This document shows, in pieces, positions 1-64,000 of a stretch of 64,000 nucleotides of DNA. The notes under the pieces are model-generated. The model had not been told where the DNA came from. It did no database searches and was given only the letters and a program-made list of their open reading frames with translations. The stretch covers positions 19,473 to 83,472 of the forward strand of contig CALVTP010000003.1 in NCBI GenBank assembly GCA_944362765.1, written 5' to 3'. The translations under genes were made by a program, and so were the position numbers. Source of the DNA: an uncultured Clostridia bacterium (GTDB lineage: Bacteria > Bacillota > Clostridia > Christensenellales > DTU072). Numbering within the stretch: position 1 is the first letter of the stretch; each line of letters starts with the position of its first letter.

Positions 1-1
1 T

Positions 2-505
2 GAAGCGGTGAAAATGGTGGACACTGCTTTCAGATTCGGCGACAAGGTTATCATAGAGGAGTATTTAAAAGGTGCGGAAGACATAAATATCGCCGTGCTG
101 AGTACCCCGGACACGTTCATCGTCTCGAAGCCCGAGCGCCCGTTACGTCACGGCGAGATACTCTCTTTCGACGATAAATATACCAGAAAAGACGGGAAAA
201 TTTCGGAATTTCCGGTAGATCTGGATGAAGAAACGGCGGCGGAGTTAAAAGAGTACGTGAAAATCGGCGTGGAAATTTTCGAGGTAAAGGGCGTCGCGCG
301 CTTCGACTTTTTGCTGAGCGGCGGAAAGTTGTATTTTAACGAAGTCAATACCGTCCCGGGGTCGCTTGCGGGGTACCTTTTCCCGGAGATGTCCTTTTCC
401 GCCTTTTTGCGTCGGCTTATAGAGGGAGCAACTTGCCGGGAAACGCGTCACTTCCCGGCGGGGGACAAGCTTTTGAATATAAAGCCTAAACGCCGTCAGC
501 GTTAG
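2..505 (+). CDS. ddl: D-alanine--D-alanine ligase, C-terminal part (5' end lies outside the window)
   Basis: The reading frame is open from the window edge, so only about the last 168 residues are visible. They form the C-terminal half of an ATP-grasp ligase. The segment VARFDFLL followed by NEVNTVPGS matches the metal/ATP-binding 'NE(I/V)NT.PG' signature of Ddl enzymes. Ddl joins two D-alanines for the peptidoglycan stem peptide in the cytoplasm. The GTG at position 8 is an internal valine and not the start. The gene converges on the minus-strand rqcH with an 18-nt gap and no clear terminator hairpin. A related ATP-grasp enzyme is possible but less likely. Confidence 0.85.
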   Translation, partial: EAVKMVDTAFRFGDKVIIEEYLKGAEDINIAVLSTPDTFIVSKPERPLRHGEILSFDDKYTRKDGKISEFPVDLDEETAAELKEYVKIGVEIFEVKGVARFDFLLSGGKLYFNEVNTVPGSLAGYLFPEMSFSAFLRRLIEGATCRETRHFPAGDKLLNIKPKRRQR

Positions 506-523
506 ACCGGTCAAAGCGAACGC

Positions 524-2161
524 TCAGAGCTCTTCCTCTGCGGCAGGGGTGACGACGACCGTCTTATAGTCGGTGTAGGTGACCCTGACGCCCTTTAATC
601 GCCTGACCCTTTTTCTCGGAGTGTAGTCGACTTCGACTTTCGGTGACTCGCGGTTCTCCGAAAAGCGCGCCACTATCGAAGCAGCCTTCGATATCACTTC
701 TTCGGGAACGTCGCTCCCGTTGGTCACGATGAGTCCGTGCCCGCCGTGAAAGTTTTTGGCATGCAGCCAGATATCCTCTCCGGAGGCGAGTTCGAAAGTC
801 ACCTTTTCGTTTTGAACGGAGTTCCTTCCGACGTATATCGTAAAGCCCATAAAGTCGGTGCGGTAGGGCGGAGTTTTTTTCGGGGTGCGCGCCTTTTTCG
901 AAGTCGTCGGACGCTTTCCCGAAAGCGATAAAATCTCCTCCTCGATTTCTTTGAACTCCGCTTCCGTCCTGCAATTTCTTATATAAGTTTTCAGTTCTTT
1001 GACGGAGTCGGAAAGCAATAACGACCGCTCCAGATCCTCTTTTGCAAAGCGTTCGGCACCTTTTGCTTTGGAATATAATTTAAAGTACCTTTCTATATTC
1101 TTTTTTGGAGAATAGGTGGGATTTAACGCAATTTCTATTTCACGATTATTATAAAAATCGTCACATTTTATAATACTCATACCTTTCTCCAAGCGGTGAA
1201 AATTGCATTTCAATATCTCTCCCGCCTCAAGATACCTTTCTTTTGTTCCTGCCGAGGCGAGCACCCGCTCGTCCTCTTCTATATGACGCTTCACCTTTTT
1301 TTCGAGCGAGGATAAAAGCTTCTCCGAGGTTCTCCGGCGGCGTGCGGTCTCCTTTTCCAGAACGGCTTTCCCGCGTGAAAAATCGATGGCTTCCGAAAGG
1401 GCGGAGAACTCCTTTACCTCGTTATCTCCGAAGTACTTACAGGCGTAGAAACCGTTCGGTGAGCCGGGTACCGCGACGGGGGAAAACGCCTCCGATGAAT
1501 ATATGTCATCCATTCTTTTCAATGCCTTATCCGCACCGATTGTCTCCTTTAGATGTATCAGCTCTTTTGCCGATTCCTTCGAAAGTCCGTTAAGCTTGGA
1601 ATAAACCTCTTCCGCAGTCACTTTGTTTTCGAGCACTTCCCGCGCTTCGGGCGCAGACAATAAAATTTTTCCGCGCGCCGGCGGGACATATTCCGCGCCG
1701 GGGTAGACGGGACGGGAATTTTCGTTTATTATCCTTTTTACGGAGTCGGTTATCTTTCCTTCCGAGGTCAGTATGAGATTTGACGCACCGCCCATTATCT
1801 CGGCGTACAGAAGGTATTTTTTTGCGTCGTTTAATTCATTTTTGCTTAAAATCGCTATTTTTATTATCCTGTCTTCGTTTTCAATCGAAAAACCTTCTAT
1901 AATCCCGCCGAGGATGTGTTTTCTTAAAGCCATCGTGAAGTTGTCGGGAACTTCGGTTGCCGGGTGCGTCCGGCGGGTAAGATATACTCCGGCGATATCG
2001 GACTTTGCCGACAGGAAGAGGGTGTGATTGGCACCGCGCGCACGTATAGTAAACAGATAAGTGTCGTTTCCGATGGAAGCGATGCGGTTTATCCGCCCGG
2101 AGTTCAGCTCCTCCGACAGTTCGCGGCTTAACGCCTTCAAAGTTATCATATCGTTAGGCAT
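524..2161 (-). CDS. rqcH: RqcH / NFACT-family ribosome quality control protein (FbpA-like, Rqc2 homologue)
   Basis: The 545-residue protein has the NFACT layout: an N-terminal NFACT-N domain (about 1-180), a helix-hairpin-helix and long coiled-coil middle (about 180-420), and a C-terminal NFACT-R (DUF814) domain (about 435-540) with the segment DIWLHAK. The Asp-Arg pair at residues 97-98 falls at the position needed for alanine tailing in B. subtilis RqcH. The family binds stalled 50S subunits with peptidyl-tRNA and adds C-terminal alanine tails that mark the nascent chain for proteolysis. It is often labelled a fibronectin-binding protein. Lying near clpP, clpX and lon is consistent with a quality-control role. 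It is transcribed divergently from tig. Confidence 0.9.
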   Translation of the reverse strand: MPNDMITLKALSRELSEELNSGRINRIASIGNDTYLFTIRARGANHTLFLSAKSDIAGVYLTRRTHPATEVPDNFTMALRKHILGGIIEGFSIENEDRIIKIAILSKNELNDAKKYLLYAEIMGGASNLILTSEGKITDSVKRIINENSRPVYPGAEYVPPARGKILLSAPEAREVLENKVTAEEVYSKLNGLSKESAKELIHLKETIGADKALKRMDDIYSSEAFSPVAVPGSPNGFYACKYFGDNEVKEFSALSEAIDFSRGKAVLEKETARRRRTSEKLLSSLEKKVKRHIEEDERVLASAGTKERYLEAGEILKCNFHRLEKGMSIIKCDDFYNNREIEIALNPTYSPKKNIERYFKLYSKAKGAERFAKEDLERSLLLSDSVKELKTYIRNCRTEAEFKEIEEEILSLSGKRPTTSKKARTPKKTPPYRTDFMGFTIYVGRNSVQNEKVTFELASGEDIWLHAKNFHGGHGLIVTNGSDVPEEVISKAASIVARFSENRESPKVEVDYTPRKRVRRLKGVRVTYTDYKTVVVTPAAEEEL

Positions 2162-2445
2162 ACTTTGATTATAGCCTAATTTTTGTCGGAGTTCAACCGC
2201 TTTCGGGGTTCGGATGGCGTAACTTTCCCGAAAAGACTCTTTCCGCCCTTATACAATCTTCAAAACGTGCGATTCCGGGGCGGAAAGAGGGAAAAATTTC
2301 TCTTTCCGACGTTTTGAATCGGTTTTTTTCGGATATTGTCGAAAACGCTCCGAAAATATTCCCGACCTTCTTTTCCGTTCCGAAACCGGCAGACATCATA
2401 AAAATTAATTAATATAAAATATTTTATTTTTATATATATATTCTA

Positions 2446-2474
2446 TTGATTTAATTTTTGCGCTGTGATAATAT
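2446..2474 (+). promoter_or_regulatory. Probable sigma-A promoter of tig
   Basis: TTGATT (2446-2451), a 17-bp spacer and TAATAT (2469-2474). An alternative extended -10, TGTGATAAT, overlaps it. The 296-bp gap between rqcH and tig holds nothing else recognisable except a very AT-rich tract at about 2400-2457. Confidence 0.5.
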
Positions 2475-2529
2475 AAGCAGGCACGAAAAATTATTCCACC
2501 GAAAAATTCAACTCACGGAGGCTAAAAAT

Positions 2530-3819
2530 ATGGAATATTCAATACAGAAACTCGACAACTCCAAAGTCGAAATCGCCGTAAGTCTCGACAAAGAGGAATG
2601 GCAGGGCTACGTCAAAAAGGCGTACGACAAGACCAAACATCAATTTGCGATAGAAGGATTCCGCAAAGGGAAAGTGCCGTACAACGTCATCTGCAAGCGT
2701 TACGGCGAGGAGATATTCTACGAAGACGCCATGGAAATCGCCATCGGCGAACGCTACGAAGAGATAGTCGGAAAAGAAAAGCTCGACGTCGTCTCTTCTC
2801 CCGAGGTCTCGCTGACTTCCGTTGACGTCGACCATCTGAAATTCACCGCTACCGTCACCGTTTATCCCGAATTCGAACTCGGCAAATACACGGGACTCGA
2901 CATCAAAAAGTCCGAGGTGAAGGAAGTTACCGAGGAAGACGTCAGGCGCGTCATCGATTCCGATCTCAACGCCGCTGCACGCTTTGTCGACATTACCGAC
3001 CGCGCCGCCGCATCGGGCGATATGGTCACTATCGACTACTCGGGCTCCGTTGACGGCGAAAAGTTCGAAGGCGGCACCGCCGAGAAGTACTCGCTGACCC
3101 TCGGTTCCGGCACCTTTATCCCCGGCTTCGAAGATCAGGTTATCGGTCATAAGATCGGCGAGAATTTCGACGTCAAAGTGAAATTCCCGGATGATTATCA
3201 TGCGGAAAATCTGAAAGGTAAAGACGCCGTGTTCAGCTGCCTCATCCACGAGATCAAGGTCAAGGAGCTCCCCGCCGAAGACGACGAGTTCGCAAAGGAT
3301 CTCGGCGAATTCGACACCTTCGAGGAATATAAAAACGGCATAAAGGAAAGACTTAAAGCCGACGAACTCAAAAAAGCCGAGACCGCCGAAAACGACGCTT
3401 TAATCGAAGCCGTCGTCAAAGCCACCGAGCTGAAAGTCCCCGACGCCATGATAGACGACGAAGTTACCAGGAACTTAGAGGACATGAAGCACAGCATGTC
3501 GATGTACGGTTTGAAGTTCGAAGATTATCTGCAATACACCTCGACTACGGAGGAGAAAATCCGCGAGGATATCCGTCCGAGAGCAGAAAACGAAGTCAAA
3601 ACGGGCATGATAATGAACGCCATTATCACCAAGGAAAAGCTCGTCCCCACTCCCGAGGAGCTCAAAGCCGAGCTCAAAAAGCGCGCGGGAGCGGCGGAAG
3701 ACGCCAAGGAAGAGGATTACATGAAGGATGTCAACGAGTACGAACTGAACTCTTTGATGCAGAGAATGACCTTCGATAAGCTTATTGCCTTCCTGAGGGC
3801 GAACAACAACATCGCCTGA
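2530..3819 (+). CDS. tig: Trigger factor (ribosome-bound chaperone with peptidyl-prolyl isomerase domain)
   Basis: A 429-residue trigger factor. The N-terminal ribosome-binding domain carries the signature loop GFRKGKVP, which corresponds to the family's GFRxGKxP and docks on ribosomal protein L23. A central FKBP-type isomerase domain (about 150-245, from DMVTIDYSGSVDGE to FSCLIHEIKVKE) follows, then a helical C-terminal chaperone domain. The frame is open 72 nt further upstream, but ATG 2530 is preceded by GGAGG (2517-2521) with 8-nt spacing and begins the conserved MEYSIQKLD segment, so it is taken as the start. The order tig-clpP-clpX-lon-engB is widespread in Firmicutes and groups co-translational folding with ATP-dependent proteolysis. 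Confidence 0.95.
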   Translation: MEYSIQKLDNSKVEIAVSLDKEEWQGYVKKAYDKTKHQFAIEGFRKGKVPYNVICKRYGEEIFYEDAMEIAIGERYEEIVGKEKLDVVSSPEVSLTSVDVDHLKFTATVTVYPEFELGKYTGLDIKKSEVKEVTEEDVRRVIDSDLNAAARFVDITDRAAASGDMVTIDYSGSVDGEKFEGGTAEKYSLTLGSGTFIPGFEDQVIGHKIGENFDVKVKFPDDYHAENLKGKDAVFSCLIHEIKVKELPAEDDEFAKDLGEFDTFEEYKNGIKERLKADELKKAETAENDALIEAVVKATELKVPDAMIDDEVTRNLEDMKHSMSMYGLKFEDYLQYTSTTEEKIREDIRPRAENEVKTGMIMNAIITKEKLVPTPEELKAELKKRAGAAEDAKEEDYMKDVNEYELNSLMQRMTFDKLIAFLRANNNIA

Positions 3820-3863
3820 GAGAAAAGGGAGTTGCGGCTTAAAACCAATTCCGAAGCGCTTCG

Positions 3864-3888
3864 GATATTCCGACCTCGTCGGGGTATC
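3864..3888 (+). other. Hairpin in the tig-clpP spacer
   Basis: GATATTCCGAC (3864-3874) pairs with GTCGGGGTATC (3878-3888) around a 3-nt loop. That is 11 pairs including two G-U. A 14-bp perfect palindrome, CCGAAGCGCTTCGG, lies just upstream (3851-3864) and shares one base with it. No U-tract follows directly, so an mRNA stability or processing element is as likely as a terminator. The 204-nt spacer has no other recognisable feature. Confidence 0.4.
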
Positions 3889-4023
3889 CGGGGCGTCAAC
3901 GCTTTTTAAAGCATAAAACCAATAAAAAACCGGACTTTCGGCGGGAATGTCTTTGGAAGACGACGAAAAAGGAAGACTTCCGACACATTTCTGCCGTCGC
4001 CTTTCGGGCGAAAAGGAGAGTAT

Positions 4024-4629
4024 ATGGAAACCATAAAATCGGTAATGATGCCCATACCTACCGTCATAGAAAACACCAACCGCGGTTCCACCGCGTACGA
4101 TCTTTATTCGAGGCTGCTTGAAGACAGGATCGTCTTTTTGACGGGCGTCATCGACGACGCCACAGCCAATCTCGTCGTGGGACAGCTTCTGTACCTCGAA
4201 ACCAAAGATCCCGATAAGGATATTTCGTTGTATATCAACTCCCCCGGGGGCTCGGTGACGGCGGGAATGGCTATTTTCGACACCATGAATTATATAAAGT
4301 GCGACGTTTCGACGATCTGTGTCGGCATGGCGGCTTCGATGGGAGCCTTCCTGCTCGCGGCGGGCACGAAAGGGAAGCGGATCTGCCTTCCCAACTCCGA
4401 AGTCATGATCCACCAGCCTCTCGGCGGGGCGCAGGGGCAGGCTTCCGACATAAAAATCGTCGCCGATCACATACTTAAAACGCGCGAAAAGCTGAACAGA
4501 TTTTTGGCTGAAGCTACAGGTAAGAGCGTCGAAGAGATAGCCCGCGACACCGACAGGGACAACTACATGTCCGCCGAGGAAGCCAAGGAATACGGGCTGG
4601 TCGACGTCGTTTATACCACTCGCGAATAA
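4024..4629 (+). CDS. clpP: ATP-dependent Clp protease proteolytic subunit ClpP
   Basis: A 201-residue serine peptidase of family S14, normal length for ClpP. The catalytic serine (about residue 105) lies in [14 protein letters not shown] and the histidine (about 130) in [12 protein letters not shown]. The acidic member is expected in the [10 protein letters not shown] segment near residues 174-182. ClpP forms tetradecameric barrels that degrade proteins unfolded by ClpX or other Clp ATPases. The start ATG follows AAGGAGAG. clpX begins 10 nt after the stop with its own ribosome-binding site, so the two are probably co-transcribed. Confidence 0.97.
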
Positions 4630-4639
4630 AAGGAGTAAT

Positions 4640-5884
4640 ATGGCTGAATTCAAACCAATCCGCTGCAATTTTTGCGGAAGATCGGAATACGAAGTAGCGG
4701 CTGTTTTCGCAGGTCAGGGCGGAGCGTATATCTGCTCGGACTGCATAAAGCGTTTAGGCGCGGAGCAAAAGCGGCTGGAAAAGGATGTGCTTAAAAGCGA
4801 CGAAGGCTTCGAAGAGGTGCCTAAACCTACCGCGATAAAAGCCGGGCTCGACAAATATATCGTCGGGCAGGAGGACGCCAAGCGCATTCTGTCCGTTGCC
4901 GTCTACAACCACTATAAGCGCCTCAAATGCGCTCCGGGAGACTCCGTCAGGTTGGAAAAGTCGAATATTCTGATGCTGGGTCCCACCGGCTCGGGTAAGA
5001 CTCTCCTTGCAAAGACTCTGGCGGATATCATCAACGTACCTTTCGCCATTGCCGACGCCACCACGCTGACGGAAGCGGGTTATGTCGGAGAGGACGTCGA
5101 AAACGTGCTGCTGAAACTCATCAGGGCGGCGGATAACGACATTCAGAAAGCCGAGCGCGGTATCATCTATATCGACGAGATCGACAAGATCTGCCGTAAG
5201 TCCGAAAACATGTCGATAACCCGAGACGTCTCCGGAGAGGGGGTGCAGCAGGCGCTTTTGAAGATAATAGAGTCCACCGTCGCTTCCGTCCCGCCCACCG
5301 GCGGCAGAAAGCACCCTTATCAGGAGTGTATCCAGATAGACACCACCAATATATTGTTTATCTGCGGCGGAGCTTTTGTGGGGCTCGACAAAATCGTCGA
5401 GAAGCGTAAGGACGCATCCTCCATAGGCTTTACCGGGGCGTTGAAGAAGGGAGATGAAAGCTATTCGGAGTCCCTCAGGGAATTGCAGCCCGACGACCTT
5501 ATAAAGTACGGACTGATCCCCGAATTCGTCGGCAGAGTGCCGATAGTCGCCACTCTTGACCCGCTCGATAAGGAGGCATTGATTAAAATCCTGACAGAGC
5601 CCGAAAACGCTCTTATCAGACAATATGAAAAGCTTTTCGAAATGGACGGCATGCGTTTAAGGTTCACCGACGCCGCGATAGAGGCTGTTGCCGAAAGGGC
5701 GATACTGCTGAAAACGGGGGCGAGAGGGCTGAGAACCGTCATCGAAAACGCTATGAAGAATATCATGTTCGAACTTCCCGATAAGGCGTCCGAAATCGAA
5801 GAGGTGACGATTACCGAGCTTACGATAACCAAAGGGCAGGAGCCCGAAATAACTTACCGAAGATCGGGTGCCCAAGGGGCGTAA
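4640..5884 (+). CDS. clpX: ATP-dependent Clp protease ATP-binding subunit ClpX
   Basis: A 414-residue AAA+ unfoldase. The N-terminal C4 zinc-binding domain uses Cys9, Cys12, Cys32 and Cys35. Walker A is GPTGSGKT (about 114-121), the pore loop is GYVGED, and Walker B is [10 protein letters not shown]. ClpX hexamers unfold tagged substrates and feed them into ClpP. The start ATG 4640 has AGGAG a few bases upstream. The gene lies directly after clpP and before lon, as in Bacillus and many Clostridia. Confidence 0.97.
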
Positions 5885-5940
5885 AGCCCTTTACGGGTGA
5901 CGATCGGGGTGAAAAATTTGAGATCGAAAGAGGACGAAAC

Positions 5941-8250
5941 ATGGACGATTTAAAAGTTATTGCGATAGCCGTGCAGGATCCTGTTTTTCCGGGTGAGTCG
6001 GGTAAAAAGGAGTTAGACCCCGAATACATCCCGGGAACGGAGGAGGCGCTGAAAACCAATCAAAGGGTTGCAGCGGTTGCCGTCAGCGACATACGCAGAA
6101 GGATAAAAAAAGGCGATCTTTGCACGATTGCCGAGATACAACAATTTTTGAAGCTTTCGGGGGATCCGAAGTGCGTGGTGTTGTTTAACGCCTCGGGTCA
6201 GCGTTACCGCGTCGAAAGCGTCGAATTTTCGAAGGGCGTTTACAGAGTGGGGTTGAAACCGGTGCGCTTTACGGGGCTGAAGGCGGAAGAAGTCTCCGCG
6301 CTGTACGAAAGACTCTATATGATCTATATGACGTACAGGCATTTTACCGCCGAACCCGCAAAGGACGGCGAACCCGCTCCGACCGATAATGACATATTCG
6401 CCCCGCCTCCGGTAACGCCCGCCGCTATCAACGGCAGCATAGACCGGCTTGCTCCCTTACTGCATTTTACCGATACCGATCCGCTGTACTTCGAACTCGA
6501 CACCTCGAAGCGCATTCTCGCTGCGATACGCTGCCTTGCGGACGAAATCGAGATGATAAAGGTGGAAGAGAAGGTGATGGGAGAAGTGCAGGCGGCAATG
6601 GACGACAACCAGCGCGACTTCTACATCCGCGAACAGATAAAGGCGCTTTCAAAAGAAATAGACGAAGAGGACGAAGCCGATACATACCTTGAAAAGATAG
6701 ACGCACTGAAAACTTCGGAGGAGAACAAGGAAAAGTTCCGCCGCGAAGTCAGGCGTCTGAACCGTACGGCGGCAGCCTCTCCCGACATGGCGCTCATTAA
6801 AAACTACCTCGATACCGTCATAGAGCTCCCCTGGGGGATTTATACCGATGACAACGAGGATCTGAAAGAAGCCGAAAGGGTGTTGAACGAAGATCACTAC
6901 GGGCTCGAAAAGGTAAAGGAGCGGCTTATCGAAGCTCTTGCCGTCAGAAAACTTTCCAAAGAGGGAAGAAGCCCGATAATCTGCCTTGTCGGTCCTCCCG
7001 GAGTGGGTAAAACCTCGATAGCTTCTTCTATAGCGAGGGCGATGAACAAAAAGTTCGTCCGCCTCTCTCTGGGCGGTATACGCGACGAAGCCGAGATCCG
7101 CGGGCACAGAAAGACCTATGTCGGAGCAATGCCCGGACGCATAATAAACTCCGTTATGCAGGCAGGCAGCATGAACCCCGTCTTCCTGATGGATGAAATC
7201 GATAAAATGGCGGCGGATTACAAGGGCGACCCCGCAAGCGCGCTGCTGGAAGTGTTGGATCCCGAACAGAACGTCGGCTTCCGCGACCACTTCATAGAAG
7301 TGCCGTTCGACCTGTCGAAAGTGCTCTTCATCACCACCGCAAACACGTTGGATCCCATCTCCAGACCGCTTCTTGACAGAATGGAAGTCATCGAGCTGGA
7401 CGGCTATACCGACGTGGAAAAGCTGGAAATCGCCAAACGTTACCTTGTCAAAAAAGCTTTGAAACAGAACGGAGTCGCTCCCGACTGGGTGGAGTTCACC
7501 GATGACGCCATTACCGAAATCATTCACGAATATACCCGCGAATCGGGAGTGAGGGCGCTCGAAAAGAACATCAATTCCGTAGTCAGAAAGGTGGCAAAGC
7601 GCTTTGTCGAAGCTCCCGACTCCGAAAAAGTCCGAGTGACCTCGGAAAATGTCTTTGAGTTTTTAGGCGAAGCCAAGTTTCCTTTCTCCTCGAAGCTGCG
7701 CCGTGATGAGACGGGCGTCGTGACGGGGCTTGCCTGGACGGCGACGGGAGGGGATACGCTGGAAGTCGAAGTTGCCGTCACCCGCGGAAAAGGCGAAACT
7801 CTTCTTACCGGAAACCTCGGCAACGTCATGAAGGAATCCGCCAAGATCGCGATAAGTTACTGCCGCGCTTTCGGAAAGGAGTGGGGAATACCGGAGGATT
7901 ACTTCGATCGCCACGACATACATATACACGTTCCGGAAGGCGCCACTCCGAAAGACGGACCCAGCGCCGGAATCACCATCGTCACCGCCGTCTGCTCCGC
8001 AGTCACGGGAAAACCGGTAAAAGGGGATGTCGCGATGACGGGAGAGCTGACTTTGCGCGGCAAAGTGCTTCCGATAGGCGGCTTGAAGGAAAAGTCGCTT
8101 GCGGCGCTGAGAGACGGCATAAAGACAATATTCCTTCCCGAGGAAAACCGTCGCGATTATAAGGAACTCCCGGGAGCCGTCAAGGACAAAATCGATTTCC
8201 GGTTTGTCGGGAATGTAGGATCCGTTTTGAAAAACGCGATAGTTTGGTAA
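5941..8250 (+). CDS. lon: ATP-dependent protease Lon (LonA)
   Basis: A 769-residue LonA-type protease. It has an N-terminal substrate-binding domain, a coiled-coil linker, an AAA+ module with Walker A GPPGVGKT (about 349-356) and Walker B VFLMDEIDKM, and a C-terminal protease domain. The catalytic serine is in PKDGPSAGI (about 675) and the catalytic lysine in GGLKEK (about 717). These are close to the positions in B. subtilis LonA. Lon degrades misfolded and regulatory proteins in the cytoplasm. The N-terminal domain looks slightly compact but complete. The start follows AGAGGA about 8 nt upstream. Confidence 0.95.
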   Translation: MDDLKVIAIAVQDPVFPGESGKKELDPEYIPGTEEALKTNQRVAAVAVSDIRRRIKKGDLCTIAEIQQFLKLSGDPKCVVLFNASGQRYRVESVEFSKGVYRVGLKPVRFTGLKAEEVSALYERLYMIYMTYRHFTAEPAKDGEPAPTDNDIFAPPPVTPAAINGSIDRLAPLLHFTDTDPLYFELDTSKRILAAIRCLADEIEMIKVEEKVMGEVQAAMDDNQRDFYIREQIKALSKEIDEEDEADTYLEKIDALKTSEENKEKFRREVRRLNRTAAASPDMALIKNYLDTVIELPWGIYTDDNEDLKEAERVLNEDHYGLEKVKERLIEALAVRKLSKEGRSPIICLVGPPGVGKTSIASSIARAMNKKFVRLSLGGIRDEAEIRGHRKTYVGAMPGRIINSVMQAGSMNPVFLMDEIDKMAADYKGDPASALLEVLDPEQNVGFRDHFIEVPFDLSKVLFITTANTLDPISRPLLDRMEVIELDGYTDVEKLEIAKRYLVKKALKQNGVAPDWVEFTDDAITEIIHEYTRESGVRALEKNINSVVRKVAKRFVEAPDSEKVRVTSENVFEFLGEAKFPFSSKLRRDETGVVTGLAWTATGGDTLEVEVAVTRGKGETLLTGNLGNVMKESAKIAISYCRAFGKEWGIPEDYFDRHDIHIHVPEGATPKDGPSAGITIVTAVCSAVTGKPVKGDVAMTGELTLRGKVLPIGGLKEKSLAALRDGIKTIFLPEENRRDYKELPGAVKDKIDFRFVGNVGSVLKNAIVW

Positions 8251-8334
8251 ACCGTTTTCGGTCGCTCGGGAACCCTTTCACGGGCGCACCGTCTTCGATA
8301 ACAAAAAATAAAGGGGAAACATAAGGGAGAAGCT

Positions 8335-8937
8335 ATGCCTATGAAAATCAAAAAAGCCGAATTTCTGTATTCAGCGGCAAGACCGGAGCAACTGAGGGAA
8401 CCCGGAACTCCGGAGATAGCCGTCGCGGGGCGATCCAACGTCGGAAAGTCCTCATTTATAAACTTCGTTACCGGGAACGGCAAACTTGCCAAGACGTCGA
8501 AGGAACCGGGACGGACGAGGCTCGTCAATTACTTTTACATAAACGGCGGCGAGTTTATGCTTGTCGATCTTCCGGGATACGGCTTTGCGAAGGTGTCGGA
8601 CGAGGAAAAATTGAAGTGGGCAAAGCTCATCGAGGCATATTTTAAGTCGCCCGCCGCGCTGAGACACGTTTTTTTGCTCATCGATATCCGCCGCGACCCC
8701 TCCGACGGGGACGTCAGAATGCTGAACTATATGTATCACTACACCATACCGTTTACGGTAATTTTGACGAAAGCCGATAAGATCTCGCGTTCGCAGGCGC
8801 TGGATCGCAGGAGGAAGATAGCTTCGGCGCTGAAAATAGGCGCAGACAATATAATTATTTCCTCTTCCTACGCAAGACAGGGCAAAGAGGACATTCTGAC
8901 CCGCATAGACGAGATTCTGTCTATAGATATGAACTGA
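8335..8937 (+). CDS. engB: Ribosome biogenesis GTPase EngB/YsxC (YihA family)
   Basis: A 200-residue TRAFAC GTPase with G1 GRSNVGKSS, G3 DLPGYGFA and G4 TKADK. EngB/YsxC acts late in 50S subunit assembly and is essential in many bacteria. The position downstream of lon is the usual one in Firmicutes. The start ATG follows GGGAGAAG. The stop is separated by one base from the next gene, which suggests translational coupling. Confidence 0.93.
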   Translation: MPMKIKKAEFLYSAARPEQLREPGTPEIAVAGRSNVGKSSFINFVTGNGKLAKTSKEPGRTRLVNYFYINGGEFMLVDLPGYGFAKVSDEEKLKWAKLIEAYFKSPAALRHVFLLIDIRRDPSDGDVRMLNYMYHYTIPFTVILTKADKISRSQALDRRRKIASALKIGADNIIISSSYARQGKEDILTRIDEILSIDMN

Positions 8938-8938
8938 T

Positions 8939-9640
8939 ATGAAGGTATTTGCCGTCTCCGATCCCCATCTTTCCTTTACCGCCGATAAGCCGATGTCGGT
9001 TTTCGGCGCTGTGTGGGAAAACCATTGGGACGCCATCGCCGCCGATTGGCTCGAAAAGGTGGGGGAAGAGGACGTCGTGCTCATTCCGGGGGACATTTCC
9101 TGGGCTATGACGGTGGAGGAAGCCAAAAGCGACCTCGAAACAATCGGCGCGATGCCCGGCAAGAAAATCTATGTGAAAGGCAATCACGACTATTGGTGGG
9201 GAAGCCTGACTAAGGTTCGCGAGGCGCTTCCCGAAGGGAGCTACTGCATCCAGAACGACGCTGTAAAATTCGGCTCCTATGTCTTTTGCGGTACCAGGGG
9301 GTGGGTAGTTCCGGAGCCGGGCTCGAAGCTCGCGCCCGAGGACGAAAAGATATTATTGAGAGAGGGATTGAGACTGGAACTCAGTCTGAAAGCCGCCGAT
9401 AAGCTGAGGGCGGAGGGGGACGAGTTGATAGCGCTGACGCACTTTCCTCCGTTCGACACCAGAAAAAGCTCCAACCGCTTTACCGAACTGTTCAAAAGCT
9501 ACGGCGTCTCCAAAGTCGTTTACGGGCATCTTCACGGCTCCAGATGCCGCGCCGACCTTAAGGTTGTAAAAAACGGAGTGGAGTACTACCTCACCTCCTG
9601 CGATATCGTGAACAATAAATTGACGCTTATAGCGGAGTAG
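8939..9640 (+). CDS. Calcineurin-like metallophosphoesterase
   Basis: A 233-residue protein with the ordered metal-binding motifs of the family: SDPHLSF, GDISWAM, GNHDYWWG, THFPPF and YGHLHG. There is no signal peptide, so it should be cytoplasmic. It resembles the single-domain phosphoesterases often found near engB in Clostridia. The substrate cannot be deduced from sequence. The ATG starts one base after the engB stop, and the pair are probably co-translated. Confidence 0.85.
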   Translation: MKVFAVSDPHLSFTADKPMSVFGAVWENHWDAIAADWLEKVGEEDVVLIPGDISWAMTVEEAKSDLETIGAMPGKKIYVKGNHDYWWGSLTKVREALPEGSYCIQNDAVKFGSYVFCGTRGWVVPEPGSKLAPEDEKILLREGLRLELSLKAADKLRAEGDELIALTHFPPFDTRKSSNRFTELFKSYGVSKVVYGHLHGSRCRADLKVVKNGVEYYLTSCDIVNNKLTLIAE

Positions 9641-9696
9641 AGACCCCGTTTCGGGTTTACGTACAACCGTAAAAACGGCAAATTACCCAAGTATGA

Positions 9697-9725
9697 TTGA
9701 CCGAAAGTTATACCTATCATATCTT
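9697..9725 (+). promoter_or_regulatory. Possible sigma-A promoter of the lipoprotein gene
   Basis: TTGACC (9697-9702), 17 bp, TATCTT (9720-9725). A better -10 (TATAAT, 9728-9733) lies nearby but has no well-spaced -35. The spacer 9641-9818 otherwise shows only two weak hairpins. Confidence 0.4.
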
Positions 9726-9818
9726 ATTATAATATGGTAAATATATATACGCCGGGATGCCGTTCGGACGGCGTCGGGCGGCGTCGGTCGGCAAAGTACT
9801 TCGGATAAGGGTGTAGAA

Positions 9819-11360
9819 ATGACGAAGAAAGTTGCAATTTCAATTCTGTTTATTTTTATTCTGGCGGTCTGTCCGGCGTTGTCGGCGTGCGTAGAGGAGC
9901 CGCCGCATATCGTTTCTGCCGAGCCCGACCCCGAATGCTGGACGAGCCGATACTATGTGGGCGACCCGTTCGATACTGAGAGCGGGTTTATCGTCACCTA
10001 TTCCGACGGGAGTGTAAAAAAAGTCAAGGCTTCGGAAGGAACGGTGTCAGGCTTCGACTCCTCTTTTCCCGGGGAGAAGCCGCTGACGATTACATACGAA
10101 GGCTTTCTGTTTGAAGTGACGGTATCCGTTGTCGAATTGACCGAGGAGACCTTCCCCGAAATTCCCGCTCCGGCGGAGCCCGAAGAAGGAGAAATTCCCG
10201 AAGAGGAGGAAACTTCCCGACCCGCCCTCGGGCAAAGCGACGTCGCCGCGGCGCTCAATCGCCTTTTTGAACTCGCCGGGAGACCCGAAAACCTCGACAT
10301 CGGCGCAATCGTCACTCCGAAATTTTATCAATTTTTATCGGCAGCCGGCTGTGACAAGGAAACCTTCGACAACGCTTTTACGGCACTGTTTTCGGATGAG
10401 AAGTTTGTCGGACTCCTTGCGGGTGCCGCCGCCGAGTTCGATTTCGCCTCCGTCAACGGGGAGAATCTCAAAGACTTTGCCGCGGTACTCCTGAAAAACG
10501 CCGACGGCGAAAGCCTCGTAAAGCTGCTTTCCGCCGCAGGACAACTTTTTAAAAATTCCTTCTTCGACGGCGTTTCTTTGACGGAATTTGTCATACGTGA
10601 GGCGGTGATTGCGGGAAAAGGGGAGGAGGAGCTTGCCGCGGTCGAAGAATTTCTGAGCGGGAATAAGTACGTCTATTATATCGGAAGCGCCCTTAAAGAG
10701 GCTCTCGTTTCCTTCTTGAACTCCGAAAACGAGCCTGAATCACCCGAAAATATTTTCGCAGTCGAATTTTTAAGGGACGTAACGCTGACGGCGCTGAACA
10801 AAAACGGCATGCAGCTTCTCAACCTCTTGTCGCTGGCAATAGACGAAAAGGGGGAGGAGTACCAATTGGGGCTCGGGAAATATATGCACGACGACCTTCT
10901 TTCGGCACTCGGCGCACTGGGAAGGAGCGGTGAATGGCTTTCGGCGCTTGCCGGGGACAAACGCTTTGTTTTTGCGGTAAGGAAAGTGGTGCTTTCGATG
11001 GTCGAAGCGGGGTATATCACGCCGGAAGGGGAGTTCGACGCGGCGGAATTTTCGGTTGACACCGCGGAACTCATTTACATCGCCGACTTCATTTTCAAAT
11101 TGGCTTTAAAGGCGGAAGAGGGTATTCCGCAGGAGGCTTTGAGCAACCTCTCGCAGTGGATAATGCTTCCCTCCCTCGTAACGGAGGAAGTGCTGGACAA
11201 GAGTTTTAAAAAGCTTAACGCCTTCATCGACGACGTTTACTCGGAACTTCCCGAGCCGCAACAAGAGGCAATAGTTTCCTTTCTCGCCGGTGAAAGTTAC
11301 TATTCCGAAGGCTTTTCTTCAAAAACATTGGAAATTTTTTATAGAATAATCGAAGGATGA
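9819..11360 (+). CDS. Predicted lipoprotein with N-terminal Ig-like domain, function unknown
   Basis: A 513-residue protein with a signal peptide (about 1-21) ending in the lipobox LSAC, so Cys at about 24-25 should be lipidated and the protein held on the outer face of the membrane. Residues about 30-115 look like a bacterial Ig-like fold (YYVGDPFDTES, VTYSDG, then two beta-strand runs), as in cell-surface proteins of gut Clostridia. An acidic, Pro/Glu-rich linker (about 118-145) joins it to a roughly 370-residue, mostly helical region in which I recognise no family. It has its own promoter candidate and is probably monocistronic. The lipoprotein call is sound. No enzymatic or binding function is claimed. 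Confidence 0.7.
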   Translation: MTKKVAISILFIFILAVCPALSACVEEPPHIVSAEPDPECWTSRYYVGDPFDTESGFIVTYSDGSVKKVKASEGTVSGFDSSFPGEKPLTITYEGFLFEVTVSVVELTEETFPEIPAPAEPEEGEIPEEEETSRPALGQSDVAAALNRLFELAGRPENLDIGAIVTPKFYQFLSAAGCDKETFDNAFTALFSDEKFVGLLAGAAAEFDFASVNGENLKDFAAVLLKNADGESLVKLLSAAGQLFKNSFFDGVSLTEFVIREAVIAGKGEEELAAVEEFLSGNKYVYYIGSALKEALVSFLNSENEPESPENIFAVEFLRDVTLTALNKNGMQLLNLLSLAIDEKGEEYQLGLGKYMHDDLLSALGALGRSGEWLSALAGDKRFVFAVRKVVLSMVEAGYITPEGEFDAAEFSVDTAELIYIADFIFKLALKAEEGIPQEALSNLSQWIMLPSLVTEEVLDKSFKKLNAFIDDVYSELPEPQQEAIVSFLAGESYYSEGFSSKTLEIFYRIIEG

Positions 11361-11424
11361 GCGCCTTAGGTTGGAGACGCCTTCGAAAGGTTTTTAATTT
11401 CTCTCCGGAAAATCACTGTTTTTA

Positions 11425-11452
11425 TTGAAACACTTCAAACCTATGGTATAAT
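11425..11452 (+). promoter_or_regulatory. Probable sigma-A promoter of the ABC ATPase remnant
   Basis: TTGAAA (11425-11430), 16 bp, TATAAT (11447-11452) with an extended -10 TGG directly before it. Confidence 0.55.
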
Positions 11453-11547
11453 ACAAGAGAGCCGTCCGTAAATTTCCGGCGAATGCCGCAGGCGTTTTTC
11501 GGGCTTTTATTGCTTTAATAGAAGTGACGGCGTGGAGAAGGGAAGAC

Positions 11548-11871
11548 ATGCTGAGAACGGAAAATGTCGTAAAAATATATGATCCGAAGCGCCCCGAAGT
11601 CAAGGCGCTTGCCGGAATAAGCCTGAACTTTCCCGAAAAGGGAATGGTTTTTGTGGTGGGAAAGTCGGGTTCGGGAAAGTCGACCCTTATGAATATTCTG
11701 GGGTGTCTGGACTCGCCGAGTTCGGGCGAAGTTTATATCGACGGAAGAGCCGCTAAAGATAATAAAAGCCAAAGAGTAGCTTTGAGCGGTGCCTTTTATC
11801 TCGGAATTATTCGGCGTATGGCATATGAATTTCATTTTATCGCCGCCTTTTTTAAGCCGCTTTTGAGGTGA
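11548..11871 (+). pseudogene. Truncated ABC-transporter ATP-binding protein (MacB/LolD type), probably a pseudogene
   Basis: The first 75 or so residues are a normal start of a MacB/LolD-like ATPase: MLRTENVVKIYD, then the Walker A GKSGSGKSTLMNILGCLD, then SSGEVYIDG. After about residue 78 the homology fades. The frame stops at 107 residues, although the family needs about 220. There is no Q-loop glutamine, ABC signature (LSGGQ) or Walker B, and I see none in any frame of the next 600 bp. Faint similarity in FYLGII suggests small indels followed by loss of the 3' half and of the permease gene. The promoter and ribosome-binding site are intact, so a short product may still be made. Confidence 0.65.
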
Positions 11872-12291
11872 CGTTTTAGTTTATAAATCGTATTTATCGC
11901 TTTTTTACTCCGGGTCACGCGTTATCCGCAACTGTTTTATCGGCGGCTTTTGCCGTTAAGACACCTTTTATTTTTCCGTTTGCGTTGAAGTCGTCCGGGA
12001 GTCGAACCGATTGATCGGCGGCGCCGTTTTGTGATTCGGTTTATTTTCAGATTATTTTTCACCGTGCCCGACGGAGAATTGTCGCGGGAAGTCTTTTCCG
12101 GCGGACGAATTTTTTTCCGGGACTTCGACGCAGCTTTCCCGCGCGGGGTATCTGACGACGACTGAAATTTTTACCCTTCGGGTGTCCGCAGAGAGGGGAA
12201 ATGAGAACATCCGTTCGTATTGTGCCCGTAAGCAAGCCTTTTGGGAGCCTCAAATCCCAAAAATTTTAATAAATTTTCAAAAATTTTTATC
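11872..12291. other. Gene-poor spacer upstream of the mraZ promoter
   Basis: About 420 bp with no supported gene on either strand. A weak terminator-like hairpin, TTTTGGGA (12239-12246) with TCCCAAAA (12255-12262), is followed by the AT-rich run TTTTAATAAATTTT and may stop transcription before the division cluster. The rest may be decayed remains of the ABC transporter locus, but I cannot identify any segment. Confidence 0.4.
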
Positions 12292-12317
12292 AAAGTGGTT
12301 GAAAGTGGTTAAAGTAT
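12292..12317 (+). promoter_or_regulatory. Probable MraZ operator: AAAGTG-type repeats over the mraZ promoter
   Basis: AAAGTGG occurs at 12292-12298 and 12302-12308, with a degenerate third copy AAAGTAT at 12311-12317. The spacing is 9-10 bp, one helical turn. The repeats cover the -35 element and spacer. MraZ proteins are known to bind short direct repeats at helical-turn spacing upstream of mraZ (AAAGTG(T/G) boxes in mollicutes, TGGGN boxes in E. coli) and to repress the cluster. Confidence 0.65.
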
Positions 12318-12327
12318 ACTTTATAAT
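12299..12327 (+). promoter_or_regulatory. Sigma-A promoter of the division/cell-wall cluster
   Basis: TTGAAA (12299-12304), 17 bp, TATAAT (12322-12327). The predicted transcript has a leader of about 150 nt before mraZ. Confidence 0.85.
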
Positions 12328-12350
12328 ATAAGTAACAAATTCGGAGGTCT

Positions 12351-12371
12351 ATGTCGTGGAGAGGGCTTTAA
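12351..12371 (+). other. Possible leader mini-ORF (MSWRGL) in the mraZ 5' leader
   Basis: GGAGG (12343-12347) precedes ATG 12351 by three bases, and the frame encodes only six residues. The spacing is shorter than usual and the peptide may not be made. It is followed by a small hairpin (CTCCT with AGGAG). Confidence 0.2.
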
Positions 12372-12486
12372 GTTCTTCTCCTGCGGGCGAAGGAGAGCCG
12401 ACGCCACGCGTGTGACTTCCCGAAGATCGCCACGAAATCACCCGAAAGGGGAACGCCGGCGGCGAAAACGCAAAAGGACGGAGAAG

Positions 12487-12918
12487 ATGAACTATTGTTT
12501 CCTCGGAAAATTCAATCTCGCTTTGGACGACAAGTGCAGAATGCGCCTGCCGGCGAAGCTGAGACAGGCGATCGGCACCGGCTACGTCGTCATGTACGGC
12601 GCGGAGTCGTTGACGGTCATGCCGAAAGAAGATTTCGAGGCGCTGAACGAAAAATTCAGGGCTATTCCGTACTCCGACATCGCCGCGCGCCGCGCCGTTT
12701 CCGATATTCTCGGCACCGCTTTCGAACCGGAAGAGGATGCGCAGGGGCGTTTCGTAATTCCGAAACATTCCCGTGACTATGCCGAGATAGTCAAAAACGT
12801 CGTCGTGGTGGGCGCAGGAAACGTCATAGAAATATGGTCGGAGGAGCGTTACGAAGCCACGCATGCCGTCACAAGCTACGCCGAAAAGCTGAAGGCGCTT
12901 CAGCAATATGGAATTTAA
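12487..12918 (+). CDS. mraZ: Transcriptional regulator MraZ
   Basis: A 143-residue protein with two SpoVT/AbrB-like swapped-hairpin halves: LDDKCRMRLPAKLR near residues 11-24 and AQGRFVIPKHSRDYA in the second half. MraZ is a ring-forming DNA-binding protein that represses the dcw cluster and counteracts RsmH dosage effects. The frame is open 75 nt upstream, giving an Arg-rich extension, but the ATG at 12487 is preceded by GGAG and begins the conserved MNYCFLGKFN segment. It overlaps rsmH by 11 nt. Operator-like repeats at the promoter point to autoregulation. Confidence 0.95.
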   Translation: MNYCFLGKFNLALDDKCRMRLPAKLRQAIGTGYVVMYGAESLTVMPKEDFEALNEKFRAIPYSDIAARRAVSDILGTAFEPEEDAQGRFVIPKHSRDYAEIVKNVVVVGAGNVIEIWSEERYEATHAVTSYAEKLKALQQYGI

Positions 12919-13837
12919 CCATATTCCCGTTATGCTAAGCGAGGCTGTCGAAGGGCTTTCGGTCAAGCCCGGAGGCGTTTACGTCGACGCGACGCTGGGG
13001 GGAGGCGGGCACTCCGCAAAGATTTTGTCGGAATTGGGGGAAGGAAGACTTATAGCTTTCGACCTCGACGAATGGGCTTTGAATAACGCCCGGGAACGCT
13101 TCGCGGGAGAGGAAAGAATAACACTCGTAAACGACAATTTCAAGCGGATCCCCGAAGTGCTGACCGACATGGGAATTGATAAGATTGACGGGGCAATATT
13201 TGATTTGGGTATCTCAAGTCCGCAAATCGATACCCCGGAACGCGGATTCAGCTACATGCACGACGCACCGCTCGACATGAGAATGGATCTGAATGCAACT
13301 AAAAACGCCTATGATGTCGTCAACGGATATTCCGAGGAAGCACTGACCGGAGTGTTCAGGGAGTACGGCGAAGAGAAGGCGGCTTACCGGATTGCCGAGG
13401 ACATCGTGCGGACAAGAAAGGTGAAGCCCATAGAGAGCACCTTCGAACTCGTAAAAATCGTCGAGCGACATTATCCCGCTAACCCCCGGAAGCGTTCGGG
13501 GCATCCCGCAAAAAGAGTGTTCCAGGCGCTGAGGATAGAGGTGAACGACGAACTTGACGGGCTTTCCGAAGCCATCGAAAAGACGACGCTGAGGCTGAAA
13601 CCGGGCGGAAGGATAGCGGTTATAACCTTTCACTCTTTGGAAGACAGAATAGTAAAAAACGTCTTTAAAGAGCTGGAAAAAGATTGCACCTGTCCCAAAA
13701 ATTTCCCCGTTTGCGTGTGCGGAAAACGTAAGGAAATAGAGGTATTGACCAAAAAACCTATTACGGCAGGCGAGGAAGAGCTGACTAAAAATCCGCGTGC
13801 TGCGAGCGCAAAGCTCAGAATAGCGGAAAGAGTATAA
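12908..13837 (+). CDS. rsmH: 16S rRNA m4C1402 methyltransferase RsmH (MraW)
   Basis: A 309-residue SAM-dependent methyltransferase. The start HIPVMLSEAV and SAM-binding loop VDATLGGGGHSAKIL are diagnostic, followed by the inserted helical domain and the C-terminal motif ITFHSLEDRIVK. It methylates N4 of C1402 in 16S rRNA. Second place in the dcw cluster is the standard position. The 11-nt overlap with mraZ suggests translational coupling. Confidence 0.96.
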   Translation: MEFNHIPVMLSEAVEGLSVKPGGVYVDATLGGGGHSAKILSELGEGRLIAFDLDEWALNNARERFAGEERITLVNDNFKRIPEVLTDMGIDKIDGAIFDLGISSPQIDTPERGFSYMHDAPLDMRMDLNATKNAYDVVNGYSEEALTGVFREYGEEKAAYRIAEDIVRTRKVKPIESTFELVKIVERHYPANPRKRSGHPAKRVFQALRIEVNDELDGLSEAIEKTTLRLKPGGRIAVITFHSLEDRIVKNVFKELEKDCTCPKNFPVCVCGKRKEIEVLTKKPITAGEEELTKNPRAASAKLRIAERV

Positions 13838-13862
13838 ATCGGAATAATATAAGGAGAGAGAC

Positions 13863-14387
13863 ATGGTAACGCTAAGAAGAGACATATCGGAATCGGAATC
13901 CAACTATATATCGGCTCCGCACGGCGAGATGACGGACTATGACAGATTTATGCTCGGCAAGCGTTCCTCCGAAGCGGTAATCGAATGTTCGGGCTCCCGT
14001 AACTATGCTTACGGTACATCCGAATCTAAAAATTCCGACGCAGAATACCGCGACTATATGCTAAGGCAGCTGAACAGAGATCACCCCGAAACCATGGTGA
14101 CGAAAGAGCAGTTTTATATGGATCGTTTTGTTTCCGGACACGCCTCCGTGCCGGCAAGAAAGCCCTTCCGTAAGATGACCAAAGCAGGGAAAATTTTTAC
14201 GGCGGTTTACGTTCTTATCTTCGTCGCTCTTGCATCTATTATTATTGCGGTAAACGCGGGCGGCGCCAAAGAACCGGTTGCCGAAGCCGTAGCAACGGGA
14301 GGGGAGATAGAGGCACTGCAAATCGAACAGAATGCCGTCGAAGGCAGCGCATACGACGATTTTCTGGACGCTTTGACAAATAAATGA
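13863..14387 (+). CDS. Single-pass membrane protein in the ftsL position of the division cluster
   Basis: A 174-residue protein with a strong ribosome-binding site (AAGGAGAG). About 100 polar, tyrosine-rich N-terminal residues come first (YDRFMLGK and YRDYMLRQLNRDHPE look like two short repeats), then a basic stretch KKMTKAGK-like, one membrane helix (about 112-130) and a short acidic 45-residue tail. Position between rsmH and ftsI is where ftsL normally sits. The topology is unlike FtsL, which has a short cytoplasmic part and a long external coiled coil. It may replace FtsL or be a lineage-specific regulator. Function is inferred from place only. Confidence 0.6.
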   Translation: MVTLRRDISESESNYISAPHGEMTDYDRFMLGKRSSEAVIECSGSRNYAYGTSESKNSDAEYRDYMLRQLNRDHPETMVTKEQFYMDRFVSGHASVPARKPFRKMTKAGKIFTAVYVLIFVALASIIIAVNAGGAKEPVAEAVATGGEIEALQIEQNAVEGSAYDDFLDALTNK

Positions 14388-14475
14388 CGCTCCCGTCCGG
14401 GAGGACGATACGGGACTTAAAACAGTCGGAAAAATTACATCTTATCGACAAAAGAGAAGGTTATCGGCGATATTT

Positions 14476-16119
14476 TTGCTGATAACCTTTTTGTTTGTCG
14501 CGGTGACGGCAAAGCTTGTATATATTGCCGCGGTGAGCGCCGGTTCTTTAAGGGTGAAGGCGTTGGAGCAGTGGTACAGAGACGTTCCGATACGCGCGGA
14601 GCGCGGCGCCATTTCAGACAGGAACGGCGTCGCTTTGGCTAAGTCGGAGAGCGCGTACACCCTCTATGCCCGTCCCGTAGAGATACCGTTGAAGGAGCAG
14701 GCTGCGAGAATTTTATCCGAAAAGCTGGAACTGAACTACGCCCGACTCAAAGAAAAGCTGAACTCCAAGTCCTCGGAAATCACCTTAAAAAGAGGGGTAA
14801 CCAAGGAAAAAATGTTGGAAATAATCGATTCCGGCGTACCCGGGATATATGTTTCGGAGGACTTGAAGCGCGTCTATCCGTACGGCGATTTTCTGACGCA
14901 GGTATTGGGATTTACCTCTTCCGACGTCGTCGGACAGACGGGGCTTGAAAGGTATCTGGAAAACTATCTGAAAGGCGTTGACGGCGCGGTGCTGACGGCT
15001 TCCGATCTTGTCGGTAGGCGGCTTCCCGATGGGGAGACTTATTACCGGGAAGGGGTAAAAGGGGCGGACGTCACACTTAATATCGACGCAAATATCCAAA
15101 GTATCGTCGAAAACGCAGTCAAGAGAGCGATGCTGAACCATTCGGCAAAGGGAGTCGGGGCGATAGTCATGGAGTGCGACACGGGCGCCGTTCTTGCGAT
15201 GGCGGAGAGCCCTTCATTCGACCTCAACGCCGTGCCTCGCGACGACGTATCGCTGCTCCTCGAAGTCTCCCGTCCGAAGCTTATTTCCGACGTCTTCGAA
15301 CCGGGTTCCACCTTCAAGATAGTGACCTCTGCGCTGGCGATAGAGGCGGGGTTGGTCAACGACGAAAAAAGATACTATTGCGGCGGCTCGGTAACGGTCG
15401 ACAACCAAAAGATCCGTTGTTGGAGGGCGAAAGGGCACGGCAGTCAAACGTTTACGGAGGGGGTCAAAAACTCCTGTAACTGCGTCTTCGTACAGGCGGC
15501 GCTGGAGCTGGGGCTCGACAGATTTTACGACGGTATGGAGGCATTCGGCGTCACCGAGAAGACGGGAATAGAACTTCCCGGCGAAGGAACGGGGCTGACT
15601 ATCCCGAAGGGGAGCGTAAAAAATGTCGATCTTGCCAGAATAGGGTTCGGGCAGGCGGTGGCAATGACGCCGATAGAGCTTCTGTCGGCCTCTTGCACGG
15701 CAGTGAACGGGGGATATAAAGTCACTCCGAAATTGGTGGCAAAAATAGAAGACGAAAGCGGCATACTATATACGTGCGGGAGCGATAAAGGAAAAAGAGT
15801 GATAAGCGAAAGCACTTCAAAGACCCTTCGCGCCATGCTCGAAGCGGTGGTGCTGGAAGGCTCCGGAAAGAACGCAGCCGTCGACGGAGTGCGCGTAGGC
15901 GGAAAGACGGGTACGGCTCAGAAGTACGAGGACGGAAAGATCGCCCGCGGCAAGTACGTCTCGACATTCATCGGATTTGCTCCCGCCGACGAACCGAAGT
16001 ATATCGCACTGTTTATGGTGGATGAGCCGGTAGGCGCCTATTACGGCGGAGTGGTGGCGGCGCCGTACGTCGGTGAAATTTACCAAAATATGTTTGAATA
16101 CCTGGGGTATATGTCATAA
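14476..16119 (+). CDS. ftsI: Division-specific class B penicillin-binding protein (FtsI/PBP2B type)
   Basis: A transpeptidase of at least 547 residues: N-terminal membrane helix, dimerisation domain starting RAERGAISDRNG, and transpeptidase domain with catalytic serine in EPGSTFKI, the SxN motif as SCN, and KTG as GGKTGTAQK. No PASTA domains are present, so it resembles FtsI/PBP2B more than SpoVD. It cross-links septal peptidoglycan with FtsW. The start is uncertain. TTG 14476 is the only usual start codon, but it is 15 nt from GAGAAGG and would cut into the membrane helix. The open frame continues upstream and encodes a fitting basic segment (SYRQKRRLSAI) with no ATG, GTG or TTG. Confidence 0.9.
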   Translation: MLITFLFVAVTAKLVYIAAVSAGSLRVKALEQWYRDVPIRAERGAISDRNGVALAKSESAYTLYARPVEIPLKEQAARILSEKLELNYARLKEKLNSKSSEITLKRGVTKEKMLEIIDSGVPGIYVSEDLKRVYPYGDFLTQVLGFTSSDVVGQTGLERYLENYLKGVDGAVLTASDLVGRRLPDGETYYREGVKGADVTLNIDANIQSIVENAVKRAMLNHSAKGVGAIVMECDTGAVLAMAESPSFDLNAVPRDDVSLLLEVSRPKLISDVFEPGSTFKIVTSALAIEAGLVNDEKRYYCGGSVTVDNQKIRCWRAKGHGSQTFTEGVKNSCNCVFVQAALELGLDRFYDGMEAFGVTEKTGIELPGEGTGLTIPKGSVKNVDLARIGFGQAVAMTPIELLSASCTAVNGGYKVTPKLVAKIEDESGILYTCGSDKGKRVISESTSKTLRAMLEAVVLEGSGKNAAVDGVRVGGKTGTAQKYEDGKIARGKYVSTFIGFAPADEPKYIALFMVDEPVGAYYGGVVAAPYVGEIYQNMFEYLGYMS

Positions 16120-16142
16120 ATATTACCCTTTTGGAGGAGAAG

Positions 16143-17594
16143 ATGATATTAAAAGAGCTTGTATCCGGCGTGGAGCATGAACTTACTTCGGATGTCGGCG
16201 TGTACGAAACGGAGATAGAGTTTTTGACTCATAACTCTTCGGAATGCGGGAAAGGCGCGCTGTTTTTTGCGATCAACGGAAGTCGTACCGACGGAGGGGC
16301 GTTCATCGCCGAGGCGGAAAGAAAGGGTGCCGCGGCGTATGTTTCGGAAAGAAAGCTTCCCTCGTTACTTCCGGGGATCATCGTCGGGGACGTCAGGGAA
16401 GCGATGGCTCTTATGGCGGGCAATTTTTATTACAACGCCCACAGGAAGCTTAAAATAATAGCCGTCGTCGGCACCAACGGCAAGACCACCACGGCGCATA
16501 TGACGGCGGAAATTTTGAAGGAAGCGGGAGAGTCTGTCGCCGTATTCGGAACCTCCGGCGTCGATATTTCCGGAAGAAGCTACCCTTCGCGGCTGACCAC
16601 TCCCGACCCGATAGAGCTCCATCGCCTGTTCCAGCTTGCCTACTTATCGGGTGCGAAATATGTCGTGATGGAAGTTTCCGCCCACGCGATCGCGCTGAAA
16701 AAACTTAGCGGAGTACGCGTAAAAATTGCTATTTTTACCAATTTCAGTCGCGACCACCTCGATTTTTTCCGAGATATGGAAAGCTATAAAAAGGTCAAAG
16801 CCGGCTACTTCACTCCGGAGCACGCCGAGTTTCAGGTAATCAACGCAGACGACGAAACGGGGCGGGAGATAGCTTCCCGCGAAGCCCTTCCGACGGCAAC
16901 TTACGGTACAGAAAATCCGGCGGACGTTTTTGCGATAGATTTTGACTATTCCTCGCGGTTGAGATGTATTGTCAACTGTTTCGACGACATCTTCGAGCTG
17001 GAAGCTCCGTTTGCCGGGCGTTTCAATCTCTATAACGCGCTGGCTGCGACGACGGCGGTCAGGCTTCTGGGAGTGGAGAGCGGGGTCATCATGCGGGCAT
17101 TCAGGTGTATGAGCGAAGTAGAAGGACGTTTCAATATTCTGGATTCGGGGCGGCGGGCGATTATCGACTACGCGCATACCCCGGACGGGCTGACAAATCT
17201 TTTGGACTCCGCGCGTAAGCTGGTTCCGGCGGGCGGCAGGTTGATTTCGGTATTCGGCTGCGGCGGCGACAGGGACATGGGAAAACGCAGCGAAATGGGG
17301 AGAATCTCCTCCAGACTAGCCGATTTTACCGTTTTAACGTCCGATAACCCCCGCTCCGAAGACCCGGAGGCTATCATCCGCGATATAGAAGCGGGCGTCG
17401 ACAAAGGCGCGGAATATATCGTCATCGCAGAGCGCGCCGAGGCAATCGCATACGCTTTGTTGACGGCGGGAAAGCGCGACGTCGTCGTCATCTCCGGAAA
17501 GGGCGGAGAGAACTACACCGAGGTCAAAGGAGAGCGGATAAGGTACTCCGACCGCGCCGAAGTGCTGGAATCTTTCAGGAGATATAACTTATGA
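16143..17594 (+). CDS. murE: UDP-N-acetylmuramoyl-tripeptide synthetase MurE, meso-diaminopimelate type
   Basis: A 483-residue Mur ligase with the ATP-binding loop GTNGKTTTAHM and the specificity motif DNPR (in TSDNPRSEDPEA), which marks enzymes adding meso-diaminopimelate, so the cell wall is predicted to be meso-DAP type. The TTG at 16131 lies inside the ribosome-binding sequence. ATG 16143 after GGAGGAG is the better start. The stop overlaps the mraY start (ATGA). murF, which normally follows, is absent here. Confidence 0.95.
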   Translation: MILKELVSGVEHELTSDVGVYETEIEFLTHNSSECGKGALFFAINGSRTDGGAFIAEAERKGAAAYVSERKLPSLLPGIIVGDVREAMALMAGNFYYNAHRKLKIIAVVGTNGKTTTAHMTAEILKEAGESVAVFGTSGVDISGRSYPSRLTTPDPIELHRLFQLAYLSGAKYVVMEVSAHAIALKKLSGVRVKIAIFTNFSRDHLDFFRDMESYKKVKAGYFTPEHAEFQVINADDETGREIASREALPTATYGTENPADVFAIDFDYSSRLRCIVNCFDDIFELEAPFAGRFNLYNALAATTAVRLLGVESGVIMRAFRCMSEVEGRFNILDSGRRAIIDYAHTPDGLTNLLDSARKLVPAGGRLISVFGCGGDRDMGKRSEMGRISSRLADFTVLTSDNPRSEDPEAIIRDIEAGVDKGAEYIVIAERAEAIAYALLTAGKRDVVVISGKGGENYTEVKGERIRYSDRAEVLESFRRYNL

Positions 17595-18589
17595 ACGGCT
17601 TTCCGACCGCTGTACTGACCGCTTTGGGTTCCTTTTTTGCGGCGATGCTCATCGCGCCGCTTGTCATTAAGCTTGCAAAGGGACGGGCGGAACAGACCGT
17701 ACTCGGTTACGTCACACAGCACGAAGGGAAGGCGGGTACGCCCACTTTCGGCGGTCTGATTTTTATAATCTCCTCGGTTGCGGCGGCTTCCGTCGCCGGC
17801 GTTTTTTCCTATGAGCTGGGAAGGATGCTGATGCTTGTCTTTGTCGGTTACGGACTTATAGGCTTCACCGACGACTTCATCAAGATAAAGTTAAAACGCA
17901 ACAAAGGGCTGGCGGCTTGGCAGAAGATAATTTTCCAGCTCGGAGCCGGTTTTCTGGCGGCGTGGTTTTCCTATAAAAGCCAATTTGTCGGTTCCTCGGT
18001 GGCGCTGAATTTCGGACTCGGGGAGTGGGAGCTCGGGGTATGGTATATTCCGTTTGCCGCGTTGGTATTCGTCGCCATGTCGAACGCCGTCAACCTGACG
18101 GACGGTCTGGACGGGCTGGCGGGAGGTACCGGTGCCGTATACGTGTCGTTTTTTGCGGTGATAACGGCGCTAGCCGCACTCAAAGCCGAAGCGCTCGGCA
18201 TGACGACCTACGCAAAGGAATTAAACTCCGTCGTATATTCCGCAACGGCGCTTTTAGGAGGTTTATTGGCGTTTTTGTGGTTCAATTCCCCGAAAGCTTC
18301 TGTTTTCATGGGGGATACCGGTTCGCTTGCGCTCGGGGCGTTCTTCGCGGCGCTGGCGCTGTTTTCGAAAAATCCGTTTATCTCCGTCGTCATCGGAATA
18401 ATGTATGTCCTCAGCTGCATATCGGTAATTATACAGGTTGCCTCTTTTAAGCTGACCGGGAAGCGGGTGCTGAGAATGTCTCCTCTTCATCACCATCTCG
18501 AACTCGGCGGGATGCCGGAAAGCAAGATCACCGCAAGATATATGATAATAACTTTCGTCGGAGGGCTGGTTGCGCTCGCGATAATTTAA
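17591..18589 (+). CDS. mraY: Phospho-N-acetylmuramoyl-pentapeptide transferase MraY
   Basis: A 332-residue polytopic membrane enzyme with about ten hydrophobic segments. It carries the family motifs TDDFIKIK, NAVNLTDGLDGLAGG and SPLHHHLEL. MraY transfers phospho-MurNAc-pentapeptide to undecaprenyl phosphate, making lipid I. The start overlaps the murE stop by four bases (ATGA), indicating translational coupling. Confidence 0.96.
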   Translation: MNGFPTAVLTALGSFFAAMLIAPLVIKLAKGRAEQTVLGYVTQHEGKAGTPTFGGLIFIISSVAAASVAGVFSYELGRMLMLVFVGYGLIGFTDDFIKIKLKRNKGLAAWQKIIFQLGAGFLAAWFSYKSQFVGSSVALNFGLGEWELGVWYIPFAALVFVAMSNAVNLTDGLDGLAGGTGAVYVSFFAVITALAALKAEALGMTTYAKELNSVVYSATALLGGLLAFLWFNSPKASVFMGDTGSLALGAFFAALALFSKNPFISVVIGIMYVLSCISVIIQVASFKLTGKRVLRMSPLHHHLELGGMPESKITARYMIITFVGGLVALAII

Positions 18590-18603
18590 AGAGAGGGGAA
18601 AAT

Positions 18604-19875
18604 ATGAAAAAAGCCATAGTCATCGGAATGCGTTTAAGCGGCACCGCTGCCGCGGCGTTGCTGGAAAGGGAGGGTTACGAGGTATTCAGGTGCGACGACG
18701 ATCCTTCGATAGCTCCGGAAAGCCCCGGTATACCGCTGTCGGAGTGCGAACTTATAGTCGCTTCTCCGTCAATCCCCGCCGGTCATCCGCTGATTGCGGA
18801 AGCCGAAGCCTCCGGCGTCCCGGTGATTTCAGAAGTCGAACTCGGTTCCGGAAAACTTACCGGAAAAATCGTCGCCGTCACCGGCACGAACGGCAAGACC
18901 ACCGTCACCGATATGATCGACCGCGCCCTGAAGTGCTCGGGAATAAGTTCTTTTGCGATGGGGAACATCGGCTATCCCGTCTCTCAGGCGGCGCTGGACG
19001 GAAAAGAAAGAGCGGTAAACGTCATAGAAGTCTCTTCCTTCCAGGCGGAGCGCTGTTTTAAGTTCCGACCTGACATGGCGGTATTTACGAACATTGCGCC
19101 CGACCACCTGGACAGGTACCCGGATTTTGAAAGTTACTTTGCGGCGAAGAAGCGGATTTTCAGGTTGCAGACGGCTTCCGACGTTGCCGTTCTGAACTAC
19201 GACGACAAACGCATAAGGGAATTCGGTGCCCATATTTCAGCCGAAACGGTATGGGTGAGCATGACCGAACCCGTCGGCGATGCTTACATAAAAAACAACG
19301 CCTATTATCTTAACGGAGAGGCGCTGGCGTCGTTGAAGGAAACGAGAATCCGCGGCGAATTCAACCGCTTCAACATGCTGACGGCGCTTGCGGCGGCGTC
19401 CCGCCTCGGAGCAGGTAAAGAGGGTCTGAAAAAATTTATAAGAGAGTACCGCCCCCTTCCTCACAGGACGGAATACGTCGGAGTGCTGGACGGCAGGCGC
19501 TGTTTCAACGACTCCAAAGGCACCAACTCGGCGGCGACGCTTGCAGCACTCGGCGCGATGGAAGGGAAGGTGGCACTGATAATGGGCGGTTCCGACAAAA
19601 AGGAAGATTTTTGCGAGTTTTTCCTGAGTGTTCCGGAAAACCTCGTTTTTGTAGCTGCTACGGGCGCCAATGCCGAAAAAATATACGGTTCGGCGTTGAA
19701 GGTGGGCTTTAACGACATCGTCGTGACAAAGGATCTTGAGGGGGCGCTCGACCTCGCGAAAGCCTCGCCTGCGGACGTCATACTGTTTTCTCCGGCTTCC
19801 GCCTCTTTCGACCGTTACGCCGGCTATAAAGAGAGGGGTGAAAGCTTCAAAAATCTGGTCTCTTCAATGAAATAA
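18604..19875 (+). CDS. murD: UDP-N-acetylmuramoylalanine--D-glutamate ligase MurD
   Basis: A 423-residue Mur ligase: N-terminal Rossmann-like domain, ATP-binding loop VTGTNGKTTVTDM near residue 95, and C-terminal domain with FNDSKGTNSAAT, typical of MurD. It adds D-glutamate to UDP-MurNAc-L-Ala. The start ATG follows AGAGGGG. It is two bases from ftsW. Confidence 0.94.
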   Translation: MKKAIVIGMRLSGTAAAALLEREGYEVFRCDDDPSIAPESPGIPLSECELIVASPSIPAGHPLIAEAEASGVPVISEVELGSGKLTGKIVAVTGTNGKTTVTDMIDRALKCSGISSFAMGNIGYPVSQAALDGKERAVNVIEVSSFQAERCFKFRPDMAVFTNIAPDHLDRYPDFESYFAAKKRIFRLQTASDVAVLNYDDKRIREFGAHISAETVWVSMTEPVGDAYIKNNAYYLNGEALASLKETRIRGEFNRFNMLTALAAASRLGAGKEGLKKFIREYRPLPHRTEYVGVLDGRRCFNDSKGTNSAATLAALGAMEGKVALIMGGSDKKEDFCEFFLSVPENLVFVAATGANAEKIYGSALKVGFNDIVVTKDLEGALDLAKASPADVILFSPASASFDRYAGYKERGESFKNLVSSMK

Positions 19876-19877
19876 CA

Positions 19878-21116
19878 GTGAAAACACCGAAAAAGCTGCC
19901 GAAAATTTCCGATTTCAGGGCGAAAACAGCGCCTGAAAAGGCTGTCGCGTTGAAGGTCGTGCCGGGAAGCTTTCCGTCCGTAAAGAAAGCGTCGCGGGAG
20001 GACGCCGAGCGCCGGAAGCTGCGGGCAATGATAATCGTTCCCGCCGTGGCGCTTTCTCTTCTCGGACTGGTGATGATTTATTCGGCGAGTTCCTATTCCG
20101 CTTTACTCAGTTACGGCGATCGGTTTTTTTATGTAAAAAAGCAGCTTCTCGGTCTCATTCCGGGACTTCTGATGATGTATTTCGGGTACAAATTTCCGAA
20201 GGAGCGCCTTAAAAAACTGTCCGGGTGGCTGTTGGCGGCGTCGGTCATCCTTCTCGCAGCGGTGTTTATTCCGGGACTCGGTCAGACGAGCTACGGCGCC
20301 ACAAGATGGATAAATCTCGGGTTCATCACCTTTCAGCCCTCGGAGCTTGCAAAGTTCGCGCTGGCGTTGTTTTTGGCGAAACGCTATGCTTCAAAGCCGC
20401 CCCGCTCCGCAAAAGATCTGATTGTTCCGTTCGCCGCCGTGGCAGCGGTACTTGCTCTTATCATGGCGGAGCCGAATATGTCGGTCACTCTTGCCATAGC
20501 CGCTTCGGTGCTGCTTATTACCGTTGCGGCAGGGCTCGACAATAAATTTATCGTCGTTTTGACGATATTTGCGCTGGCGGCGGTTCCCGCGCTTATAATA
20601 GCCGAACCGTACCGGGTAAGAAGACTGCTTGCCTTTCTGGATCCCTGGGAAAATCCGCGCGACGAAGGGTATCAGCTCATTCAGTCCTACTATGCGATAG
20701 GGGGAGGAGGCTTTTTCGGAAGAGGACTGTTCAACAGCCGTCAAAAATATCTTTTCCTGCCGTTTGCCGAATCCGATTTTATTTTTTCGGTGGTTGCCGA
20801 GGAGCTGGGAGTCCCGGGATGTCTTCTTGTGATTGCGCTTTTTATAGTTTTTATATACGCCGGGATAAAGACGGCTTATCTGCAAACGGACGCCTTCCGC
20901 CGCCTTGCCGCCTTCGGAATGACCGCCGTCATCGCAGTGCAGGCACTGATGAATATTGCCGTGGTCACCGGTTCGGTGCCTCCGACGGGACTGCCGCTTC
21001 CCTTCATGTCTGCGGGCGGGAGTTCTCTTATGGTATTTCTGACCGCGGCGGGGGTGATAGCGGGCTTTCAGAAGAGGGAGCCCTCGGAAAGTCACAATCG
21101 GTTCGGCTCGTCATAG
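19878..21116 (+). CDS. ftsW: Septal peptidoglycan polymerase FtsW (SEDS family)
   Basis: A 412-residue SEDS protein with a basic cytoplasmic N-terminal tail of about 48 residues and then about ten membrane helices. The segments VMIYSASSYSA, STELAK-like QPSELAKFALALF and the C-terminal PPTGLPLPFMSAGGSS are characteristic. FtsW polymerises lipid II at the septum with its class B PBP (the ftsI product here). The start is GTG two bases after the murD stop. murG, usually next to ftsW, is missing. Confidence 0.94.
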   Translation: MKTPKKLPKISDFRAKTAPEKAVALKVVPGSFPSVKKASREDAERRKLRAMIIVPAVALSLLGLVMIYSASSYSALLSYGDRFFYVKKQLLGLIPGLLMMYFGYKFPKERLKKLSGWLLAASVILLAAVFIPGLGQTSYGATRWINLGFITFQPSELAKFALALFLAKRYASKPPRSAKDLIVPFAAVAAVLALIMAEPNMSVTLAIAASVLLITVAAGLDNKFIVVLTIFALAAVPALIIAEPYRVRRLLAFLDPWENPRDEGYQLIQSYYAIGGGGFFGRGLFNSRQKYLFLPFAESDFIFSVVAEELGVPGCLLVIALFIVFIYAGIKTAYLQTDAFRRLAAFGMTAVIAVQALMNIAVVTGSVPPTGLPLPFMSAGGSSLMVFLTAAGVIAGFQKREPSESHNRFGSS

Positions 21117-21124
21117 AATGTGGT

Positions 21125-22384
21125 GTGAGTAAGTACATAATAGCAAACGGCGATAAACCCGCCGCTTTAAAGGGTAAAGTTAAGGTTCAGGGCTCCAAAA
21201 ACGGTGCCTTGCCGCTTATTGCCGCGGCAGCGCTCACCGACAGAGAGGTGGTTCTGAATAACTGCCCGGATATTCTCGACGTCGAAAATATGCTGAGGAT
21301 TTACGCCTCCCTCGGCGGAAACTACGAGCGACGCGGGCATGAGGTGCGCCTGAAAATGGAATACATGAACTCTCACGAGATAGCCTCTTCCCTTGCGGGG
21401 GAGCTGAGAAGTTCCGTATTTATGCTTGGCGCCATTCTTTCGCGTGCAAAGAAGGCTGCCGTGGCGTATCCCGGGGGCTGCGATATCGGACTCAGACCCA
21501 TAGACCTTCACCTGAAAGCCTTCCGCGAGATGGGGGTCAGGATCCGCGACAGATACGGCTATATTCAATGCGACGCTTCGAATACGTCGGCAGCAGAAAT
21601 CGACCTTGACTATCCGAGCGTCGGAGCTACCGAAAACATTATGATGCTGGCGGCGGGTACAAAAGGTACTACCACCATAAAAAACGCCGCGGGCGAGCCG
21701 GAAATAATAGCCCTTCAGGAGTTCATAAACGCTTTGGGCGGCTCCGTTTCGGGGGCGGGAAGCTCGGTGGTGAGAGTAAAAGGGACGGAAGACTTCGGTT
21801 CCGCAACCGTCGACGTCGACTTTGACAGGATTGTCGCAGGTACATACATGATAGCCGTCGCCATGTGCGGGGGAGAGGTGATTTTCGAAGGAGCGGACGG
21901 AGGACAACTGACCGCTCTTATTTCAAAGCTGAAGGCGGCGGGCGCGGAGATAGACGCCGGGCAGAAGGCGATAAAGATAGCCTCCGACGGCTTGCCGCGG
22001 GCGGTGGGATCCGTCGAAACGGGCGCATATCCCGGGTTTCCTACGGACTTGCAGGCACCCTTTGGAGCGCTTGCCGCCGTCTCCTCGGGAAGTACGGTCA
22101 TTGTCGAAAATATCTTCGAAACGAGATTTAAATATCTTGCGGAGTTGACAAAAATGGGCGCTTCGGTTAAAGTAAAAGACAGAGTTGCCGTACTTACAGG
22201 CACGGGACGCCTTACCGGAGCTTCCGTAAAAGCGATGGATCTCAGGGGAGGAGCCGCCCTGATGCTTGCGGGATTGAAGGCGGAAGGCGTTACCGTCATC
22301 GAAAACGGCAGACATATCATGCGGGGTTACGAAGCCCCGGAGGAGGTTTTAAGCGCTCTCGGCGCTTCCGTTACAAAAGTATAA
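21125..22384 (+). CDS. murA: UDP-N-acetylglucosamine 1-carboxyvinyltransferase MurA
   Basis: A 419-residue EPSP-synthase-fold enzyme. The active-site loop YPGGCDIGLRPIDLHL keeps the cysteine that fosfomycin attacks. MurA makes the first committed peptidoglycan precursor, UDP-GlcNAc-enolpyruvate. The frame extends far upstream inside ftsW, but homology starts at SKYIIANGDKPAALKGKVKVQGSKNG, so GTG 21125, eight bases after the ftsW stop, is chosen. No strong ribosome-binding site is visible, and translation probably depends on coupling. The stop overlaps the ftsQ ATG (TAATG). Confidence 0.93.
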   Translation: MSKYIIANGDKPAALKGKVKVQGSKNGALPLIAAAALTDREVVLNNCPDILDVENMLRIYASLGGNYERRGHEVRLKMEYMNSHEIASSLAGELRSSVFMLGAILSRAKKAAVAYPGGCDIGLRPIDLHLKAFREMGVRIRDRYGYIQCDASNTSAAEIDLDYPSVGATENIMMLAAGTKGTTTIKNAAGEPEIIALQEFINALGGSVSGAGSSVVRVKGTEDFGSATVDVDFDRIVAGTYMIAVAMCGGEVIFEGADGGQLTALISKLKAAGAEIDAGQKAIKIASDGLPRAVGSVETGAYPGFPTDLQAPFGALAAVSSGSTVIVENIFETRFKYLAELTKMGASVKVKDRVAVLTGTGRLTGASVKAMDLRGGAALMLAGLKAEGVTVIENGRHIMRGYEAPEEVLSALGASVTKV

Positions 22385-23052
22385 TGAAAGGCAAACTCGT
22401 TTCCGTAGTCGTTGCAGTCCTCATCATTATAGGTATCGCCGTCTTCGGAAACATCATGAGAATTCAAAAAGTGGACGTCTTCTTCTCCGAAAACGTCCCG
22501 TCGGCAAAAGCCGACGAAATTTACGACGTGCTCGGCATTGAAACGGGCACTTCCGTGTTGTCCGTAAACGAAACCGATTTCGTAACGCGCGTGTCTAACG
22601 CATACCCCGACCGCTCGGTGCTGGTTGTCGACGTCGTCAGGGGCTTTCCCGATAAGATGACCGTCTACATAGATTATAACCCGGGAGTTGTTGCCGTACC
22701 GACAAAAGATGGCTCCGGCTACGTCGTCACAGACACCGAGTTCCAGTCGAACACCCCGAAAACGGAAGAGGAGCTTGTGAAATCCGAACTTCTCATATTG
22801 AAAGGAACAGCCGTCGGGGGCAGTTTCAATGTCGACGAGTTCCGCTTCCTTTACGAACTGTTTTCCTCGTTGAAGACGGCGGGGTTGACGGCGGAAAAGC
22901 TGCCGGAAGTCTTTTCTTCGCTTGAACTGAAAGAGGGAAAATACATTTTCGTTTCCCGCCGGAACCCCGATAAGACGCTTACCGTACCCGAATCGGAGAG
23001 GGGAAACGCCGCGGAATATTACCGTGACTTCGTCTCGGAGCTTGTCGGCTGA
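22384..23052 (+). CDS. ftsQ: Cell division protein FtsQ/DivIB
   Basis: A 222-residue single-pass protein: a membrane helix at about 5-25, then a POTRA-like segment (KVDVFFSENVPSAKADEIYDVLGIETGTSVLSVN) and an external beta domain. FtsQ/DivIB scaffolds the divisome together with FtsL and DivIC. Weak sequence conservation is usual for this family, and the call rests on topology, the POTRA segment and position between murA and ftsA. Confidence 0.85.
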   Translation: MKGKLVSVVVAVLIIIGIAVFGNIMRIQKVDVFFSENVPSAKADEIYDVLGIETGTSVLSVNETDFVTRVSNAYPDRSVLVVDVVRGFPDKMTVYIDYNPGVVAVPTKDGSGYVVTDTEFQSNTPKTEEELVKSELLILKGTAVGGSFNVDEFRFLYELFSSLKTAGLTAEKLPEVFSSLELKEGKYIFVSRRNPDKTLTVPESERGNAAEYYRDFVSELVG

Positions 23053-23180
23053 GTGCGGGACGGTTTGTAACGAAAAATATCAAAAAACGACGTAACAGGC
23101 AAAAATTACCCGATTTAAGAAATTTTTTATTCTGAAAAGTCGATTAATTTATAATAATCGCAGGAAAAGCAAATTTTCCG

Positions 23181-23209
23181 TTGACAATTTATTACTAGTA
23201 TTTTATAAT
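23181..23209 (+). promoter_or_regulatory. Consensus sigma-A promoter of ftsA-ftsZ
   Basis: TTGACA (23181-23186), 17 bp, TATAAT (23204-23209), a perfect match. It allows ftsAZ to be expressed apart from the upstream cluster. The 200-bp ftsQ-ftsA spacer holds nothing else evident. Confidence 0.88.
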
Positions 23210-23252
23210 TTATTTATTATATTGCGCGTGAGCGCGAGGAGAACTCCGGACA

Positions 23253-24425
23253 ATGTACAGCAAAAAGACGGCGGTTTTGGATATCGCTTCGGATACGATA
23301 ACGCTTGTGATGCAGGACAGGAAGTTTTCCGGAAGTTTTGCCTTCCATGACTCCTGTTCCTATTCGGGCTTCCAGGACGGCGAATTTTTGGATAAGGATG
23401 AACTTATCGGTGCCATCCGCTCTCTTATAGACCGCTGCAGAAAGACCACATTTTCCGATATCGACGAGATAATGGTCGGGGTTCCGGCGGAGTTCAGTCT
23501 CGCCACGCTTGCCGAAAAGGAAGTCGATTTTTCGCTTCCCAGAAAGGTGACGGAAAAGGACGTGGACGATCTCATTTCCGACCCGCCCGCTTCCAATGAA
23601 GAATACACCGTCATTTCGGCGGCTCCCGTATGGTTTATTGCCGATTCCGGCAGGGCGGAAATCACCCCTTACGGCATTACGACGACAAAATTGAAGTGCA
23701 TGATGAGTTACGTTTATTGCGTCAATTCCTTTATTGCGCTTTTCGATAAAATCGCGGAGTACGCCGGCGTAAAATTCGAATATATGTCCGATATGCTTGC
23801 GGAAGTGATCTATGTCGTTCCCGAATCCCTCCGCGACACCGGCGCGCTGGTCGTCGACGCAGGGTATATTTCCACCGGAGTGGCTTACGCCTATGGCGAC
23901 GGACTTTTGGGATTGAAGGCTTTTTCGTCGGGGAAGGGGCACATCGCGGCGGAGCTTACGCTGGAAGCGGGGATCCCTTACGACGCGGCGCTGACGCTTG
24001 TAGGGAAGCTCAACTTCAACCTGCATCCCGTGGGCGGAGAGAAGTATTTCGTCACAACCAATGACGGAAACAAGGAATATGATATTTCCAAAATCAACGA
24101 AATCGCGGGAAGAAAGGTGGAGGAGCTTGCAAAAGGCATACTGTCCGCCGCCGATTCCTTTGCTTTTGCGCTTCCCGAGGACGCAAAGATTATTCTGACC
24201 GGTTCGTGCTTTGAAAACATGCCGGGCGCAAAAGAGATAATAGAGCGGGTGACCGGGCGCTCCGTGGAACGGGTGCAGCCGACCGTCGCTCCCTTCAACA
24301 AGGCGGCTTATTCGTCGCTTGCGGGGCTTATAAACGCGCAGACCAAGAAAATAACGAGACGGGATAACCCGCTCGGAAAAATATCCACATTCTTCGATAA
24401 ACTCTTAAGGAGGCTTTCAAAATGA
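23253..24425 (+). CDS. ftsA: Cell division protein FtsA
   Basis: A 390-residue actin-fold protein. Phosphate-binding segments include VLDIASDTITLVMQD near the N-terminus and VVDAGYISTGVAYAYG in the second subdomain, with a late ILTGSCFENMPG loop. The last 20 residues (LGKISTFFDKLLRRLSK) form an amphipathic helix like the FtsA membrane-targeting sequence. FtsA tethers FtsZ filaments to the membrane. The sequence is divergent from Bacillus FtsA but placed directly upstream of ftsZ with an ATGA overlap. Confidence 0.88.
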   Translation: MYSKKTAVLDIASDTITLVMQDRKFSGSFAFHDSCSYSGFQDGEFLDKDELIGAIRSLIDRCRKTTFSDIDEIMVGVPAEFSLATLAEKEVDFSLPRKVTEKDVDDLISDPPASNEEYTVISAAPVWFIADSGRAEITPYGITTTKLKCMMSYVYCVNSFIALFDKIAEYAGVKFEYMSDMLAEVIYVVPESLRDTGALVVDAGYISTGVAYAYGDGLLGLKAFSSGKGHIAAELTLEAGIPYDAALTLVGKLNFNLHPVGGEKYFVTTNDGNKEYDISKINEIAGRKVEELAKGILSAADSFAFALPEDAKIILTGSCFENMPGAKEIIERVTGRSVERVQPTVAPFNKAAYSSLAGLINAQTKKITRRDNPLGKISTFFDKLLRRLSK

Positions 24426-25621
24426 GCGATACTTACGGCATGGGGGACGGTTTGGGACTCCCGACGACGATGGGAGGAAATAACGGTTTCGGTATGGCGA
24501 GAATAAAAGTTATAGGCGTCGGCGGAGGTGGCGGCAACGCCGTCAACCGCATGATTCTGGCGGGAGTCACTTCCTGCACTTTCATTGCGGCGAATACCGA
24601 CATGCAGGCATTGAATTTAAGCCGCGCGCCTTATAAGATACAGCTCGGGTCGGCTCTGACGAAGGGCTTGGGCGCGGGCGCCGACCCCGAAATCGGCGCA
24701 AGAGCGGCTGAGGAGTCCAAAGACGCCATCGCAGAGGTGCTGAAGGACACCGACTTGTTGTTCATCGCGGCGGGTATGGGCGGAGGTACCGGCACGGGTG
24801 CCGCTCCCGTCATCGCAAAGATGGCAAAGGACATGAATATTCTGACGATAGCCGTCGTCACCAAACCTTTCGAGACCTTCGAAGGTAAGATCAGAATGGA
24901 AAACGCCAACGCGGGAATAGATAAGCTTCGCGGCGTGGTGGATACCCTTCTGGTAATTCCGAACGAAAAAATACAATATTACGTTCCGAAGGGCACTCCG
25001 CTGGTGCAGGCGTTCAAGGTTGCCGACGACGTATTGAAACAGGGCATTCTCGGCATCACCGAAATAATTCAGACTCCGGCGCTGATAAACCTCGACTTTG
25101 CCGACATCAAGGCGATAATGAAGGCGAAAGGCAACGCCCATATCGGTATCGGCAAGGGGAAGGGCGACAACCGCACGCTGGACGCCGTACGTCAGGCGGT
25201 GCAGTCGCCGCTGCTGGAGACCAACATCAAGGGCGCTACCGGCGTCATCGTCTATGTCTCGGGCGACGCTACAATAACGATAGACGAAGTGACCAACTCG
25301 GTGGCTTTGGTCAGAGAGGTCGTCGATCCGAACGCCAAGATTATCTTCGGAACGGGCATAGACGAGGCTTTGGACGACGAAGTCATGATAACCATCATCG
25401 CGACGGGATTCGAGTCTCCCGAAGAAAACACATCTTTCTATCAGGCGCCGCGTTCGATGCTGAATCCGATGCGGCAGGAGGACATGAGAAGGGTGGATTC
25501 GATGTACGGCTTCAATTCCGAGGAAAGTAAACCGGCTAAGCCCGAACCGCAGGCATACCGCGACGCTCCTTCGGCAAAGGACGTGCCGCCCTTCCTGCAA
25601 AGGCTCCGCGACAAAAAATAG
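24422..25621 (+). CDS. ftsZ: Cell division protein FtsZ
   Basis: A 399-residue tubulin homologue. It has the phosphate loop KVIGVGGGGGNAVNRM, the tubulin signature GGGTGTGAAPVIA (about 119-131), a flexible linker, and a conserved C-terminal peptide DVPPFLQRLRDKK that binds FtsA and other partners. FtsZ forms the cytokinetic ring and, in spore formers, the asymmetric septum. The start overlaps the ftsA stop by four bases. Confidence 0.97.
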   Translation: MSDTYGMGDGLGLPTTMGGNNGFGMARIKVIGVGGGGGNAVNRMILAGVTSCTFIAANTDMQALNLSRAPYKIQLGSALTKGLGAGADPEIGARAAEESKDAIAEVLKDTDLLFIAAGMGGGTGTGAAPVIAKMAKDMNILTIAVVTKPFETFEGKIRMENANAGIDKLRGVVDTLLVIPNEKIQYYVPKGTPLVQAFKVADDVLKQGILGITEIIQTPALINLDFADIKAIMKAKGNAHIGIGKGKGDNRTLDAVRQAVQSPLLETNIKGATGVIVYVSGDATITIDEVTNSVALVREVVDPNAKIIFGTGIDEALDDEVMITIIATGFESPEENTSFYQAPRSMLNPMRQEDMRRVDSMYGFNSEESKPAKPEPQAYRDAPSAKDVPPFLQRLRDKK

Positions 25622-25654
25622 TAACCGCATAACAAAAAAATAATCATTTTTACC

Positions 25655-25688
25655 AAAGAAGAGTGCGAGCGATGTTCGCCTCTTTTTT
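25655..25688 (+). terminator. Intrinsic terminator after ftsZ
   Basis: AAAGAAGAG plus GCGA (25655-25668, one bulged T) pairs with TCGC plus CTCTTTTTT (25676-25688), with the U-tract built into the stem end. It stops three bases before the spoIIGA ATG, so spoIIGA expression would need read-through or an unusual start site. Confidence 0.75.
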
Positions 25689-25691
25689 CTT

Positions 25692-26462
25692 ATGGAAATA
25701 AACATATTAGACGCCTTCGGGAGCTTTACCGTGGCGTTCCTGACAATTTATGCTGCGGCTATGCCGCTTAACGGAAGCCTTGCGGGAGAGCTTTTCGCGG
25801 CGGTTTTAATTGTGCTCGGCAGGGCTGACATCCCGTCGTTATCTCCGTTGGTTTTCAGGCTGTCGATGACTTTAAGTGCGCTTTTAGTGGTAAAAAAAGA
25901 GTTCGTTTTCAGCGAATTTACACGCCTTGTCCTAAATTTTATTATAATTTCTCTTGCGGTGTTCGGCGCGGGATTTCTTCGGGAGGAGCTTAACGCTCCC
26001 GAAGAGTGGCGCTATGTATTCGAAGGCGCGGTGCCCGCCGTGACGGCGTTGACTTATGATGCGGGACGGCGGATATCCCGGGAGCGGCTGCACCTCACAG
26101 TAGCTTTTCCGACGGAAAACGGCGAAAGATTTTTCAAGGGCTTTCTGGACACGGGAAACGGGCTTTATTCGGGCGGCGAACCGGTTATCGTCATATCTGA
26201 AAAAGTTGCGGGAAAGCTCGGCATCGAGCCTGCAGGGGAGATCTATGTCCGCACCGTGGCGGGGATAAAAGCTCTTCCGCTGGGAAGGGCGGAGTATAAG
26301 ATATATTACGACAAAAATAAACATAAGCTATACAGTACTCCCGTGGCGATTTCCGATAAAATGGGCTTCGGGCAGGAAGTGCTGCTGCACAGAGACATGA
26401 TTGAGGCGCTTCAAAAGGAGGACAAATGCTTAAAATATTCCAAAAATTCAAAGACATTATAA
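25692..26462 (+). CDS. spoIIGA: Sporulation sigma-E factor-processing peptidase SpoIIGA
   Basis: A 256-residue protein with several N-terminal membrane helices (to about residue 95) and a C-terminal aspartic-protease-like domain with the motif FLDTGNGLY (Asp153), matching the LD(S/T)GN.L active site of SpoIIGA. It cleaves pro-sigma E in the mother cell on a signal from the forespore. It sits directly upstream of sigE and overlaps it by 37 nt. ATG 25692 aligns with the family N-terminus (ME-I-LD) but has no ribosome-binding site. GTG 25731 with GGGAG seven bases upstream is an alternative start. Confidence 0.85.
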   Translation: MEINILDAFGSFTVAFLTIYAAAMPLNGSLAGELFAAVLIVLGRADIPSLSPLVFRLSMTLSALLVVKKEFVFSEFTRLVLNFIIISLAVFGAGFLREELNAPEEWRYVFEGAVPAVTALTYDAGRRISRERLHLTVAFPTENGERFFKGFLDTGNGLYSGGEPVIVISEKVAGKLGIEPAGEIYVRTVAGIKALPLGRAEYKIYYDKNKHKLYSTPVAISDKMGFGQEVLLHRDMIEALQKEDKCLKYSKNSKTL

Positions 26463-27136
26463 AAAGCCTGCTGTCGATGGACGGCGTCGATTATATGGTG
26501 GCTTTGCCGAGCCCTCTCAGCACCGAGGAGGAGCAGAAGTTTTTAAAATTGAACGCCGAAGGGGATAAGGAAGCGTTCAACACCCTGATAGAGCACAATC
26601 TCCGACTGGTGGTGTATATCGCAAAGCGCTTCGACAACACCGGCGTCGACCAGGAAGAATTGATTTCGGTGGGGACTATGGGGCTTATAAAGGCGGTGAG
26701 ATCGTATAACGGCGACAAGAAGATAAAGCTTGCGACATACGCTTCGCGGTGCATAGAAAACGAGATATTGATGTATCTGAGAAAGATGCTGAGAACGCGA
26801 AACGAGTTGAGCCTGGACGAGCCGTTGAACGTCGATTGGGAGGGGAATAAGCTGTTGCTTTCGGACGTGCTCGGTACGGACGGCGGAGAAGTTTATAAGG
26901 AACTCGAATCCGAAGTGGAGACGGAACTTGTGAGGGAACTGTATACGGGGCTGGACGAACGGGACAGGGCTATAGTCAAAATGCGTTACGGACTCTTCGG
27001 CGAAAAGGAACGCACACAAAAGGAGATAGCCGATATGATGAGTATTTCTCAGTCCTACATATCCCGCCTCGAAAAGCGCATAATCGACAAATTAAAAACC
27101 GAATATTTAAAACGTCAGGAAAAATGGAATAATTGA
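26426..27136 (+). CDS. sigE: RNA polymerase sporulation sigma factor SigE (precursor)
   Basis: A 236-residue sigma-70 family factor. A roughly 25-residue amphipathic pro-sequence (MLKIFQKFKDIIKSLLSMDG) precedes the region-2 core (NLRLVVYIAKRF, EELISVGTMGLIKAVRSY, ATYASRCIENEILMYLRK) and region 4 (QKEIADMMSISQSYISRLEKRI). SigE directs early mother-cell transcription. The start has AAAAGGAGG. The spoIIGA-sigE-sigG order is that of Bacillus and Clostridium. Confidence 0.95.
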   Translation: MLKIFQKFKDIIKSLLSMDGVDYMVALPSPLSTEEEQKFLKLNAEGDKEAFNTLIEHNLRLVVYIAKRFDNTGVDQEELISVGTMGLIKAVRSYNGDKKIKLATYASRCIENEILMYLRKMLRTRNELSLDEPLNVDWEGNKLLLSDVLGTDGGEVYKELESEVETELVRELYTGLDERDRAIVKMRYGLFGEKERTQKEIADMMSISQSYISRLEKRIIDKLKTEYLKRQEKWNN

Positions 27137-27165
27137 TAATAAAAATTTTTGGCGGGAGCATACTT
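27137..27165 (+). promoter_or_regulatory. Possible forespore (sigma F/G-type) promoter of sigG
   Basis: TAATA (27137-27141), 17 bp, CATACTT (27159-27165), compared with the forespore pattern GMATA-N17-CATNMTA (10 of 12 informative bases). In B. subtilis the sigG gene is read by sigma F and sigma G. Confidence 0.4.
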
Positions 27166-27185
27166 ACCGCATAGGAGGCATCCCT

Positions 27186-27950
27186 GTGGTAAGAAAAGTA
27201 ACGGGAATCAAGACCGAAAATCTTCCCGCCATGAACAGGCAGGAACAACAGGAAACGCTGAAGCTGATAAAGAGCGGCAGAACAGATTTAAGAGAGAAAT
27301 TTCTCTTAGCCAATGCCGGATTGGTTTTAAGCGCCGTTCAACGATTTCGGTCGGCAAAGCAGAGCCCCGACGAACTTTTCCAGGTGGGAATGCTCGGACT
27401 TATGAAGTCTCTGGACAATTTCAACTCCGCTTTGGGGGTCAGGTTCTCGACTTATGCAATACCGATGATACTCGGAGAAATACGCAGATTTATCCGGGAA
27501 TCGACGGCGTTCAAGGTAGGAAGAAATGTCAGGGATTTAGCGTACAGAGCAGTGCAGGCAAGAGAGTCGCTGGAAGCGAGATGCCCGCACGAGGCGGGAC
27601 TGAACGAGATAGCCGACGAGCTCGGAGTGTCGCGTTATGAAGTCGTCAGCGCTCTTGACGCATTGACGGAGCCGCAGTCATTGTATTCCGTAGCTTACGG
27701 AGACGAGGACTCCACCGAGCTTATCGACCTTGTCAAAGACCCCGCGTGCGAAAAGGACTACTCGGAGAGGATAGTTCTGAAAGAGGGCGTCGAATCTTTA
27801 CCGGAAAGGGAGAAAAAGGTCATCGTGCTCCGATATTATTCGGGTGCCACCCAAACGGAAATAGCACGGGCTCTGGGAATGTCTCAGGCACAGGTCAGTC
27901 GTCTCGAAAAATCGGCTTTGGAAAGACTTAAAGCGTCCTTCGAGGTTTAG
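27186..27950 (+). CDS. sigG: RNA polymerase sporulation sigma factor SigG
   Basis: A 254-residue sigma factor of the SigF/SigG/SigB type without a pro-sequence. The N-terminal TENLPAMNRQEQQETLKLIKSG is typical of SigG, followed by region 2 (DELFQVGMLGLMKSLDNFN, FSTYAIPMILGEIRRFIRES) and region 4 (TQTEIARALGMSQAQVSRLEKSALERLK). It drives late forespore genes. The start is GTG preceded by TAGGAGG. sigG follows sigE after 49 nt and may be read from both the spoIIG transcript and its own promoter. Confidence 0.95.
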   Translation: MVRKVTGIKTENLPAMNRQEQQETLKLIKSGRTDLREKFLLANAGLVLSAVQRFRSAKQSPDELFQVGMLGLMKSLDNFNSALGVRFSTYAIPMILGEIRRFIRESTAFKVGRNVRDLAYRAVQARESLEARCPHEAGLNEIADELGVSRYEVVSALDALTEPQSLYSVAYGDEDSTELIDLVKDPACEKDYSERIVLKEGVESLPEREKKVIVLRYYSGATQTEIARALGMSQAQVSRLEKSALERLKASFEV

Positions 27951-28004
27951 TTCTGACCCGGGCTCCGCCTGCATACAATAGTGTATCGAGCGGAGTTTAC
28001 ATAG

Positions 28005-28274
28005 ATGAATGAAGGAATTGACTATACCTTTTGCGAGTTAAGGGAAAAAGACGTCGTCAACATATCCGACGGCAAGCAGCTCGGGCGCATAGCCGATATA
28101 GCCATCCATTGCTCGGGGAAGGTCGTCGGCTTGGTGGCGGCGGGCGAGAAGAAGTTTTTCAAGAATTTTTCGGGCGGCGAATCGATTTTCATACCGTGGA
28201 GCAACATCGTCAAAATCGGTGATGACGTCATTTTGGCGGAACTGAAACCGATTGGCAGGGAATTAGCCAAATAA
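28005..28274 (+). CDS. YlmC/YmxH-family PRC-barrel sporulation protein
   Basis: An 89-residue protein made almost entirely of a PRC-barrel domain: CELREKDVVNISDGKQLGRIADIAIHCSGKV at the start, then IFIPWSNIVKIGDDVILAEL. YlmC/YmxH proteins are small, conserved in spore formers and of unclear biochemical role. ylmC commonly sits just downstream of sigG in Firmicutes, which supports the call. A GGAG lies 11 nt before the ATG. Confidence 0.85.
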   Translation: MNEGIDYTFCELREKDVVNISDGKQLGRIADIAIHCSGKVVGLVAAGEKKFFKNFSGGESIFIPWSNIVKIGDDVILAELKPIGRELAK

Positions 28275-28276
28275 TC

Positions 28277-28305
28277 TTTACATTTTATCGACTTTTTGAT
28301 ACAAT
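28277..28305 (+). promoter_or_regulatory. Sigma-A promoter of nrdR
   Basis: TTTACA (28277-28282), 17 bp, TACAAT (28300-28305). It gives a leader of about 23 nt with a normal ribosome-binding site. Confidence 0.75.
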
Positions 28306-28334
28306 AAATACATTAACAAAAGGAAGAGTGAGCT

Positions 28335-28808
28335 ATGAAGTGCCCGTATTGCGGTAACATGGACAGCAAAGTCGTCGATTCGAGATTGTCCGACGACGGC
28401 GCCTCGATAAGAAGGCGCAGGGAGTGCACCTCCTGCGGTAAGCGCTACACTACATACGAAAAAGTGGAGTCTACGCCGATTTTGGTGATAAAAAACAACG
28501 GAAACCGCCAAATCTTTGATATAAACAAGATAAAAAACGGTATAATAAAGGCTTGCGAAAAGCGTCCCGTTCCGATGGCGAAAATCGAAAAAATGGTCTC
28601 CGACATCGAAAAACAGGTCAACAACACGCTGGCGCAGGAGATCTCCTCTAAAAAGATCGGTGAGATGGTGATGGAGGGGCTTAAAGAGCTTGACGAGGTC
28701 GCCTATGTGCGGTTTGCTTCCGTGCACAGACAGTTCAAAGACATCAACACCTTGCTGGAAGAAATAAAAAAACTTACCCAGGCGGACGCTCTGAAAAAGG
28801 GGGAGTAG
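28335..28808 (+). CDS. nrdR: Transcriptional repressor NrdR
   Basis: A 157-residue protein with an N-terminal zinc ribbon ([15 protein letters not shown], then [12 protein letters not shown]) and an ATP-cone domain (about 46-136). NrdR senses ATP/dATP and represses ribonucleotide reductase genes by binding NrdR boxes. No NrdR box is evident in front of its own gene. The start ATG follows AGGAAGAG. It is followed without a gap by the pseudouridine synthase gene. Confidence 0.95.
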
Positions 28809-28809
28809 C

Positions 28810-29640
28810 TTGAAATCCTTTATCTATAAAGGCGCAAAGAGCGTGAAACTCGGCAGATTTTTAACGGAGATGCTCCCGGGGCTCCGTTTTTCTTCTTTAA
28901 GGAGGATGTTGGGAGAGGGGCGGATCGCCGTCAATACGAGGCGCGTAAAAAAGGAAGTAAATCTGAATCCCGGCGACGAAGTCAGAGTTTACGGAGAGGA
29001 AGGCATATCGGCATTCCGCTCGGAAAGGCTGTACGATGACGAAAACATCTCGATAGCGGTCAAACCGAGAGGGGTGGAGACGAAAAATTTTGCGGTGCTT
29101 GTGTCGGAAGAGCTGGGAGAAAATATAGTTCCCGTACACAGACTCGATACCAATACCCGCGGTATTCTGATGATGGCAAAAAACGAGCGAGCTTTTAAAG
29201 ACGCCGTGGCGCTTTTCAAAAAAGGGCTCGTCGAAAAGTACTACATGGCGCTGTTATGCGGCTCTTTCGAAAGAGAGGGGATCTTCACGGCGTACCTGAA
29301 AAAACATTCTTCCGGCGGCATTGTCGAAATCTCGCCGTGCGCCAAGCCCGGCTTCGAAGAAATCCGGACGGGGATCGTCCCCGTCGAAAAAAGAGAGGGG
29401 TTTACTCTCGTGAAAATCCGTCTTTACACCGGAAAGACGCACCAGATCCGCGCACATACCGCGTTTTTGGGCTGCCCCGTCCTCGGGGACACCAAGTACG
29501 GAAATTTCGAATTAAACAGGCTTGCAAGGGCTAAGCGCCAATATCTTACAGCCGTCGAACTTTCTTTCGGGAGCATTCCGAAAGGGAACACACTGAATTA
29601 CCTTTCCGGGAAGCGGTTTGAAATCCGGTGCGATTTTTAG
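28810..29640 (+). CDS. RluA-family RNA pseudouridine synthase
   Basis: A 276-residue protein with an S4-like N-terminal domain (LRFSSLRRMLGEGRIAVNTRRVKKE) and the catalytic domain of the RluA family. The active-site segment VHRLDTNTRGILMMAKN contains the catalytic Asp of HRLD, followed by EKYYMALLCG and GKTHQIRAH. It isomerises uridine in rRNA or tRNA, and the target cannot be told from sequence. The start is TTG 28810 with AAAGGGGGAG upstream, one base after the nrdR stop. It converges directly on sigK with no spacer. Confidence 0.88.
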   Translation: MKSFIYKGAKSVKLGRFLTEMLPGLRFSSLRRMLGEGRIAVNTRRVKKEVNLNPGDEVRVYGEEGISAFRSERLYDDENISIAVKPRGVETKNFAVLVSEELGENIVPVHRLDTNTRGILMMAKNERAFKDAVALFKKGLVEKYYMALLCGSFEREGIFTAYLKKHSSGGIVEISPCAKPGFEEIRTGIVPVEKREGFTLVKIRLYTGKTHQIRAHTAFLGCPVLGDTKYGNFELNRLARAKRQYLTAVELSFGSIPKGNTLNYLSGKRFEIRCDF

Positions 29641-30342
29641 TCAGAACTCCAATTTATCCCTTTTGATGGCGGCGCGGAGTTTTTCCAAAGCCGCTTTTTC
29701 TATTCTAGAGACGTAGCTTCTCGAAATACCCATGAGTTTTGCCGTTTCCTGCTGCGTTTTTTGGGTTTCGCCGTCCAGACCGAATCGCGCGCGTATCAAA
29801 AAACGTTCCCGCTCCGACAGTTGTTCGGAGACAAGTTTTCCGAGGAGCTCCTTCAAAAAACCTCTCTCGGCGCCTGCCCAGACGGAGTCTTCGTCCACGC
29901 TCAGCATGTCTGCCAGCGTGACGTCGCCTTCCTCGCGGTCGGTTCCCACTTTTTCATAAATGGAGATGTCGTTCCGCCTTTTTTTGTAGCCGCGCATAGC
30001 CATCAGAATTTCGTTTTCGATGCAGCGCGAGGCATATGTCGCAAGCGTCGCCGACTTTTCGGGAGTATAGGAATTGATGGCTTTTATAAGCCCGACAGTG
30101 CCGACGGAGACGAGTTCGTCTTTGTCGGGATAATTGACATACTTTTTTGCGATGTATGCGACAAGTCTCAGATTGTGTTTGACTAGAGCGTCGCGCGCTT
30201 CTCTGTCGCCCGCGGCTGCTTTTAAAAGGAACTCCTTTTCCCTTTCTTTCGAGAGCGGCTGCGGAAAGGAATTGCCGGTGTCTATCCCCGCGGAGAGTAT
30301 CATAATGTTACTTAAAAGCGCGAAAAATCCCTCTAATATCAT
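29641..30342 (-). CDS. sigK: RNA polymerase sporulation sigma factor SigK (precursor)
   Basis: A 233-residue sigma factor from the chosen ATG. A short hydrophobic pro-sequence (MILEGFFALLSNIMILSAG) is followed by SFPQPLSKEREKEFL, HNLRLVAYIAKKYV, DELVSVGTVGLIKAI and a C-terminal region 4 (ISRSYVSRIEKAALEKL). This matches SigK, the late mother-cell factor, not SigE. The frame continues 117 nt upstream but that part has no homology. The gene is continuous, with no sign of the skin element that splits sigK in some species. No ribosome-binding site precedes the ATG, and a sigma-E-like -10 ends six bases before it. Confidence 0.92.
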   Translation of the reverse strand: MILEGFFALLSNIMILSAGIDTGNSFPQPLSKEREKEFLLKAAAGDREARDALVKHNLRLVAYIAKKYVNYPDKDELVSVGTVGLIKAINSYTPEKSATLATYASRCIENEILMAMRGYKKRRNDISIYEKVGTDREEGDVTLADMLSVDEDSVWAGAERGFLKELLGKLVSEQLSERERFLIRARFGLDGETQKTQQETAKLMGISRSYVSRIEKAALEKLRAAIKRDKLEF

Positions 30343-30348
30343 AATTGA

Positions 30349-30378
30349 AGTATATGCCGCGAGGATGGGGAACGTGCG
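30349..30378 (-). promoter_or_regulatory. Probable sigma-E promoter of sigK
   Basis: On the minus strand: CGCACGTT (30378-30371; 5 of 8 to GKMATATT), 14 bp, CATATACT (30356-30349; 7 of 8 to CATACAHT). sigK is a sigma-E target in B. subtilis. The spacing puts the transcript start at or next to the sigK ATG. Confidence 0.45.
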
Positions 30379-30470
30379 GAATTTGTCGAAAGGAATAACA
30401 TTTTTCAGGTAACCGTCGTCGCGCATTTTCGGCGGGGAGTGTCCTCTACGAAAAATCATCCGAAGTTTAT

Positions 30471-30499
30471 TTGCATATTTTCCGGGAGTATGCTATACT
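30471..30499 (+). promoter_or_regulatory. Sigma-A promoter of the OLE RNA
   Basis: TTGCAT (30471-30476), 17 bp, TATACT (30494-30499). Transcription should begin near 30506, four to six bases before the terminal helix of the RNA. Confidence 0.85.
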
Positions 30500-30506
30500 A
30501 TATACA

Positions 30507-31105
30507 AACTGAATAATGGTGGTGCAGTATTCTAGTCAGGTGCGGTACAATCGAAGGCGGGGTTAAAATACCGTTAAAGAGCATATCGATGAAGTTTCTT
30601 GTGTTTGCTTACGTTGCCCAAACGTGGGTTGATGCTGGGAGTTAAGGTTCTTGGGCGACCGATAACGGCATATCGGTGACGACCCAATTACCGTGGAGAC
30701 CTATATCGGTGGAGGAAGGGCAATATTCGGCCCGCACTCTACTGAATGGGATTAAACCTGCAATGCGGTACTCAAATGCTGTGTGCAGTGTAGCTTGCCT
30801 TGAGTGAAGTCGCGTGAATTAGGGTATCGGATCGATAAGGGTTCGCGATTCTTGTCGGTCTCTGCTTATGAAACCTTCTTTGCAAAAGAGGATAGATTGT
30901 ACCTAATCTGTAAAAGAAATTTTCTAGACTGTTTTAAGCCGAGGATTATAGTGTGCACTAAGTGGCGATTCGGTTATACGCTGAGTAATCACGGATTGCA
31001 GCCCTTAAAAGGAAACTGCTCGGGCGGCGACGACGAGTGGGCTGTAGGGAAATCCTACCGAACCTGATGGCGCAAGGTTTACTGGGCTTATTGCCACCAT
31101 TATTC
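30507..31105 (+). ncRNA. OLE RNA (ornate, large, extremophilic RNA)
   Basis: About 595 nt without a credible gene, starting just after a good promoter. The ends pair exactly: GAATAATGGTGG (30511-30522) with CCACCATTATTC (31094-31105), 12 pairs plus two G-U, closing the whole molecule. An internal arm is TTGGG (30651-30655) with CCCAA (30683-30687) around CCGATA (30659-30664) with TATCGG (30671-30676). Known OLE RNAs are about 600 nt, bind membrane protein OapA encoded just downstream, and sit near tlyA, argR, recN and spoIVB. All of these follow here. The RNP protects against cold, alcohol and magnesium stress in Halalkalibacterium halodurans. The identification rests on size, closure and context, and a covariance-model search was not possible. 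Confidence 0.9.
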
Positions 31106-31133
31106 CGTAATAATCTCAATTCTTTTAAGGGAT

Positions 31134-32036
31134 ATGTCTGAGAATCTGGAAAGCAACAGCCGAACAAAGTTAAACGCCCCGGAAGGGGAGGCAGCTTCGG
31201 AGCCTTCTTCCGAAGCCGTTCCGTTATCTTCGGAAACTTCGAAAACACCTTTGCATGAGGGCGGGGACAAGCCGTTAAGCGACGAAAAGCCCGATAAATC
31301 CGACAAAAAGTCACACGAGAAACCCCCTAAAAAAGGTCTCAAAAAAAGTACGATCTGGACTATCCGCATAACCGTCGTCACGCTGTTTTTAAGCTGCTTT
31401 TTCTCGTTTGTATCGGAGCTTGCTTCGACGAAGGCGCATTTCAGCATAATGATAATTCTGCTGTTTTTCCTTATTACGCTGTCGATAGCTGCGGACGCGA
31501 TAGGCGTTGCGGCGACGTCTTGCGACCTGGCGCCGCTGCTTGCCATGGCGTCCAGAAAGGAACCCGGAAGTAAACAAGCCATTATGCTTGTAAAAAACGC
31601 CGAACGCGTCTCCAATATCTGCTGTGACGTAATTGGCGATATCTGCAGCATCGTTTCGGGTGCGTGCGCGCTTGCGATAGTCATCAAAATCACAGAGGGC
31701 ATGAACGAAACGCTGAATATGGTGATATCGATACTCGTTTCGGGTATAGTCAGCGCGATGACGGTGGGCGGTAAATCGATGTTCAAAAACGTCGCCGTCA
31801 ATAACTCCAAGGAGCTTATAATGCTGGCGGCGCGGTTCATAAGCGTCTTTTCTCCGAAGGACAGAAAGGAAAAAGCCAAACAAAAGCAAAAAGCCATAAA
31901 ACAGGACAAATCCGACAAGCCTTCCGACAAGAACAAGGTTAAATCCGATAATCCCGCAAGACCCGTTTCCGCAGCCGATGAAGACGGCAGGAAAGAGGGC
32001 TTGGCGGAGACTGGATCCCGCGGAAATGAGGCTTGA
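31134..32036 (+). CDS. oapA: OLE RNA-associated membrane protein OapA
   Basis: A 300-residue protein whose core (about 72-235) has four predicted membrane helices: 75-95, 102-120, 166-186 and 193-212. The core contains ADAIGVAATSCDLAPLLAMASRKEPGSKQAI and CDVIGDICSIVSG, where Asp165 and Asp169 form the DxxxD motif of OapA. OapA recruits OLE RNA to the membrane. Here the core is flanked by a charged 70-residue N-terminal tail (rich in Glu, Lys, Ser and Pro) and a Lys/Asp-rich C-terminal tail of about 65 residues. As I recall the family, the protein is usually near 190-200 residues, so these tails are unusual. It begins 28 nt after the RNA and overlaps tlyA by 11 nt. Confidence 0.88.
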   Translation: MSENLESNSRTKLNAPEGEAASEPSSEAVPLSSETSKTPLHEGGDKPLSDEKPDKSDKKSHEKPPKKGLKKSTIWTIRITVVTLFLSCFFSFVSELASTKAHFSIMIILLFFLITLSIAADAIGVAATSCDLAPLLAMASRKEPGSKQAIMLVKNAERVSNICCDVIGDICSIVSGACALAIVIKITEGMNETLNMVISILVSGIVSAMTVGGKSMFKNVAVNNSKELIMLAARFISVFSPKDRKEKAKQKQKAIKQDKSDKPSDKNKVKSDNPARPVSAADEDGRKEGLAETGSRGNEA

Positions 32037-32757
32037 CAACTACTTATCCGAAGCGGGGCTTGCAAAAAGCCGTACCCGCGCAAAAAACCTTATTCTGACG
32101 GGGAAGGTATCCGTCGACGGCTTGGTCGTGCGCAAAGCCTCTTTCGAAATTCAGCCCGGACAGTCGGTCTCGGTGAATTCGGAAGAGGATTTTTCTTCTT
32201 TGGGCGGAATAAAGCTGAAAAATGCCCTCGAAAAGTTCAATATTTCTCCCGAAGGCAAGGTTTGTATCGATATCGGCGCTTCGAACGGCGGTTTTACCGA
32301 CGTCATGCTGAGGGCGGGTGCAAAGAAGGTTTATTGCGTCGATGTCGGCGAATGCGCTCTTCCTGCGGACATGCTGGCGGACGACAGGGTGGAGGTCAGG
32401 GACAGGCTGAACGCGAGATTCATTTCCTTTGAAGATATCGGCATTCGGGCGGAACTTATCACCGTCGACGTATCGTTTATTTCGTTGAAATTGATTCTTC
32501 CGGCGCTTAAACAGTTCATGAACGAGGATACCGCTCTCATTGCACTGATAAAACCGCAGTTCGAGGTAGGGAGAGCGTTGCTTTCGAAATCCGGAGTCGT
32601 CAAAAATCCCCGCGAAGCCGAAAAAGCCGTTTCGGAAGTGGTGGCATTTGCCGCCTCGATAGGGCTGAAAGGCTTGGGAGTAGTCGAAATCCCCCGCCTT
32701 TTCAAAGACAAAAACCGCGAATATACGGCGTATTTCAAGCTTCGGAAAGAGGAATAA
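32026..32757 (+). CDS. tlyA: TlyA-family rRNA 2'-O-methyltransferase (hemolysin A-like)
   Basis: A 243-residue protein with an N-terminal S4 RNA-binding domain (MRLDNYLSEAGLAKSRTRAKNLILTGKVSVDG) and an FtsJ-type SAM-dependent methyltransferase domain (CIDIGASNGGFTDVMLRAGAKKVYCVDVG, later TVDVSFISLKLILPAL and LIKPQFE). TlyA 2'-O-methylates 16S and/or 23S rRNA. The longer frame from 31978 lies inside oapA, and the ATG at 32026 begins the conserved S4 segment. Placement after oapA and before nadK-argR-recN matches the OLE locus of other Firmicutes. Confidence 0.92.
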   Translation: MRLDNYLSEAGLAKSRTRAKNLILTGKVSVDGLVVRKASFEIQPGQSVSVNSEEDFSSLGGIKLKNALEKFNISPEGKVCIDIGASNGGFTDVMLRAGAKKVYCVDVGECALPADMLADDRVEVRDRLNARFISFEDIGIRAELITVDVSFISLKLILPALKQFMNEDTALIALIKPQFEVGRALLSKSGVVKNPREAEKAVSEVVAFAASIGLKGLGVVEIPRLFKDKNREYTAYFKLRKEE

Positions 32758-32871
32758 CCTCTCCTTTATTCGTCGTTTTTCAGCTACGGCAGTCATTTTT
32801 TATGCATTTTAACGACGGAACATTTCTTTGAAAATTTTTATCGGAAATATTGAATTCAAGATAAAATTTAA

Positions 32872-32900
32872 TTGCTTTTACATCGCCGAAATATTATAAT
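32872..32900 (+). promoter_or_regulatory. Sigma-A promoter of nadK, very close to the start codon
   Basis: TTGCTT (32872-32877), 17 bp, TATAAT (32895-32900). Only six bases separate the -10 from the nadK ATG, so the transcript should start at or within the codon. Confidence 0.75.
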
Positions 32901-32906
32901 GAACTT

Positions 32907-33758
32907 ATGAAGATCGGAATTTATGCAAATTTATTCAGAGATATCGGCGGCAAGATTACTCGCGGACTCTATGAAGAGCTCGAAAAGGAAGGAGTTGACA
33001 TCTTGCTTTCCGACGAACTGCGCTCTTTGGGGCTTCCCGGGAGATATTTGAGCCGCATGGCACTGGCGGGCGAAGCCGACGTCATCGTCGTTTTGGGCGG
33101 CGACGGCACCGTTTTAAGGATAGCAAAGGAATGCGCAAGGCAGGACGCGAAGCTCTTTTCAGTCAATCTCGGTCACAGGGGCTTCCTCGCCGAGACCGAA
33201 AAACCGGGTTTTGTGCGCGGCATGATAAAGGAAGTGCTGCACGGCGAATATATCGTAGACACGCGCTCTTTTTTGGAAGCGAGAGTCAAGGGTAACAAAT
33301 TTTACGCGCTGAACGAAGTCGTCGTGGCAAGAGGTTCAAGGACGCGCGTCGTAAAATGCGAAGTCAGGATAGACGGCGGATTGATGGATAAATATATCGC
33401 CGACGGCGTCATTGTTTCGACGCCTACCGGTTCCACCGGTTACAACCTGTCTGCTGGCGGTCCCATCGTATCTCCGGACGTCGAAGCGCTGGTCATAACT
33501 CCGATAAGCGCGCACTCGATGCATTCAAGACCGATTGTCGTCAACGACAGAAGCGAGGTTTGGATAGAGATACAGCATGCCGAGCCCCATGCCCACCTGA
33601 ATATAGACGGCGAGGACGTACTCAACCTTGCGGACGGCGATTCCGTCACGGTCACTCATTCCGACCTTAAAATCGGGTTTGTGCGCCTGAAAGGATACAA
33701 CTACTACGAAAGATTATTGGATAAAATGCGTTATTGGAACGCCTTCGACAACGATTAA
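32907..33758 (+). CDS. nadK: NAD kinase
   Basis: A 283-residue NAD kinase. It starts MKIGIYANLFRD and has the catalytic GGDGT motif (VVLGGDGTVLRIAKE), NLGHRGFLAE, and PTGSTGYNLSAGGPIV. It phosphorylates NAD to NADP in the cytoplasm. No ribosome-binding site precedes the ATG, and the conserved N-terminus leaves no room for a later start. Together with the promoter position this suggests a leaderless mRNA. It lies in the tlyA-nadK-argR-recN order common to Firmicutes. Confidence 0.95.
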   Translation: MKIGIYANLFRDIGGKITRGLYEELEKEGVDILLSDELRSLGLPGRYLSRMALAGEADVIVVLGGDGTVLRIAKECARQDAKLFSVNLGHRGFLAETEKPGFVRGMIKEVLHGEYIVDTRSFLEARVKGNKFYALNEVVVARGSRTRVVKCEVRIDGGLMDKYIADGVIVSTPTGSTGYNLSAGGPIVSPDVEALVITPISAHSMHSRPIVVNDRSEVWIEIQHAEPHAHLNIDGEDVLNLADGDSVTVTHSDLKIGFVRLKGYNYYERLLDKMRYWNAFDND

Positions 33759-33772
33759 AGAGGAATGTTTTT

Positions 33773-34246
33773 ATGGTTCGCGACAATTCAGGAAACAACA
33801 AAACCGACAGAAAAAACTATATAAAGATAGCCGTCGCCGAGGCGGGAATAGGTACCCAGCGCGAAATCGTGGAGTTTTTAAGGCGCGCGGGTTTTCAGGC
33901 GACGCAAGCCACGGTCTCGAGAGATATCCAGGAACTCGGGCTGGTCAAAGAGGGGCAGCCCGGCGGAGGCTTCCGCTACGTCATGCCGCCCGATCCGAAG
34001 ATTCAGAAGCTGCGTACTCTTTTCAGCGAATCGGTTGTAAAGATAGATTTCAGCGAAAATTTCATCGTCGTTCATACGCTTTCCGGTTCCGCGAACACTG
34101 CCGCATCGCTGATAGATGAACTTAAAGAGGACTCCGTCATGGGCTCCATAGCGGGCGACGATACCATTCTTATAATGATAAAAGACAAACAAAAAACGGC
34201 TTCTATTGCCGACAAATTAAAGGAAATCGCTCTGCAAACGAAATGA
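33773..34246 (+). CDS. argR: Arginine repressor ArgR/AhrC
   Basis: A 157-residue protein with an N-terminal winged helix-turn-helix (TQREIVEFLRRAGFQATQATVSRDIQELGLVK) and a C-terminal hexamerisation and arginine-binding domain (GSANTAASLIDELKED, MGSIAGDDTILIMIKD). It senses L-arginine and controls arginine biosynthesis and breakdown genes. The upstream frame extension overlaps nadK and is not used. ATG 33773 has AGAGGA upstream. The stop overlaps the recN ATG (ATGA), the widespread argR-recN pairing. Confidence 0.94.
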   Translation: MVRDNSGNNKTDRKNYIKIAVAEAGIGTQREIVEFLRRAGFQATQATVSRDIQELGLVKEGQPGGGFRYVMPPDPKIQKLRTLFSESVVKIDFSENFIVVHTLSGSANTAASLIDELKEDSVMGSIAGDDTILIMIKDKQKTASIADKLKEIALQTK

Positions 34247-35946
34247 TTACCAATCTTTACGTCAAAAATATAGCTTTGATAAAGGAGCTGGAGCTCGAAC
34301 TCGGCGAGGGGTTGAACGTGCTGACGGGAGAAACGGGCGCCGGGAAATCGATAATCATCGATTCGCTGAATTTCGTTTTGGGAGACCGCGCCGACAGGAG
34401 CCTTATAAGTCACGGCGAAGCTTCCGCCTCCGTCTCCGTTACCTTCTGGGACAAAAAGGGGGCGGCGAAGCAGGTGCTGGAGGAGTACGGTATAGAATCC
34501 GACGATTCTATAACGGTAAGGCGCACCATGCACGAAAACGGACGCGGTGAAGCGCGCGTCAACAACATCCCCGTCACCGTTCAGCAGCTCAGAAAATTGA
34601 TGGCGCGACTGGTGTCCGTGCATTCGCAGCACGAAAGTCAGCGCGCGCTGGACGAAAACAGTCATCTCGAAATTCTGGATAAGTTCCGCGCAAAAGGCTC
34701 TCAGGATCGGCTTTTGTCGGCGTATAAAAACGCCTTTTCGCTCTTTAAATCGGCTTCCGAACGCCTTAGAAGCTTCGGGAACGCCGCGGAGCGCGAAAGA
34801 AGAGCGGAAATGCTGAGGTACGAAATCGAGGAAATCAACGCAGTGGATCCGAAGCCCGGCGAGGAAGAGGAGCTTCTTTCGCGCAGGATGAAGGCAAGAA
34901 ACTCCGAGCGCATAGTCTCCGGGATACAGGCGGCACTGACGCTTCTGGAGGGTTCCGACGAAAGTTTCGGCGCTCTCAGCGCGGTGCGTTATGCGTTGAG
35001 GGAACTCGGCGCAATGGAAAGATTTGCCGATTTTTCGGAGTATTCGGAGCGGCTTGAAAGCGTTTCTACGGAAATCGATGACCTTGCCCGAGCGTTGAGA
35101 GCCGAGGCGGACTCCGTCGATATGGACCCCGAAGAAGCCGAGCAAGTGGATAAACGCCTTGAAGACGTAAGACGCATAAAACGTCGTTACGGCGCGAGCG
35201 AAGAGCTCCCCGCTTACCTTAAAAAAGCTTCAGACGAGCTAAACGAACTGGAAAACGCCGAGGAAACCATCCGTGAACTTATGAAAACGCGGGAAGAAGC
35301 GTTGGAACAGTGCCGCGATCTATCGGCGAAGCTGCACGCCGCAAGAGAGGAGGCGGGAAAAGAATTTGCCGCCAAAATCACCGAAAATCTAAGGGAGCTC
35401 GGCATGAAGAACGCCGAATTCAAAGCCGACGTCGTTTTCTCGGAGTGCGGCGAGAACGGAGCGGGTCTTGCCGAAAACGGTTCCGACACCGTCAGATTTC
35501 TGATTTCTCCGAATCTGGGCGAGCCGCTGAAACCTCTTGCCAAAATCGCGTCGGGCGGCGAGGCGTCACGCTTCATGCTCGGACTGAAAAGAGTTACTGC
35601 GGAGCTTGAAGAAATCGACTCGCTGGTTTTTGACGAAATCGATACCGGGATCTCCGGGAAAATTGCGATGGTCGTTTCCGAAAAGCTCGTCGATATTTCA
35701 CGCTCGAGACAGGTCGTCGCCGTCACCCACCTTGCACAGCTCGGGGCGATGGCAGACATACACTTTCTTATCGAAAAGCACGAAAAGGGTGGCAGGACGT
35801 TCACGGAAATTTCCCGCCTCGACAGGGACGGGGAGCTGAAAGAGCTCGTCAGACTGATGGGCGGAGTGGGTCCCGACAAGCTTTCGACTGAAAACGCAAA
35901 AGAGCTTAAAAAGTGGGCTGATAGCTATAAAAGCAATATAAAATAA
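34243..35946 (+). CDS. recN: DNA repair protein RecN
   Basis: A 567-residue SMC-like ATPase. Walker A is GETGAGKS (29-36), followed by a long coiled coil with a central break (about 150-370), and the C-terminal half has LASGGEASRFMLGLK-like signature (ASGGEASRFML), Walker B VFDEIDTGISG and ATHLAQ-like VTHLAQLG. RecN is recruited early to double-strand breaks and holds DNA ends. It is translationally coupled to argR. Confidence 0.95.
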   Translation: MITNLYVKNIALIKELELELGEGLNVLTGETGAGKSIIIDSLNFVLGDRADRSLISHGEASASVSVTFWDKKGAAKQVLEEYGIESDDSITVRRTMHENGRGEARVNNIPVTVQQLRKLMARLVSVHSQHESQRALDENSHLEILDKFRAKGSQDRLLSAYKNAFSLFKSASERLRSFGNAAERERRAEMLRYEIEEINAVDPKPGEEEELLSRRMKARNSERIVSGIQAALTLLEGSDESFGALSAVRYALRELGAMERFADFSEYSERLESVSTEIDDLARALRAEADSVDMDPEEAEQVDKRLEDVRRIKRRYGASEELPAYLKKASDELNELENAEETIRELMKTREEALEQCRDLSAKLHAAREEAGKEFAAKITENLRELGMKNAEFKADVVFSECGENGAGLAENGSDTVRFLISPNLGEPLKPLAKIASGGEASRFMLGLKRVTAELEEIDSLVFDEIDTGISGKIAMVVSEKLVDISRSRQVVAVTHLAQLGAMADIHFLIEKHEKGGRTFTEISRLDRDGELKELVRLMGGVGPDKLSTENAKELKKWADSYKSNIK

Positions 35947-36002
35947 GCTATTTTATGAATTAAGTATTATATAAATTACCTTATTTTAGAATACTCGACA
36001 CA

Positions 36003-36031
36003 GAATATTACACTGCAAATACCGCAAAATA
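36003..36031 (+). promoter_or_regulatory. Possible forespore (sigma F/G-type) promoter of spoIVB
   Basis: GAATA (36003-36007), 17 bp, CAAAATA (36025-36031; one mismatch to CATNMTA). spoIVB is a known sigma F/G target in B. subtilis. The 104-bp recN-spoIVB spacer shows no terminator. Confidence 0.45.
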
Positions 36032-36050
36032 GCCATTAGAGGTATTTGCC

Positions 36051-37391
36051 ATGTTTGTGTTTAAACGGCACGGCTTGAAGTACGTGCCTATAATTTTGAC
36101 CGTTTTGATTTTCGCGTCTTTAATGACGGGTGCCGTATCGGGTTTCGGTCTCACCAATGGTGTCTTCGTCGGCTATGCCGAAGGATCGGGTGGATGCGAG
36201 CGCGCGTTTGTAAATCATGCCGAAGGGTTCGGGTACAACGAATACGCTTTCGTTAGTCATGCCGAAGGATTAAGGAATGCGGGATGTAATTACACCGGTC
36301 AAGCCGAAGCGTCGGGTGGCGCCGAAAGCGCCTCCTTTGCTCGTTTCGAAGGATTGGGGGACAACGAAAGTACTTTGTTGAACTCCGCTGAGTTTTCGGA
36401 ATATGCGGTCCCGGAGACACTTCGGATTGACGAATCTTTCAAAAGAGGCGTGGACGAAGAAGCCGTCGAGGGCGGTGAAAGCGTATTTTTAGGCGGTATG
36501 CCGATAGGGCTGAATCTTCAATCTTCTTCTCCGGTTTGTAAGGATTTCGTCGTTATTGTCACCAAAGAGGGCACCAGAACGCCCGCCCTTGACGCAGGTA
36601 TCAAAAAGGGGGATATGCTGACGGAGCTGAACGGGCATAAGTTAAACTCCGTTTCCGATATCGGCGAGGCGCTGAAAAACGTATCGGGCGCCGTCTCTTT
36701 TAAAGCACTGCGTGACGGCAAACTCGTCGAGGGGAGCATTCTTCCTGCCCTTGACGCCGCCACCGGCGCCATGAAAATCGGCGTAATCGTCAAAGACGGC
36801 ATCTCGGGAGTGGGGACGGTGACTTTTGTCAAGGAAAACGGCGACGTCTGCACCCTCGGGCACCGCATTTCTGACGGCGACGAAGCCTCAGGATACTTCT
36901 CGACCGGTTCATTTTTCGAGTGCAAAATTTTAGGCGTTCACAAGAGCTCAAAAGGGGAGCCGGGCGCGCTGAAAGGAGCCTTCAATCCTGCCTCGACTCC
37001 TATCGGAAAGATAGATAAAAACACTGATTTTGGCGTTTACGGTAATATATCCGACAAAAATTTCTACTCCGGTCTCAGAAAAATTTTACTTGATTCTTCC
37101 GGAGTGATGCCCGGGAAAGCCACCGTTTTCACAACCCTTTCCGGGACGGAACCTAAGGAGTATGACGTCGAGATAGTCACCGTATCCGGGCAGCGTTCCC
37201 CGGCGATAAAGAGCATGGTCATCCGCGTCACCGACCCCGAACTGAAGGACGTCGCAGGCGGCATCGTGCAGGGGATGTCTGGGTCTCCCGTCGTGCAGAA
37301 CGGAAAGCTTGTCGGAGCCGTCACTCACGTTTTCGTCAACGACCCGATTTTGGGGTACGGTATCTATGCCGAATGGCTGAAAGCGGGCTGA
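36051..37391 (+). CDS. spoIVB: SpoIVB peptidase (intercompartment signalling serine protease)
   Basis: A 446-residue protein: N-terminal membrane anchor (about 11-30), a PDZ domain (about 165-245) and an S55 serine protease domain. The catalytic His is in LGHRISD (His271) and the serine in GMSGSPVVQNGKLVGAVTHVFVN (Ser410). SpoIVB is secreted from the forespore and triggers pro-sigma K processing. Between the anchor and PDZ domain lies an insertion of about 95 residues made of tandem 14-residue repeats, which I do not know from other SpoIVB proteins. The position after recN is the normal Firmicutes one. The start has AGAGG 10 nt upstream. Confidence 0.92.
   Translation: MFVFKRHGLKYVPIILTVLIFASLMTGAVSGFGLTNGVFVGYAEGSGGCERAFVNHAEGFGYNEYAFVSHAEGLRNAGCNYTGQAEASGGAESASFARFEGLGDNESTLLNSAEFSEYAVPETLRIDESFKRGVDEEAVEGGESVFLGGMPIGLNLQSSSPVCKDFVVIVTKEGTRTPALDAGIKKGDMLTELNGHKLNSVSDIGEALKNVSGAVSFKALRDGKLVEGSILPALDAATGAMKIGVIVKDGISGVGTVTFVKENGDVCTLGHRISDGDEASGYFSTGSFFECKILGVHKSSKGEPGALKGAFNPASTPIGKIDKNTDFGVYGNISDKNFYSGLRKILLDSSGVMPGKATVFTTLSGTEPKEYDVEIVTVSGQRSPAIKSMVIRVTDPELKDVAGGIVQGMSGSPVVQNGKLVGAVTHVFVNDPILGYGIYAEWLKAG
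36165..36407 (+). repeat. Tandem 14-residue (42-bp) repeats inside spoIVB
   Basis: Residues 39-119 consist of about six degenerate copies: FVGYAEGSGGCERA, FVNHAEGFGYNEYA, FVSHAEGLRNAGCN, YTGQAEASGGAESA, SFARFEGLGDNEST and LLNSAEFSEYA. A seventh, weaker copy may precede them (residues 25-38). The shared core is A-E-G at positions 5-7 of each unit. DNA identity is low, so the array is old or under protein-level selection. Confidence 0.8.
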
Positions 37392-37398
37392 GAAAATT

Positions 37399-37428
37399 GG
37401 CATATTTTGCCGGGAAAGCGCATATTTT
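37399..37428 (+). promoter_or_regulatory. Sigma-E promoter of the spoIIM-like gene
   Basis: GGCATATT (37399-37406; exact match to GKMATATT), 14 bp, CATATTTT (37421-37428; 6 of 8 to CATACAHT). The downstream ATG is five bases after the -10. spoIIM is a sigma-E gene in B. subtilis. Confidence 0.6.
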
Positions 37429-37433
37429 TAGGT

Positions 37434-38048
37434 ATGTTAGCGAAACTCGGCTGTTACATAAAAGAGTTAATTTCCGACATAAAAAAGGAAGTTTCGGAAA
37501 ACAAATATCACTTTTATCTTATTGTCGGTTCATTTGCGCTGGGGCTTTTGGCGGCTTTGGCGTTCGATTATTCCTCCGTCACCACCACCAACAATTTCGT
37601 CTTCGTCATGATCGAAGGAGCGACCTCGCCCATACCGGAGTTTTTACGGCTGACGCTGACGCTTGCGACGGTTTACGGCGTACTGTTTTTCGCTACAGCC
37701 ACGATTTATACTTATTATGCCGCCGTCTATATCGGACCGGGAATTGCTTCTTATATCGTATTCAGGCGGGCGTTCGGAGCCGTTGCCGTTCAGGCGACCT
37801 CAGGACTTATATACACGATTTTGTTTGTTTTGCCGCTTTCGGCGTTCACTTTGGTAGCTTTTTCGGTACTTTCTGCCGAAATCAAGCCGATAGTGCTCTC
37901 TTCCGGGCGCGGAAAGAGTCGTCTTCCGGTAAAATGCAACGCCGCCGCACTTTGGGCAAAATTCAAGCCGGTTCTGATTTTAAACGCTGCAATAATATTT
38001 GCTTTTTGGTTGATTTTTTATTTGATACTGCTCTTTTTTGTTAAATAA
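37434..38048 (+). CDS. Polytopic membrane protein, probably stage II sporulation protein M-like
   Basis: A 204-residue protein with about five membrane helices (near 27-45, 75-97, 100-118, 120-145 and 180-203). Length, helix number and a predicted sigma-E promoter fit SpoIIM, a component of the DMP engulfment machinery, and the gene follows spoIVB. The sequence match to SpoIIM is weak by eye, so the family call is tentative. The TTG at 37407 lies inside the promoter, so ATG 37434 is taken as start. Confidence 0.5.
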   Translation: MLAKLGCYIKELISDIKKEVSENKYHFYLIVGSFALGLLAALAFDYSSVTTTNNFVFVMIEGATSPIPEFLRLTLTLATVYGVLFFATATIYTYYAAVYIGPGIASYIVFRRAFGAVAVQATSGLIYTILFVLPLSAFTLVAFSVLSAEIKPIVLSSGRGKSRLPVKCNAAALWAKFKPVLILNAAIIFAFWLIFYLILLFFVK

Positions 38049-38079
38049 CTTCAAAAAAATCTTTCGGCGTTCACTCTTT

Positions 38080-38108
38080 GCATAAAACGGAGATTTTTCG
38101 AGAAACTA
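38080..38108 (+). promoter_or_regulatory. Possible forespore (sigma F/G-type) promoter of the dacF-like gene
   Basis: GCATA (38080-38084), 17 bp, GAAACTA (38102-38108; 5 of 7 to CATNMTA). The overlapping CGAGAAACTA also resembles the sigma-F -10. dacF is sigma-F dependent in B. subtilis. Confidence 0.3.
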
Positions 38109-38126
38109 CTTGCGAGGTGAAATGCT

Positions 38127-39338
38127 ATGACAAAAACGAGAATGCTTTCCGTTTTCGGAAAAATTGCATTGATTATTGCGATGTTTGCGGTGCTTTTTGC
38201 AGGTTTTTCTATTTTTTCGTCGGGCGGAATCGCCAGCGCAAAAGGAGAGAAATCGCTTGGCGAATATACTTCGCGCGCCGCTTATCTTATCGATTACGAC
38301 TCCGGAGAAGTGCTGTTTGAACGCAATGCCGACAGTCGCTACCCGATTGCAAGTATGGTTAAAATCATGACTCTGTCATTGGTTTTTGATGAAATTCAGA
38401 AGGGAAATCTTACTGTCGATAAGGTGGTGACGGTCAGTGAAGAGGCGGCTTCGATGGGCGGTTCCCAGATGTTTCTGGACGCCGGCAGCAACTACAAAAT
38501 CGGCGATCTGATAAAGGGCGTCGTCGTGGCTTCGGCAAACGACGCATCGGTGGCTCTCGCCGAGGAAGTAGCCGGTTCAAAAGAGGCTTTTGTGGAGCTG
38601 ATGAACGAAAAGGCGGCGGAAGCGGGGCTTGAAAACACCCGTTTTATAAACGTCACGGGGCTTCCCGGCGAAGGTCAGTATTCTTCTGCAAAGGATGTCA
38701 CAAAAATGCTCTCTTATCTCATAAAACATCCCGTTTATTTTGATTATTCGACGATTTATATGGAAAACTTCACTCATCCGAGCGGCAGGATTTCCGAACT
38801 TGTCAACACCAATAAGCTGGTCAGGTTCTATAAGGGATGTGACGGCGGCAAGACGGGCTTCACTTCCGACGCCATGTATTGTCTTTCGGCTACCGCAAAG
38901 CGCGGCGACATGCGTGTCATCGCGACGGTTCTCGGAGCCGAGAGCTCTGCCGTCAGGAACAAGGAAGTTTCCTCGCTTTTCAACTATGCTTTCGGCAATT
39001 ATAACTCGGTTTGCTACCTGAAAAAAGGGGAACCCGTCACTTTGGAACTCAATATAAAGGGGGCGAAGGATAAGTTGTTCGAAGTGGGAGCAGAAAAGAC
39101 GCTCGCGGTGCTTGAAAAGAGAGGCGAAAAGGGACAGTATACTTTGGAATACTCCGTTGACCAAAATCTCGCGGCTCCGCTGAAAGCGGGCGACAAAGTG
39201 GGTACGGTCAGATTGGTGTCTGTCCGCACGAAGGACGTCCGATGCCAAGCCGCACTCATATTGCTTTCCGACGCAGACAAAATGAGCTACGGAGATTCGC
39301 TGGATAAAATTTTCGACGACTGGTTCATGGGAATATAA
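38127..39338 (+). CDS. dacF: D-alanyl-D-alanine carboxypeptidase, DacF-like (PBP5 family, S11)
   Basis: A 403-residue low-molecular-weight penicillin-binding protein with an N-terminal signal/anchor (about 10-32). The motifs are SMVK (catalytic Ser76), SAN (in VVASANDASV) and KTG (in GCDGGKTGFTSDA), followed by a C-terminal beta domain and an amphipathic end. It trims the terminal D-Ala of stem peptides outside the membrane. The position after spoIIM/spoIVB and a forespore-type promoter suggest DacF, which acts in spore cortex formation. The start follows GAGGTG. Confidence 0.88.
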   Translation: MTKTRMLSVFGKIALIIAMFAVLFAGFSIFSSGGIASAKGEKSLGEYTSRAAYLIDYDSGEVLFERNADSRYPIASMVKIMTLSLVFDEIQKGNLTVDKVVTVSEEAASMGGSQMFLDAGSNYKIGDLIKGVVVASANDASVALAEEVAGSKEAFVELMNEKAAEAGLENTRFINVTGLPGEGQYSSAKDVTKMLSYLIKHPVYFDYSTIYMENFTHPSGRISELVNTNKLVRFYKGCDGGKTGFTSDAMYCLSATAKRGDMRVIATVLGAESSAVRNKEVSSLFNYAFGNYNSVCYLKKGEPVTLELNIKGAKDKLFEVGAEKTLAVLEKRGEKGQYTLEYSVDQNLAAPLKAGDKVGTVRLVSVRTKDVRCQAALILLSDADKMSYGDSLDKIFDDWFMGI

Positions 39339-39353
39339 ATAGAGAAAATTACA

Positions 39354-39382
39354 AAAGACCGCGGCTCGGACCGCGGTTTTTT
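39354..39382 (+). terminator. Intrinsic terminator after the dacF-like gene
   Basis: ACCGCGG (39358-39364) pairs with CCGCGGT (39371-39377) around a 6-nt loop and runs into six T residues. Confidence 0.88.
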
Positions 39383-39516
39383 CGTACGTAAGGTGCTGCA
39401 AAAGTGGGATATTCACCCGAAACTTTCTTTTTACCCGATATTTTCAGCCCGGCGCTTCGCCGCTCTCTGAGCGAACAAAAGCGCGAATAAAAATAAGTAA
39501 AATCACGGACACGCTA

Positions 39517-39545
39517 TTGACGGGCATATTAATTATATATATAAT
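39517..39545 (+). promoter_or_regulatory. Sigma-A promoter of the M50 protease-scpAB operon
   Basis: TTGACG (39517-39522), 17 bp, TATAAT (39540-39545). An in-frame ATG at 39550 is four bases beyond the -10. Confidence 0.78.
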
Positions 39546-39600
39546 AAAAATGCAGATTGAGTTCTGCGTGTTGCGGCAACATATGTTTATTTACCAGGTT

Positions 39601-40311
39601 ATGATGATCGACGGCGATTTCGTCGTCAAGATAGTTTTGATATTGGCATTCGTGCTTGCGGCGATGACAGCCATCGTGGTGCACGAATTTTCTCATGCCT
39701 TTGTTGCGAAACTGAACGGAGACTATACCGCCAAGCTTGCCGGCAGAATGACGTTGAATCCCGTCAAACATTTTGATCCGATAGGGCTTCTGATGATGCT
39801 TTTGGTAGGGTTCGGCTGGGCAAAGCCCGTTCCGATAAATTCCGATAATTTCACAAGGTACAGACGGGGAATGCTTACCGTTTCCGCCGCGGGAGTGACG
39901 GCGAACCTTCTGATGGCGGGAGCGGGGCTTCTTTTGCTGTTCCTGCTGATGCCGATGCTCTATGTTGCATTCGCGGGCAGCGCCTTCGTCGTCTATATTC
40001 AATACTTCGTCCGCTATTTTCTGGAGTTTTCGGTGGTGTTCGACTTTATGCTGGCGCTTTTCAATCTGCTGCCTGTCTATCCGCTGGACGGATACAATAT
40101 TGTCGCCACTCTTTTTCCGAAAGCCACCGGTTACCGCAATTTCATGGTGCGCTACGGCACCTGGATATTGCTCGGATATATCGTTTTGTCGAACGTTTTC
40201 GACGCGTTGGGGCTGTGGTATCTCGACATCTTCGGAATGTTCAATTCGGTGATCTACGATCTGATGGGACTGGTTGAGCGGGCGTCCCTGGCCATCTTTT
40301 TGCAGGTGTAA
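39601..40311 (+). CDS. Site-2 protease family (M50B) membrane metalloprotease
   Basis: A polytopic protease with zinc motif HEFSH (28-32 from the chosen start), the KLAGRMTLNPVKHFDPIG segment, FGWAKPVPIN, and the third zinc ligand in NLLPVYPLDGYNI. This small subtype lies next to scpA in many Clostridia, and its substrate is unknown. The start is ambiguous. ATG 39601/39604 fits the family length but has only a weak AGG. ATG 39550 lies four bases after a perfect -10 and would give 17 more residues from a leaderless mRNA. The gene is followed directly by scpA. Confidence 0.85.
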   Translation: MMIDGDFVVKIVLILAFVLAAMTAIVVHEFSHAFVAKLNGDYTAKLAGRMTLNPVKHFDPIGLLMMLLVGFGWAKPVPINSDNFTRYRRGMLTVSAAGVTANLLMAGAGLLLLFLLMPMLYVAFAGSAFVVYIQYFVRYFLEFSVVFDFMLALFNLLPVYPLDGYNIVATLFPKATGYRNFMVRYGTWILLGYIVLSNVFDALGLWYLDIFGMFNSVIYDLMGLVERASLAIFLQV

Positions 40312-40312
40312 A

Positions 40313-41176
40313 ATGAGCGAATACACAGATACTTTACCAATCGAAGACGACCTTCCCGAACTCCCCGCCGAGAACGAGGAGAATTCGCAGCTGTCCTCTT
40401 TGAGCTATCACCTGTATGACGAGGACGTCGCGCTGGACGTACTCCTCGACATGTGCAAAAAAGAGAGGGTGGATATAAAGGACATTTTTGTCTCGAAAAT
40501 CACCGACCAATATTTAAGCTACGTCTCTTCCCTCGCCGCCGAAGACAAAGATTACGACGAGATATGCGGGTTTCTGGTGCTGGCGGCGACGCTTCTCTTA
40601 TTGAAGTCGGGCTCTCTTCTTCCGCGGCCGCCCGTTTTCGAGGACGACTACGAAGAGGATGAATACATAAATCAGGAAATCTTCATTGCGCGCGTCAACG
40701 AATACAAGATGCTCCGCGAAGCTTCCGAAAAGTTGGGGGAGATGGAGCGGCTGAACAGGTTCTACCGCGAGCCGGTGTTTTCGGAAGACGACTACAAACT
40801 CGTAATCAAGAATTTTTCTCTCGACAAGCTGGTGGCTGCGTTCGTGCAGATGCTGGAAAACGCCGAGATCCGCGAAAAAGCCGCTCCCGAAAAGATGATC
40901 CCGAAGGAACGCTTTTCTGTTTCGGACAGGATGATAGCCATCGTGCAATTGCTGAGGGAGAAAGGGAAACTTACGTTGGATGAACTGATTGAGGAAGGGT
41001 ATTCGAAACTTGAAATCATCAACACCTTCCTTGCGGTATTGGAGCTTGTCAAAAAGCAGGTCACCGAGGTCGTGCAGGAAGAAGGCTTCGGCGAAGTTTT
41101 TCTGACGCACAGACCCGATACCGACAACTTTAACTTCGAGGAGGACGCATTCACGGATGCTGACGGATATAATTGA
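40313..41176 (+). CDS. scpA: Segregation and condensation protein A
   Basis: A 287-residue kleisin. After a divergent acidic N-terminus, the core ALDVLLDMCKKERVDIKDIFVSKITDQYL and AATLLLLKSGSLLP is typical, and the C-terminal winged helix spans about 205-280. ScpA bridges the heads of SMC dimers and binds ScpB in chromosome condensation. It starts one base after the M50 gene stop and overlaps scpB by 20 nt, so the three are almost certainly one operon. Confidence 0.92.
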   Translation: MSEYTDTLPIEDDLPELPAENEENSQLSSLSYHLYDEDVALDVLLDMCKKERVDIKDIFVSKITDQYLSYVSSLAAEDKDYDEICGFLVLAATLLLLKSGSLLPRPPVFEDDYEEDEYINQEIFIARVNEYKMLREASEKLGEMERLNRFYREPVFSEDDYKLVIKNFSLDKLVAAFVQMLENAEIREKAAPEKMIPKERFSVSDRMIAIVQLLREKGKLTLDELIEEGYSKLEIINTFLAVLELVKKQVTEVVQEEGFGEVFLTHRPDTDNFNFEEDAFTDADGYN

Positions 41177-41882
41177 GGCGATAATATTCGCTTCCGGAAA
41201 AGGTATCACCAAAAGGGCGCTCGTAAACGGATTGCGGGACTACAACGCAAAGGACATAGAAAAGTCGCTTGCGGAGCTTGAAAAACGCTATTCGGGCGAA
41301 GAGCGCGGCGTAAGACTGATACGCTTCAATGACTCCTATCAGTTCGAAACCAACCCCGCTTACGGCGGTACGCTTTCCGATATATTGATGGAGACGAAGG
41401 AAAGGGAGCTCAGCAAGACCCTCCTTCAGGTGCTTGCGATAATCGCCTACAAGCAGCCCGTTACCAGACTGGAAATCGAGGATCTGAGAGGGGTGGGCTC
41501 CGATTACGTATTGGGGATGCTTTTAAAACTCGGGCTGATTGACGTTGTCGGCAGGAAGGAGACGCTCGGCAGACCGCTCCTCTACGGAACCACCGACGAG
41601 TTCCTGAAAAAGTTCGGGCTCCGCAGCCTTGAGGAGCTCCCCGATTACGACGAATTGATGCATATGATACGCGAGAACTTCGATAAGTACTACAAATCGG
41701 CGTCGCTCTACCGCGAAAGGGAGATAGACGACTCCGAACCCGATATCGGGCTTGTCGACGTAAACGAACATATTGTCCGCCGCGAAACCGAGTCGAAAGA
41801 GGACGACGAGGACTTTTTCGGCGAAGATTCCGACGACGACGCCGGATTTATGTCCGGTGACGACTTCATAGAGATAGAGTAG
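41157..41882 (+). CDS. scpB: Segregation and condensation protein B
   Basis: A 241-residue protein with two winged-helix domains: IEAIIFASGKGITKRAL near the start and TLLQVLAIIAYKQPVTRLEIEDLRGV in the second. It has the acidic C-terminal tail often seen in ScpB. It regulates the SMC-ScpA complex. GAGGAGG lies upstream within scpA. Confidence 0.93.
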   Translation: MLTDIIEAIIFASGKGITKRALVNGLRDYNAKDIEKSLAELEKRYSGEERGVRLIRFNDSYQFETNPAYGGTLSDILMETKERELSKTLLQVLAIIAYKQPVTRLEIEDLRGVGSDYVLGMLLKLGLIDVVGRKETLGRPLLYGTTDEFLKKFGLRSLEELPDYDELMHMIRENFDKYYKSASLYREREIDDSEPDIGLVDVNEHIVRRETESKEDDEDFFGEDSDDDAGFMSGDDFIEIE

Positions 41883-41894
41883 GAAGGTTTTGAC

Positions 41895-44800
41895 ATGAGA
41901 GGTCCGACTATGAGGAAAACGATTTCGAAAACCTATAAAAGAAGGCTTTGGTTGACGGTTTTTTCGGCAATCATGATAGTTGCGGCGATCGCCGTGCTTT
42001 CCGTAACCGTATTTACCGAACGGAGTGCGCCCGACAAAACGGCAGGCGCCGCGGTGCTTACAAGCTGGAACGTTTCTTCCAACGGAAATTACGAACTTAA
42101 TTCGGGTATCTCGGTTACGGCTTCGGCAAGGACGAACAGCCTCAGCAACGTAACGATAGACGGAAAGGGGCACACCATCACTATTAACGGCAACGGGAAT
42201 ATTTACGACCAGACAAGAAGCGGAGGCGAATCGCTTTCCGCGGGAATACTGTTCGGCTCGGTAAACGGGCTGACGCTGAAAAACGTTACAATAAACTATA
42301 ATGCCACGGTTTCTTTTACCGGCAGGAATAATGCGAGCAGACCCTCAGATACCAGTGACGACGCGGCATCGAGGAGCACAATCCTTTATGCCGGGATAAT
42401 AGCGGGAAGCATGACAGGCACGAACACATTCGAAAACGTTACGCTGAACATGACTTCCTCTTCTAGATTCGCCGCAATCGGCATCGACAACGGTGATAAC
42501 GGTGCAGAAAAATTCGGACCGGGTCAGGGTACCGCCGCAGGATTTATCGCCGGGAGTCTTACGGGAACAACTGAAATTAAAGGCATGAGCTTTACCAATG
42601 ACGGGCTCATCCATTCCCGCGCCGCATCAAAAAATATTGGCAATACATATACGTATGGTACTTGGGGGAATCAAGTTGTGCCGGTATTGAAGCCAACCGA
42701 CAGGGTCACCTCCAATGCGGGGGGGCTTTTCGGCGTAATAGGTGCATACAGCACAGAAAGCAGCGGAACGTTAAATGTGCAAAACCTTGAAATTCTGGGG
42801 AGCGGTGCCGTGGGTACGTACACGAACCTGAACGGCAATCCTCGTACCATGAAAGAATATTGTCTTGATTATTCCGGCGGTCTTGTGGGCAGAGTACTGG
42901 AAGGCAGCGTTGATTTGGAAGACTTGTATTACAGAGCCGGTCTTCAGATTTACGGCAGTCGCGGCTTTAGCGCCGCAAAGCTTCTGGTCGGCAGCGGTAC
43001 GTTTTCTTTAAACGGTATCTGGTTTAACCCCGATAACGGAACGGTAAAAAGTTCCCGCTGGAACGGCGCTTGGAACTCAAACACAGAACAGACTCTCGGT
43101 TCGTTGACAAAACCCGCAAATGTCGGCGGCGGCTCGTTTAACGGCTATTCTTCTTTCGGGGACGACGGTGCCACCGGCATACGGAGTTACAATACGACCG
43201 TAAAATACGAGGGCAGCAAAAACGTCAGCGGTTACAGTATGGATATCACTGGTTTTGCAAGGAATAGCGGCGCAATAACCGATTATATGAATCTCGAAAT
43301 AACCCTCGGCAACACTGCCGACGTTATATTGTCGTATGTCGAAAAGAACGGGTCGGTCACCCGCGATTACTTCGAGGAAAAGTTAAACAACCAAAAGATT
43401 AATATCACCGACTTCATAGGCGACAGAATCAACAGCTTCAATAATACCGCACAGTTCGAAGTCATGCTGGCGGATACCTATACAATAAATTATGGAAATA
43501 TCGGGAAAACGGACAATCGTAACGGCGACGTAACTTATGCCGGGACATCTCCGGGAGTGCCCCATGAATTGTCTTTGGTTCCGGTATCCGGTTCTACAAC
43601 GGAAGGTTGGGAGATTGATTACAGATGGAAGTCCGAACACTTCTTTATCAATTCGGCGGGCGAGTATTATCTGAATGAAGACAGAACTCTTCAACAAAAA
43701 AATTATACTTATACCGAAACCATCGGCGATGAAGTGATTCTGCATGAAGGTACCGATACGGGAAACCCGCATTATGACACTTACTCCGTCTTTGGCTCGA
43801 ATGCGATAACAACCTCGCCGTATGCGGGTATATACCGGGTCAGTCTTGTCGACAATGCCGGCAATGCTCCCGCTTCAGGAGCGCTGGTGGCAAGGAACAC
43901 GAACAAAACCGCATTTTATTATTTCGACGATTCTTCAGACTATCTCCAATATAAAATATTGCGCAGAAAATTGATGGTGGAACCGGTTACGGACGCTTCC
44001 GCAATAACGAAGACATACGACGGCACTAATGAGGTTCCTTCCTCCAGCATCATTGCGGGGACGCATTATTCTACGACGCGTATACTCGATGACAACTCCC
44101 AATTGAGCGGCGTCTACTCAAACGATGACACCCGCGTAGGTCTTGAAATGACCGAGGGCGGTTTCAGCGGAGTAAATGTCGGTGCTGCGGCTGTAAATGT
44201 AAAATTCAGGATCTCCGACACTTCAGACTATGTCCAGGTAGATAACACCGGGAAGCCGACTTCGGAGGAGATTTCGCTTGATATTAACGGACGGATAGAT
44301 AAGCGTGCGCTCATGGTCACGTACGGAGAGTCGTCGCTTGTTTATCTCGGGCAGAACGTGGCGCCGACGCCGTCGGTCAAAGGCTTCTATCTGTACGGTA
44401 TCGACGAAACGGATGATTTGTATATAAGGCTGAAAGAGGAAATCGACGGATTGTTTTCGGGTGGCGGGTATGTCGTCGAAACTTTTTCCGAACATTCGGA
44501 GGCGGCAAACCGCATCGCAGAATTCAACAAGGCATACGACGAGGGAGGTTCCGTTTCCGAGAAGACCACGGCTTCACCGTTCAATGTCGGAACCAATTAT
44601 TGCGTGATGGTGATGCTGGAACCCGAGACTTACAACAGCTGTAATTTCTCTATAAGATCCACCGAAGGCGGCAACTTCGCTTATTTCAATATCGTCGAAC
44701 GCGAGGTGGCGATTGATTGGGAAGCGATGAGCGGACAATTGTCCAAAACCTATAACGGACAAGAGAACACTTTCACAATAGCTCCGATATGGAAAGCGGT

Positions 44801-47800
44801 TGACGGAGCGGATAATACGGGCATAGCGGATCCCGATAAAGACGAAGATTTTAAATATACCGTTACCTATTTTAATAATAACGATCCCGACGACAAGGGG
44901 ACTGACTCGGGAGTAAAAAACGCGGGAGAATACACCGCAAAAGTGGCTCTCGGAAGCGAAGGCATTGCTCAAAACTATGTGTTGGCAGGGGAACTTTCCG
45001 GCACTCTCGTTGTGAAAAAAGCCGATCTCAAGGTAAATTATTCCATCACCGGATTCAACAACGGAAACTATTTGGACGGAGACTCTACTTCCATAGTATA
45101 CGCCCATCTTGCCTCTCAATTTACGAACGTCTCGTCCCGTAACGACTACGATCTTACCAAAAAAATTCAGGTCGAATTCGAGACGAATCCGGACAATATA
45201 AAGGCGGATAACTCCAATCCGTATACCGCGAACGTCATTCTGACTTACACCAAAAACGGTACCGCAGGCGATATTACGATGTGGGACGTAGGAGATTACC
45301 GGCTTTCGGTAGCCTGGTCGAGCAGCTATTCTTCAGCCGAAGAGGGCGGCGCCAACTATAATCTCGTCAACGCCGAGCACGAGTTCATCATCACGCCGCT
45401 TAAATTGGAATACGACGATATCGACGAAAGTGCGCTGACAGCCGAATACAGCGGCACGGCGCCGAGTTTCCCGACTCCGGGAAACAACGCAAACGCGCTG
45501 GACAGACTGGATTTCACTAAAAAATATTACTACTACTCGGAAGACGCGGAAGACGCAGCCGATAACAGGGGCGAAGAAATAGCTAACCCCGGCTCTATAA
45601 CCGACGCAGGGAAGTATATCATGGCATATTCCCTGAACTCAAACGTCAGCCCGTATTCGACAAACTATCAGGACGATCCGAGAGATTATGTCTTCGAGAT
45701 TACACCATTCGATATCGAAAACAACAGCGGCGGCAGATTCGAGATCGTCTTATACAACCTCTCGTATCAATACCGCGGTCAAGGGGAAGAAGTGGAATTG
45801 GAGTTCGGGAAGGACTATATCATTACGTTCAACGGTAATAACCAACCTGCCTCGAATTATATCATTTCCTACGAAAACAACGTCGATATCTCTACCGACG
45901 AAAACCCCGCAAAAATGATAATCAAGGCAAATAACCCGAATTTCACGGGCACTGTGACAAGGAAGTTTACCATTACTCCTCGCACTATCAACGTCCGCAT
46001 ATATTATACCGGAGACGACGGGGCTCCGGAAATTGTGTCGAATCGCGGCAGAGTCACTCACGTCTACGACGGCAGGGATATGAGTAAGGAAGAAAGATTC
46101 TACGCCGTACTTTACTATACCGAAACCGATGCCGAAGGCGAGATTGTCGAAGTGCCTCTTCCCGATACGGAAGCCATTCCCGAAATAGTCTTCGAAGACG
46201 ATGCAGCCGTCAATGTCGGCACATACACTGTAAAATCCGCTTTTACGGAACCCGACGGAAAAAATAATTACAGGGCAGAAACCCTTCCGACCTGCACGTT
46301 GGCAATAACCGAGCGCAGGCTGAGTGTCAACGTTTCCGCTCCCGGCGACGAGTATACGGAAGTAACGACGGCAAACGGCAAAAATTTCAATGTAGTTTAT
46401 AACGGCACGGACAGGACGCTTGTCGTAACAGTCGGAAATACGGCAGAGGGAGAGAGCTTCACCGCATCGGTATCCTTCCGTGATTACGAAAATAATTATT
46501 ATAACGAGAGTGTTATAAGCAAGGAAACGGCAAACGTCGGAACATATCTTCTGAGAATCGAGGTTACTCCCGGTGAAAACACCTTGGAGGATAACTACGA
46601 TTTTGCCGAAACGGAAAATGTTTCGGGCACAAATTATCAATTGAAGGTTGAAAAACGCAGCGTTCAATTGGTGCTTTCCGTAGCGGAAGACGCCTCGGAG
46701 GAAATGACTCTGAATGAGGAAACGGCGACCTTCTCGACGACCTACAGCGCTTCTTCCAAAGACGGGCTTATTACCTGGAGGATGTCCGATAACAACGCGG
46801 AGGACGAAGGTGTTATCGAAGGCGACGAGCTTACCGTCAGCCTGACTTACAGGGATTCCGACGGCATCCAGATCAGCAGCCCGATAAATGCGGGTAGTTA
46901 CGTCATCGACGTCGGAAATGCCAATTCCAACGCCAATTACAGCGTGACGATCGAAAAGATGACGTCCGGTGCGAAGGAGCTCGATTGGCGTCTGGAAATC
47001 GAACGCGCTCCCCTTAAAGTTACGGTAATTCAGTCCACGTATGAAAGAGGCGACGACACCGGAAACGGTAAAATCTATGACGGGCTGGAATACTCAAGCC
47101 GCTACCGCAGATTTACATTTAAATATGACGGGGCAATGAGCGAAGGCGATCTTTCCACCTTTGACGGCGCCTTCGTATATACTTTCTATAAGGATGAGAT
47201 ATCCGACGCCAATAAGCTCTCCTCGGCTCCGTCGGACGCAGGTCACTATCGGGTGCGTATTCTGTGGAACCCGAGCTCCGCGCCCGCAAACAATTACATA
47301 CTGGACAGGGAAGGCGGACTCAGTTATATCGATGAGGAATTCACCATATTGACCCGATATATCGGAGTAAGCTTCGGAGAAAATGACGAAAGTTTCTATA
47401 ATGCGGCGTCACAGATAAGAGAGGCTAACGCTTCGAGCTTGGCTAACGATAACAATTCGGGAGTGATCAGCGGACAGACCGTAAATCTCGTTACGGTGGC
47501 GCTGACGGTGGTTGACGGCAAAGTCGTCGTCACGCCTGTGGACGAAAATTATAACGGCTCCGTGAATACGGGCACTTACTACTTCAGCGGCTACCTTGAC
47601 GAGGAAGTTTATCCGAATTACGAAATTGCCCCCGGGGCGTTGGCGAAAACAATCGAAATCGAAAATGCCCCGTATGATTTGCCGCCATTCGAAGGGCACA
47701 GCCTTGCCAAGCCCGCGGTGCTTAAAATATTGGCTTTCGGCTATACCTTCCAAGAAAATGATTTTAAAGACAGCATTGTATGGTCGAAACAATACGGAGA

Positions 47801-50800
47801 CTCCGACGGCGCGCTGATGGAGTTCGATTTCGAAGTGCTGCAAGGCGAAATTTTGCGTTTAAGATTGGTGCGCGATAAAGGCGATTCCGTCGGTTCGTAC
47901 GGAATAACAGGCATCGAAATAGTGGGTAAATATACCGATGACGGCTTGGTAATCAAAAATGTTCGGGAAAATTATAACCTTGGCGTACAATGCGCCACCA
48001 AGTTCAATATAACCAAGAGGGAAGTCGTATACGACCTCAGTAACTATGTCGTGCAGGTGGATTACGACGGAACCATCTATATAAGTAACGAAAGTAACAT
48101 ACCCTCGGAGGATCATACGGGTTACGTCTGGCCCGAAGTCGGGAAGGAACCATTCAATATCCTTAACGAACTTTCCGACATAAACGGCAAAAACTATCCA
48201 CTTAATTTTGCGCTCATACCCGATGCCGACAGAGGCGTCAGCGACGCCGGCTGGTACAACATAAAGCCGGTGGTGCTGATGAGCGAAACGGACAGCGAAA
48301 GCTTTAATGTAACTCTTGCTTCCGATAACTTAGAAAAATTCCGTATCAGACCGCAGACGATAAACTTCACGCTGGGCACGGTGGACGGCGTGGGATTTGA
48401 TAAGGTTGGGGAAGACAAGTTCGTTTATGAACAGGTCTTCCGCTTCAGACAAAGTGACGTCGGTGCTTCGGCGGGATACGAAGATTATACGTTCTTTGAG
48501 GAGCCCGACTACTTCGCGTTTATCCAAATTCCCGAAAAGGACGAAAATGGCGCGTATTGGGGATATAAGCCGCTTGACGAAAAATACGCCGAATGGCTTA
48601 CGATCGGAAACGACGACACGGAGGCGCTGAGAGGGATTTTCCAAAAATATCTGAGGATCGAGCGCGTGATTTCCTCTTCCTCAACCTCTCACTACGTCGG
48701 CGAATATCTTATTAAAATAACGGTTCTCGACGAAAGCGGCAGCGAAAACGGCAACTTCGAACCGGAGAACAATATAAAATACTATTTCAAGATAACCGAA
48801 TTTGACTTGAACAATGCCGTTTCCGATGCCGACCGGGAGGCTCTTATCGGCATAGTCCCGAAGGAAAAGACCTATGACGGCACAAACGACGTCTCCAATA
48901 TTCCGATGAGCAACAATATGGATAAATTCGGCGCGGAGTTCGTATTCTATTACGAGACGCTGCACCTCGATTTTTCGGCTGTTTATTCGGACGGAACAGG
49001 TTTTAACGCGGGAGAGGGCAAGGATATCATCGTTACCAATAAGTTTACGAACAGTTCTTTATCTGTCAATAATAACTTCATTCTTCCCAAACCGGTCGTC
49101 ATAGAGGGCGGAGGAAGCATTCTTAAAAAGGATCTGACGGTATCGATATCCGATTTCGACACTCCCGTCGAACTGACGTACGGAGACAGACTGATGTACG
49201 ACGGCGCCGTCAGCACATATTCCGGCTATGCCGTTTCGGCTGTCTTCCGGGGCTTCCTCACGGGAGAAAATCCCGATACGGCAGGAATATCCGTTTCGAT
49301 AAGGTTCACCGACAGAGTAGCGCTTGACGCCGTCCGAGACGTAGGTTCCTATACGATAGAGGTCGTTGCGGAGTACAATGAGGGCGCCGCTCAAAACTAC
49401 AATCTGATTTTCAGCAGTCATCAACGTACCGTCAACGTCTCCAAGAGAACGATCTCGATAGTTCCCACCGGCACGATATACGAAAAACCGGTAAACGGCA
49501 AAACAGATGTCCCGAATTTCTACGTCTATAACGGCGAGATACAGGAAGACAGAAACTCTGTTTTGAACGATTACTTTACCGTCACGGGTCTGGTGGAAGG
49601 ACAGGACGCAAATCTCAGGATAGGTTACAATATCGCGATGTCGACCGCCGAAGTATCCGACAACGCCTATGTCATTATCTCCAATATCGTGTTGTACACG
49701 GGAGATGATGAACTTACTCCGAACCCGAACTATGCCTTAGGTTCCGCTTCCGTCGTACAGATAAAAGCCAAAGTACATTCGTTGGGCACGGTGACGCTGA
49801 ATCAGGAGACGGGCGGCACCATCACCTTCGTTTACTCGAACACGCCCGTCAACGTCGGACTGACCACCAATCTTTTGGATATCGACGGATATAATGTCAC
49901 CGCCGAGCTTCGTTACTCCGGTGCGCAGGGCACGGGAACCGTTTATCCCGTGGATACCTCCGACCCCAATTACAGTGACCGTTACTCCTTGCTTGCCCCC
50001 ACAAACGCCGGCGATTACGTCATTGAAATCTGGCTGAACATAAAAGGCGTCGGGGTCAACGAGGATATGGAACCGTTTTCTTCTCATCAGCGCGACGTCT
50101 CGTTGAAGATCACCAAGGCTAAGCCGACGATAGTGTTCTCAAGACAAGACGCAACGATGACTTATGGCGATTTCGACGCCGAAACCAACGCCGTTTCGGC
50201 TGAGGTGTACTTCCTTGCCGACGAAAAAATCCCAAGTCAAGCCGTTAAGGTAAACTACTCCTTTGCCCTTGCGGACGGCACTCTTCCCGAGAATCCGCCT
50301 GTCGGAACGCATACCGTGACGGCTACTTTTGAAGGGAATTCCAATTATCAGAGTGTTTCCGCGCTGGAAGCTTCCACCACTCTTAAAATTGTCCAAAAGA
50401 AGATCACCGTCAGCATATCCGGTACGGACGACCTGACTTATTCGGGGGTCGACTTGCAGGATAAAATAGTGGTAACCTTCGACGGCGTCATCGCGGGAGA
50501 CGTATGCGAGCCCGTCAAACGCCTCACTTTCGGCAGCGTAGCAGTAAACGAGGTCGTCAACGCCGGGCAATATAACGTCAAAGTGTCTCCGTCGAACACC
50601 AACTACGTCATTTCGGGACCCAGCTCCAAGGGCTTTACCGTCAACAAACGCACGCTGGTCGTTACCGCAACCGCTCCCGGCACTCATCTCGGGGAATCGC
50701 CTCAGTTCACGTTCGACTACGCGGGCTTTGCCGAAGGCGACACCGTCGAAGACCTGTTGCACGCTCCTACGGTAAATCTCGGCGGCGTGTTGGTAGGAGA

Positions 50801-51089
50801 CAACACGATAAAACCCAGCGGCGGCGAGGATCCGAACTATCAATTCGTTTACCGCGAAACAATCCTTGTGATATTGCAGCCGCGCGCTCAGGCAGAGGAT
50901 TCCGAAGGAGGCGGCGGGCTTTCGAACGGCGCCACGATGGCACTGATAATCGGCGGAGTCGTAGTGGGAATAGCGCTCCTTATAGTTCTTGCTTATGTCA
51001 TAAAGACGGCGACCTACCGCAGTATGTACAACGTCGGCTCCATCAAAAAGAAGGTCAACGAGGAGATGAAGAAAAAGTCAAGAAAATAA
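41895..51089 (+). CDS. Giant MBG/YDG-repeat surface protein (3064 residues)
   Basis: A 3064-residue predicted surface protein. An N-terminal membrane segment (about 16-40) is followed by a beta-helix-like region (about 50-540: NVTIDGKGHTITINGNG, LTLKNVTINYN), then 16-18 immunoglobulin-like repeats of about 100-115 residues from about 690 to 2990. Each repeat opens near a Y(D/N/S)G core such as KTYDGTNEV, KTYNGQEN, EYSGTAPS, VYDGRDM, KIYDGLEY, KTYDGTNDV, TYGDRLM and TYSGVDL, resembling MBG/YDG adhesin repeats. The C-terminus has one membrane helix (about 3013-3036) and a basic cytoplasmic tail, with no LPXTG. Adhesion is likely but unproved. It lies 12 nt after scpB with GGAAGG before the ATG, so it may join the scpAB transcript, and it ends at a strong terminator. 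There is no frameshift. Confidence 0.8.
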   Translation: MRGPTMRKTISKTYKRRLWLTVFSAIMIVAAIAVLSVTVFTERSAPDKTAGAAVLTSWNVSSNGNYELNSGISVTASARTNSLSNVTIDGKGHTITINGNGNIYDQTRSGGESLSAGILFGSVNGLTLKNVTINYNATVSFTGRNNASRPSDTSDDAASRSTILYAGIIAGSMTGTNTFENVTLNMTSSSRFAAIGIDNGDNGAEKFGPGQGTAAGFIAGSLTGTTEIKGMSFTNDGLIHSRAASKNIGNTYTYGTWGNQVVPVLKPTDRVTSNAGGLFGVIGAYSTESSGTLNVQNLEILGSGAVGTYTNLNGNPRTMKEYCLDYSGGLVGRVLEGSVDLEDLYYRAGLQIYGSRGFSAAKLLVGSGTFSLNGIWFNPDNGTVKSSRWNGAWNSNTEQTLGSLTKPANVGGGSFNGYSSFGDDGATGIRSYNTTVKYEGSKNVSGYSMDITGFARNSGAITDYMNLEITLGNTADVILSYVEKNGSVTRDYFEEKLNNQKINITDFIGDRINSFNNTAQFEVMLADTYTINYGNIGKTDNRNGDVTYAGTSPGVPHELSLVPVSGSTTEGWEIDYRWKSEHFFINSAGEYYLNEDRTLQQKNYTYTETIGDEVILHEGTDTGNPHYDTYSVFGSNAITTSPYAGIYRVSLVDNAGNAPASGALVARNTNKTAFYYFDDSSDYLQYKILRRKLMVEPVTDASAITKTYDGTNEVPSSSIIAGTHYSTTRILDDNSQLSGVYSNDDTRVGLEMTEGGFSGVNVGAAAVNVKFRISDTSDYVQVDNTGKPTSEEISLDINGRIDKRALMVTYGESSLVYLGQNVAPTPSVKGFYLYGIDETDDLYIRLKEEIDGLFSGGGYVVETFSEHSEAANRIAEFNKAYDEGGSVSEKTTASPFNVGTNYCVMVMLEPETYNSCNFSIRSTEGGNFAYFNIVEREVAIDWEAMSGQLSKTYNGQENTFTIAPIWKAVDGADNTGIADPDKDEDFKYTVTYFNNNDPDDKGTDSGVKNAGEYTAKVALGSEGIAQNYVLAGELSGTLVVKKADLKVNYSITGFNNGNYLDGDSTSIVYAHLASQFTNVSSRNDYDLTKKIQVEFETNPDNIKADNSNPYTANVILTYTKNGTAGDITMWDVGDYRLSVAWSSSYSSAEEGGANYNLVNAEHEFIITPLKLEYDDIDESALTAEYSGTAPSFPTPGNNANALDRLDFTKKYYYYSEDAEDAADNRGEEIANPGSITDAGKYIMAYSLNSNVSPYSTNYQDDPRDYVFEITPFDIENNSGGRFEIVLYNLSYQYRGQGEEVELEFGKDYIITFNGNNQPASNYIISYENNVDISTDENPAKMIIKANNPNFTGTVTRKFTITPRTINVRIYYTGDDGAPEIVSNRGRVTHVYDGRDMSKEERFYAVLYYTETDAEGEIVEVPLPDTEAIPEIVFEDDAAVNVGTYTVKSAFTEPDGKNNYRAETLPTCTLAITERRLSVNVSAPGDEYTEVTTANGKNFNVVYNGTDRTLVVTVGNTAEGESFTASVSFRDYENNYYNESVISKETANVGTYLLRIEVTPGENTLEDNYDFAETENVSGTNYQLKVEKRSVQLVLSVAEDASEEMTLNEETATFSTTYSASSKDGLITWRMSDNNAEDEGVIEGDELTVSLTYRDSDGIQISSPINAGSYVIDVGNANSNANYSVTIEKMTSGAKELDWRLEIERAPLKVTVIQSTYERGDDTGNGKIYDGLEYSSRYRRFTFKYDGAMSEGDLSTFDGAFVYTFYKDEISDANKLSSAPSDAGHYRVRILWNPSSAPANNYILDREGGLSYIDEEFTILTRYIGVSFGENDESFYNAASQIREANASSLANDNNSGVISGQTVNLVTVALTVVDGKVVVTPVDENYNGSVNTGTYYFSGYLDEEVYPNYEIAPGALAKTIEIENAPYDLPPFEGHSLAKPAVLKILAFGYTFQENDFKDSIVWSKQYGDSDGALMEFDFEVLQGEILRLRLVRDKGDSVGSYGITGIEIVGKYTDDGLVIKNVRENYNLGVQCATKFNITKREVVYDLSNYVVQVDYDGTIYISNESNIPSEDHTGYVWPEVGKEPFNILNELSDINGKNYPLNFALIPDADRGVSDAGWYNIKPVVLMSETDSESFNVTLASDNLEKFRIRPQTINFTLGTVDGVGFDKVGEDKFVYEQVFRFRQSDVGASAGYEDYTFFEEPDYFAFIQIPEKDENGAYWGYKPLDEKYAEWLTIGNDDTEALRGIFQKYLRIERVISSSSTSHYVGEYLIKITVLDESGSENGNFEPENNIKYYFKITEFDLNNAVSDADREALIGIVPKEKTYDGTNDVSNIPMSNNMDKFGAEFVFYYETLHLDFSAVYSDGTGFNAGEGKDIIVTNKFTNSSLSVNNNFILPKPVVIEGGGSILKKDLTVSISDFDTPVELTYGDRLMYDGAVSTYSGYAVSAVFRGFLTGENPDTAGISVSIRFTDRVALDAVRDVGSYTIEVVAEYNEGAAQNYNLIFSSHQRTVNVSKRTISIVPTGTIYEKPVNGKTDVPNFYVYNGEIQEDRNSVLNDYFTVTGLVEGQDANLRIGYNIAMSTAEVSDNAYVIISNIVLYTGDDELTPNPNYALGSASVVQIKAKVHSLGTVTLNQETGGTITFVYSNTPVNVGLTTNLLDIDGYNVTAELRYSGAQGTGTVYPVDTSDPNYSDRYSLLAPTNAGDYVIEIWLNIKGVGVNEDMEPFSSHQRDVSLKITKAKPTIVFSRQDATMTYGDFDAETNAVSAEVYFLADEKIPSQAVKVNYSFALADGTLPENPPVGTHTVTATFEGNSNYQSVSALEASTTLKIVQKKITVSISGTDDLTYSGVDLQDKIVVTFDGVIAGDVCEPVKRLTFGSVAVNEVVNAGQYNVKVSPSNTNYVISGPSSKGFTVNKRTLVVTATAPGTHLGESPQFTFDYAGFAEGDTVEDLLHAPTVNLGGVLVGDNTIKPSGGEDPNYQFVYRETILVILQPRAQAEDSEGGGGLSNGATMALIIGGVVVGIALLIVLAYVIKTATYRSMYNVGSIKKKVNEEMKKKSRK

Positions 51090-51116
51090 CCCGATTCATC
51101 GTTGAAAATCATCACG

Positions 51117-51141
51117 AAGCCCGCCGGAAGGCGGGCTTTTT
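51117..51141 (+). terminator. Intrinsic terminator after the giant surface protein
   Basis: AAGCCCGCC (51117-51125), loop GGAA, GGCGGGCTT (51130-51138), then a T-run. The stem has nine perfect pairs. Confidence 0.92.
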
Positions 51142-51291
51142 GTGCGTCGGACGCAGCGGTAATTCAGCCCTCAAACGCGCTTAACGGTACGCTGACGGTA
51201 AGAAAAGAGGGGCTCCCGAACAGGATATTCCGCTAAACGGTTTAAATTTAAAAATCGGATTTCCGGGCGGCGATTTACGCATAATAACGAT

Positions 51292-51717
51292 ATGCGCATT
51301 ACGGTGAAGCTGGAACGAAACGAATCCGAAAGGGAAATATCCGGGGAACTTTCATACGGTATATTAAAGATTCCGTTCTCCGTTATAAGCAACGACCGCG
51401 GGTTGAATATCGGGATATACGGGCGACTGTTTCCCGTTAAAGGGGGCAAAGGGAAGCTGAAAATATTCAGATTGTTATCGGCAATTCAACCCAAAAAGAT
51501 AAATGTCGTTTTTTGTAACGACAAATTCGAAAATAACGATAAATCATTGCAAATTATCACGGCAACTATTATAAAAATCGACCTAAATGAGAATAAAATT
51601 CAGCTGTTCGGACTTTCCGGTTCTCCCGTGGCGCCGTGCGACGGGAAAAACTTTTTCAGGGTGCGGCTTTATTCGGAAGCAAAAATTTCTCTTTTCGGTA
51701 TAATTTCGGCATTATGA
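51292..51717 (+). CDS. Hypothetical protein, weakly DUF2953-like
   Basis: A 141-residue protein of alternating beta-strands (MRITVKLERNESEREISGELSYGILKIPFSV) with no membrane helix or signal. In many Clostridia a DUF2953 gene lies between scpB and dacB, and the N-terminal strand pattern is compatible. The usual N-terminal membrane helix is missing, so the match is weak. There is no convincing ribosome-binding site before the ATG. It could be a decayed or lineage-specific version. Confidence 0.4.
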   Translation: MRITVKLERNESEREISGELSYGILKIPFSVISNDRGLNIGIYGRLFPVKGGKGKLKIFRLLSAIQPKKINVVFCNDKFENNDKSLQIITATIIKIDLNENKIQLFGLSGSPVAPCDGKNFFRVRLYSEAKISLFGIISAL

Positions 51718-51743
51718 ATTAAACTAGCCGAGGAGGTAAAAAT

Positions 51744-51893
51744 ATGTCGGATATCACTTTCAGTATCAATTTTAAACTCGGCAAGAAAAAGGAAGAACGC
51801 GCAGAGGAGTGCGAAATTCCTGCGGAGGGCTTGGAAAAATGGTTGGAAACGGCGCAGCAATTCGTCAGAACTTTTCGGAAAAAGTCGCGTTAG
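51744..51893 (+). CDS. Small 49-residue protein overlapping dacB
   Basis: ATG 51744 is preceded by a strong GAGGAGG (51730-51735) at normal spacing. The frame runs 49 codons (MSDITFSINFKLGKKKEERA at the start, ending FRKKSR) to TAG 51891. The product is highly charged and helical in its second half, and I recognise no family. It overlaps the start of dacB by 55 nt in another frame, so translation may feed into dacB by coupling. Confidence 0.55.
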   Translation: MSDITFSINFKLGKKKEERAEECEIPAEGLEKWLETAQQFVRTFRKKSR

Positions 51894-52993
51894 TTTTAAC
51901 TTCGCTGTTTGTTTTTCTGATATTGGCTTTGACGCCCGGAATCCACCCGAAAACGGGCTCGGTTTCCGTGGCGGACGCTTCTGGCGGGAGCGGCTATGCC
52001 GTGATAGAAGTTTCTTCGGGGCGTCTTCTGAATGGTTCGAACGAAAACCTGCGTCTTCCTATGGCGTCGACGACAAAGGCGATGACGGCTCTGGTCGTTT
52101 TGGAAAACGCTTCGCTAACCGATATCGTAGAGATTCCGCCGGCTGCGGTGGGTATAGAAGGAAGCTCGGTGTATCTGAAAAAAGGGGAGCGTTTTACGGT
52201 CGAGGAACTGTTGTACGCGCTGATGCTTCGCTCGGGAAACGACGCCGCCGTGGCGCTTGCCGTGCACACCTCGGGTTCCGTCGAAGAATTCGTCCGGAAA
52301 ATGAACGAAAGGGCGGCTTTAATGGGGTTAAAGGACACTAAGTTTGTAAATCCGCACGGGCTGCACGACGAAAATCACTATACCACGGCGTACGAGCTGG
52401 CGCTTATTGCGGCGGAGGGACTCAAAAATCCTCACTTCAAACGCATCGTTTCGACGAAAAATATCGTTATCGACGGAGAGGGTCACGAAAAGCGGTATTT
52501 TGCGAACAAGAACAAAATACTTTATAATTACGAGGGCGCGACGGGAGTAAAAACCGGTTTCACGCGCGATTCGGGGCGCTGTCTAATCGCTTCGGCAGAA
52601 AGAAACGGCATGGAAGTAGTGGCGGTTGCGCTCAACTATTACGACTACTTCGAATTGACGGCGAGGCTGATGGATGAGGCGTTCGGAAACTTCGAGATGA
52701 AGGAGGTAGTCTCTCCCGAAACGGTGTATAAAAAGGTACCCGTGAGAGGCAACAGAAAGATAAAGGAAGCCGAGCTTCGAGCGGAGTTTTCAAGGAAGTA
52801 CCCGCTGAAAAAGGACGGTTCGGAGATGGTTGAAACGGTGGTGGAGGCGGTAGATTCGATACGTGCTCCGCACTCTTCCGGCGATGATGTGGGGTCGGTC
52901 AAGGTTTTTAAGGATAACCGCTTGATTTTCGAAGAGAAATTATATACTATAGATATAGCAAAACGCGGAATATTTCCGCTGTTTGATAAATAA
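51839..52993 (+). CDS. dacB: D-alanyl-D-alanine carboxypeptidase DacB-like (PBP5 family, S11)
   Basis: A 384-residue carboxypeptidase with an N-terminal membrane/signal segment (about 15-33). The active-site motifs are STTK (catalytic Ser77), SGN (in MLRSGNDAAVAL) and KTG (in GVKTGFTRDSGR). The C-terminus is a short beta region. Position between scpAB and rluB corresponds to Bacillus dacB, which modifies spore cortex. It is the second S11 enzyme in the window. The longest frame starts at GTG 51809. ATG 51839 with GGAGGG about ten bases upstream is preferred. Confidence 0.87.
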   Translation: MVGNGAAIRQNFSEKVALVLTSLFVFLILALTPGIHPKTGSVSVADASGGSGYAVIEVSSGRLLNGSNENLRLPMASTTKAMTALVVLENASLTDIVEIPPAAVGIEGSSVYLKKGERFTVEELLYALMLRSGNDAAVALAVHTSGSVEEFVRKMNERAALMGLKDTKFVNPHGLHDENHYTTAYELALIAAEGLKNPHFKRIVSTKNIVIDGEGHEKRYFANKNKILYNYEGATGVKTGFTRDSGRCLIASAERNGMEVVAVALNYYDYFELTARLMDEAFGNFEMKEVVSPETVYKKVPVRGNRKIKEAELRAEFSRKYPLKKDGSEMVETVVEAVDSIRAPHSSGDDVGSVKVFKDNRLIFEEKLYTIDIAKRGIFPLFDK

Positions 52994-53014
52994 TCGAAAA
53001 TAACGGAGCAAACG

Positions 53015-53722
53015 GTGCGGATCAATAAATTTATTGCGGGAGCCGGCGTTTCGGGACGCCGCGAAGCGGACAGGCTGATAACCGAAGGCAGAGTGAAAGT
53101 AAACGGCAAACTCGTTTCGGAGCCGGGACTCGACGTCGACGAGTTCAACGACGCCGTTTATGTTGACGGGGTCAGAATCGACCCCGTCCGCCGCGAAGTT
53201 TACATAATGCTGAATAAACCCAAGGGCTGCATAACCTCCGTCAAGGACGACAAGGGCAGAAAGACGGTTATGGACTACGTGGAATGCGGTAAAAGGGTCT
53301 TTCCCGTGGGGAGGCTCGACTACGATTCCGAAGGCTTGGTTATTCTGACCAACGACGGCGACCTTGCATACAACCTGACGGCTTCCAAAAACAACGTTCC
53401 GAAAAGTTACATAGTCAAAGCAGAAGGCAAAGTCAAAGAGGAAGATCTCAAAAAACTGCGTTCCGGTATAGCTCTGGACGGCGTCCTTACCAAGCCCGCA
53501 AAAGTCACTCTTATATCCTTTGAAAACGGCATTTCCCGACTTGAAATGACGATAACCGAGGGGCGTAACAGGCAAATCCGCCGTATGTTTGCGGCGCTGG
53601 GTCTCAATGTCGTGTTTCTGAAACGCTCCGAGATTGCGGGCGTGCGTCTCGGAGGTCTTGCGCGCGGCGCCTGGCGTTATCTTACGCCGAAGGAAGTCAA
53701 AAAGCTGAAGGAGTCATTTTAA
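53015..53722 (+). CDS. rluB: 23S rRNA pseudouridine synthase RluB-like (RsuA family)
   Basis: A 235-residue protein with an N-terminal S4 domain (MRINKFIAGAGVSGRREADRLITEGRVKVNG) and the RsuA/RluB catalytic domain (VGRLDYDSEGLVILTNDGD, with the catalytic Asp in GRLD). It modifies 23S rRNA near the peptidyl transferase centre in characterised relatives. The start is GTG 53015. The dacB-rluB neighbourhood matches Bacillus. Confidence 0.9.
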   Translation: MRINKFIAGAGVSGRREADRLITEGRVKVNGKLVSEPGLDVDEFNDAVYVDGVRIDPVRREVYIMLNKPKGCITSVKDDKGRKTVMDYVECGKRVFPVGRLDYDSEGLVILTNDGDLAYNLTASKNNVPKSYIVKAEGKVKEEDLKKLRSGIALDGVLTKPAKVTLISFENGISRLEMTITEGRNRQIRRMFAALGLNVVFLKRSEIAGVRLGGLARGAWRYLTPKEVKKLKESF

Positions 53723-54475
53723 ATGCGTATTTTATTGGTCAACGACGACGGCTACGCCTCTTACGGTATCAGGCGGCTTGCGGAAAGGCTTGCCGAAAAG
53801 CACGACGTCACCGTCATCGCTCCCGTCAGATGCAATTCGGGCATGGCGCATGCGATGACCTTCGGGAAACCGATATTTCTGAAAAGAATCGAAAATTATC
53901 CTACCGAATGTTATTCGTTGACGGGAACTCCCGCCGACTGCGTCAAGCTGGGGCTGGAGTATTTAAAGGAGCGCCCCGAATTGGTGATCTCGGGCGTCAA
54001 CACCGAACCGAATATCGGGACTACCGTCGTCTATTCGGGAACCGCCGCAGCCGCGATGGAGGCGGCTTTGGACGGGGTAAAGGCGATGGCTGTTTCCGCT
54101 AATCCCGAAACGGAGTCCGATTTTGACGGAGTTATAGAGTTTTTCCTCGCCCACTTCGAGATGTATCTCGGGATGTGTTCCGAAAAGTACGCCCTGAATA
54201 TCAACATAAATAACCACAGGATCGGCAATAAAGCCCATAAAATCGTGGCTCTCGGAAGACGTCTCTTTACCGATATTTACCTTGTCGGCGACGTCGACGA
54301 AAAAGGAGTTCCGCATACGCTCGTCGGCAATCCGCTGGAAGTCGAAAACGATGTTGAATCCGACGTTTACGCCTATTCCGAAGGATATGCGACGATAACG
54401 CCGCTGAGTTCCGACCACACCGATTTCGTTTCGCTGGAAGCGTTGAAAACCGACTTTTCCGAGGGGCTCGGATGA
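53723..54475 (+). CDS. surE: 5'/3'-nucleotidase SurE
   Basis: A 250-residue SurE family phosphatase. It has the metal-binding start LLVNDDGYASYGIRRLAE, the segment TPADCVKLGLEYL, and SGVNTEPNIGTTVVYSGTAAAAMEA. SurE removes phosphate from nucleoside monophosphates and has been linked to stationary-phase survival. It starts directly after the rluB stop (GGAG in the rluB end) and overlaps the next gene by four bases. Confidence 0.94.
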   Translation: MRILLVNDDGYASYGIRRLAERLAEKHDVTVIAPVRCNSGMAHAMTFGKPIFLKRIENYPTECYSLTGTPADCVKLGLEYLKERPELVISGVNTEPNIGTTVVYSGTAAAAMEAALDGVKAMAVSANPETESDFDGVIEFFLAHFEMYLGMCSEKYALNININNHRIGNKAHKIVALGRRLFTDIYLVGDVDEKGVPHTLVGNPLEVENDVESDVYAYSEGYATITPLSSDHTDFVSLEALKTDFSEGLG

Positions 54476-55710
54476 AGGTAGTCGTCATAGGCGCGGGACC
54501 CGCCGGAGCAATGGCGGCAATAACGGCAGGCAGCGAGGGAGCGGAAGTCACTTTAATCGAGCGCAACGAAAAAATCGGGCGGAAACTCTATATTTCCGGG
54601 AAAGGGCGCTGTAACGTTACAAATTCCGCCGATTTCAGAGAGTTTACCGAAAATATCGTCAACAACCCGAAGTTCCTTTTCGGGGCGCTGAAAGCTTTCT
54701 CCAATGCCGATACCGAGGAATTTTTTACCTCCCGCGGCGTGCCGCTGAAAACCGAAAGAGGGGGAAGGATCTTCCCCGTTTCAGATCGTGCCTCAGACAT
54801 CGTCGACGCGCTTTACTTTGAATTGAAAAGACGCGGAGTCAAGCTTAAAACATCGGTAAAAGCGTTAAATTTCGTCGTAAAAGACGGGAAAATCGTCGCA
54901 TTAAAGACGACTTCCGGCTTAGAGGAAGCCGACAGGTTCATACTTTGCACGGGCGGGAAAAGTTATCCCGGGACGGGTTCGGACGGTTCGGGATATGCGC
55001 TTGCCGCCGCTGTAGGGCACAAGATAGTCGAACCGAAAGCGGCGCTTTCGGCGTTCGAAGTGACTGACGTCGGGACGCCCTTCGGTTCGTTTAAAGCCGC
55101 GGATTGTTCTCTTCCTGTCGGCGTTTCGCTGAAAAACATCGAGCTTACCGCCGTTTATGACGGAAAATCGCGCTCGGAATTCGGCGAAGCCCTCTTTACC
55201 GAGGACGGCATCTCGGGACCGGTGGCGCTGACCCTTTCTTCCTATTGCAACCGTGCAGAGAATATCCGGCTTATTCTGGATTTCAAGCCCGCTCTCGACG
55301 AAAAGACGCTGGACGGGCGGCTTCAGAGGGAACTTGTCTCCAACCGGCAGCTGAAAAATATGCTTCCCGCGCTTTTGCCGCAATCGGTGGCGGCATGGTT
55401 CGGAAGACTCATTCCGTTTTCGGAAAAGGCTTGTAACTCGGTGACGAGGGAGGAGAGGAAGAAGCTCCTTGAAATGTTGAAAAGAATAGAATTTTCCGCC
55501 GTTTTGAAGCCGATAGAGGAAGCCATAGTCACCTCGGGCGGAGTCGAAACCCGCGAGATAAACCCGAAGACGATGCAAAGTAAACTCCTTCCGAACCTTT
55601 ACTTTGCGGGAGAAGTCATAGACGTCGACGCATTGACGGGGGGATTCAATATACAGATAGCGCTTTCTACCGGGTATTGTGCGGGAAAGCACGCCTCGGA
55701 AAGCAAGTAA
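54472..55710 (+). CDS. HI0933/YhiN-family FAD-dependent oxidoreductase
   Basis: A 412-residue flavoprotein. The dinucleotide-binding motif VVIGAGPAGAMAAITAG is at the N-terminus, then SGKGRCNVTNSADF, CTGGKSYPGTGSDGSGY, and the C-terminal GGVETREINPKTMQSK and TGGFNIQIALSTGY. The family (HI0933, YhiN, BaiN-like) includes poorly characterised reductases, and its substrate here is unknown. The start overlaps surE (ATGA). Placement before cmk and ispH is common in Clostridia. Confidence 0.92.
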   Translation: MKVVVIGAGPAGAMAAITAGSEGAEVTLIERNEKIGRKLYISGKGRCNVTNSADFREFTENIVNNPKFLFGALKAFSNADTEEFFTSRGVPLKTERGGRIFPVSDRASDIVDALYFELKRRGVKLKTSVKALNFVVKDGKIVALKTTSGLEEADRFILCTGGKSYPGTGSDGSGYALAAAVGHKIVEPKAALSAFEVTDVGTPFGSFKAADCSLPVGVSLKNIELTAVYDGKSRSEFGEALFTEDGISGPVALTLSSYCNRAENIRLILDFKPALDEKTLDGRLQRELVSNRQLKNMLPALLPQSVAAWFGRLIPFSEKACNSVTREERKKLLEMLKRIEFSAVLKPIEEAIVTSGGVETREINPKTMQSKLLPNLYFAGEVIDVDALTGGFNIQIALSTGYCAGKHASESK

Positions 55711-55740
55711 ATCATATAAAGCCACGCAGGAGGAACGCGT

Positions 55741-56415
55741 ATGCCGCTGAATATCGCAATAGACGGCCCGTCCGGAGCCGGGAAATCGACCCTTGCCAAG
55801 CGCCTTGCAGAAGATTTGAAAATTCTCTACCTCGATACCGGCGCTATGTACAGGGGAATAGCTTATTTCGTCCTTGACAAAGGGGTCGACCCCGCCGACG
55901 CGGAAAAAGTGCTCCCCCTTCTTCCCGATATCGAAATGACTGTTTCCTACGACGAATCGAGCGGCGTTCAGCAAATCGTTATAAACGGCGTCAACGTCAC
56001 GCCGCACATAAGGGAGCACAGAATTTCCTTCGCCGCTTCGACGGTGTCAAAAATACCCGAAGTCAGACTGAAACTCGTCGAATTACAGAGAAAGATAGCT
56101 TCGGAAAGGGATTGCGTGCTGGACGGCAGGGATATCGGTTCTTACGTGCTGCCGAACGCTACGAGGAAAATTTACCTCGACGCCAAACCCGAAGTGAGGG
56201 CGGAGCGCCGCTTCAAGGAACTCTCCGAAAAGGGTGCGCTGAACGGCATGAGTTACGAAGACGTGCTTTCGGACGTCAACAAGCGCGATTATCAGGATAT
56301 GCACCGCGATTTTGCGCCGCTTGTCGTAGCCGACGGCGCTGTCGTCGTCGATACTTCGGAACTTAATGCCGAAGAAGTGCTGAAAAAGATAGAGGAGATA
56401 GTCGCTTGCAAATAG
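55741..56415 (+). CDS. cmk: Cytidylate kinase
   Basis: A 224-residue P-loop kinase. It has IAIDGPSGAGKSTLAKRLAE, LDTGAMYRGIAYF and LDGRDIGSYVLPNATRKIYLDA. It phosphorylates CMP and dCMP. The start ATG follows GGAGGAA. The stop lies ten bases inside the ispH-rpsA gene, the usual cmk-ispH-rpsA arrangement. Confidence 0.95.
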   Translation: MPLNIAIDGPSGAGKSTLAKRLAEDLKILYLDTGAMYRGIAYFVLDKGVDPADAEKVLPLLPDIEMTVSYDESSGVQQIVINGVNVTPHIREHRISFAASTVSKIPEVRLKLVELQRKIASERDCVLDGRDIGSYVLPNATRKIYLDAKPEVRAERRFKELSEKGALNGMSYEDVLSDVNKRDYQDMHRDFAPLVVADGAVVVDTSELNAEEVLKKIEEIVACK

Positions 56416-58784
56416 TCGTCACCCGCTATCCCGGGCTCTGCGAAATGGTGGAGCGCGCCATCGGAATCGCCGAAAAAGCCGCCGAGGAGTTTCCCGACAG
56501 GAAAGTTTATACCCTGGGGCGGCTTGCCAACAACGACCATGTGTCGGAGCGCCTCAAAAAGAGAGGAATCGAGGTGGCGGAAGACATCTCGGTACCCCGG
56601 GCGGGGGACGTCCTCGTGATAAGCGCGCACGGCGCCTCACCGGAAGTTTATTCGGAAGCCGCAAGTCGGGGAATAATCGTCCGCGACGCAACTTGTCCGA
56701 ACATAATAAATATACATAATTCCATTAAAAAATATGCTTCCGACGGTTTTTTCATACTGATTATAGGCGATAAAAACCACCGCGAAATAATAGGAGACGC
56801 CGGATATGCGGAGTCTTCGGCGGTCGCCGCGGACGCCGAGGAAGCGACAGAAATTCTGTCGCTTAAATCGCCTCCGAAGATACTTGTGCTGTTCCAGACC
56901 ACGTTCGGGTACGAAAAGTATATCGATATATCCGATAAGCTTAAAAAATTTGCGGAGAATTCCAAAAAATCGCTTGTCATATTAAAAAGCATTTGTTATA
57001 CTACAATAGAACGGCAGCGGGAAGCGGAGAAACTCTCTTCCGAAGCCGACTTCGTCATAGTCGTGGGTGACAGAGGGAGCTCCAACACTTCGAAATTATT
57101 GAAGATAGCGTCTGCTCACTCCGAAACGGCTCTCATTGAAAAAATCTCCGACTTAAAGTCGGTGACAATAAAAAACAATATCACAAAACTCGCGGTACTC
57201 GCGGGAGCGTCGACTCCGAAGGAGTTGACAATGGAGGTTATCTACACAATGGAACAAAACAACACGCCCGACGTCGCCATCGACGTCAACCCCACCGAAG
57301 TGACCGAAGAAAAGGTTGCCGAAACCGTCACAGAAGAAGTTAAAGCCGAAGAAACCGTAGTCGAAACCGCTAAGGAAGCGGAAAAAGAAGCTCCGGCGGA
57401 AGTCAAACCCGTCGAAAAGAAGAAAAAAGAGATTACGACTATGGAAGAGGCGATGAAGGCAGGCTTCGCGCCGAAGTCTTATCGTGAAAACCAGCGCGTC
57501 AAAGTTACCATCGAGTCCATCGATCAGACCGGCGTCAGCGTTTCGCTGAACCTCGGCGGCAAGAATGACGCAGGCTTCATCGCGGCGTCCGAAATGGAAC
57601 TTGACGGCAGCTTTGATCCCGCAAACTATGCTGTCGGAGAGACTTTGGAAGCTATCATAATTCCGAAAGCCGACTCCAAAGCCAAGACGATAAATCTTTC
57701 CAAGAAAAAATGCGACGAGATCCTCGTCGGAGACGCCGCCGCCCAGCACATTCTGAACGGCGAAGATTTCAAATTGAAGATTACCTCCGTAACCAAAGGC
57801 GGACTTTTAAGTAAAATAGGTTCCTATACCATTTTCGTTCCCGCCAGCCAGATCCGCATGGGATTTGTTAAGAATCTCGAGGACTACGTCGGCAAAGAGC
57901 TGCGTCTCAGAATGCTCCCGCCGAAAGAGGAAGAGGGCGGCAGAAAGCCCAACCCCAAACGCATAGTCGCTTCCCAGCGCGTCATTCTGGAAGAGGAGAA
58001 GGCGGAGCGCGAGGACGAGTTCTGGGCTAACGTCGTGCCCGGCGCCGTTGTCGAAGGCAAAGTCAAGAGATTTGCTCAAAAAGACGGCAAGTATTTCGGA
58101 ATTTTCGTTTCCGTATTCAATAAGGACTGCTTGTTGCATATCAGCGACCTCAGCTGGACTAAGGTCGAAGATCCTTCCGAAGTTCTGAAGCTGAACGAAA
58201 CTTACAACTTCCTGGTTTTGAAAGCCGACCGCGAAGCCGACAAAGTCTCCCTTGGCTATAAGCAGCTTCAAAAGACTCCGTACCAAATCGCCGCCGAGAA
58301 ATACCATGTCGGCGACGTCGTAAAAGGTACCGTCGCGCGCATCAAGGATTTCGGAGCCTTCATTTCGTTGGAGCCCGGTATCGACGGACTCGTTCACGTC
58401 AGCGAGATTTCGCATAATTATATAAAGAGTGCCGCCGACGCGTTGAAAGTGGGCGATGAAGTGGACGCCAAGATAATCAACTTCGATAAGGACAAGATAA
58501 CGCTCTCCATCAAGGCTTGCCAGGAACCCGAAGCTGTCGAAACCGTCGAGAAGAGCGACGAAGAGCGCGCTTCCGGTTCGAGAATCGCCAAATTCCACTC
58601 CCGCGCACAAGGCGCCGAGGATCAACCCAAGCGCCGCCGCCGCGACGAGGAACGCGACAACGAAGTCCACGAGTATTACTCCTCCGGTTCGACCGGCGCA
58701 ACGCTTGCCGATCTCTTCAAGGGCATCGACCTTTCGAACTTCCCCGAGTCCAACGACGACAAGAAGGAAGAGGCAGACAAATAA
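56406..58784 (+). CDS. ispH-rpsA: IspH domain fused to ribosomal protein S1 (bifunctional HMBPP reductase / S1)
   Basis: A 792-residue fusion known from Clostridia. Residues 1-283 are IspH, the last MEP-pathway enzyme, with iron-sulfur ligands Cys12, Cys97 (DATCPN) and Cys197 (SICYTT). Also present are His75, His125, Glu127, SSN (225-227) and Ser269. Two conserved sites differ: the His equivalent to E. coli His41 is Asn42 (LANNDHV), and Gly14 is Met (CEMV). A Glu/Lys/Val-rich linker (about 285-345) leads to four S1 domains (about 361-435, 450-525, 545-625 and 635-705), then a charged tail. The start is TTG. In-frame ATG codons at 57231 and 57249, both with ribosome-binding-like sequences, could give free S1. 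Confidence 0.93.
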   Translation: MQIVVTRYPGLCEMVERAIGIAEKAAEEFPDRKVYTLGRLANNDHVSERLKKRGIEVAEDISVPRAGDVLVISAHGASPEVYSEAASRGIIVRDATCPNIINIHNSIKKYASDGFFILIIGDKNHREIIGDAGYAESSAVAADAEEATEILSLKSPPKILVLFQTTFGYEKYIDISDKLKKFAENSKKSLVILKSICYTTIERQREAEKLSSEADFVIVVGDRGSSNTSKLLKIASAHSETALIEKISDLKSVTIKNNITKLAVLAGASTPKELTMEVIYTMEQNNTPDVAIDVNPTEVTEEKVAETVTEEVKAEETVVETAKEAEKEAPAEVKPVEKKKKEITTMEEAMKAGFAPKSYRENQRVKVTIESIDQTGVSVSLNLGGKNDAGFIAASEMELDGSFDPANYAVGETLEAIIIPKADSKAKTINLSKKKCDEILVGDAAAQHILNGEDFKLKITSVTKGGLLSKIGSYTIFVPASQIRMGFVKNLEDYVGKELRLRMLPPKEEEGGRKPNPKRIVASQRVILEEEKAEREDEFWANVVPGAVVEGKVKRFAQKDGKYFGIFVSVFNKDCLLHISDLSWTKVEDPSEVLKLNETYNFLVLKADREADKVSLGYKQLQKTPYQIAAEKYHVGDVVKGTVARIKDFGAFISLEPGIDGLVHVSEISHNYIKSAADALKVGDEVDAKIINFDKDKITLSIKACQEPEAVETVEKSDEERASGSRIAKFHSRAQGAEDQPKRRRRDEERDNEVHEYYSSGSTGATLADLFKGIDLSNFPESNDDKKEEADK

Positions 58785-58799
58785 TTCAGTACTCGCTGA

Positions 58800-58830
58800 G
58801 GGCTGCCGTTAAAGGCAGCCCTTAATTTTA
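58800..58830 (+). terminator. Intrinsic terminator after ispH-rpsA
   Basis: GGGCTGCC (58800-58807), loop GTTAAA, GGCAGCCC (58814-58821), then TTAATTTTA. Confidence 0.82.
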
Positions 58831-58857
58831 TTTAAAATATTTAAGATATATAAATTT

Positions 58858-60297
58858 ATGGATTACTGTGTCTATAATAATCCGCTTGTAACAAGGTACG
58901 CAACGCGCGAAATGAGCGCTGTTTTTTCGGAGCAGCACAGAATAGGGCTGTTCAGAAGGCTTTGGCTGGCGCTTGCCAAGGGCGAAAAGGAACTCGGACT
59001 GAATATCACCGACGAACAGATTGCGGAGTTGGAAGCTCATCTCGACGACATCGACTTTAAGCTTGCCGGAGAGCGCGAAAGACTCGTCCGCCACGACGTC
59101 ATGGCGCATGTTTATACTTACGGCGTCGCCTGTCCCAAGGCAGCTCCCATTATACATTTAGGCGCAACCAGCTGCTACGTTACCGATAACGCGGATATTA
59201 TTATTTACAAGGAAGGGTTGGAGCTCGTCCGTGATAAATTGGTGGCTACGATGGCGCGCCTGAAGGAGTTCGCAAAAAAGTATAGAAAGACTCCCACATT
59301 GGGCTTTACTCACTTGCAGGCGGCGCAGCTTGTCACGGTAGGGAAGCGCGCGGCGCTGTGGCTTGAAGATCTCCTCCTGGACTATGAAAACCTCAGCCAC
59401 GTCATTTCGGAACTTGTCATGCGAGGCGTCAAGGGCACTACGGGCACGCAGGCAAGCTTTTTATCTCTCTTCGACGGTGACCACAACAAGGTAAAACTGC
59501 TTGACGAATATGTCGTAAAATCCTTTGGATTCAAGCGTTCCATACCTGTTTCCGGACAAACTTATACCAGAAAAATTGACTATTTTATTCTTTCCGCACT
59601 CTCCGGAGTGGCACAAAGCGCCTATAAATTCGCTCAGGACATACGGCTGCTGCAAAGCCGCAAGGAAATGGAAGAGCCCTTCAACGAAAAGCAAATCGGC
59701 TCTTCGGCGATGGCTTACAAAAGGAATCCGATGCGTTCCGAGCGCATTTGTGCGCTCAGCCGCTACCTCGAATCGCTCCCGTTAAACGCCGCGCATACCG
59801 CTTCCGTACAGGGCTTCGAGAGGACGTTGGACGACTCCGCCAACCGCCGCATAGTCATGGGCGAAGCCTTCCTTGCAGCCGACGGCATCCTGGAACTGAT
59901 GATGAACGTCACCAACGGACTTGTGGTCTATGAAAAGGTCATCGAGCGGCACATTGCCGAGGAAATACCATTTATGGCGACGGAAACCATATTGATGGAG
60001 TGCGTCAAAGCGGGCGGAAACAGGCAGGAGCTCCACGAAAAAATCCGCGTGCATTCGATGGCTGCGGAAAAGAACTCCCGCTCCACCGGAAAGCCGAACG
60101 ACCTTATAAAGAGACTGCAGCAGGATCCCGCGTTCTCGGCGGTCAAGGACTTCAAAAAATTATTGAATCCCAAGCTGTTTATCGGCAGAGCCCCCGAACA
60201 GGTTTCCGAATTCTTGTCCAAGCACATCGATCCCGTTCTGAAAAAGCATTCCGACGCAGTTGCTAAATACGTTACAGGCGGAGATATTAAATGCTGA
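58858..60297 (+). CDS. purB: Adenylosuccinate lyase
   Basis: A 479-residue fumarase-superfamily lyase. It begins YNNPLVTRYATREMSAVFS, contains the catalytic-loop signature GSSAMAYKRNPMRSERI, and has the long helical core of PurB. It acts twice in purine synthesis, on SAICAR and on adenylosuccinate. The ATG has no ribosome-binding site. TATATA/TATAAA elements (58847-58854) lie three to five bases before it, with only a weak -35, so the message may be leaderless. It stands alone between a terminator and the AT-rich island. Confidence 0.94.
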   Translation: MDYCVYNNPLVTRYATREMSAVFSEQHRIGLFRRLWLALAKGEKELGLNITDEQIAELEAHLDDIDFKLAGERERLVRHDVMAHVYTYGVACPKAAPIIHLGATSCYVTDNADIIIYKEGLELVRDKLVATMARLKEFAKKYRKTPTLGFTHLQAAQLVTVGKRAALWLEDLLLDYENLSHVISELVMRGVKGTTGTQASFLSLFDGDHNKVKLLDEYVVKSFGFKRSIPVSGQTYTRKIDYFILSALSGVAQSAYKFAQDIRLLQSRKEMEEPFNEKQIGSSAMAYKRNPMRSERICALSRYLESLPLNAAHTASVQGFERTLDDSANRRIVMGEAFLAADGILELMMNVTNGLVVYEKVIERHIAEEIPFMATETILMECVKAGGNRQELHEKIRVHSMAAEKNSRSTGKPNDLIKRLQQDPAFSAVKDFKKLLNPKLFIGRAPEQVSEFLSKHIDPVLKKHSDAVAKYVTGGDIKC

Positions 60298-60370
60298 AAG
60301 TTTAGATTGATAAGCGGTTGATATTCGTAATATACAAAACGATACTTATCAAAAAATCAAATTTTAATAT

Positions 60371-60411
60371 GATAAAAAGGGCACATATAAGGGCGTTGCT
60401 CTTAGGGATTT
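60371..60411 (+). repeat. Left inverted repeat of the island
   Basis: It reads ATAAAAAGGGCACAT, then TAAGGGCGTT, then TAGGGATTT. About 36 of 42 aligned positions match the reverse complement of the right copy, with one 1-nt gap and a variable 5-nt stretch before TAGGGATTT. Confidence 0.8.
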
Positions 60412-60424
60412 AAATTAAAAAGTT

Positions 60425-60453
60425 AAAAAGCAAACCAATTCGGTTTGCTTTTT
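60425..60453. terminator. Bidirectional terminator at the left end of the island
   Basis: AAAAAGCAAACC (60425-60436), loop AATTC, GGTTTGCTTTTT (60442-60453). The 12-bp stem has A- and T-runs on both sides, so it can stop transcripts from purB and from the leftward island genes. Confidence 0.88.
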
Positions 60454-60454
60454 C

Positions 60455-60619
60455 TTATTGTTCTTGAATATCGTAAAACTTGTATGAGCCCACTCTAATT
60501 TTCCCTTGAGCGATATTTACAGCTACCTCTCTTGAGCCTCTTACGGTTTCGGAATAAGCGACGATTCCACAGCGGTATTGCGTTTCTGTATGATAATACT
60601 TAATTATAAACGTCTTCAT
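60455..60619 (-). CDS. Small hypothetical protein (54 residues)
   Basis: From ATG 60619 (MKTFIIKYYHTETQYRCGIV at the start, ending YKFYDIQEQ). AAAGGA lies about nine bases before the ATG. The frame is open further upstream, but that part overlaps the neighbouring gene. The product looks like a small beta-sheet protein. No family is recognised. It begins two bases beyond the stop of the Cys-rich gene and is likely co-transcribed, ending at the left terminator. Confidence 0.55.
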   Translation of the reverse strand: MKTFIIKYYHTETQYRCGIVAYSETVRGSREVAVNIAQGKIRVGSYKFYDIQEQ

Positions 60620-60621
60620 CT

Positions 60622-60813
60622 TTAATTTTTCCTTTCTTCCCATTTTGAACAAGCGGAAGTCATAGCAGGGTTTATATTTCCATTTCCGCGCGCTCCGATT
60701 TGACACGTATGCGAACCGTTTTCGTATTCTACAATACTTCCTTTTAGCGTTGCTTTTCCTCCGAAATGTTTACAGGTGCAACAATACTTACTGTTTTTTG
60801 AAATTGTACTCAT
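60622..60813 (-). CDS. Small Cys-rich, probably metal-binding protein (63 residues)
   Basis: A 63-residue protein with AAGGAG before its ATG. It has CCTCKHFGG near the N-terminus and later Cys37 and Cys54, the latter within INPAMTSACSKWE. The spacing resembles a small zinc-binding fold. The C-terminal pattern NP-x-Cys-x-Lys-Trp recurs in the frameshifted gene immediately upstream, so the two appear to be paralogues. Function is unknown. Confidence 0.6.
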   Translation of the reverse strand: MSTISKNSKYCCTCKHFGGKATLKGSIVEYENGSHTCQIGARGNGNINPAMTSACSKWEERKN

Positions 60814-60832
60814 ATATATTCTCCTTTGAATT

Positions 60833-61040
60833 TTATTCTAATGCTTGCCGTTTTTGCCATTTGCCACAACTTGCTATGGGATTCATCTGCGCTTGATTAA
60901 ATCCGCCGCCACAACATTTACCCGTTTGATTTTGTTCAAAAACGGATAACGTGTTACATCCGTCCGTCCGTTGTTCGATTTCCTGCCCATCAAGCACAAG
61001 TGGCGCATACTTTAAAAGAACTTGGCAATCTGTTTTCCAT
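60833..61040 (-). pseudogene. Frameshifted Cys-rich small gene, paralogue of the neighbour
   Basis: ATG 61040 has AGGAGG nine bases upstream and encodes MENRLPSSFKVCATCA, then a TGA. A different frame continues from about 60990 with DGQEIEQRTDGC, CCGGGFNQ, QMNPIASCGKW and ends at TAA 60833. Joined, they make one 68- to 69-residue protein with the same CxxC ... NP ... C-x-KW pattern as the downstream gene. The span of 208 nt is one base off a multiple of three, so a single-base change at about 60988-60996 explains it. It is either a recent pseudogene or a sequencing/assembly error. Confidence 0.65.
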
Positions 61041-61083
61041 TTTTTAATCCTCCTTTTGTTTATGGATAGAGCATATCATACTT

Positions 61084-61089
61084 ATTATA
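61084..61089 (-). promoter_or_regulatory. Extended -10 promoter of the small-gene operon
   Basis: On the minus strand TTTGGTATAATAAGTAT: a perfect -10 with an extended TGG, but no good -35. Thirteen bases (TTTGGTATAATAA) are identical to the promoter of the WYL gene. Confidence 0.55.
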
Positions 61090-61101
61090 CCAAATTTGGG
61101 A

Positions 61102-61983
61102 TTATTTCATTTTACTAGCGTTATTATTCATGCCAAATTCAACACTTCTAAAAATTTTCTTCCAATATTCTTCTCTTTCAATTATATATTCTCTTTGGGT
61201 TCTCATATCAAAGATCTCTAAAATGCAATATGTGAAATTATCAATTATATAATCTGCGCCATTGTTTTTCATATATTCAAATGTTTTATTACCGCCTGTC
61301 AAATTATTTACATCTGCATAATTTGACCACCTTTGCCAAATTCCTTCATTATCTCCAGATGCTGAACCAATGTATAGTTGACCTGTAGATTTATCGGTGA
61401 TACAATAAACACCTTTTACATTCGAAAGAGCCTGTTTCCACTCGGGAGATTCATTACGATAGATTGTCTGTAAATCATGATGAGATATGCAAAAGTTATT
61501 GTATCCGGGAAAATTTCCTAGGGCGGTAGAAGGTGTTATTGCATATATCTCGGGATTTAACTGCTCTTGAACTTTGTCATACCATCTTGTATACAAATTC
61601 CTACCAATAGGCTTTTCCAATTTTATTATTAATCTTTTACGATATTCTTTATATAAATCCACTAATTCCAATTTGTAGCCTACTGTATCATATCTCTCAG
61701 GTAAAATCTTTTCCACTTTATATAAACCACCAAAAATATAAAATTGTGGTCCGTAGGGGTCATATTGCGCAAAAGACAAAAGATATTGCGCTTTATCTAA
61801 ATTATTGTTTGCATGTTTTTTTCTATGAGCATTCATCCTTATCCATTCATCATCTAAACACCCCTCTATATTGTCTAATAAATTCTTCCACGCTCTTTTT
61901 CCAAATCGACCGCTAGACATATTAAATTTAACCTTAATACTACTAAAATTTTCTAACTTAAAAAAATCTATAAAACTAATCAT
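61102..61983 (-). CDS. GIY-YIG nuclease-fold protein
   Basis: A 293-residue protein. The C-terminal 105 residues carry a GIY-YIG-type core: GVYCITDKSTGQLYIGSASG (GVY at 191-193, YIG at 204-206), then an arginine in IWQRWSNYA (about 219) and YCILEIFD, compatible with the catalytic Arg and Glu. The N-terminal 190 residues (Tyr- and Trp-rich, FYIFGGLYKVEK, GYNNFCISHHDL) are of no type I recognise and may bind the target. The start overlaps the WYL gene stop by four bases (ATGA), so the two are co-translated. A nuclease role in defence is possible but unproved. Confidence 0.65.
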   Translation of the reverse strand: MISFIDFFKLENFSSIKVKFNMSSGRFGKRAWKNLLDNIEGCLDDEWIRMNAHRKKHANNNLDKAQYLLSFAQYDPYGPQFYIFGGLYKVEKILPERYDTVGYKLELVDLYKEYRKRLIIKLEKPIGRNLYTRWYDKVQEQLNPEIYAITPSTALGNFPGYNNFCISHHDLQTIYRNESPEWKQALSNVKGVYCITDKSTGQLYIGSASGDNEGIWQRWSNYADVNNLTGGNKTFEYMKNNGADYIIDNFTYCILEIFDMRTQREYIIEREEYWKKIFRSVEFGMNNNASKMK

Positions 61984-62978
61984 CTTTTTTCATCCTTATA
62001 TTTTTCGTTTGCTGCTTTAACATTTTTCTTTAACCGTTCTCTAAGTTCTAACGGCGATAATACTTCAACGGCGTTCATATATTGCATCGCCCAATATTCC
62101 ATAGCGTTTACGCTTGCTCTTAAACTTACTAAAAATCGTCCGTCTTGGCGTTCTTCTATGCGAATATCTTTTCCAAACCAATCCACAATTTGGTCAATCG
62201 CCCAACCGTCGGCAATAAATTCAACGGTTTGTGGCTCGTCGAAAAACATATAGGGCATACTTTGCGAGAAGCGTTTATAATCTATGCCATACTCAAACCC
62301 TTTAACCGATTGTAACGGTGTACGAATCGTATCAAGTAGTTCAATATCAGTAATTCTTTCCATACGGTAATACTGAATATGTTGCCACTTTTCGTTATAA
62401 CCCATTAAATAATAACGTTGATTGTGAAGTATCATTTGATACGGACTAACCGTATGAATTGCACTTCGATGCATTTTTTTATCTGCGCCATACTTATTAT
62501 AATCAAACTTAATTTGCTTGTCCGTTTCAATGGCTTCGTCAATAATTTCAATATTATAAAACACGGCAACGTTTTCAGTTTTGTTCCAGTCCTGCACTGA
62601 ATAGATATTTTTAACGTGTTTTTTGAAATACTTATTCGCCTGACCACAAAGTTTTTCAATCAGTTCTTTCGACTGTTTGGGTGTGATATGTTTACTTGAT
62701 AAAACACCATCTATTAAAAGTTTTAGTTCGCTATCTTCAAACGTGCGTTCGGCTAAATAAGAGCCTTTTTTGGTAGTTTCAATATCATATCCCGCTTCGT
62801 TAAGTAGTGATATATTTCTACCGATTGCCTTTCTTTCAATTGTAAGCCCGTATTCGCTCTCTAAAAGGTCAACTATTTTATCGTGTTTTATTGGATGTTC
62901 ACAGTCGCTATGCCTTTCTAAAATTTGTAAAACCCTAATCAATGCCAACTTTTTTGGTTCAAAACCTTCCATTTCCAT
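61980..62978 (-). CDS. WYL-domain transcriptional regulator
   Basis: A 332-residue protein: N-terminal winged helix (about 10-70: LALIRVLQILERHSD, IERKAIGRNISLLNEAGYDIET), a WYL domain (about 130-200: FDYNKYGADKK, VSPYQMILHNQRYYLMGYN) and a C-terminal WCX-like extension. WYL regulators commonly sense nucleic-acid ligands and often control phage-defence or DNA-repair operons. ATG 62978 and ATG 62972 are both possible starts, and the second has better spacing from AAAGGTG. It is translationally coupled to the GIY-YIG gene and has its own promoter. Confidence 0.85.
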   Translation of the reverse strand: MEMEGFEPKKLALIRVLQILERHSDCEHPIKHDKIVDLLESEYGLTIERKAIGRNISLLNEAGYDIETTKKGSYLAERTFEDSELKLLIDGVLSSKHITPKQSKELIEKLCGQANKYFKKHVKNIYSVQDWNKTENVAVFYNIEIIDEAIETDKQIKFDYNKYGADKKMHRSAIHTVSPYQMILHNQRYYLMGYNEKWQHIQYYRMERITDIELLDTIRTPLQSVKGFEYGIDYKRFSQSMPYMFFDEPQTVEFIADGWAIDQIVDWFGKDIRIEERQDGRFLVSLRASVNAMEYWAMQYMNAVEVLSPLELRERLKKNVKAANEKYKDEKR

Positions 62979-63001
62979 ATCACCTTTATTTTAATATATT
63001 T

Positions 63002-63030
63002 ATTATACCAAAACTGTCACAATAAATCAA
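63002..63030 (-). promoter_or_regulatory. Promoter of the WYL-GIY-YIG operon
   Basis: On the minus strand: TTGATT (63030-63025), 17 bp, TATAAT (63007-63002) with an extended TGG. ATTTATT and AATAAAT form an inverted pair over the promoter and could be an operator, although the sequence is AT-rich. Confidence 0.72.
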
Positions 63031-63085
63031 GGTGTTTTAGGAATTTCATTAAAGGTTAAAGAGTTATTATCAAATTTTAAATTTA

Positions 63086-63424
63086 TCAAAGGACTAAAAT
63101 ATTCTTCCATATCTTTATCAATGTTAAATTATAATATTTCTTTTCTAAAGCCTCGCAAAATCTATAAATAATCTTTTCTTTATTGATTACTTTTGCGTTT
63201 TCTTTTAAATCTAAAACTTTAAATATTGTTTTTTCAATATTCTTATCTTTTCTCTCTTCCATGGTAAAAAATAAAGTCTTTTGTTTATCTATGGTTTTTT
63301 CTATCATGGAACACATTAAAGACGTTTTACCTATCGCTGGTCTACTACCTATTACAACTAAATCGCCTTTGTAAATTTTTAAGCGCTTGTCCAAACATTC
63401 AAAACCTGTATATATTCTATCCAT
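63086..63424 (-). CDS. DnaB-like RecA-fold ATPase fragment
   Basis: A 112-residue product from ATG 63424 (AAGGAG six bases upstream). It begins MDRIYTGFECLDKRL and has the Walker A GSRPAIGKTSL of DnaB-type replicative helicases, then FFTMEERKD. The RecA-fold core needs about 200 residues or more, and the Walker B and arginine finger are absent. It is therefore a truncated helicase, or a small P-loop protein derived from one. The longer frame to 63487 lacks similarity. It lies between the WYL promoter and the right-hand terminators. Confidence 0.55.
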   Translation of the reverse strand: MDRIYTGFECLDKRLKIYKGDLVVIGSRPAIGKTSLMCSMIEKTIDKQKTLFFTMEERKDKNIEKTIFKVLDLKENAKVINKEKIIYRFCEALEKKYYNLTLIKIWKNILVL

Positions 63425-63495
63425 AAATTTCTCCTTTTGTTTTATAATACAAAATTTGTTATCCCAAAAATAGTACAATATAAGCAAAAGTGTAG

Positions 63496-63531
63496 CACAC
63501 TATACTTTGTTTTGCAAAGTCGTGTGTTTTT
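63496..63531 (+). terminator. Terminator-like hairpin near the right end of the island
   Basis: CACAC (63496-63500) plus CTTTG (63505-63509) pairs with CAAAG (63515-63519) plus GTGTG (63522-63526), then five T residues. A second small hairpin, TTTTTGC with GCAAAAA, follows directly. Confidence 0.6.
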
Positions 63532-63545
63532 GCAAAGCAAAAAGT

Positions 63546-63574
63546 AAAGAGTAGCAATATTTTGCTACTCTTTT
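63546..63574. terminator. Bidirectional hairpin terminator at the right end of the island
   Basis: AAAGAGTAGCAA (63546-63557), loop TATT, TTGCTACTCTTT (63562-63573). The 12-bp perfect stem mirrors the hairpin inside the left inverted repeat. Confidence 0.75.
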
Positions 63575-63587
63575 ATAATGTCCTAAA

Positions 63588-63629
63588 AAATCCCTATGGG
63601 AAACGCCCTTAGCATGTGTCCTTTTTATT
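63588..63629 (-). repeat. Right inverted repeat of the island
   Basis: On the minus strand it reads ATAAAAAGGACACATGC, then TAAGGGCGTT, then TAGGGATTT. It is the partner of the repeat at 60371-60411. Confidence 0.8.
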
Positions 63630-63703
63630 AAGATGTTTTATAAAAATAATAATAAGTATATTAATTAGTTATTTGGCTTTATATTATGGTTAAAATTTTG
63701 GGG

Positions 63704-63733
63704 TTGACATATACGCATATTTAAATATATAAT
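63704..63733 (+). promoter_or_regulatory. Sigma-A promoter of the gene pair at the right edge
   Basis: TTGACA (63704-63709), 18 bp, TATAAT (63728-63733). It is outside the inverted-repeat island and points to the right. Confidence 0.75.
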
Positions 63734-63760
63734 TAATTCATTGGAGGATAATATACACGG

Positions 63761-63880
63761 TTGAAAGTTAAAAAATCTACTGCAGTGTCATGGCAGTCAA
63801 TCGACCTAGAATCATGTATTTATCTTCATGAGCATTATATCATAAATAAACAACAAGGTCATAAATTTAGATATGGATAA
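63761..63880 (+). CDS. Small hypothetical protein (39 residues)
   Basis: TTG 63761 follows GGAGG (63743-63747) with a rather long 13-base spacing. The 39-codon frame (MKVKKSTAVSWQSIDLESCI at the start) ends at TAA 63878-63880 and overlaps the next ATG by eight bases. Promoter, ribosome-binding site and overlap suggest a real leader gene or small protein. No family is recognised. Confidence 0.4.
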   Translation: MKVKKSTAVSWQSIDLESCIYLHEHYIINKQQGHKFRYG

Positions 63881-64000
63881 CGAAAAGTTTGCGAAATTTA
63901 AAAATAATATTCCAAGATATATAGATATTTCGGATGATCGTAATCTGAGATACGTTTACGATAAATTCAATCAGTTTCAACGTGAAGACGCTCAAAAAAG
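63873..64000 (+). CDS. Hypothetical protein, N-terminal part (continues beyond the window)
   Basis: ATG 63873 opens a frame that is still open at the window end (42 codons: MDNEKFAKFKNNIPRYIDIS, DDRNLRYVYDKFNQFQRED). It overlaps the upstream small gene and is probably coupled to it. Too little is visible to name a family. The AT-rich composition matches the island, so the horizontally acquired region may continue to the right. Confidence 0.45.
   Translation, partial: MDNEKFAKFKNNIPRYIDISDDRNLRYVYDKFNQFQREDAQK

Follow-up and report, generated by a model that had tools for sequence, protein, structure and literature searches.

What does the OLE RNA do for the membrane protein encoded beside it, and what can that protein do alone? 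The function of OLE RNA has been a question for nearly 20 years. In published work on Halalkalibacterium, the RNA binds OapA, is located at the membrane, and supports tolerance of stress and Mg2+. The window, that is, the whole 64-kb stretch of DNA that was analysed, carries such an RNA and protein pair. Its genome (G000) comprises 1.71 Mb in 68 contigs and is 92% complete, and it was compared with 297 genomes of the same order, all of at least 90% completeness.

The OLE RNA of the Window and Its Neighbours

The presence of a genuine full-length OLE RNA beside an OapA gene, claimed in the preliminary description of this DNA, was confirmed. A search with the OLE covariance model returned a match far above the gathering score of 50, and the alignment contained no gap of more than 12 nt. 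RF01071 was the sole Rfam family at gathering level within the window, and a whole-genome search found a single OLE copy in G000. The features of the RNA are as follows.

30470..30499, + strand: sigma-70-like promoter site (TTTGCA, 18 nt, TATACT, with TG ahead of the -10)
30503..31113, + strand: OLE RNA, full length (RF01071, model positions 1-616 of 616, 433.3 bits, E 6.5e-124)
30511..30522, + strand: OLE closing helix, 5' strand, exact complement of 31094-31105
31094..31105, + strand: OLE closing helix, 3' strand, exact complement of 30511-30522

The complementary 12-nt ends were found exactly as described. The window and 17 other family loci were compared. A closing helix of at least 10 pairs (G-U allowed) was present at the OLE ends in 11 of the 18 and a helix of 7-8 pairs in four; no closing helix was identified at the OLE ends in three (L007, L008 and L030). 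Compensatory changes were observed in the closing helix of some family loci (AACGGTGG/CCACCGTT and GATTGGTGG/CCACCAATC). The OLE ends are unpaired in the Rfam structure line.

The promoter site that had been claimed is present, sits just ahead of the RNA and matches at 9 of 12 positions. Taken alone it is weak evidence, as a scan of 0.8 kb gave three promoter-like sites, compared to 1.3 expected in shuffles. The gene-free stretch, given earlier as 595 nt, measures 674 nt between the divergent sigK ORF and oapA.

The gene order was as had been claimed, OLE-oapA-tlyA-nadK-argR-recN-spoIVB, with sigK divergent to the RNA. Two neighbours are relevant here.

29641..30459, − strand: sigK, divergent from OLE, a neighbour outside the RNP (NF004471, 255.9 bits, cut-off 252)
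32026..32757, + strand: tlyA (TIGR00478, 204 bits), its first 11 nt shared with oapA

The sigK ORF scored 244.8 bits against TIGR02846, below the cut-off of 298.65. Of 18 family loci, three had a sigma-factor match upstream of OLE: the window and those of G005 and G006, to which it is most closely related. The divergent sigK beside OLE is a local feature. The nearest named relative is Candidatus Stercoripulliclostridium merdigallinarum, with 90% identity over the 177-aa OapA core among the best 80 of at least 585 relatives. The host, previously described as a gut-type clostridium, looks like a Stercoripulliclostridium-like gut clostridium. The locus is a textbook OLE-oapA locus and is new only as a member of the family. 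Elsewhere in the window (41895-51089, + strand), a single ORF of 3064 aa was noted, which by eye appears exported and membrane-anchored, with repeat-like segments.

The part of the covariance model representing the OapB site, at the end of a stem that we take to be P13, was aligned in the window RNA, and the letters of the GGCGAC loop are kept. Likewise, the conserved AUCGAUGAAGUU and its adjoining letters, a putative k-turn site for OapC, are retained. Outside the window, an L7Ae-type gene at G000:C7 is a candidate for OapC on sequence grounds. This answers the earlier suggestion to look for oapC in the rest of the genome. The gene lies just upstream of rpsL (recognised by eye), and the encoded protein resembles OapC/YbxF in its neighbour and in its best PDB matches, 3v7e (L7Ae-like) and 4lck (YbxF), both with E of about 2e-7; its Pfam L7Ae score is modest (25.6 bits, cut-off 22.1). 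OapC is identified with YbxF in the available part of PMC9723947. For OapB, PF01176 (IF-1, the infA route), which was detected in 13 of 14 control genomes, was not found in G000. Three KOW matches were obtained in G000; one of them, a 105-aa frame, was considered as an OapB candidate and rejected, as by eye it looks like YajC, and the same was seen in G001.

OapA Has a Predicted CNNM-like Fold

The preliminary description took the membrane protein with a DxxxD motif downstream of the RNA to be OapA, an assignment that the following features bear out. Residue numbers throughout are those of the window OapA.

31134..32036, + strand: oapA, CNNM-like membrane protein of 300 aa (PF01595 match below the cut-off, DxxxD motif, MtCorB/CorC-like predicted fold)
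31524..31577, + strand: OapA TM2-TM3 helix-turn-helix, residues 131-148 (P134, M138, A139, K142, G145), kept with OLE; P134 or M138 altered in 42 of the 43 OLE-free rows
31626..31640, + strand: OapA DxxxD (D165, D169; DVIGD, residues 165-169), invariant with or without OLE

The match to PF01595 (CNNM) fell short of the cut-off (22.4 compared to 28.4 bits), and no Pfam domain besides it was found in the protein. An identity as MpfA was rejected for the ORF on account of this low score and the lack of a further domain (CBS, CorC). An AlphaFold2 model of residues 70-246 predicted seven helices with a mean pLDDT of 81.2, and no residue reached 90; the TM2-TM3 helix-turn-helix is made up of the helices at positions 63-71 and 77-85 of the modelled segment. 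When the model was compared with the PDB by Foldseek, the top six matches were CNNM/CorC chains, with a TM-score of up to 0.61 and a probability of 1.00. The best E value among them was 6.3e-3, five of the six exceeded 0.01, and none reached 0.001. A PDB profile search with OapA gave no match. The window OapA is thus predicted to have a CNNM-like transmembrane fold.

Four basic residues lie in the TM2-TM3 loop and 21 after TM4, with one and none in the two other turns. Given this distribution and the positive-inside rule for membrane topology, the TM2-TM3 loop is placed in the cytoplasm. Among the best 80 of at least 585 relatives, OapA frames of Bacilli (including L157, L160, L174 and L205) were 36-38% identical to the window OapA.

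OapA Occurs Without Detectable OLE RNA

Of 58 relatives, 44 had an OLE match, as did 133 of the 297 genomes of the order. One more genome (G263) at first appeared OLE-free; its contig ends inside OLE, and it was counted as OLE-positive, giving 134. OapA was present in 173 genomes, counted with a strict profile, as a looser first profile also took in MpfA rows. OLE without an OapA match occurred in one genome (G069). OapA without detectable OLE was present in 40 of 297 genomes. Families f6 and f26 account for 22 and 15 of these, genus g8, which belongs to the family of the window, for two, and f8 for one. In four further f6 genomes both OapA and OLE were missing, and MpfA was present.

A less filtered whole-genome OLE search of these 40 genomes gave no matches; the same family search matched in G000 and in Anaerofustis, which served as positive controls. 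Permissive cmscan of the oapA loci detected no OLE in 23 of 25 OLE-free loci outside f26 (L090 and L092 were left out), and none in 18 OLE-free loci of f26, where an OLE-linked f26 locus matched in the same run. The gap between ispA and oapA was −31 to 177 nt in 25/25 OLE-free loci of f6, g8 and f8, so that an OLE RNA cannot fit there. In f26, the OLE-free oapA lies at a different locus, and an L20-leader-like sequence adjoins it in 14 of 18 cases (27.3-51.4 bits, all below the gathering score of 58.7, with E above 0.3 in two of the 14). Three f26 genomes (G078, G140 and G285) carry both an OLE-free copy and an OLE-linked oapA.

In a protein tree of 85 rows, built by a quick method, the OLE-free G033 grouped as sister to G019, an OLE-positive member of its genus, with an SH-aLRT of 97. 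The tree requires a minimum of three changes of OLE state. Loss of OLE within the genus of G033 and G019 is therefore the simplest reading. The 2024 literature, in the part available, suggested that OapA and OLE found apart reflect a failure of search or assembly. The occurrence of OapA without OLE argues against the published suggestion that the two may never occur apart. No earlier report of OLE-free OapA was found in the literature consulted, which was mostly open-access and available in part (including PMC12265935, PMC12054373, PMC10898510 and PMC12286853).

Several other arrangements were noted. Anaerofustis (L163) was considered as a cultured example of OLE-free OapA and rejected, since OLE is present elsewhere in its genome (455.8 bits) and is only unlinked. 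In Anaerofustis stercorihominis (L163, L211), OLE lies behind a valS-like frame, and oapA keeps tlyA, nadK, argR and recN downstream. In genus g24 (L072, L073, L128, L129 and L130, from G046, G087 and G069), OLE and oapA are on separate contigs in two genomes, and the third has OLE without an OapA match. L108, L109 and L110, from f26 bacteria with small genomes, are second OapA copies close to an L20-leader-like sequence, and each of these genomes also has an OLE-linked copy at another place. Two partial OLE matches, at G186:C36 and G186:C5, possibly represent one gene split between contigs.

The TM2-TM3 Loop Changes Where OLE Is Absent

Seven residues of the core (D121, D165, G168, D169, G176, K214 and K218) were kept in 155/155 rows. 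The pair P134 and M138 was present in 96 of 106 distinct OLE-positive rows and in 3/3 rows with unlinked OLE; taken together, 99 of 109 distinct rows have it, compared to 1 of 43 OLE-free rows. Fisher's exact test of the latter comparison gave p 1e-26, which is no true probability, as the rows are related; the genome counts are likewise not phylogenetically independent. Among the OLE-free rows, the pair was kept in 0/22 of f6, 0/18 of f26 and 1/3 of g8 and f8. Among the OLE-positive rows, it was kept in 24/26 of the window's own family, 11/14 of other families of the order, 2/3 of the OLE-linked f26 copies and 62/66 of the wider Bacillota (59/63 after removal of three duplicates), the last drawn from the best 80 of at least 585 relatives, those nearest to the window OapA.

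The OLE RNA upstream of the wider Bacillota genes was recognised by motifs and then confirmed by cmscan in 66/66 (7 + 59). The duplicates (L131 = G005, L133 = G022, L139 = G019) are excluded from the totals and included in the per-group figures and the Mann-Whitney p values. Rows were left out where the upstream DNA was cut, short or unclear (L138, L145, L154, L173, L204, L134, L149 and L210), where a stop lay in the matched range (L144, L150), or where they repeated G040, G123 and G224 (L143, L161 and L191). The 43 OLE-positive rows of the order comprise 40 rows and the three f26 copies, and they represent only some of the OLE-positive genomes that were found; the unlinked G046 and G087 were counted apart from them.

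Conservation fell most over an 18-residue span beginning at residue 130, in f6 (Mann-Whitney p 3.3e-8) as well as in f26 (p 6.6e-7), and no loss of loop conservation was seen in the OLE-positive control family f1 (p 0.25). Outside the loop, f6 and f26 were more conserved than the wider OLE-positive set, as expected for narrower groups, and the loop change is thus not a general relaxation. The three f26 genomes with two copies provide a control within single genomes: the OLE-linked copies carry M138, A139, K142 and G145 in 3/3 and P134 in 2/3, whereas the second copies carry P134 in 0/3, M138 in 0/3, G145 in 3/3 and K142 in 1/3.

Several observations speak against this reading of the loop. P134 or M138 is missing from ten of the 106 OLE-positive rows, 16 of 18 f26 rows retain G145, and the three OLE-free g8 and f8 rows have only partly changed loops. 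Furthermore, the f6 and OLE-free f26 genes adjoin in the tree with a joining branch near zero, and their loop losses may thus be one event.

MpfA in OLE-Free Genomes

MpfA was defined by a CNNM match with an E value no higher than 1e-15, alone and without a CBS or CorC criterion. No such match was found in G000. MpfA-like proteins were present in 28 of 134 OLE-positive genomes, in 25 of the 40 with OapA and no OLE, and in 115 of 123 with neither. Within the group of 40, they occurred in 25/25 genomes outside f26 and in 0/15 of f26. An anticorrelation of OLE with MpfA has already been published, and it recurs here within one order. What is new is that, outside f26, MpfA goes with the absence of OLE even where OapA remains.

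Proposed Role of the RNA and Alternative Explanations

Our preferred reading, with a probability of roughly 0.6, is that OapA is a CNNM-type transporter with an OLE-dependent TM2-TM3 loop, whose core is also able to work RNA-free. At this locus the OLE RNA would be transcribed, probably under a promoter of its own, with OapA produced from the gene just downstream. OapA would be the ion-handling membrane part, through the invariant D121, D165, D169, K214 and K218, and the TM2-TM3 helix-turn-helix (about 131-148, PxxxMAxxK) may be the surface that meets or depends on the RNA. The RNA would then serve OapA in the role that the cytoplasmic CBS and CorC domains have in MpfA. After loss of OLE, the transporter core would stay under selection and the RNA surface would decay. 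What the analysis shows is the RNA and the protein, the predicted fold, OapA in genomes with no detectable OLE, and a loop that changes there as the core does not. We infer the contact of the RNA with the loop, the ion transport, and the regulation of one by the other. A broader version, that OapA belongs to the CNNM transporters, is regulated by RNA and has an RNA subunit that can be removed, and that several lineages dropped OLE, kept the core and lost the docking signature of TM2-TM3, with MpfA present outside f26, we regard as an even chance. In the parts of the sources available, an RNA in place of the regulatory domains of MpfA had been proposed by Fernando and Breaker (PMC11332333), and the binding of OLE by a positively charged cytoplasmic cluster of OapA had been speculated (PMC12265935).

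The locus could instead be an ordinary OLE-oapA locus in which the loop changes reflect lineage-specific drift or a switch of partner, unrelated to OLE. The closeness of the f6 and OLE-free f26 proteins in the tree favours this, and the f26 form, at its other locus with the L20-leader-like sequence, may be under different constraints. This explanation is harder to reconcile with a loss centred on one span when all 40 f6 and f26 rows retain the seven core positions. It is also at odds with the wider OLE-positive Bacillota, which keep the pair in 59 of 63 distinct rows at a mean pairwise identity (0.44, the three duplicates still included) below that of f6 (0.53) and f26 (0.49). The rows with unlinked OLE keep the pair without exception, and P134 or M138 is changed in two of the three OLE-free g8 and f8 rows. 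On balance, we consider this explanation rather unlikely. We find it somewhat more doubtful that OLE acts mainly as a ribozyme or scaffold and that OapA does no more than anchor it. The size and conservation of the RNA would suit such a role, and a ribozyme is speculated upon in the available part of PMC11332333; however, OapA without OLE keeps the putative ion-site residues, for which a simple anchor would have no use.

It is also conceivable that the OLE-free genomes do have OLE, either too diverged for detection or absent from the assembly. The assemblies are 91-100% complete and not closed, a search without matches does not prove absence, and both G263 and Anaerofustis, with its OLE on another contig, illustrate how an RNA can be overlooked. 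Nevertheless, the whole-genome search gave 0/40, the permissive scans were empty at the loci listed above, ispA and oapA are closed up in all 25 loci outside f26, the 22 f6 genomes agree with each other, and no f6 genome is among the OLE matches. We judge a hidden OLE to be very improbable.

If the broader version holds, evolution would have mapped an OLE-contact surface of OapA at residues 131-148. No earlier surface of this kind was found in the literature consulted (mostly open-access, available in part), and the proposed OLE-dependent surface and its decay are new from the present analysis. The OLE-free OapA proteins represent a natural deletion experiment, separating the protein's own needs (the aspartates and two lysines) from its apparent needs for the RNA (131-148). 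The comparison names residues to mutate and offers an RNA-free OapA for the measurement of transport.

Comparison with Known Systems

The window RNA resembles the full-length OLE class of Fernando and Breaker (2024) in its complete match to the model and in the adjoining oapA, and differs only in its host and the divergent upstream sigK, with P7-P9 compared only as part of the whole alignment. Similar to the OapA of Halalkalibacterium, the window protein is a CNNM-like membrane protein with a DxxxD motif, encoded directly after OLE. It differs in its long charged tails, with 300 aa compared to a median of 231 in 40 OLE-positive rows (first-start lengths). A CNNM-like OapA had already been reported by Fernando and Breaker in 2024 (PMC11332333, in the part available). 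The MpfA/CorC/CNNM Mg2+ transporters are predicted to share the membrane-domain fold with OapA, with a weak profile match; OapA differs from them in having the DxxxD motif and no further Pfam domain. In the six MpfA alignments viewed, P134 was absent from all, M138 was matched in two and A139 in all six, and only the proline is thus clearly peculiar to OapA.
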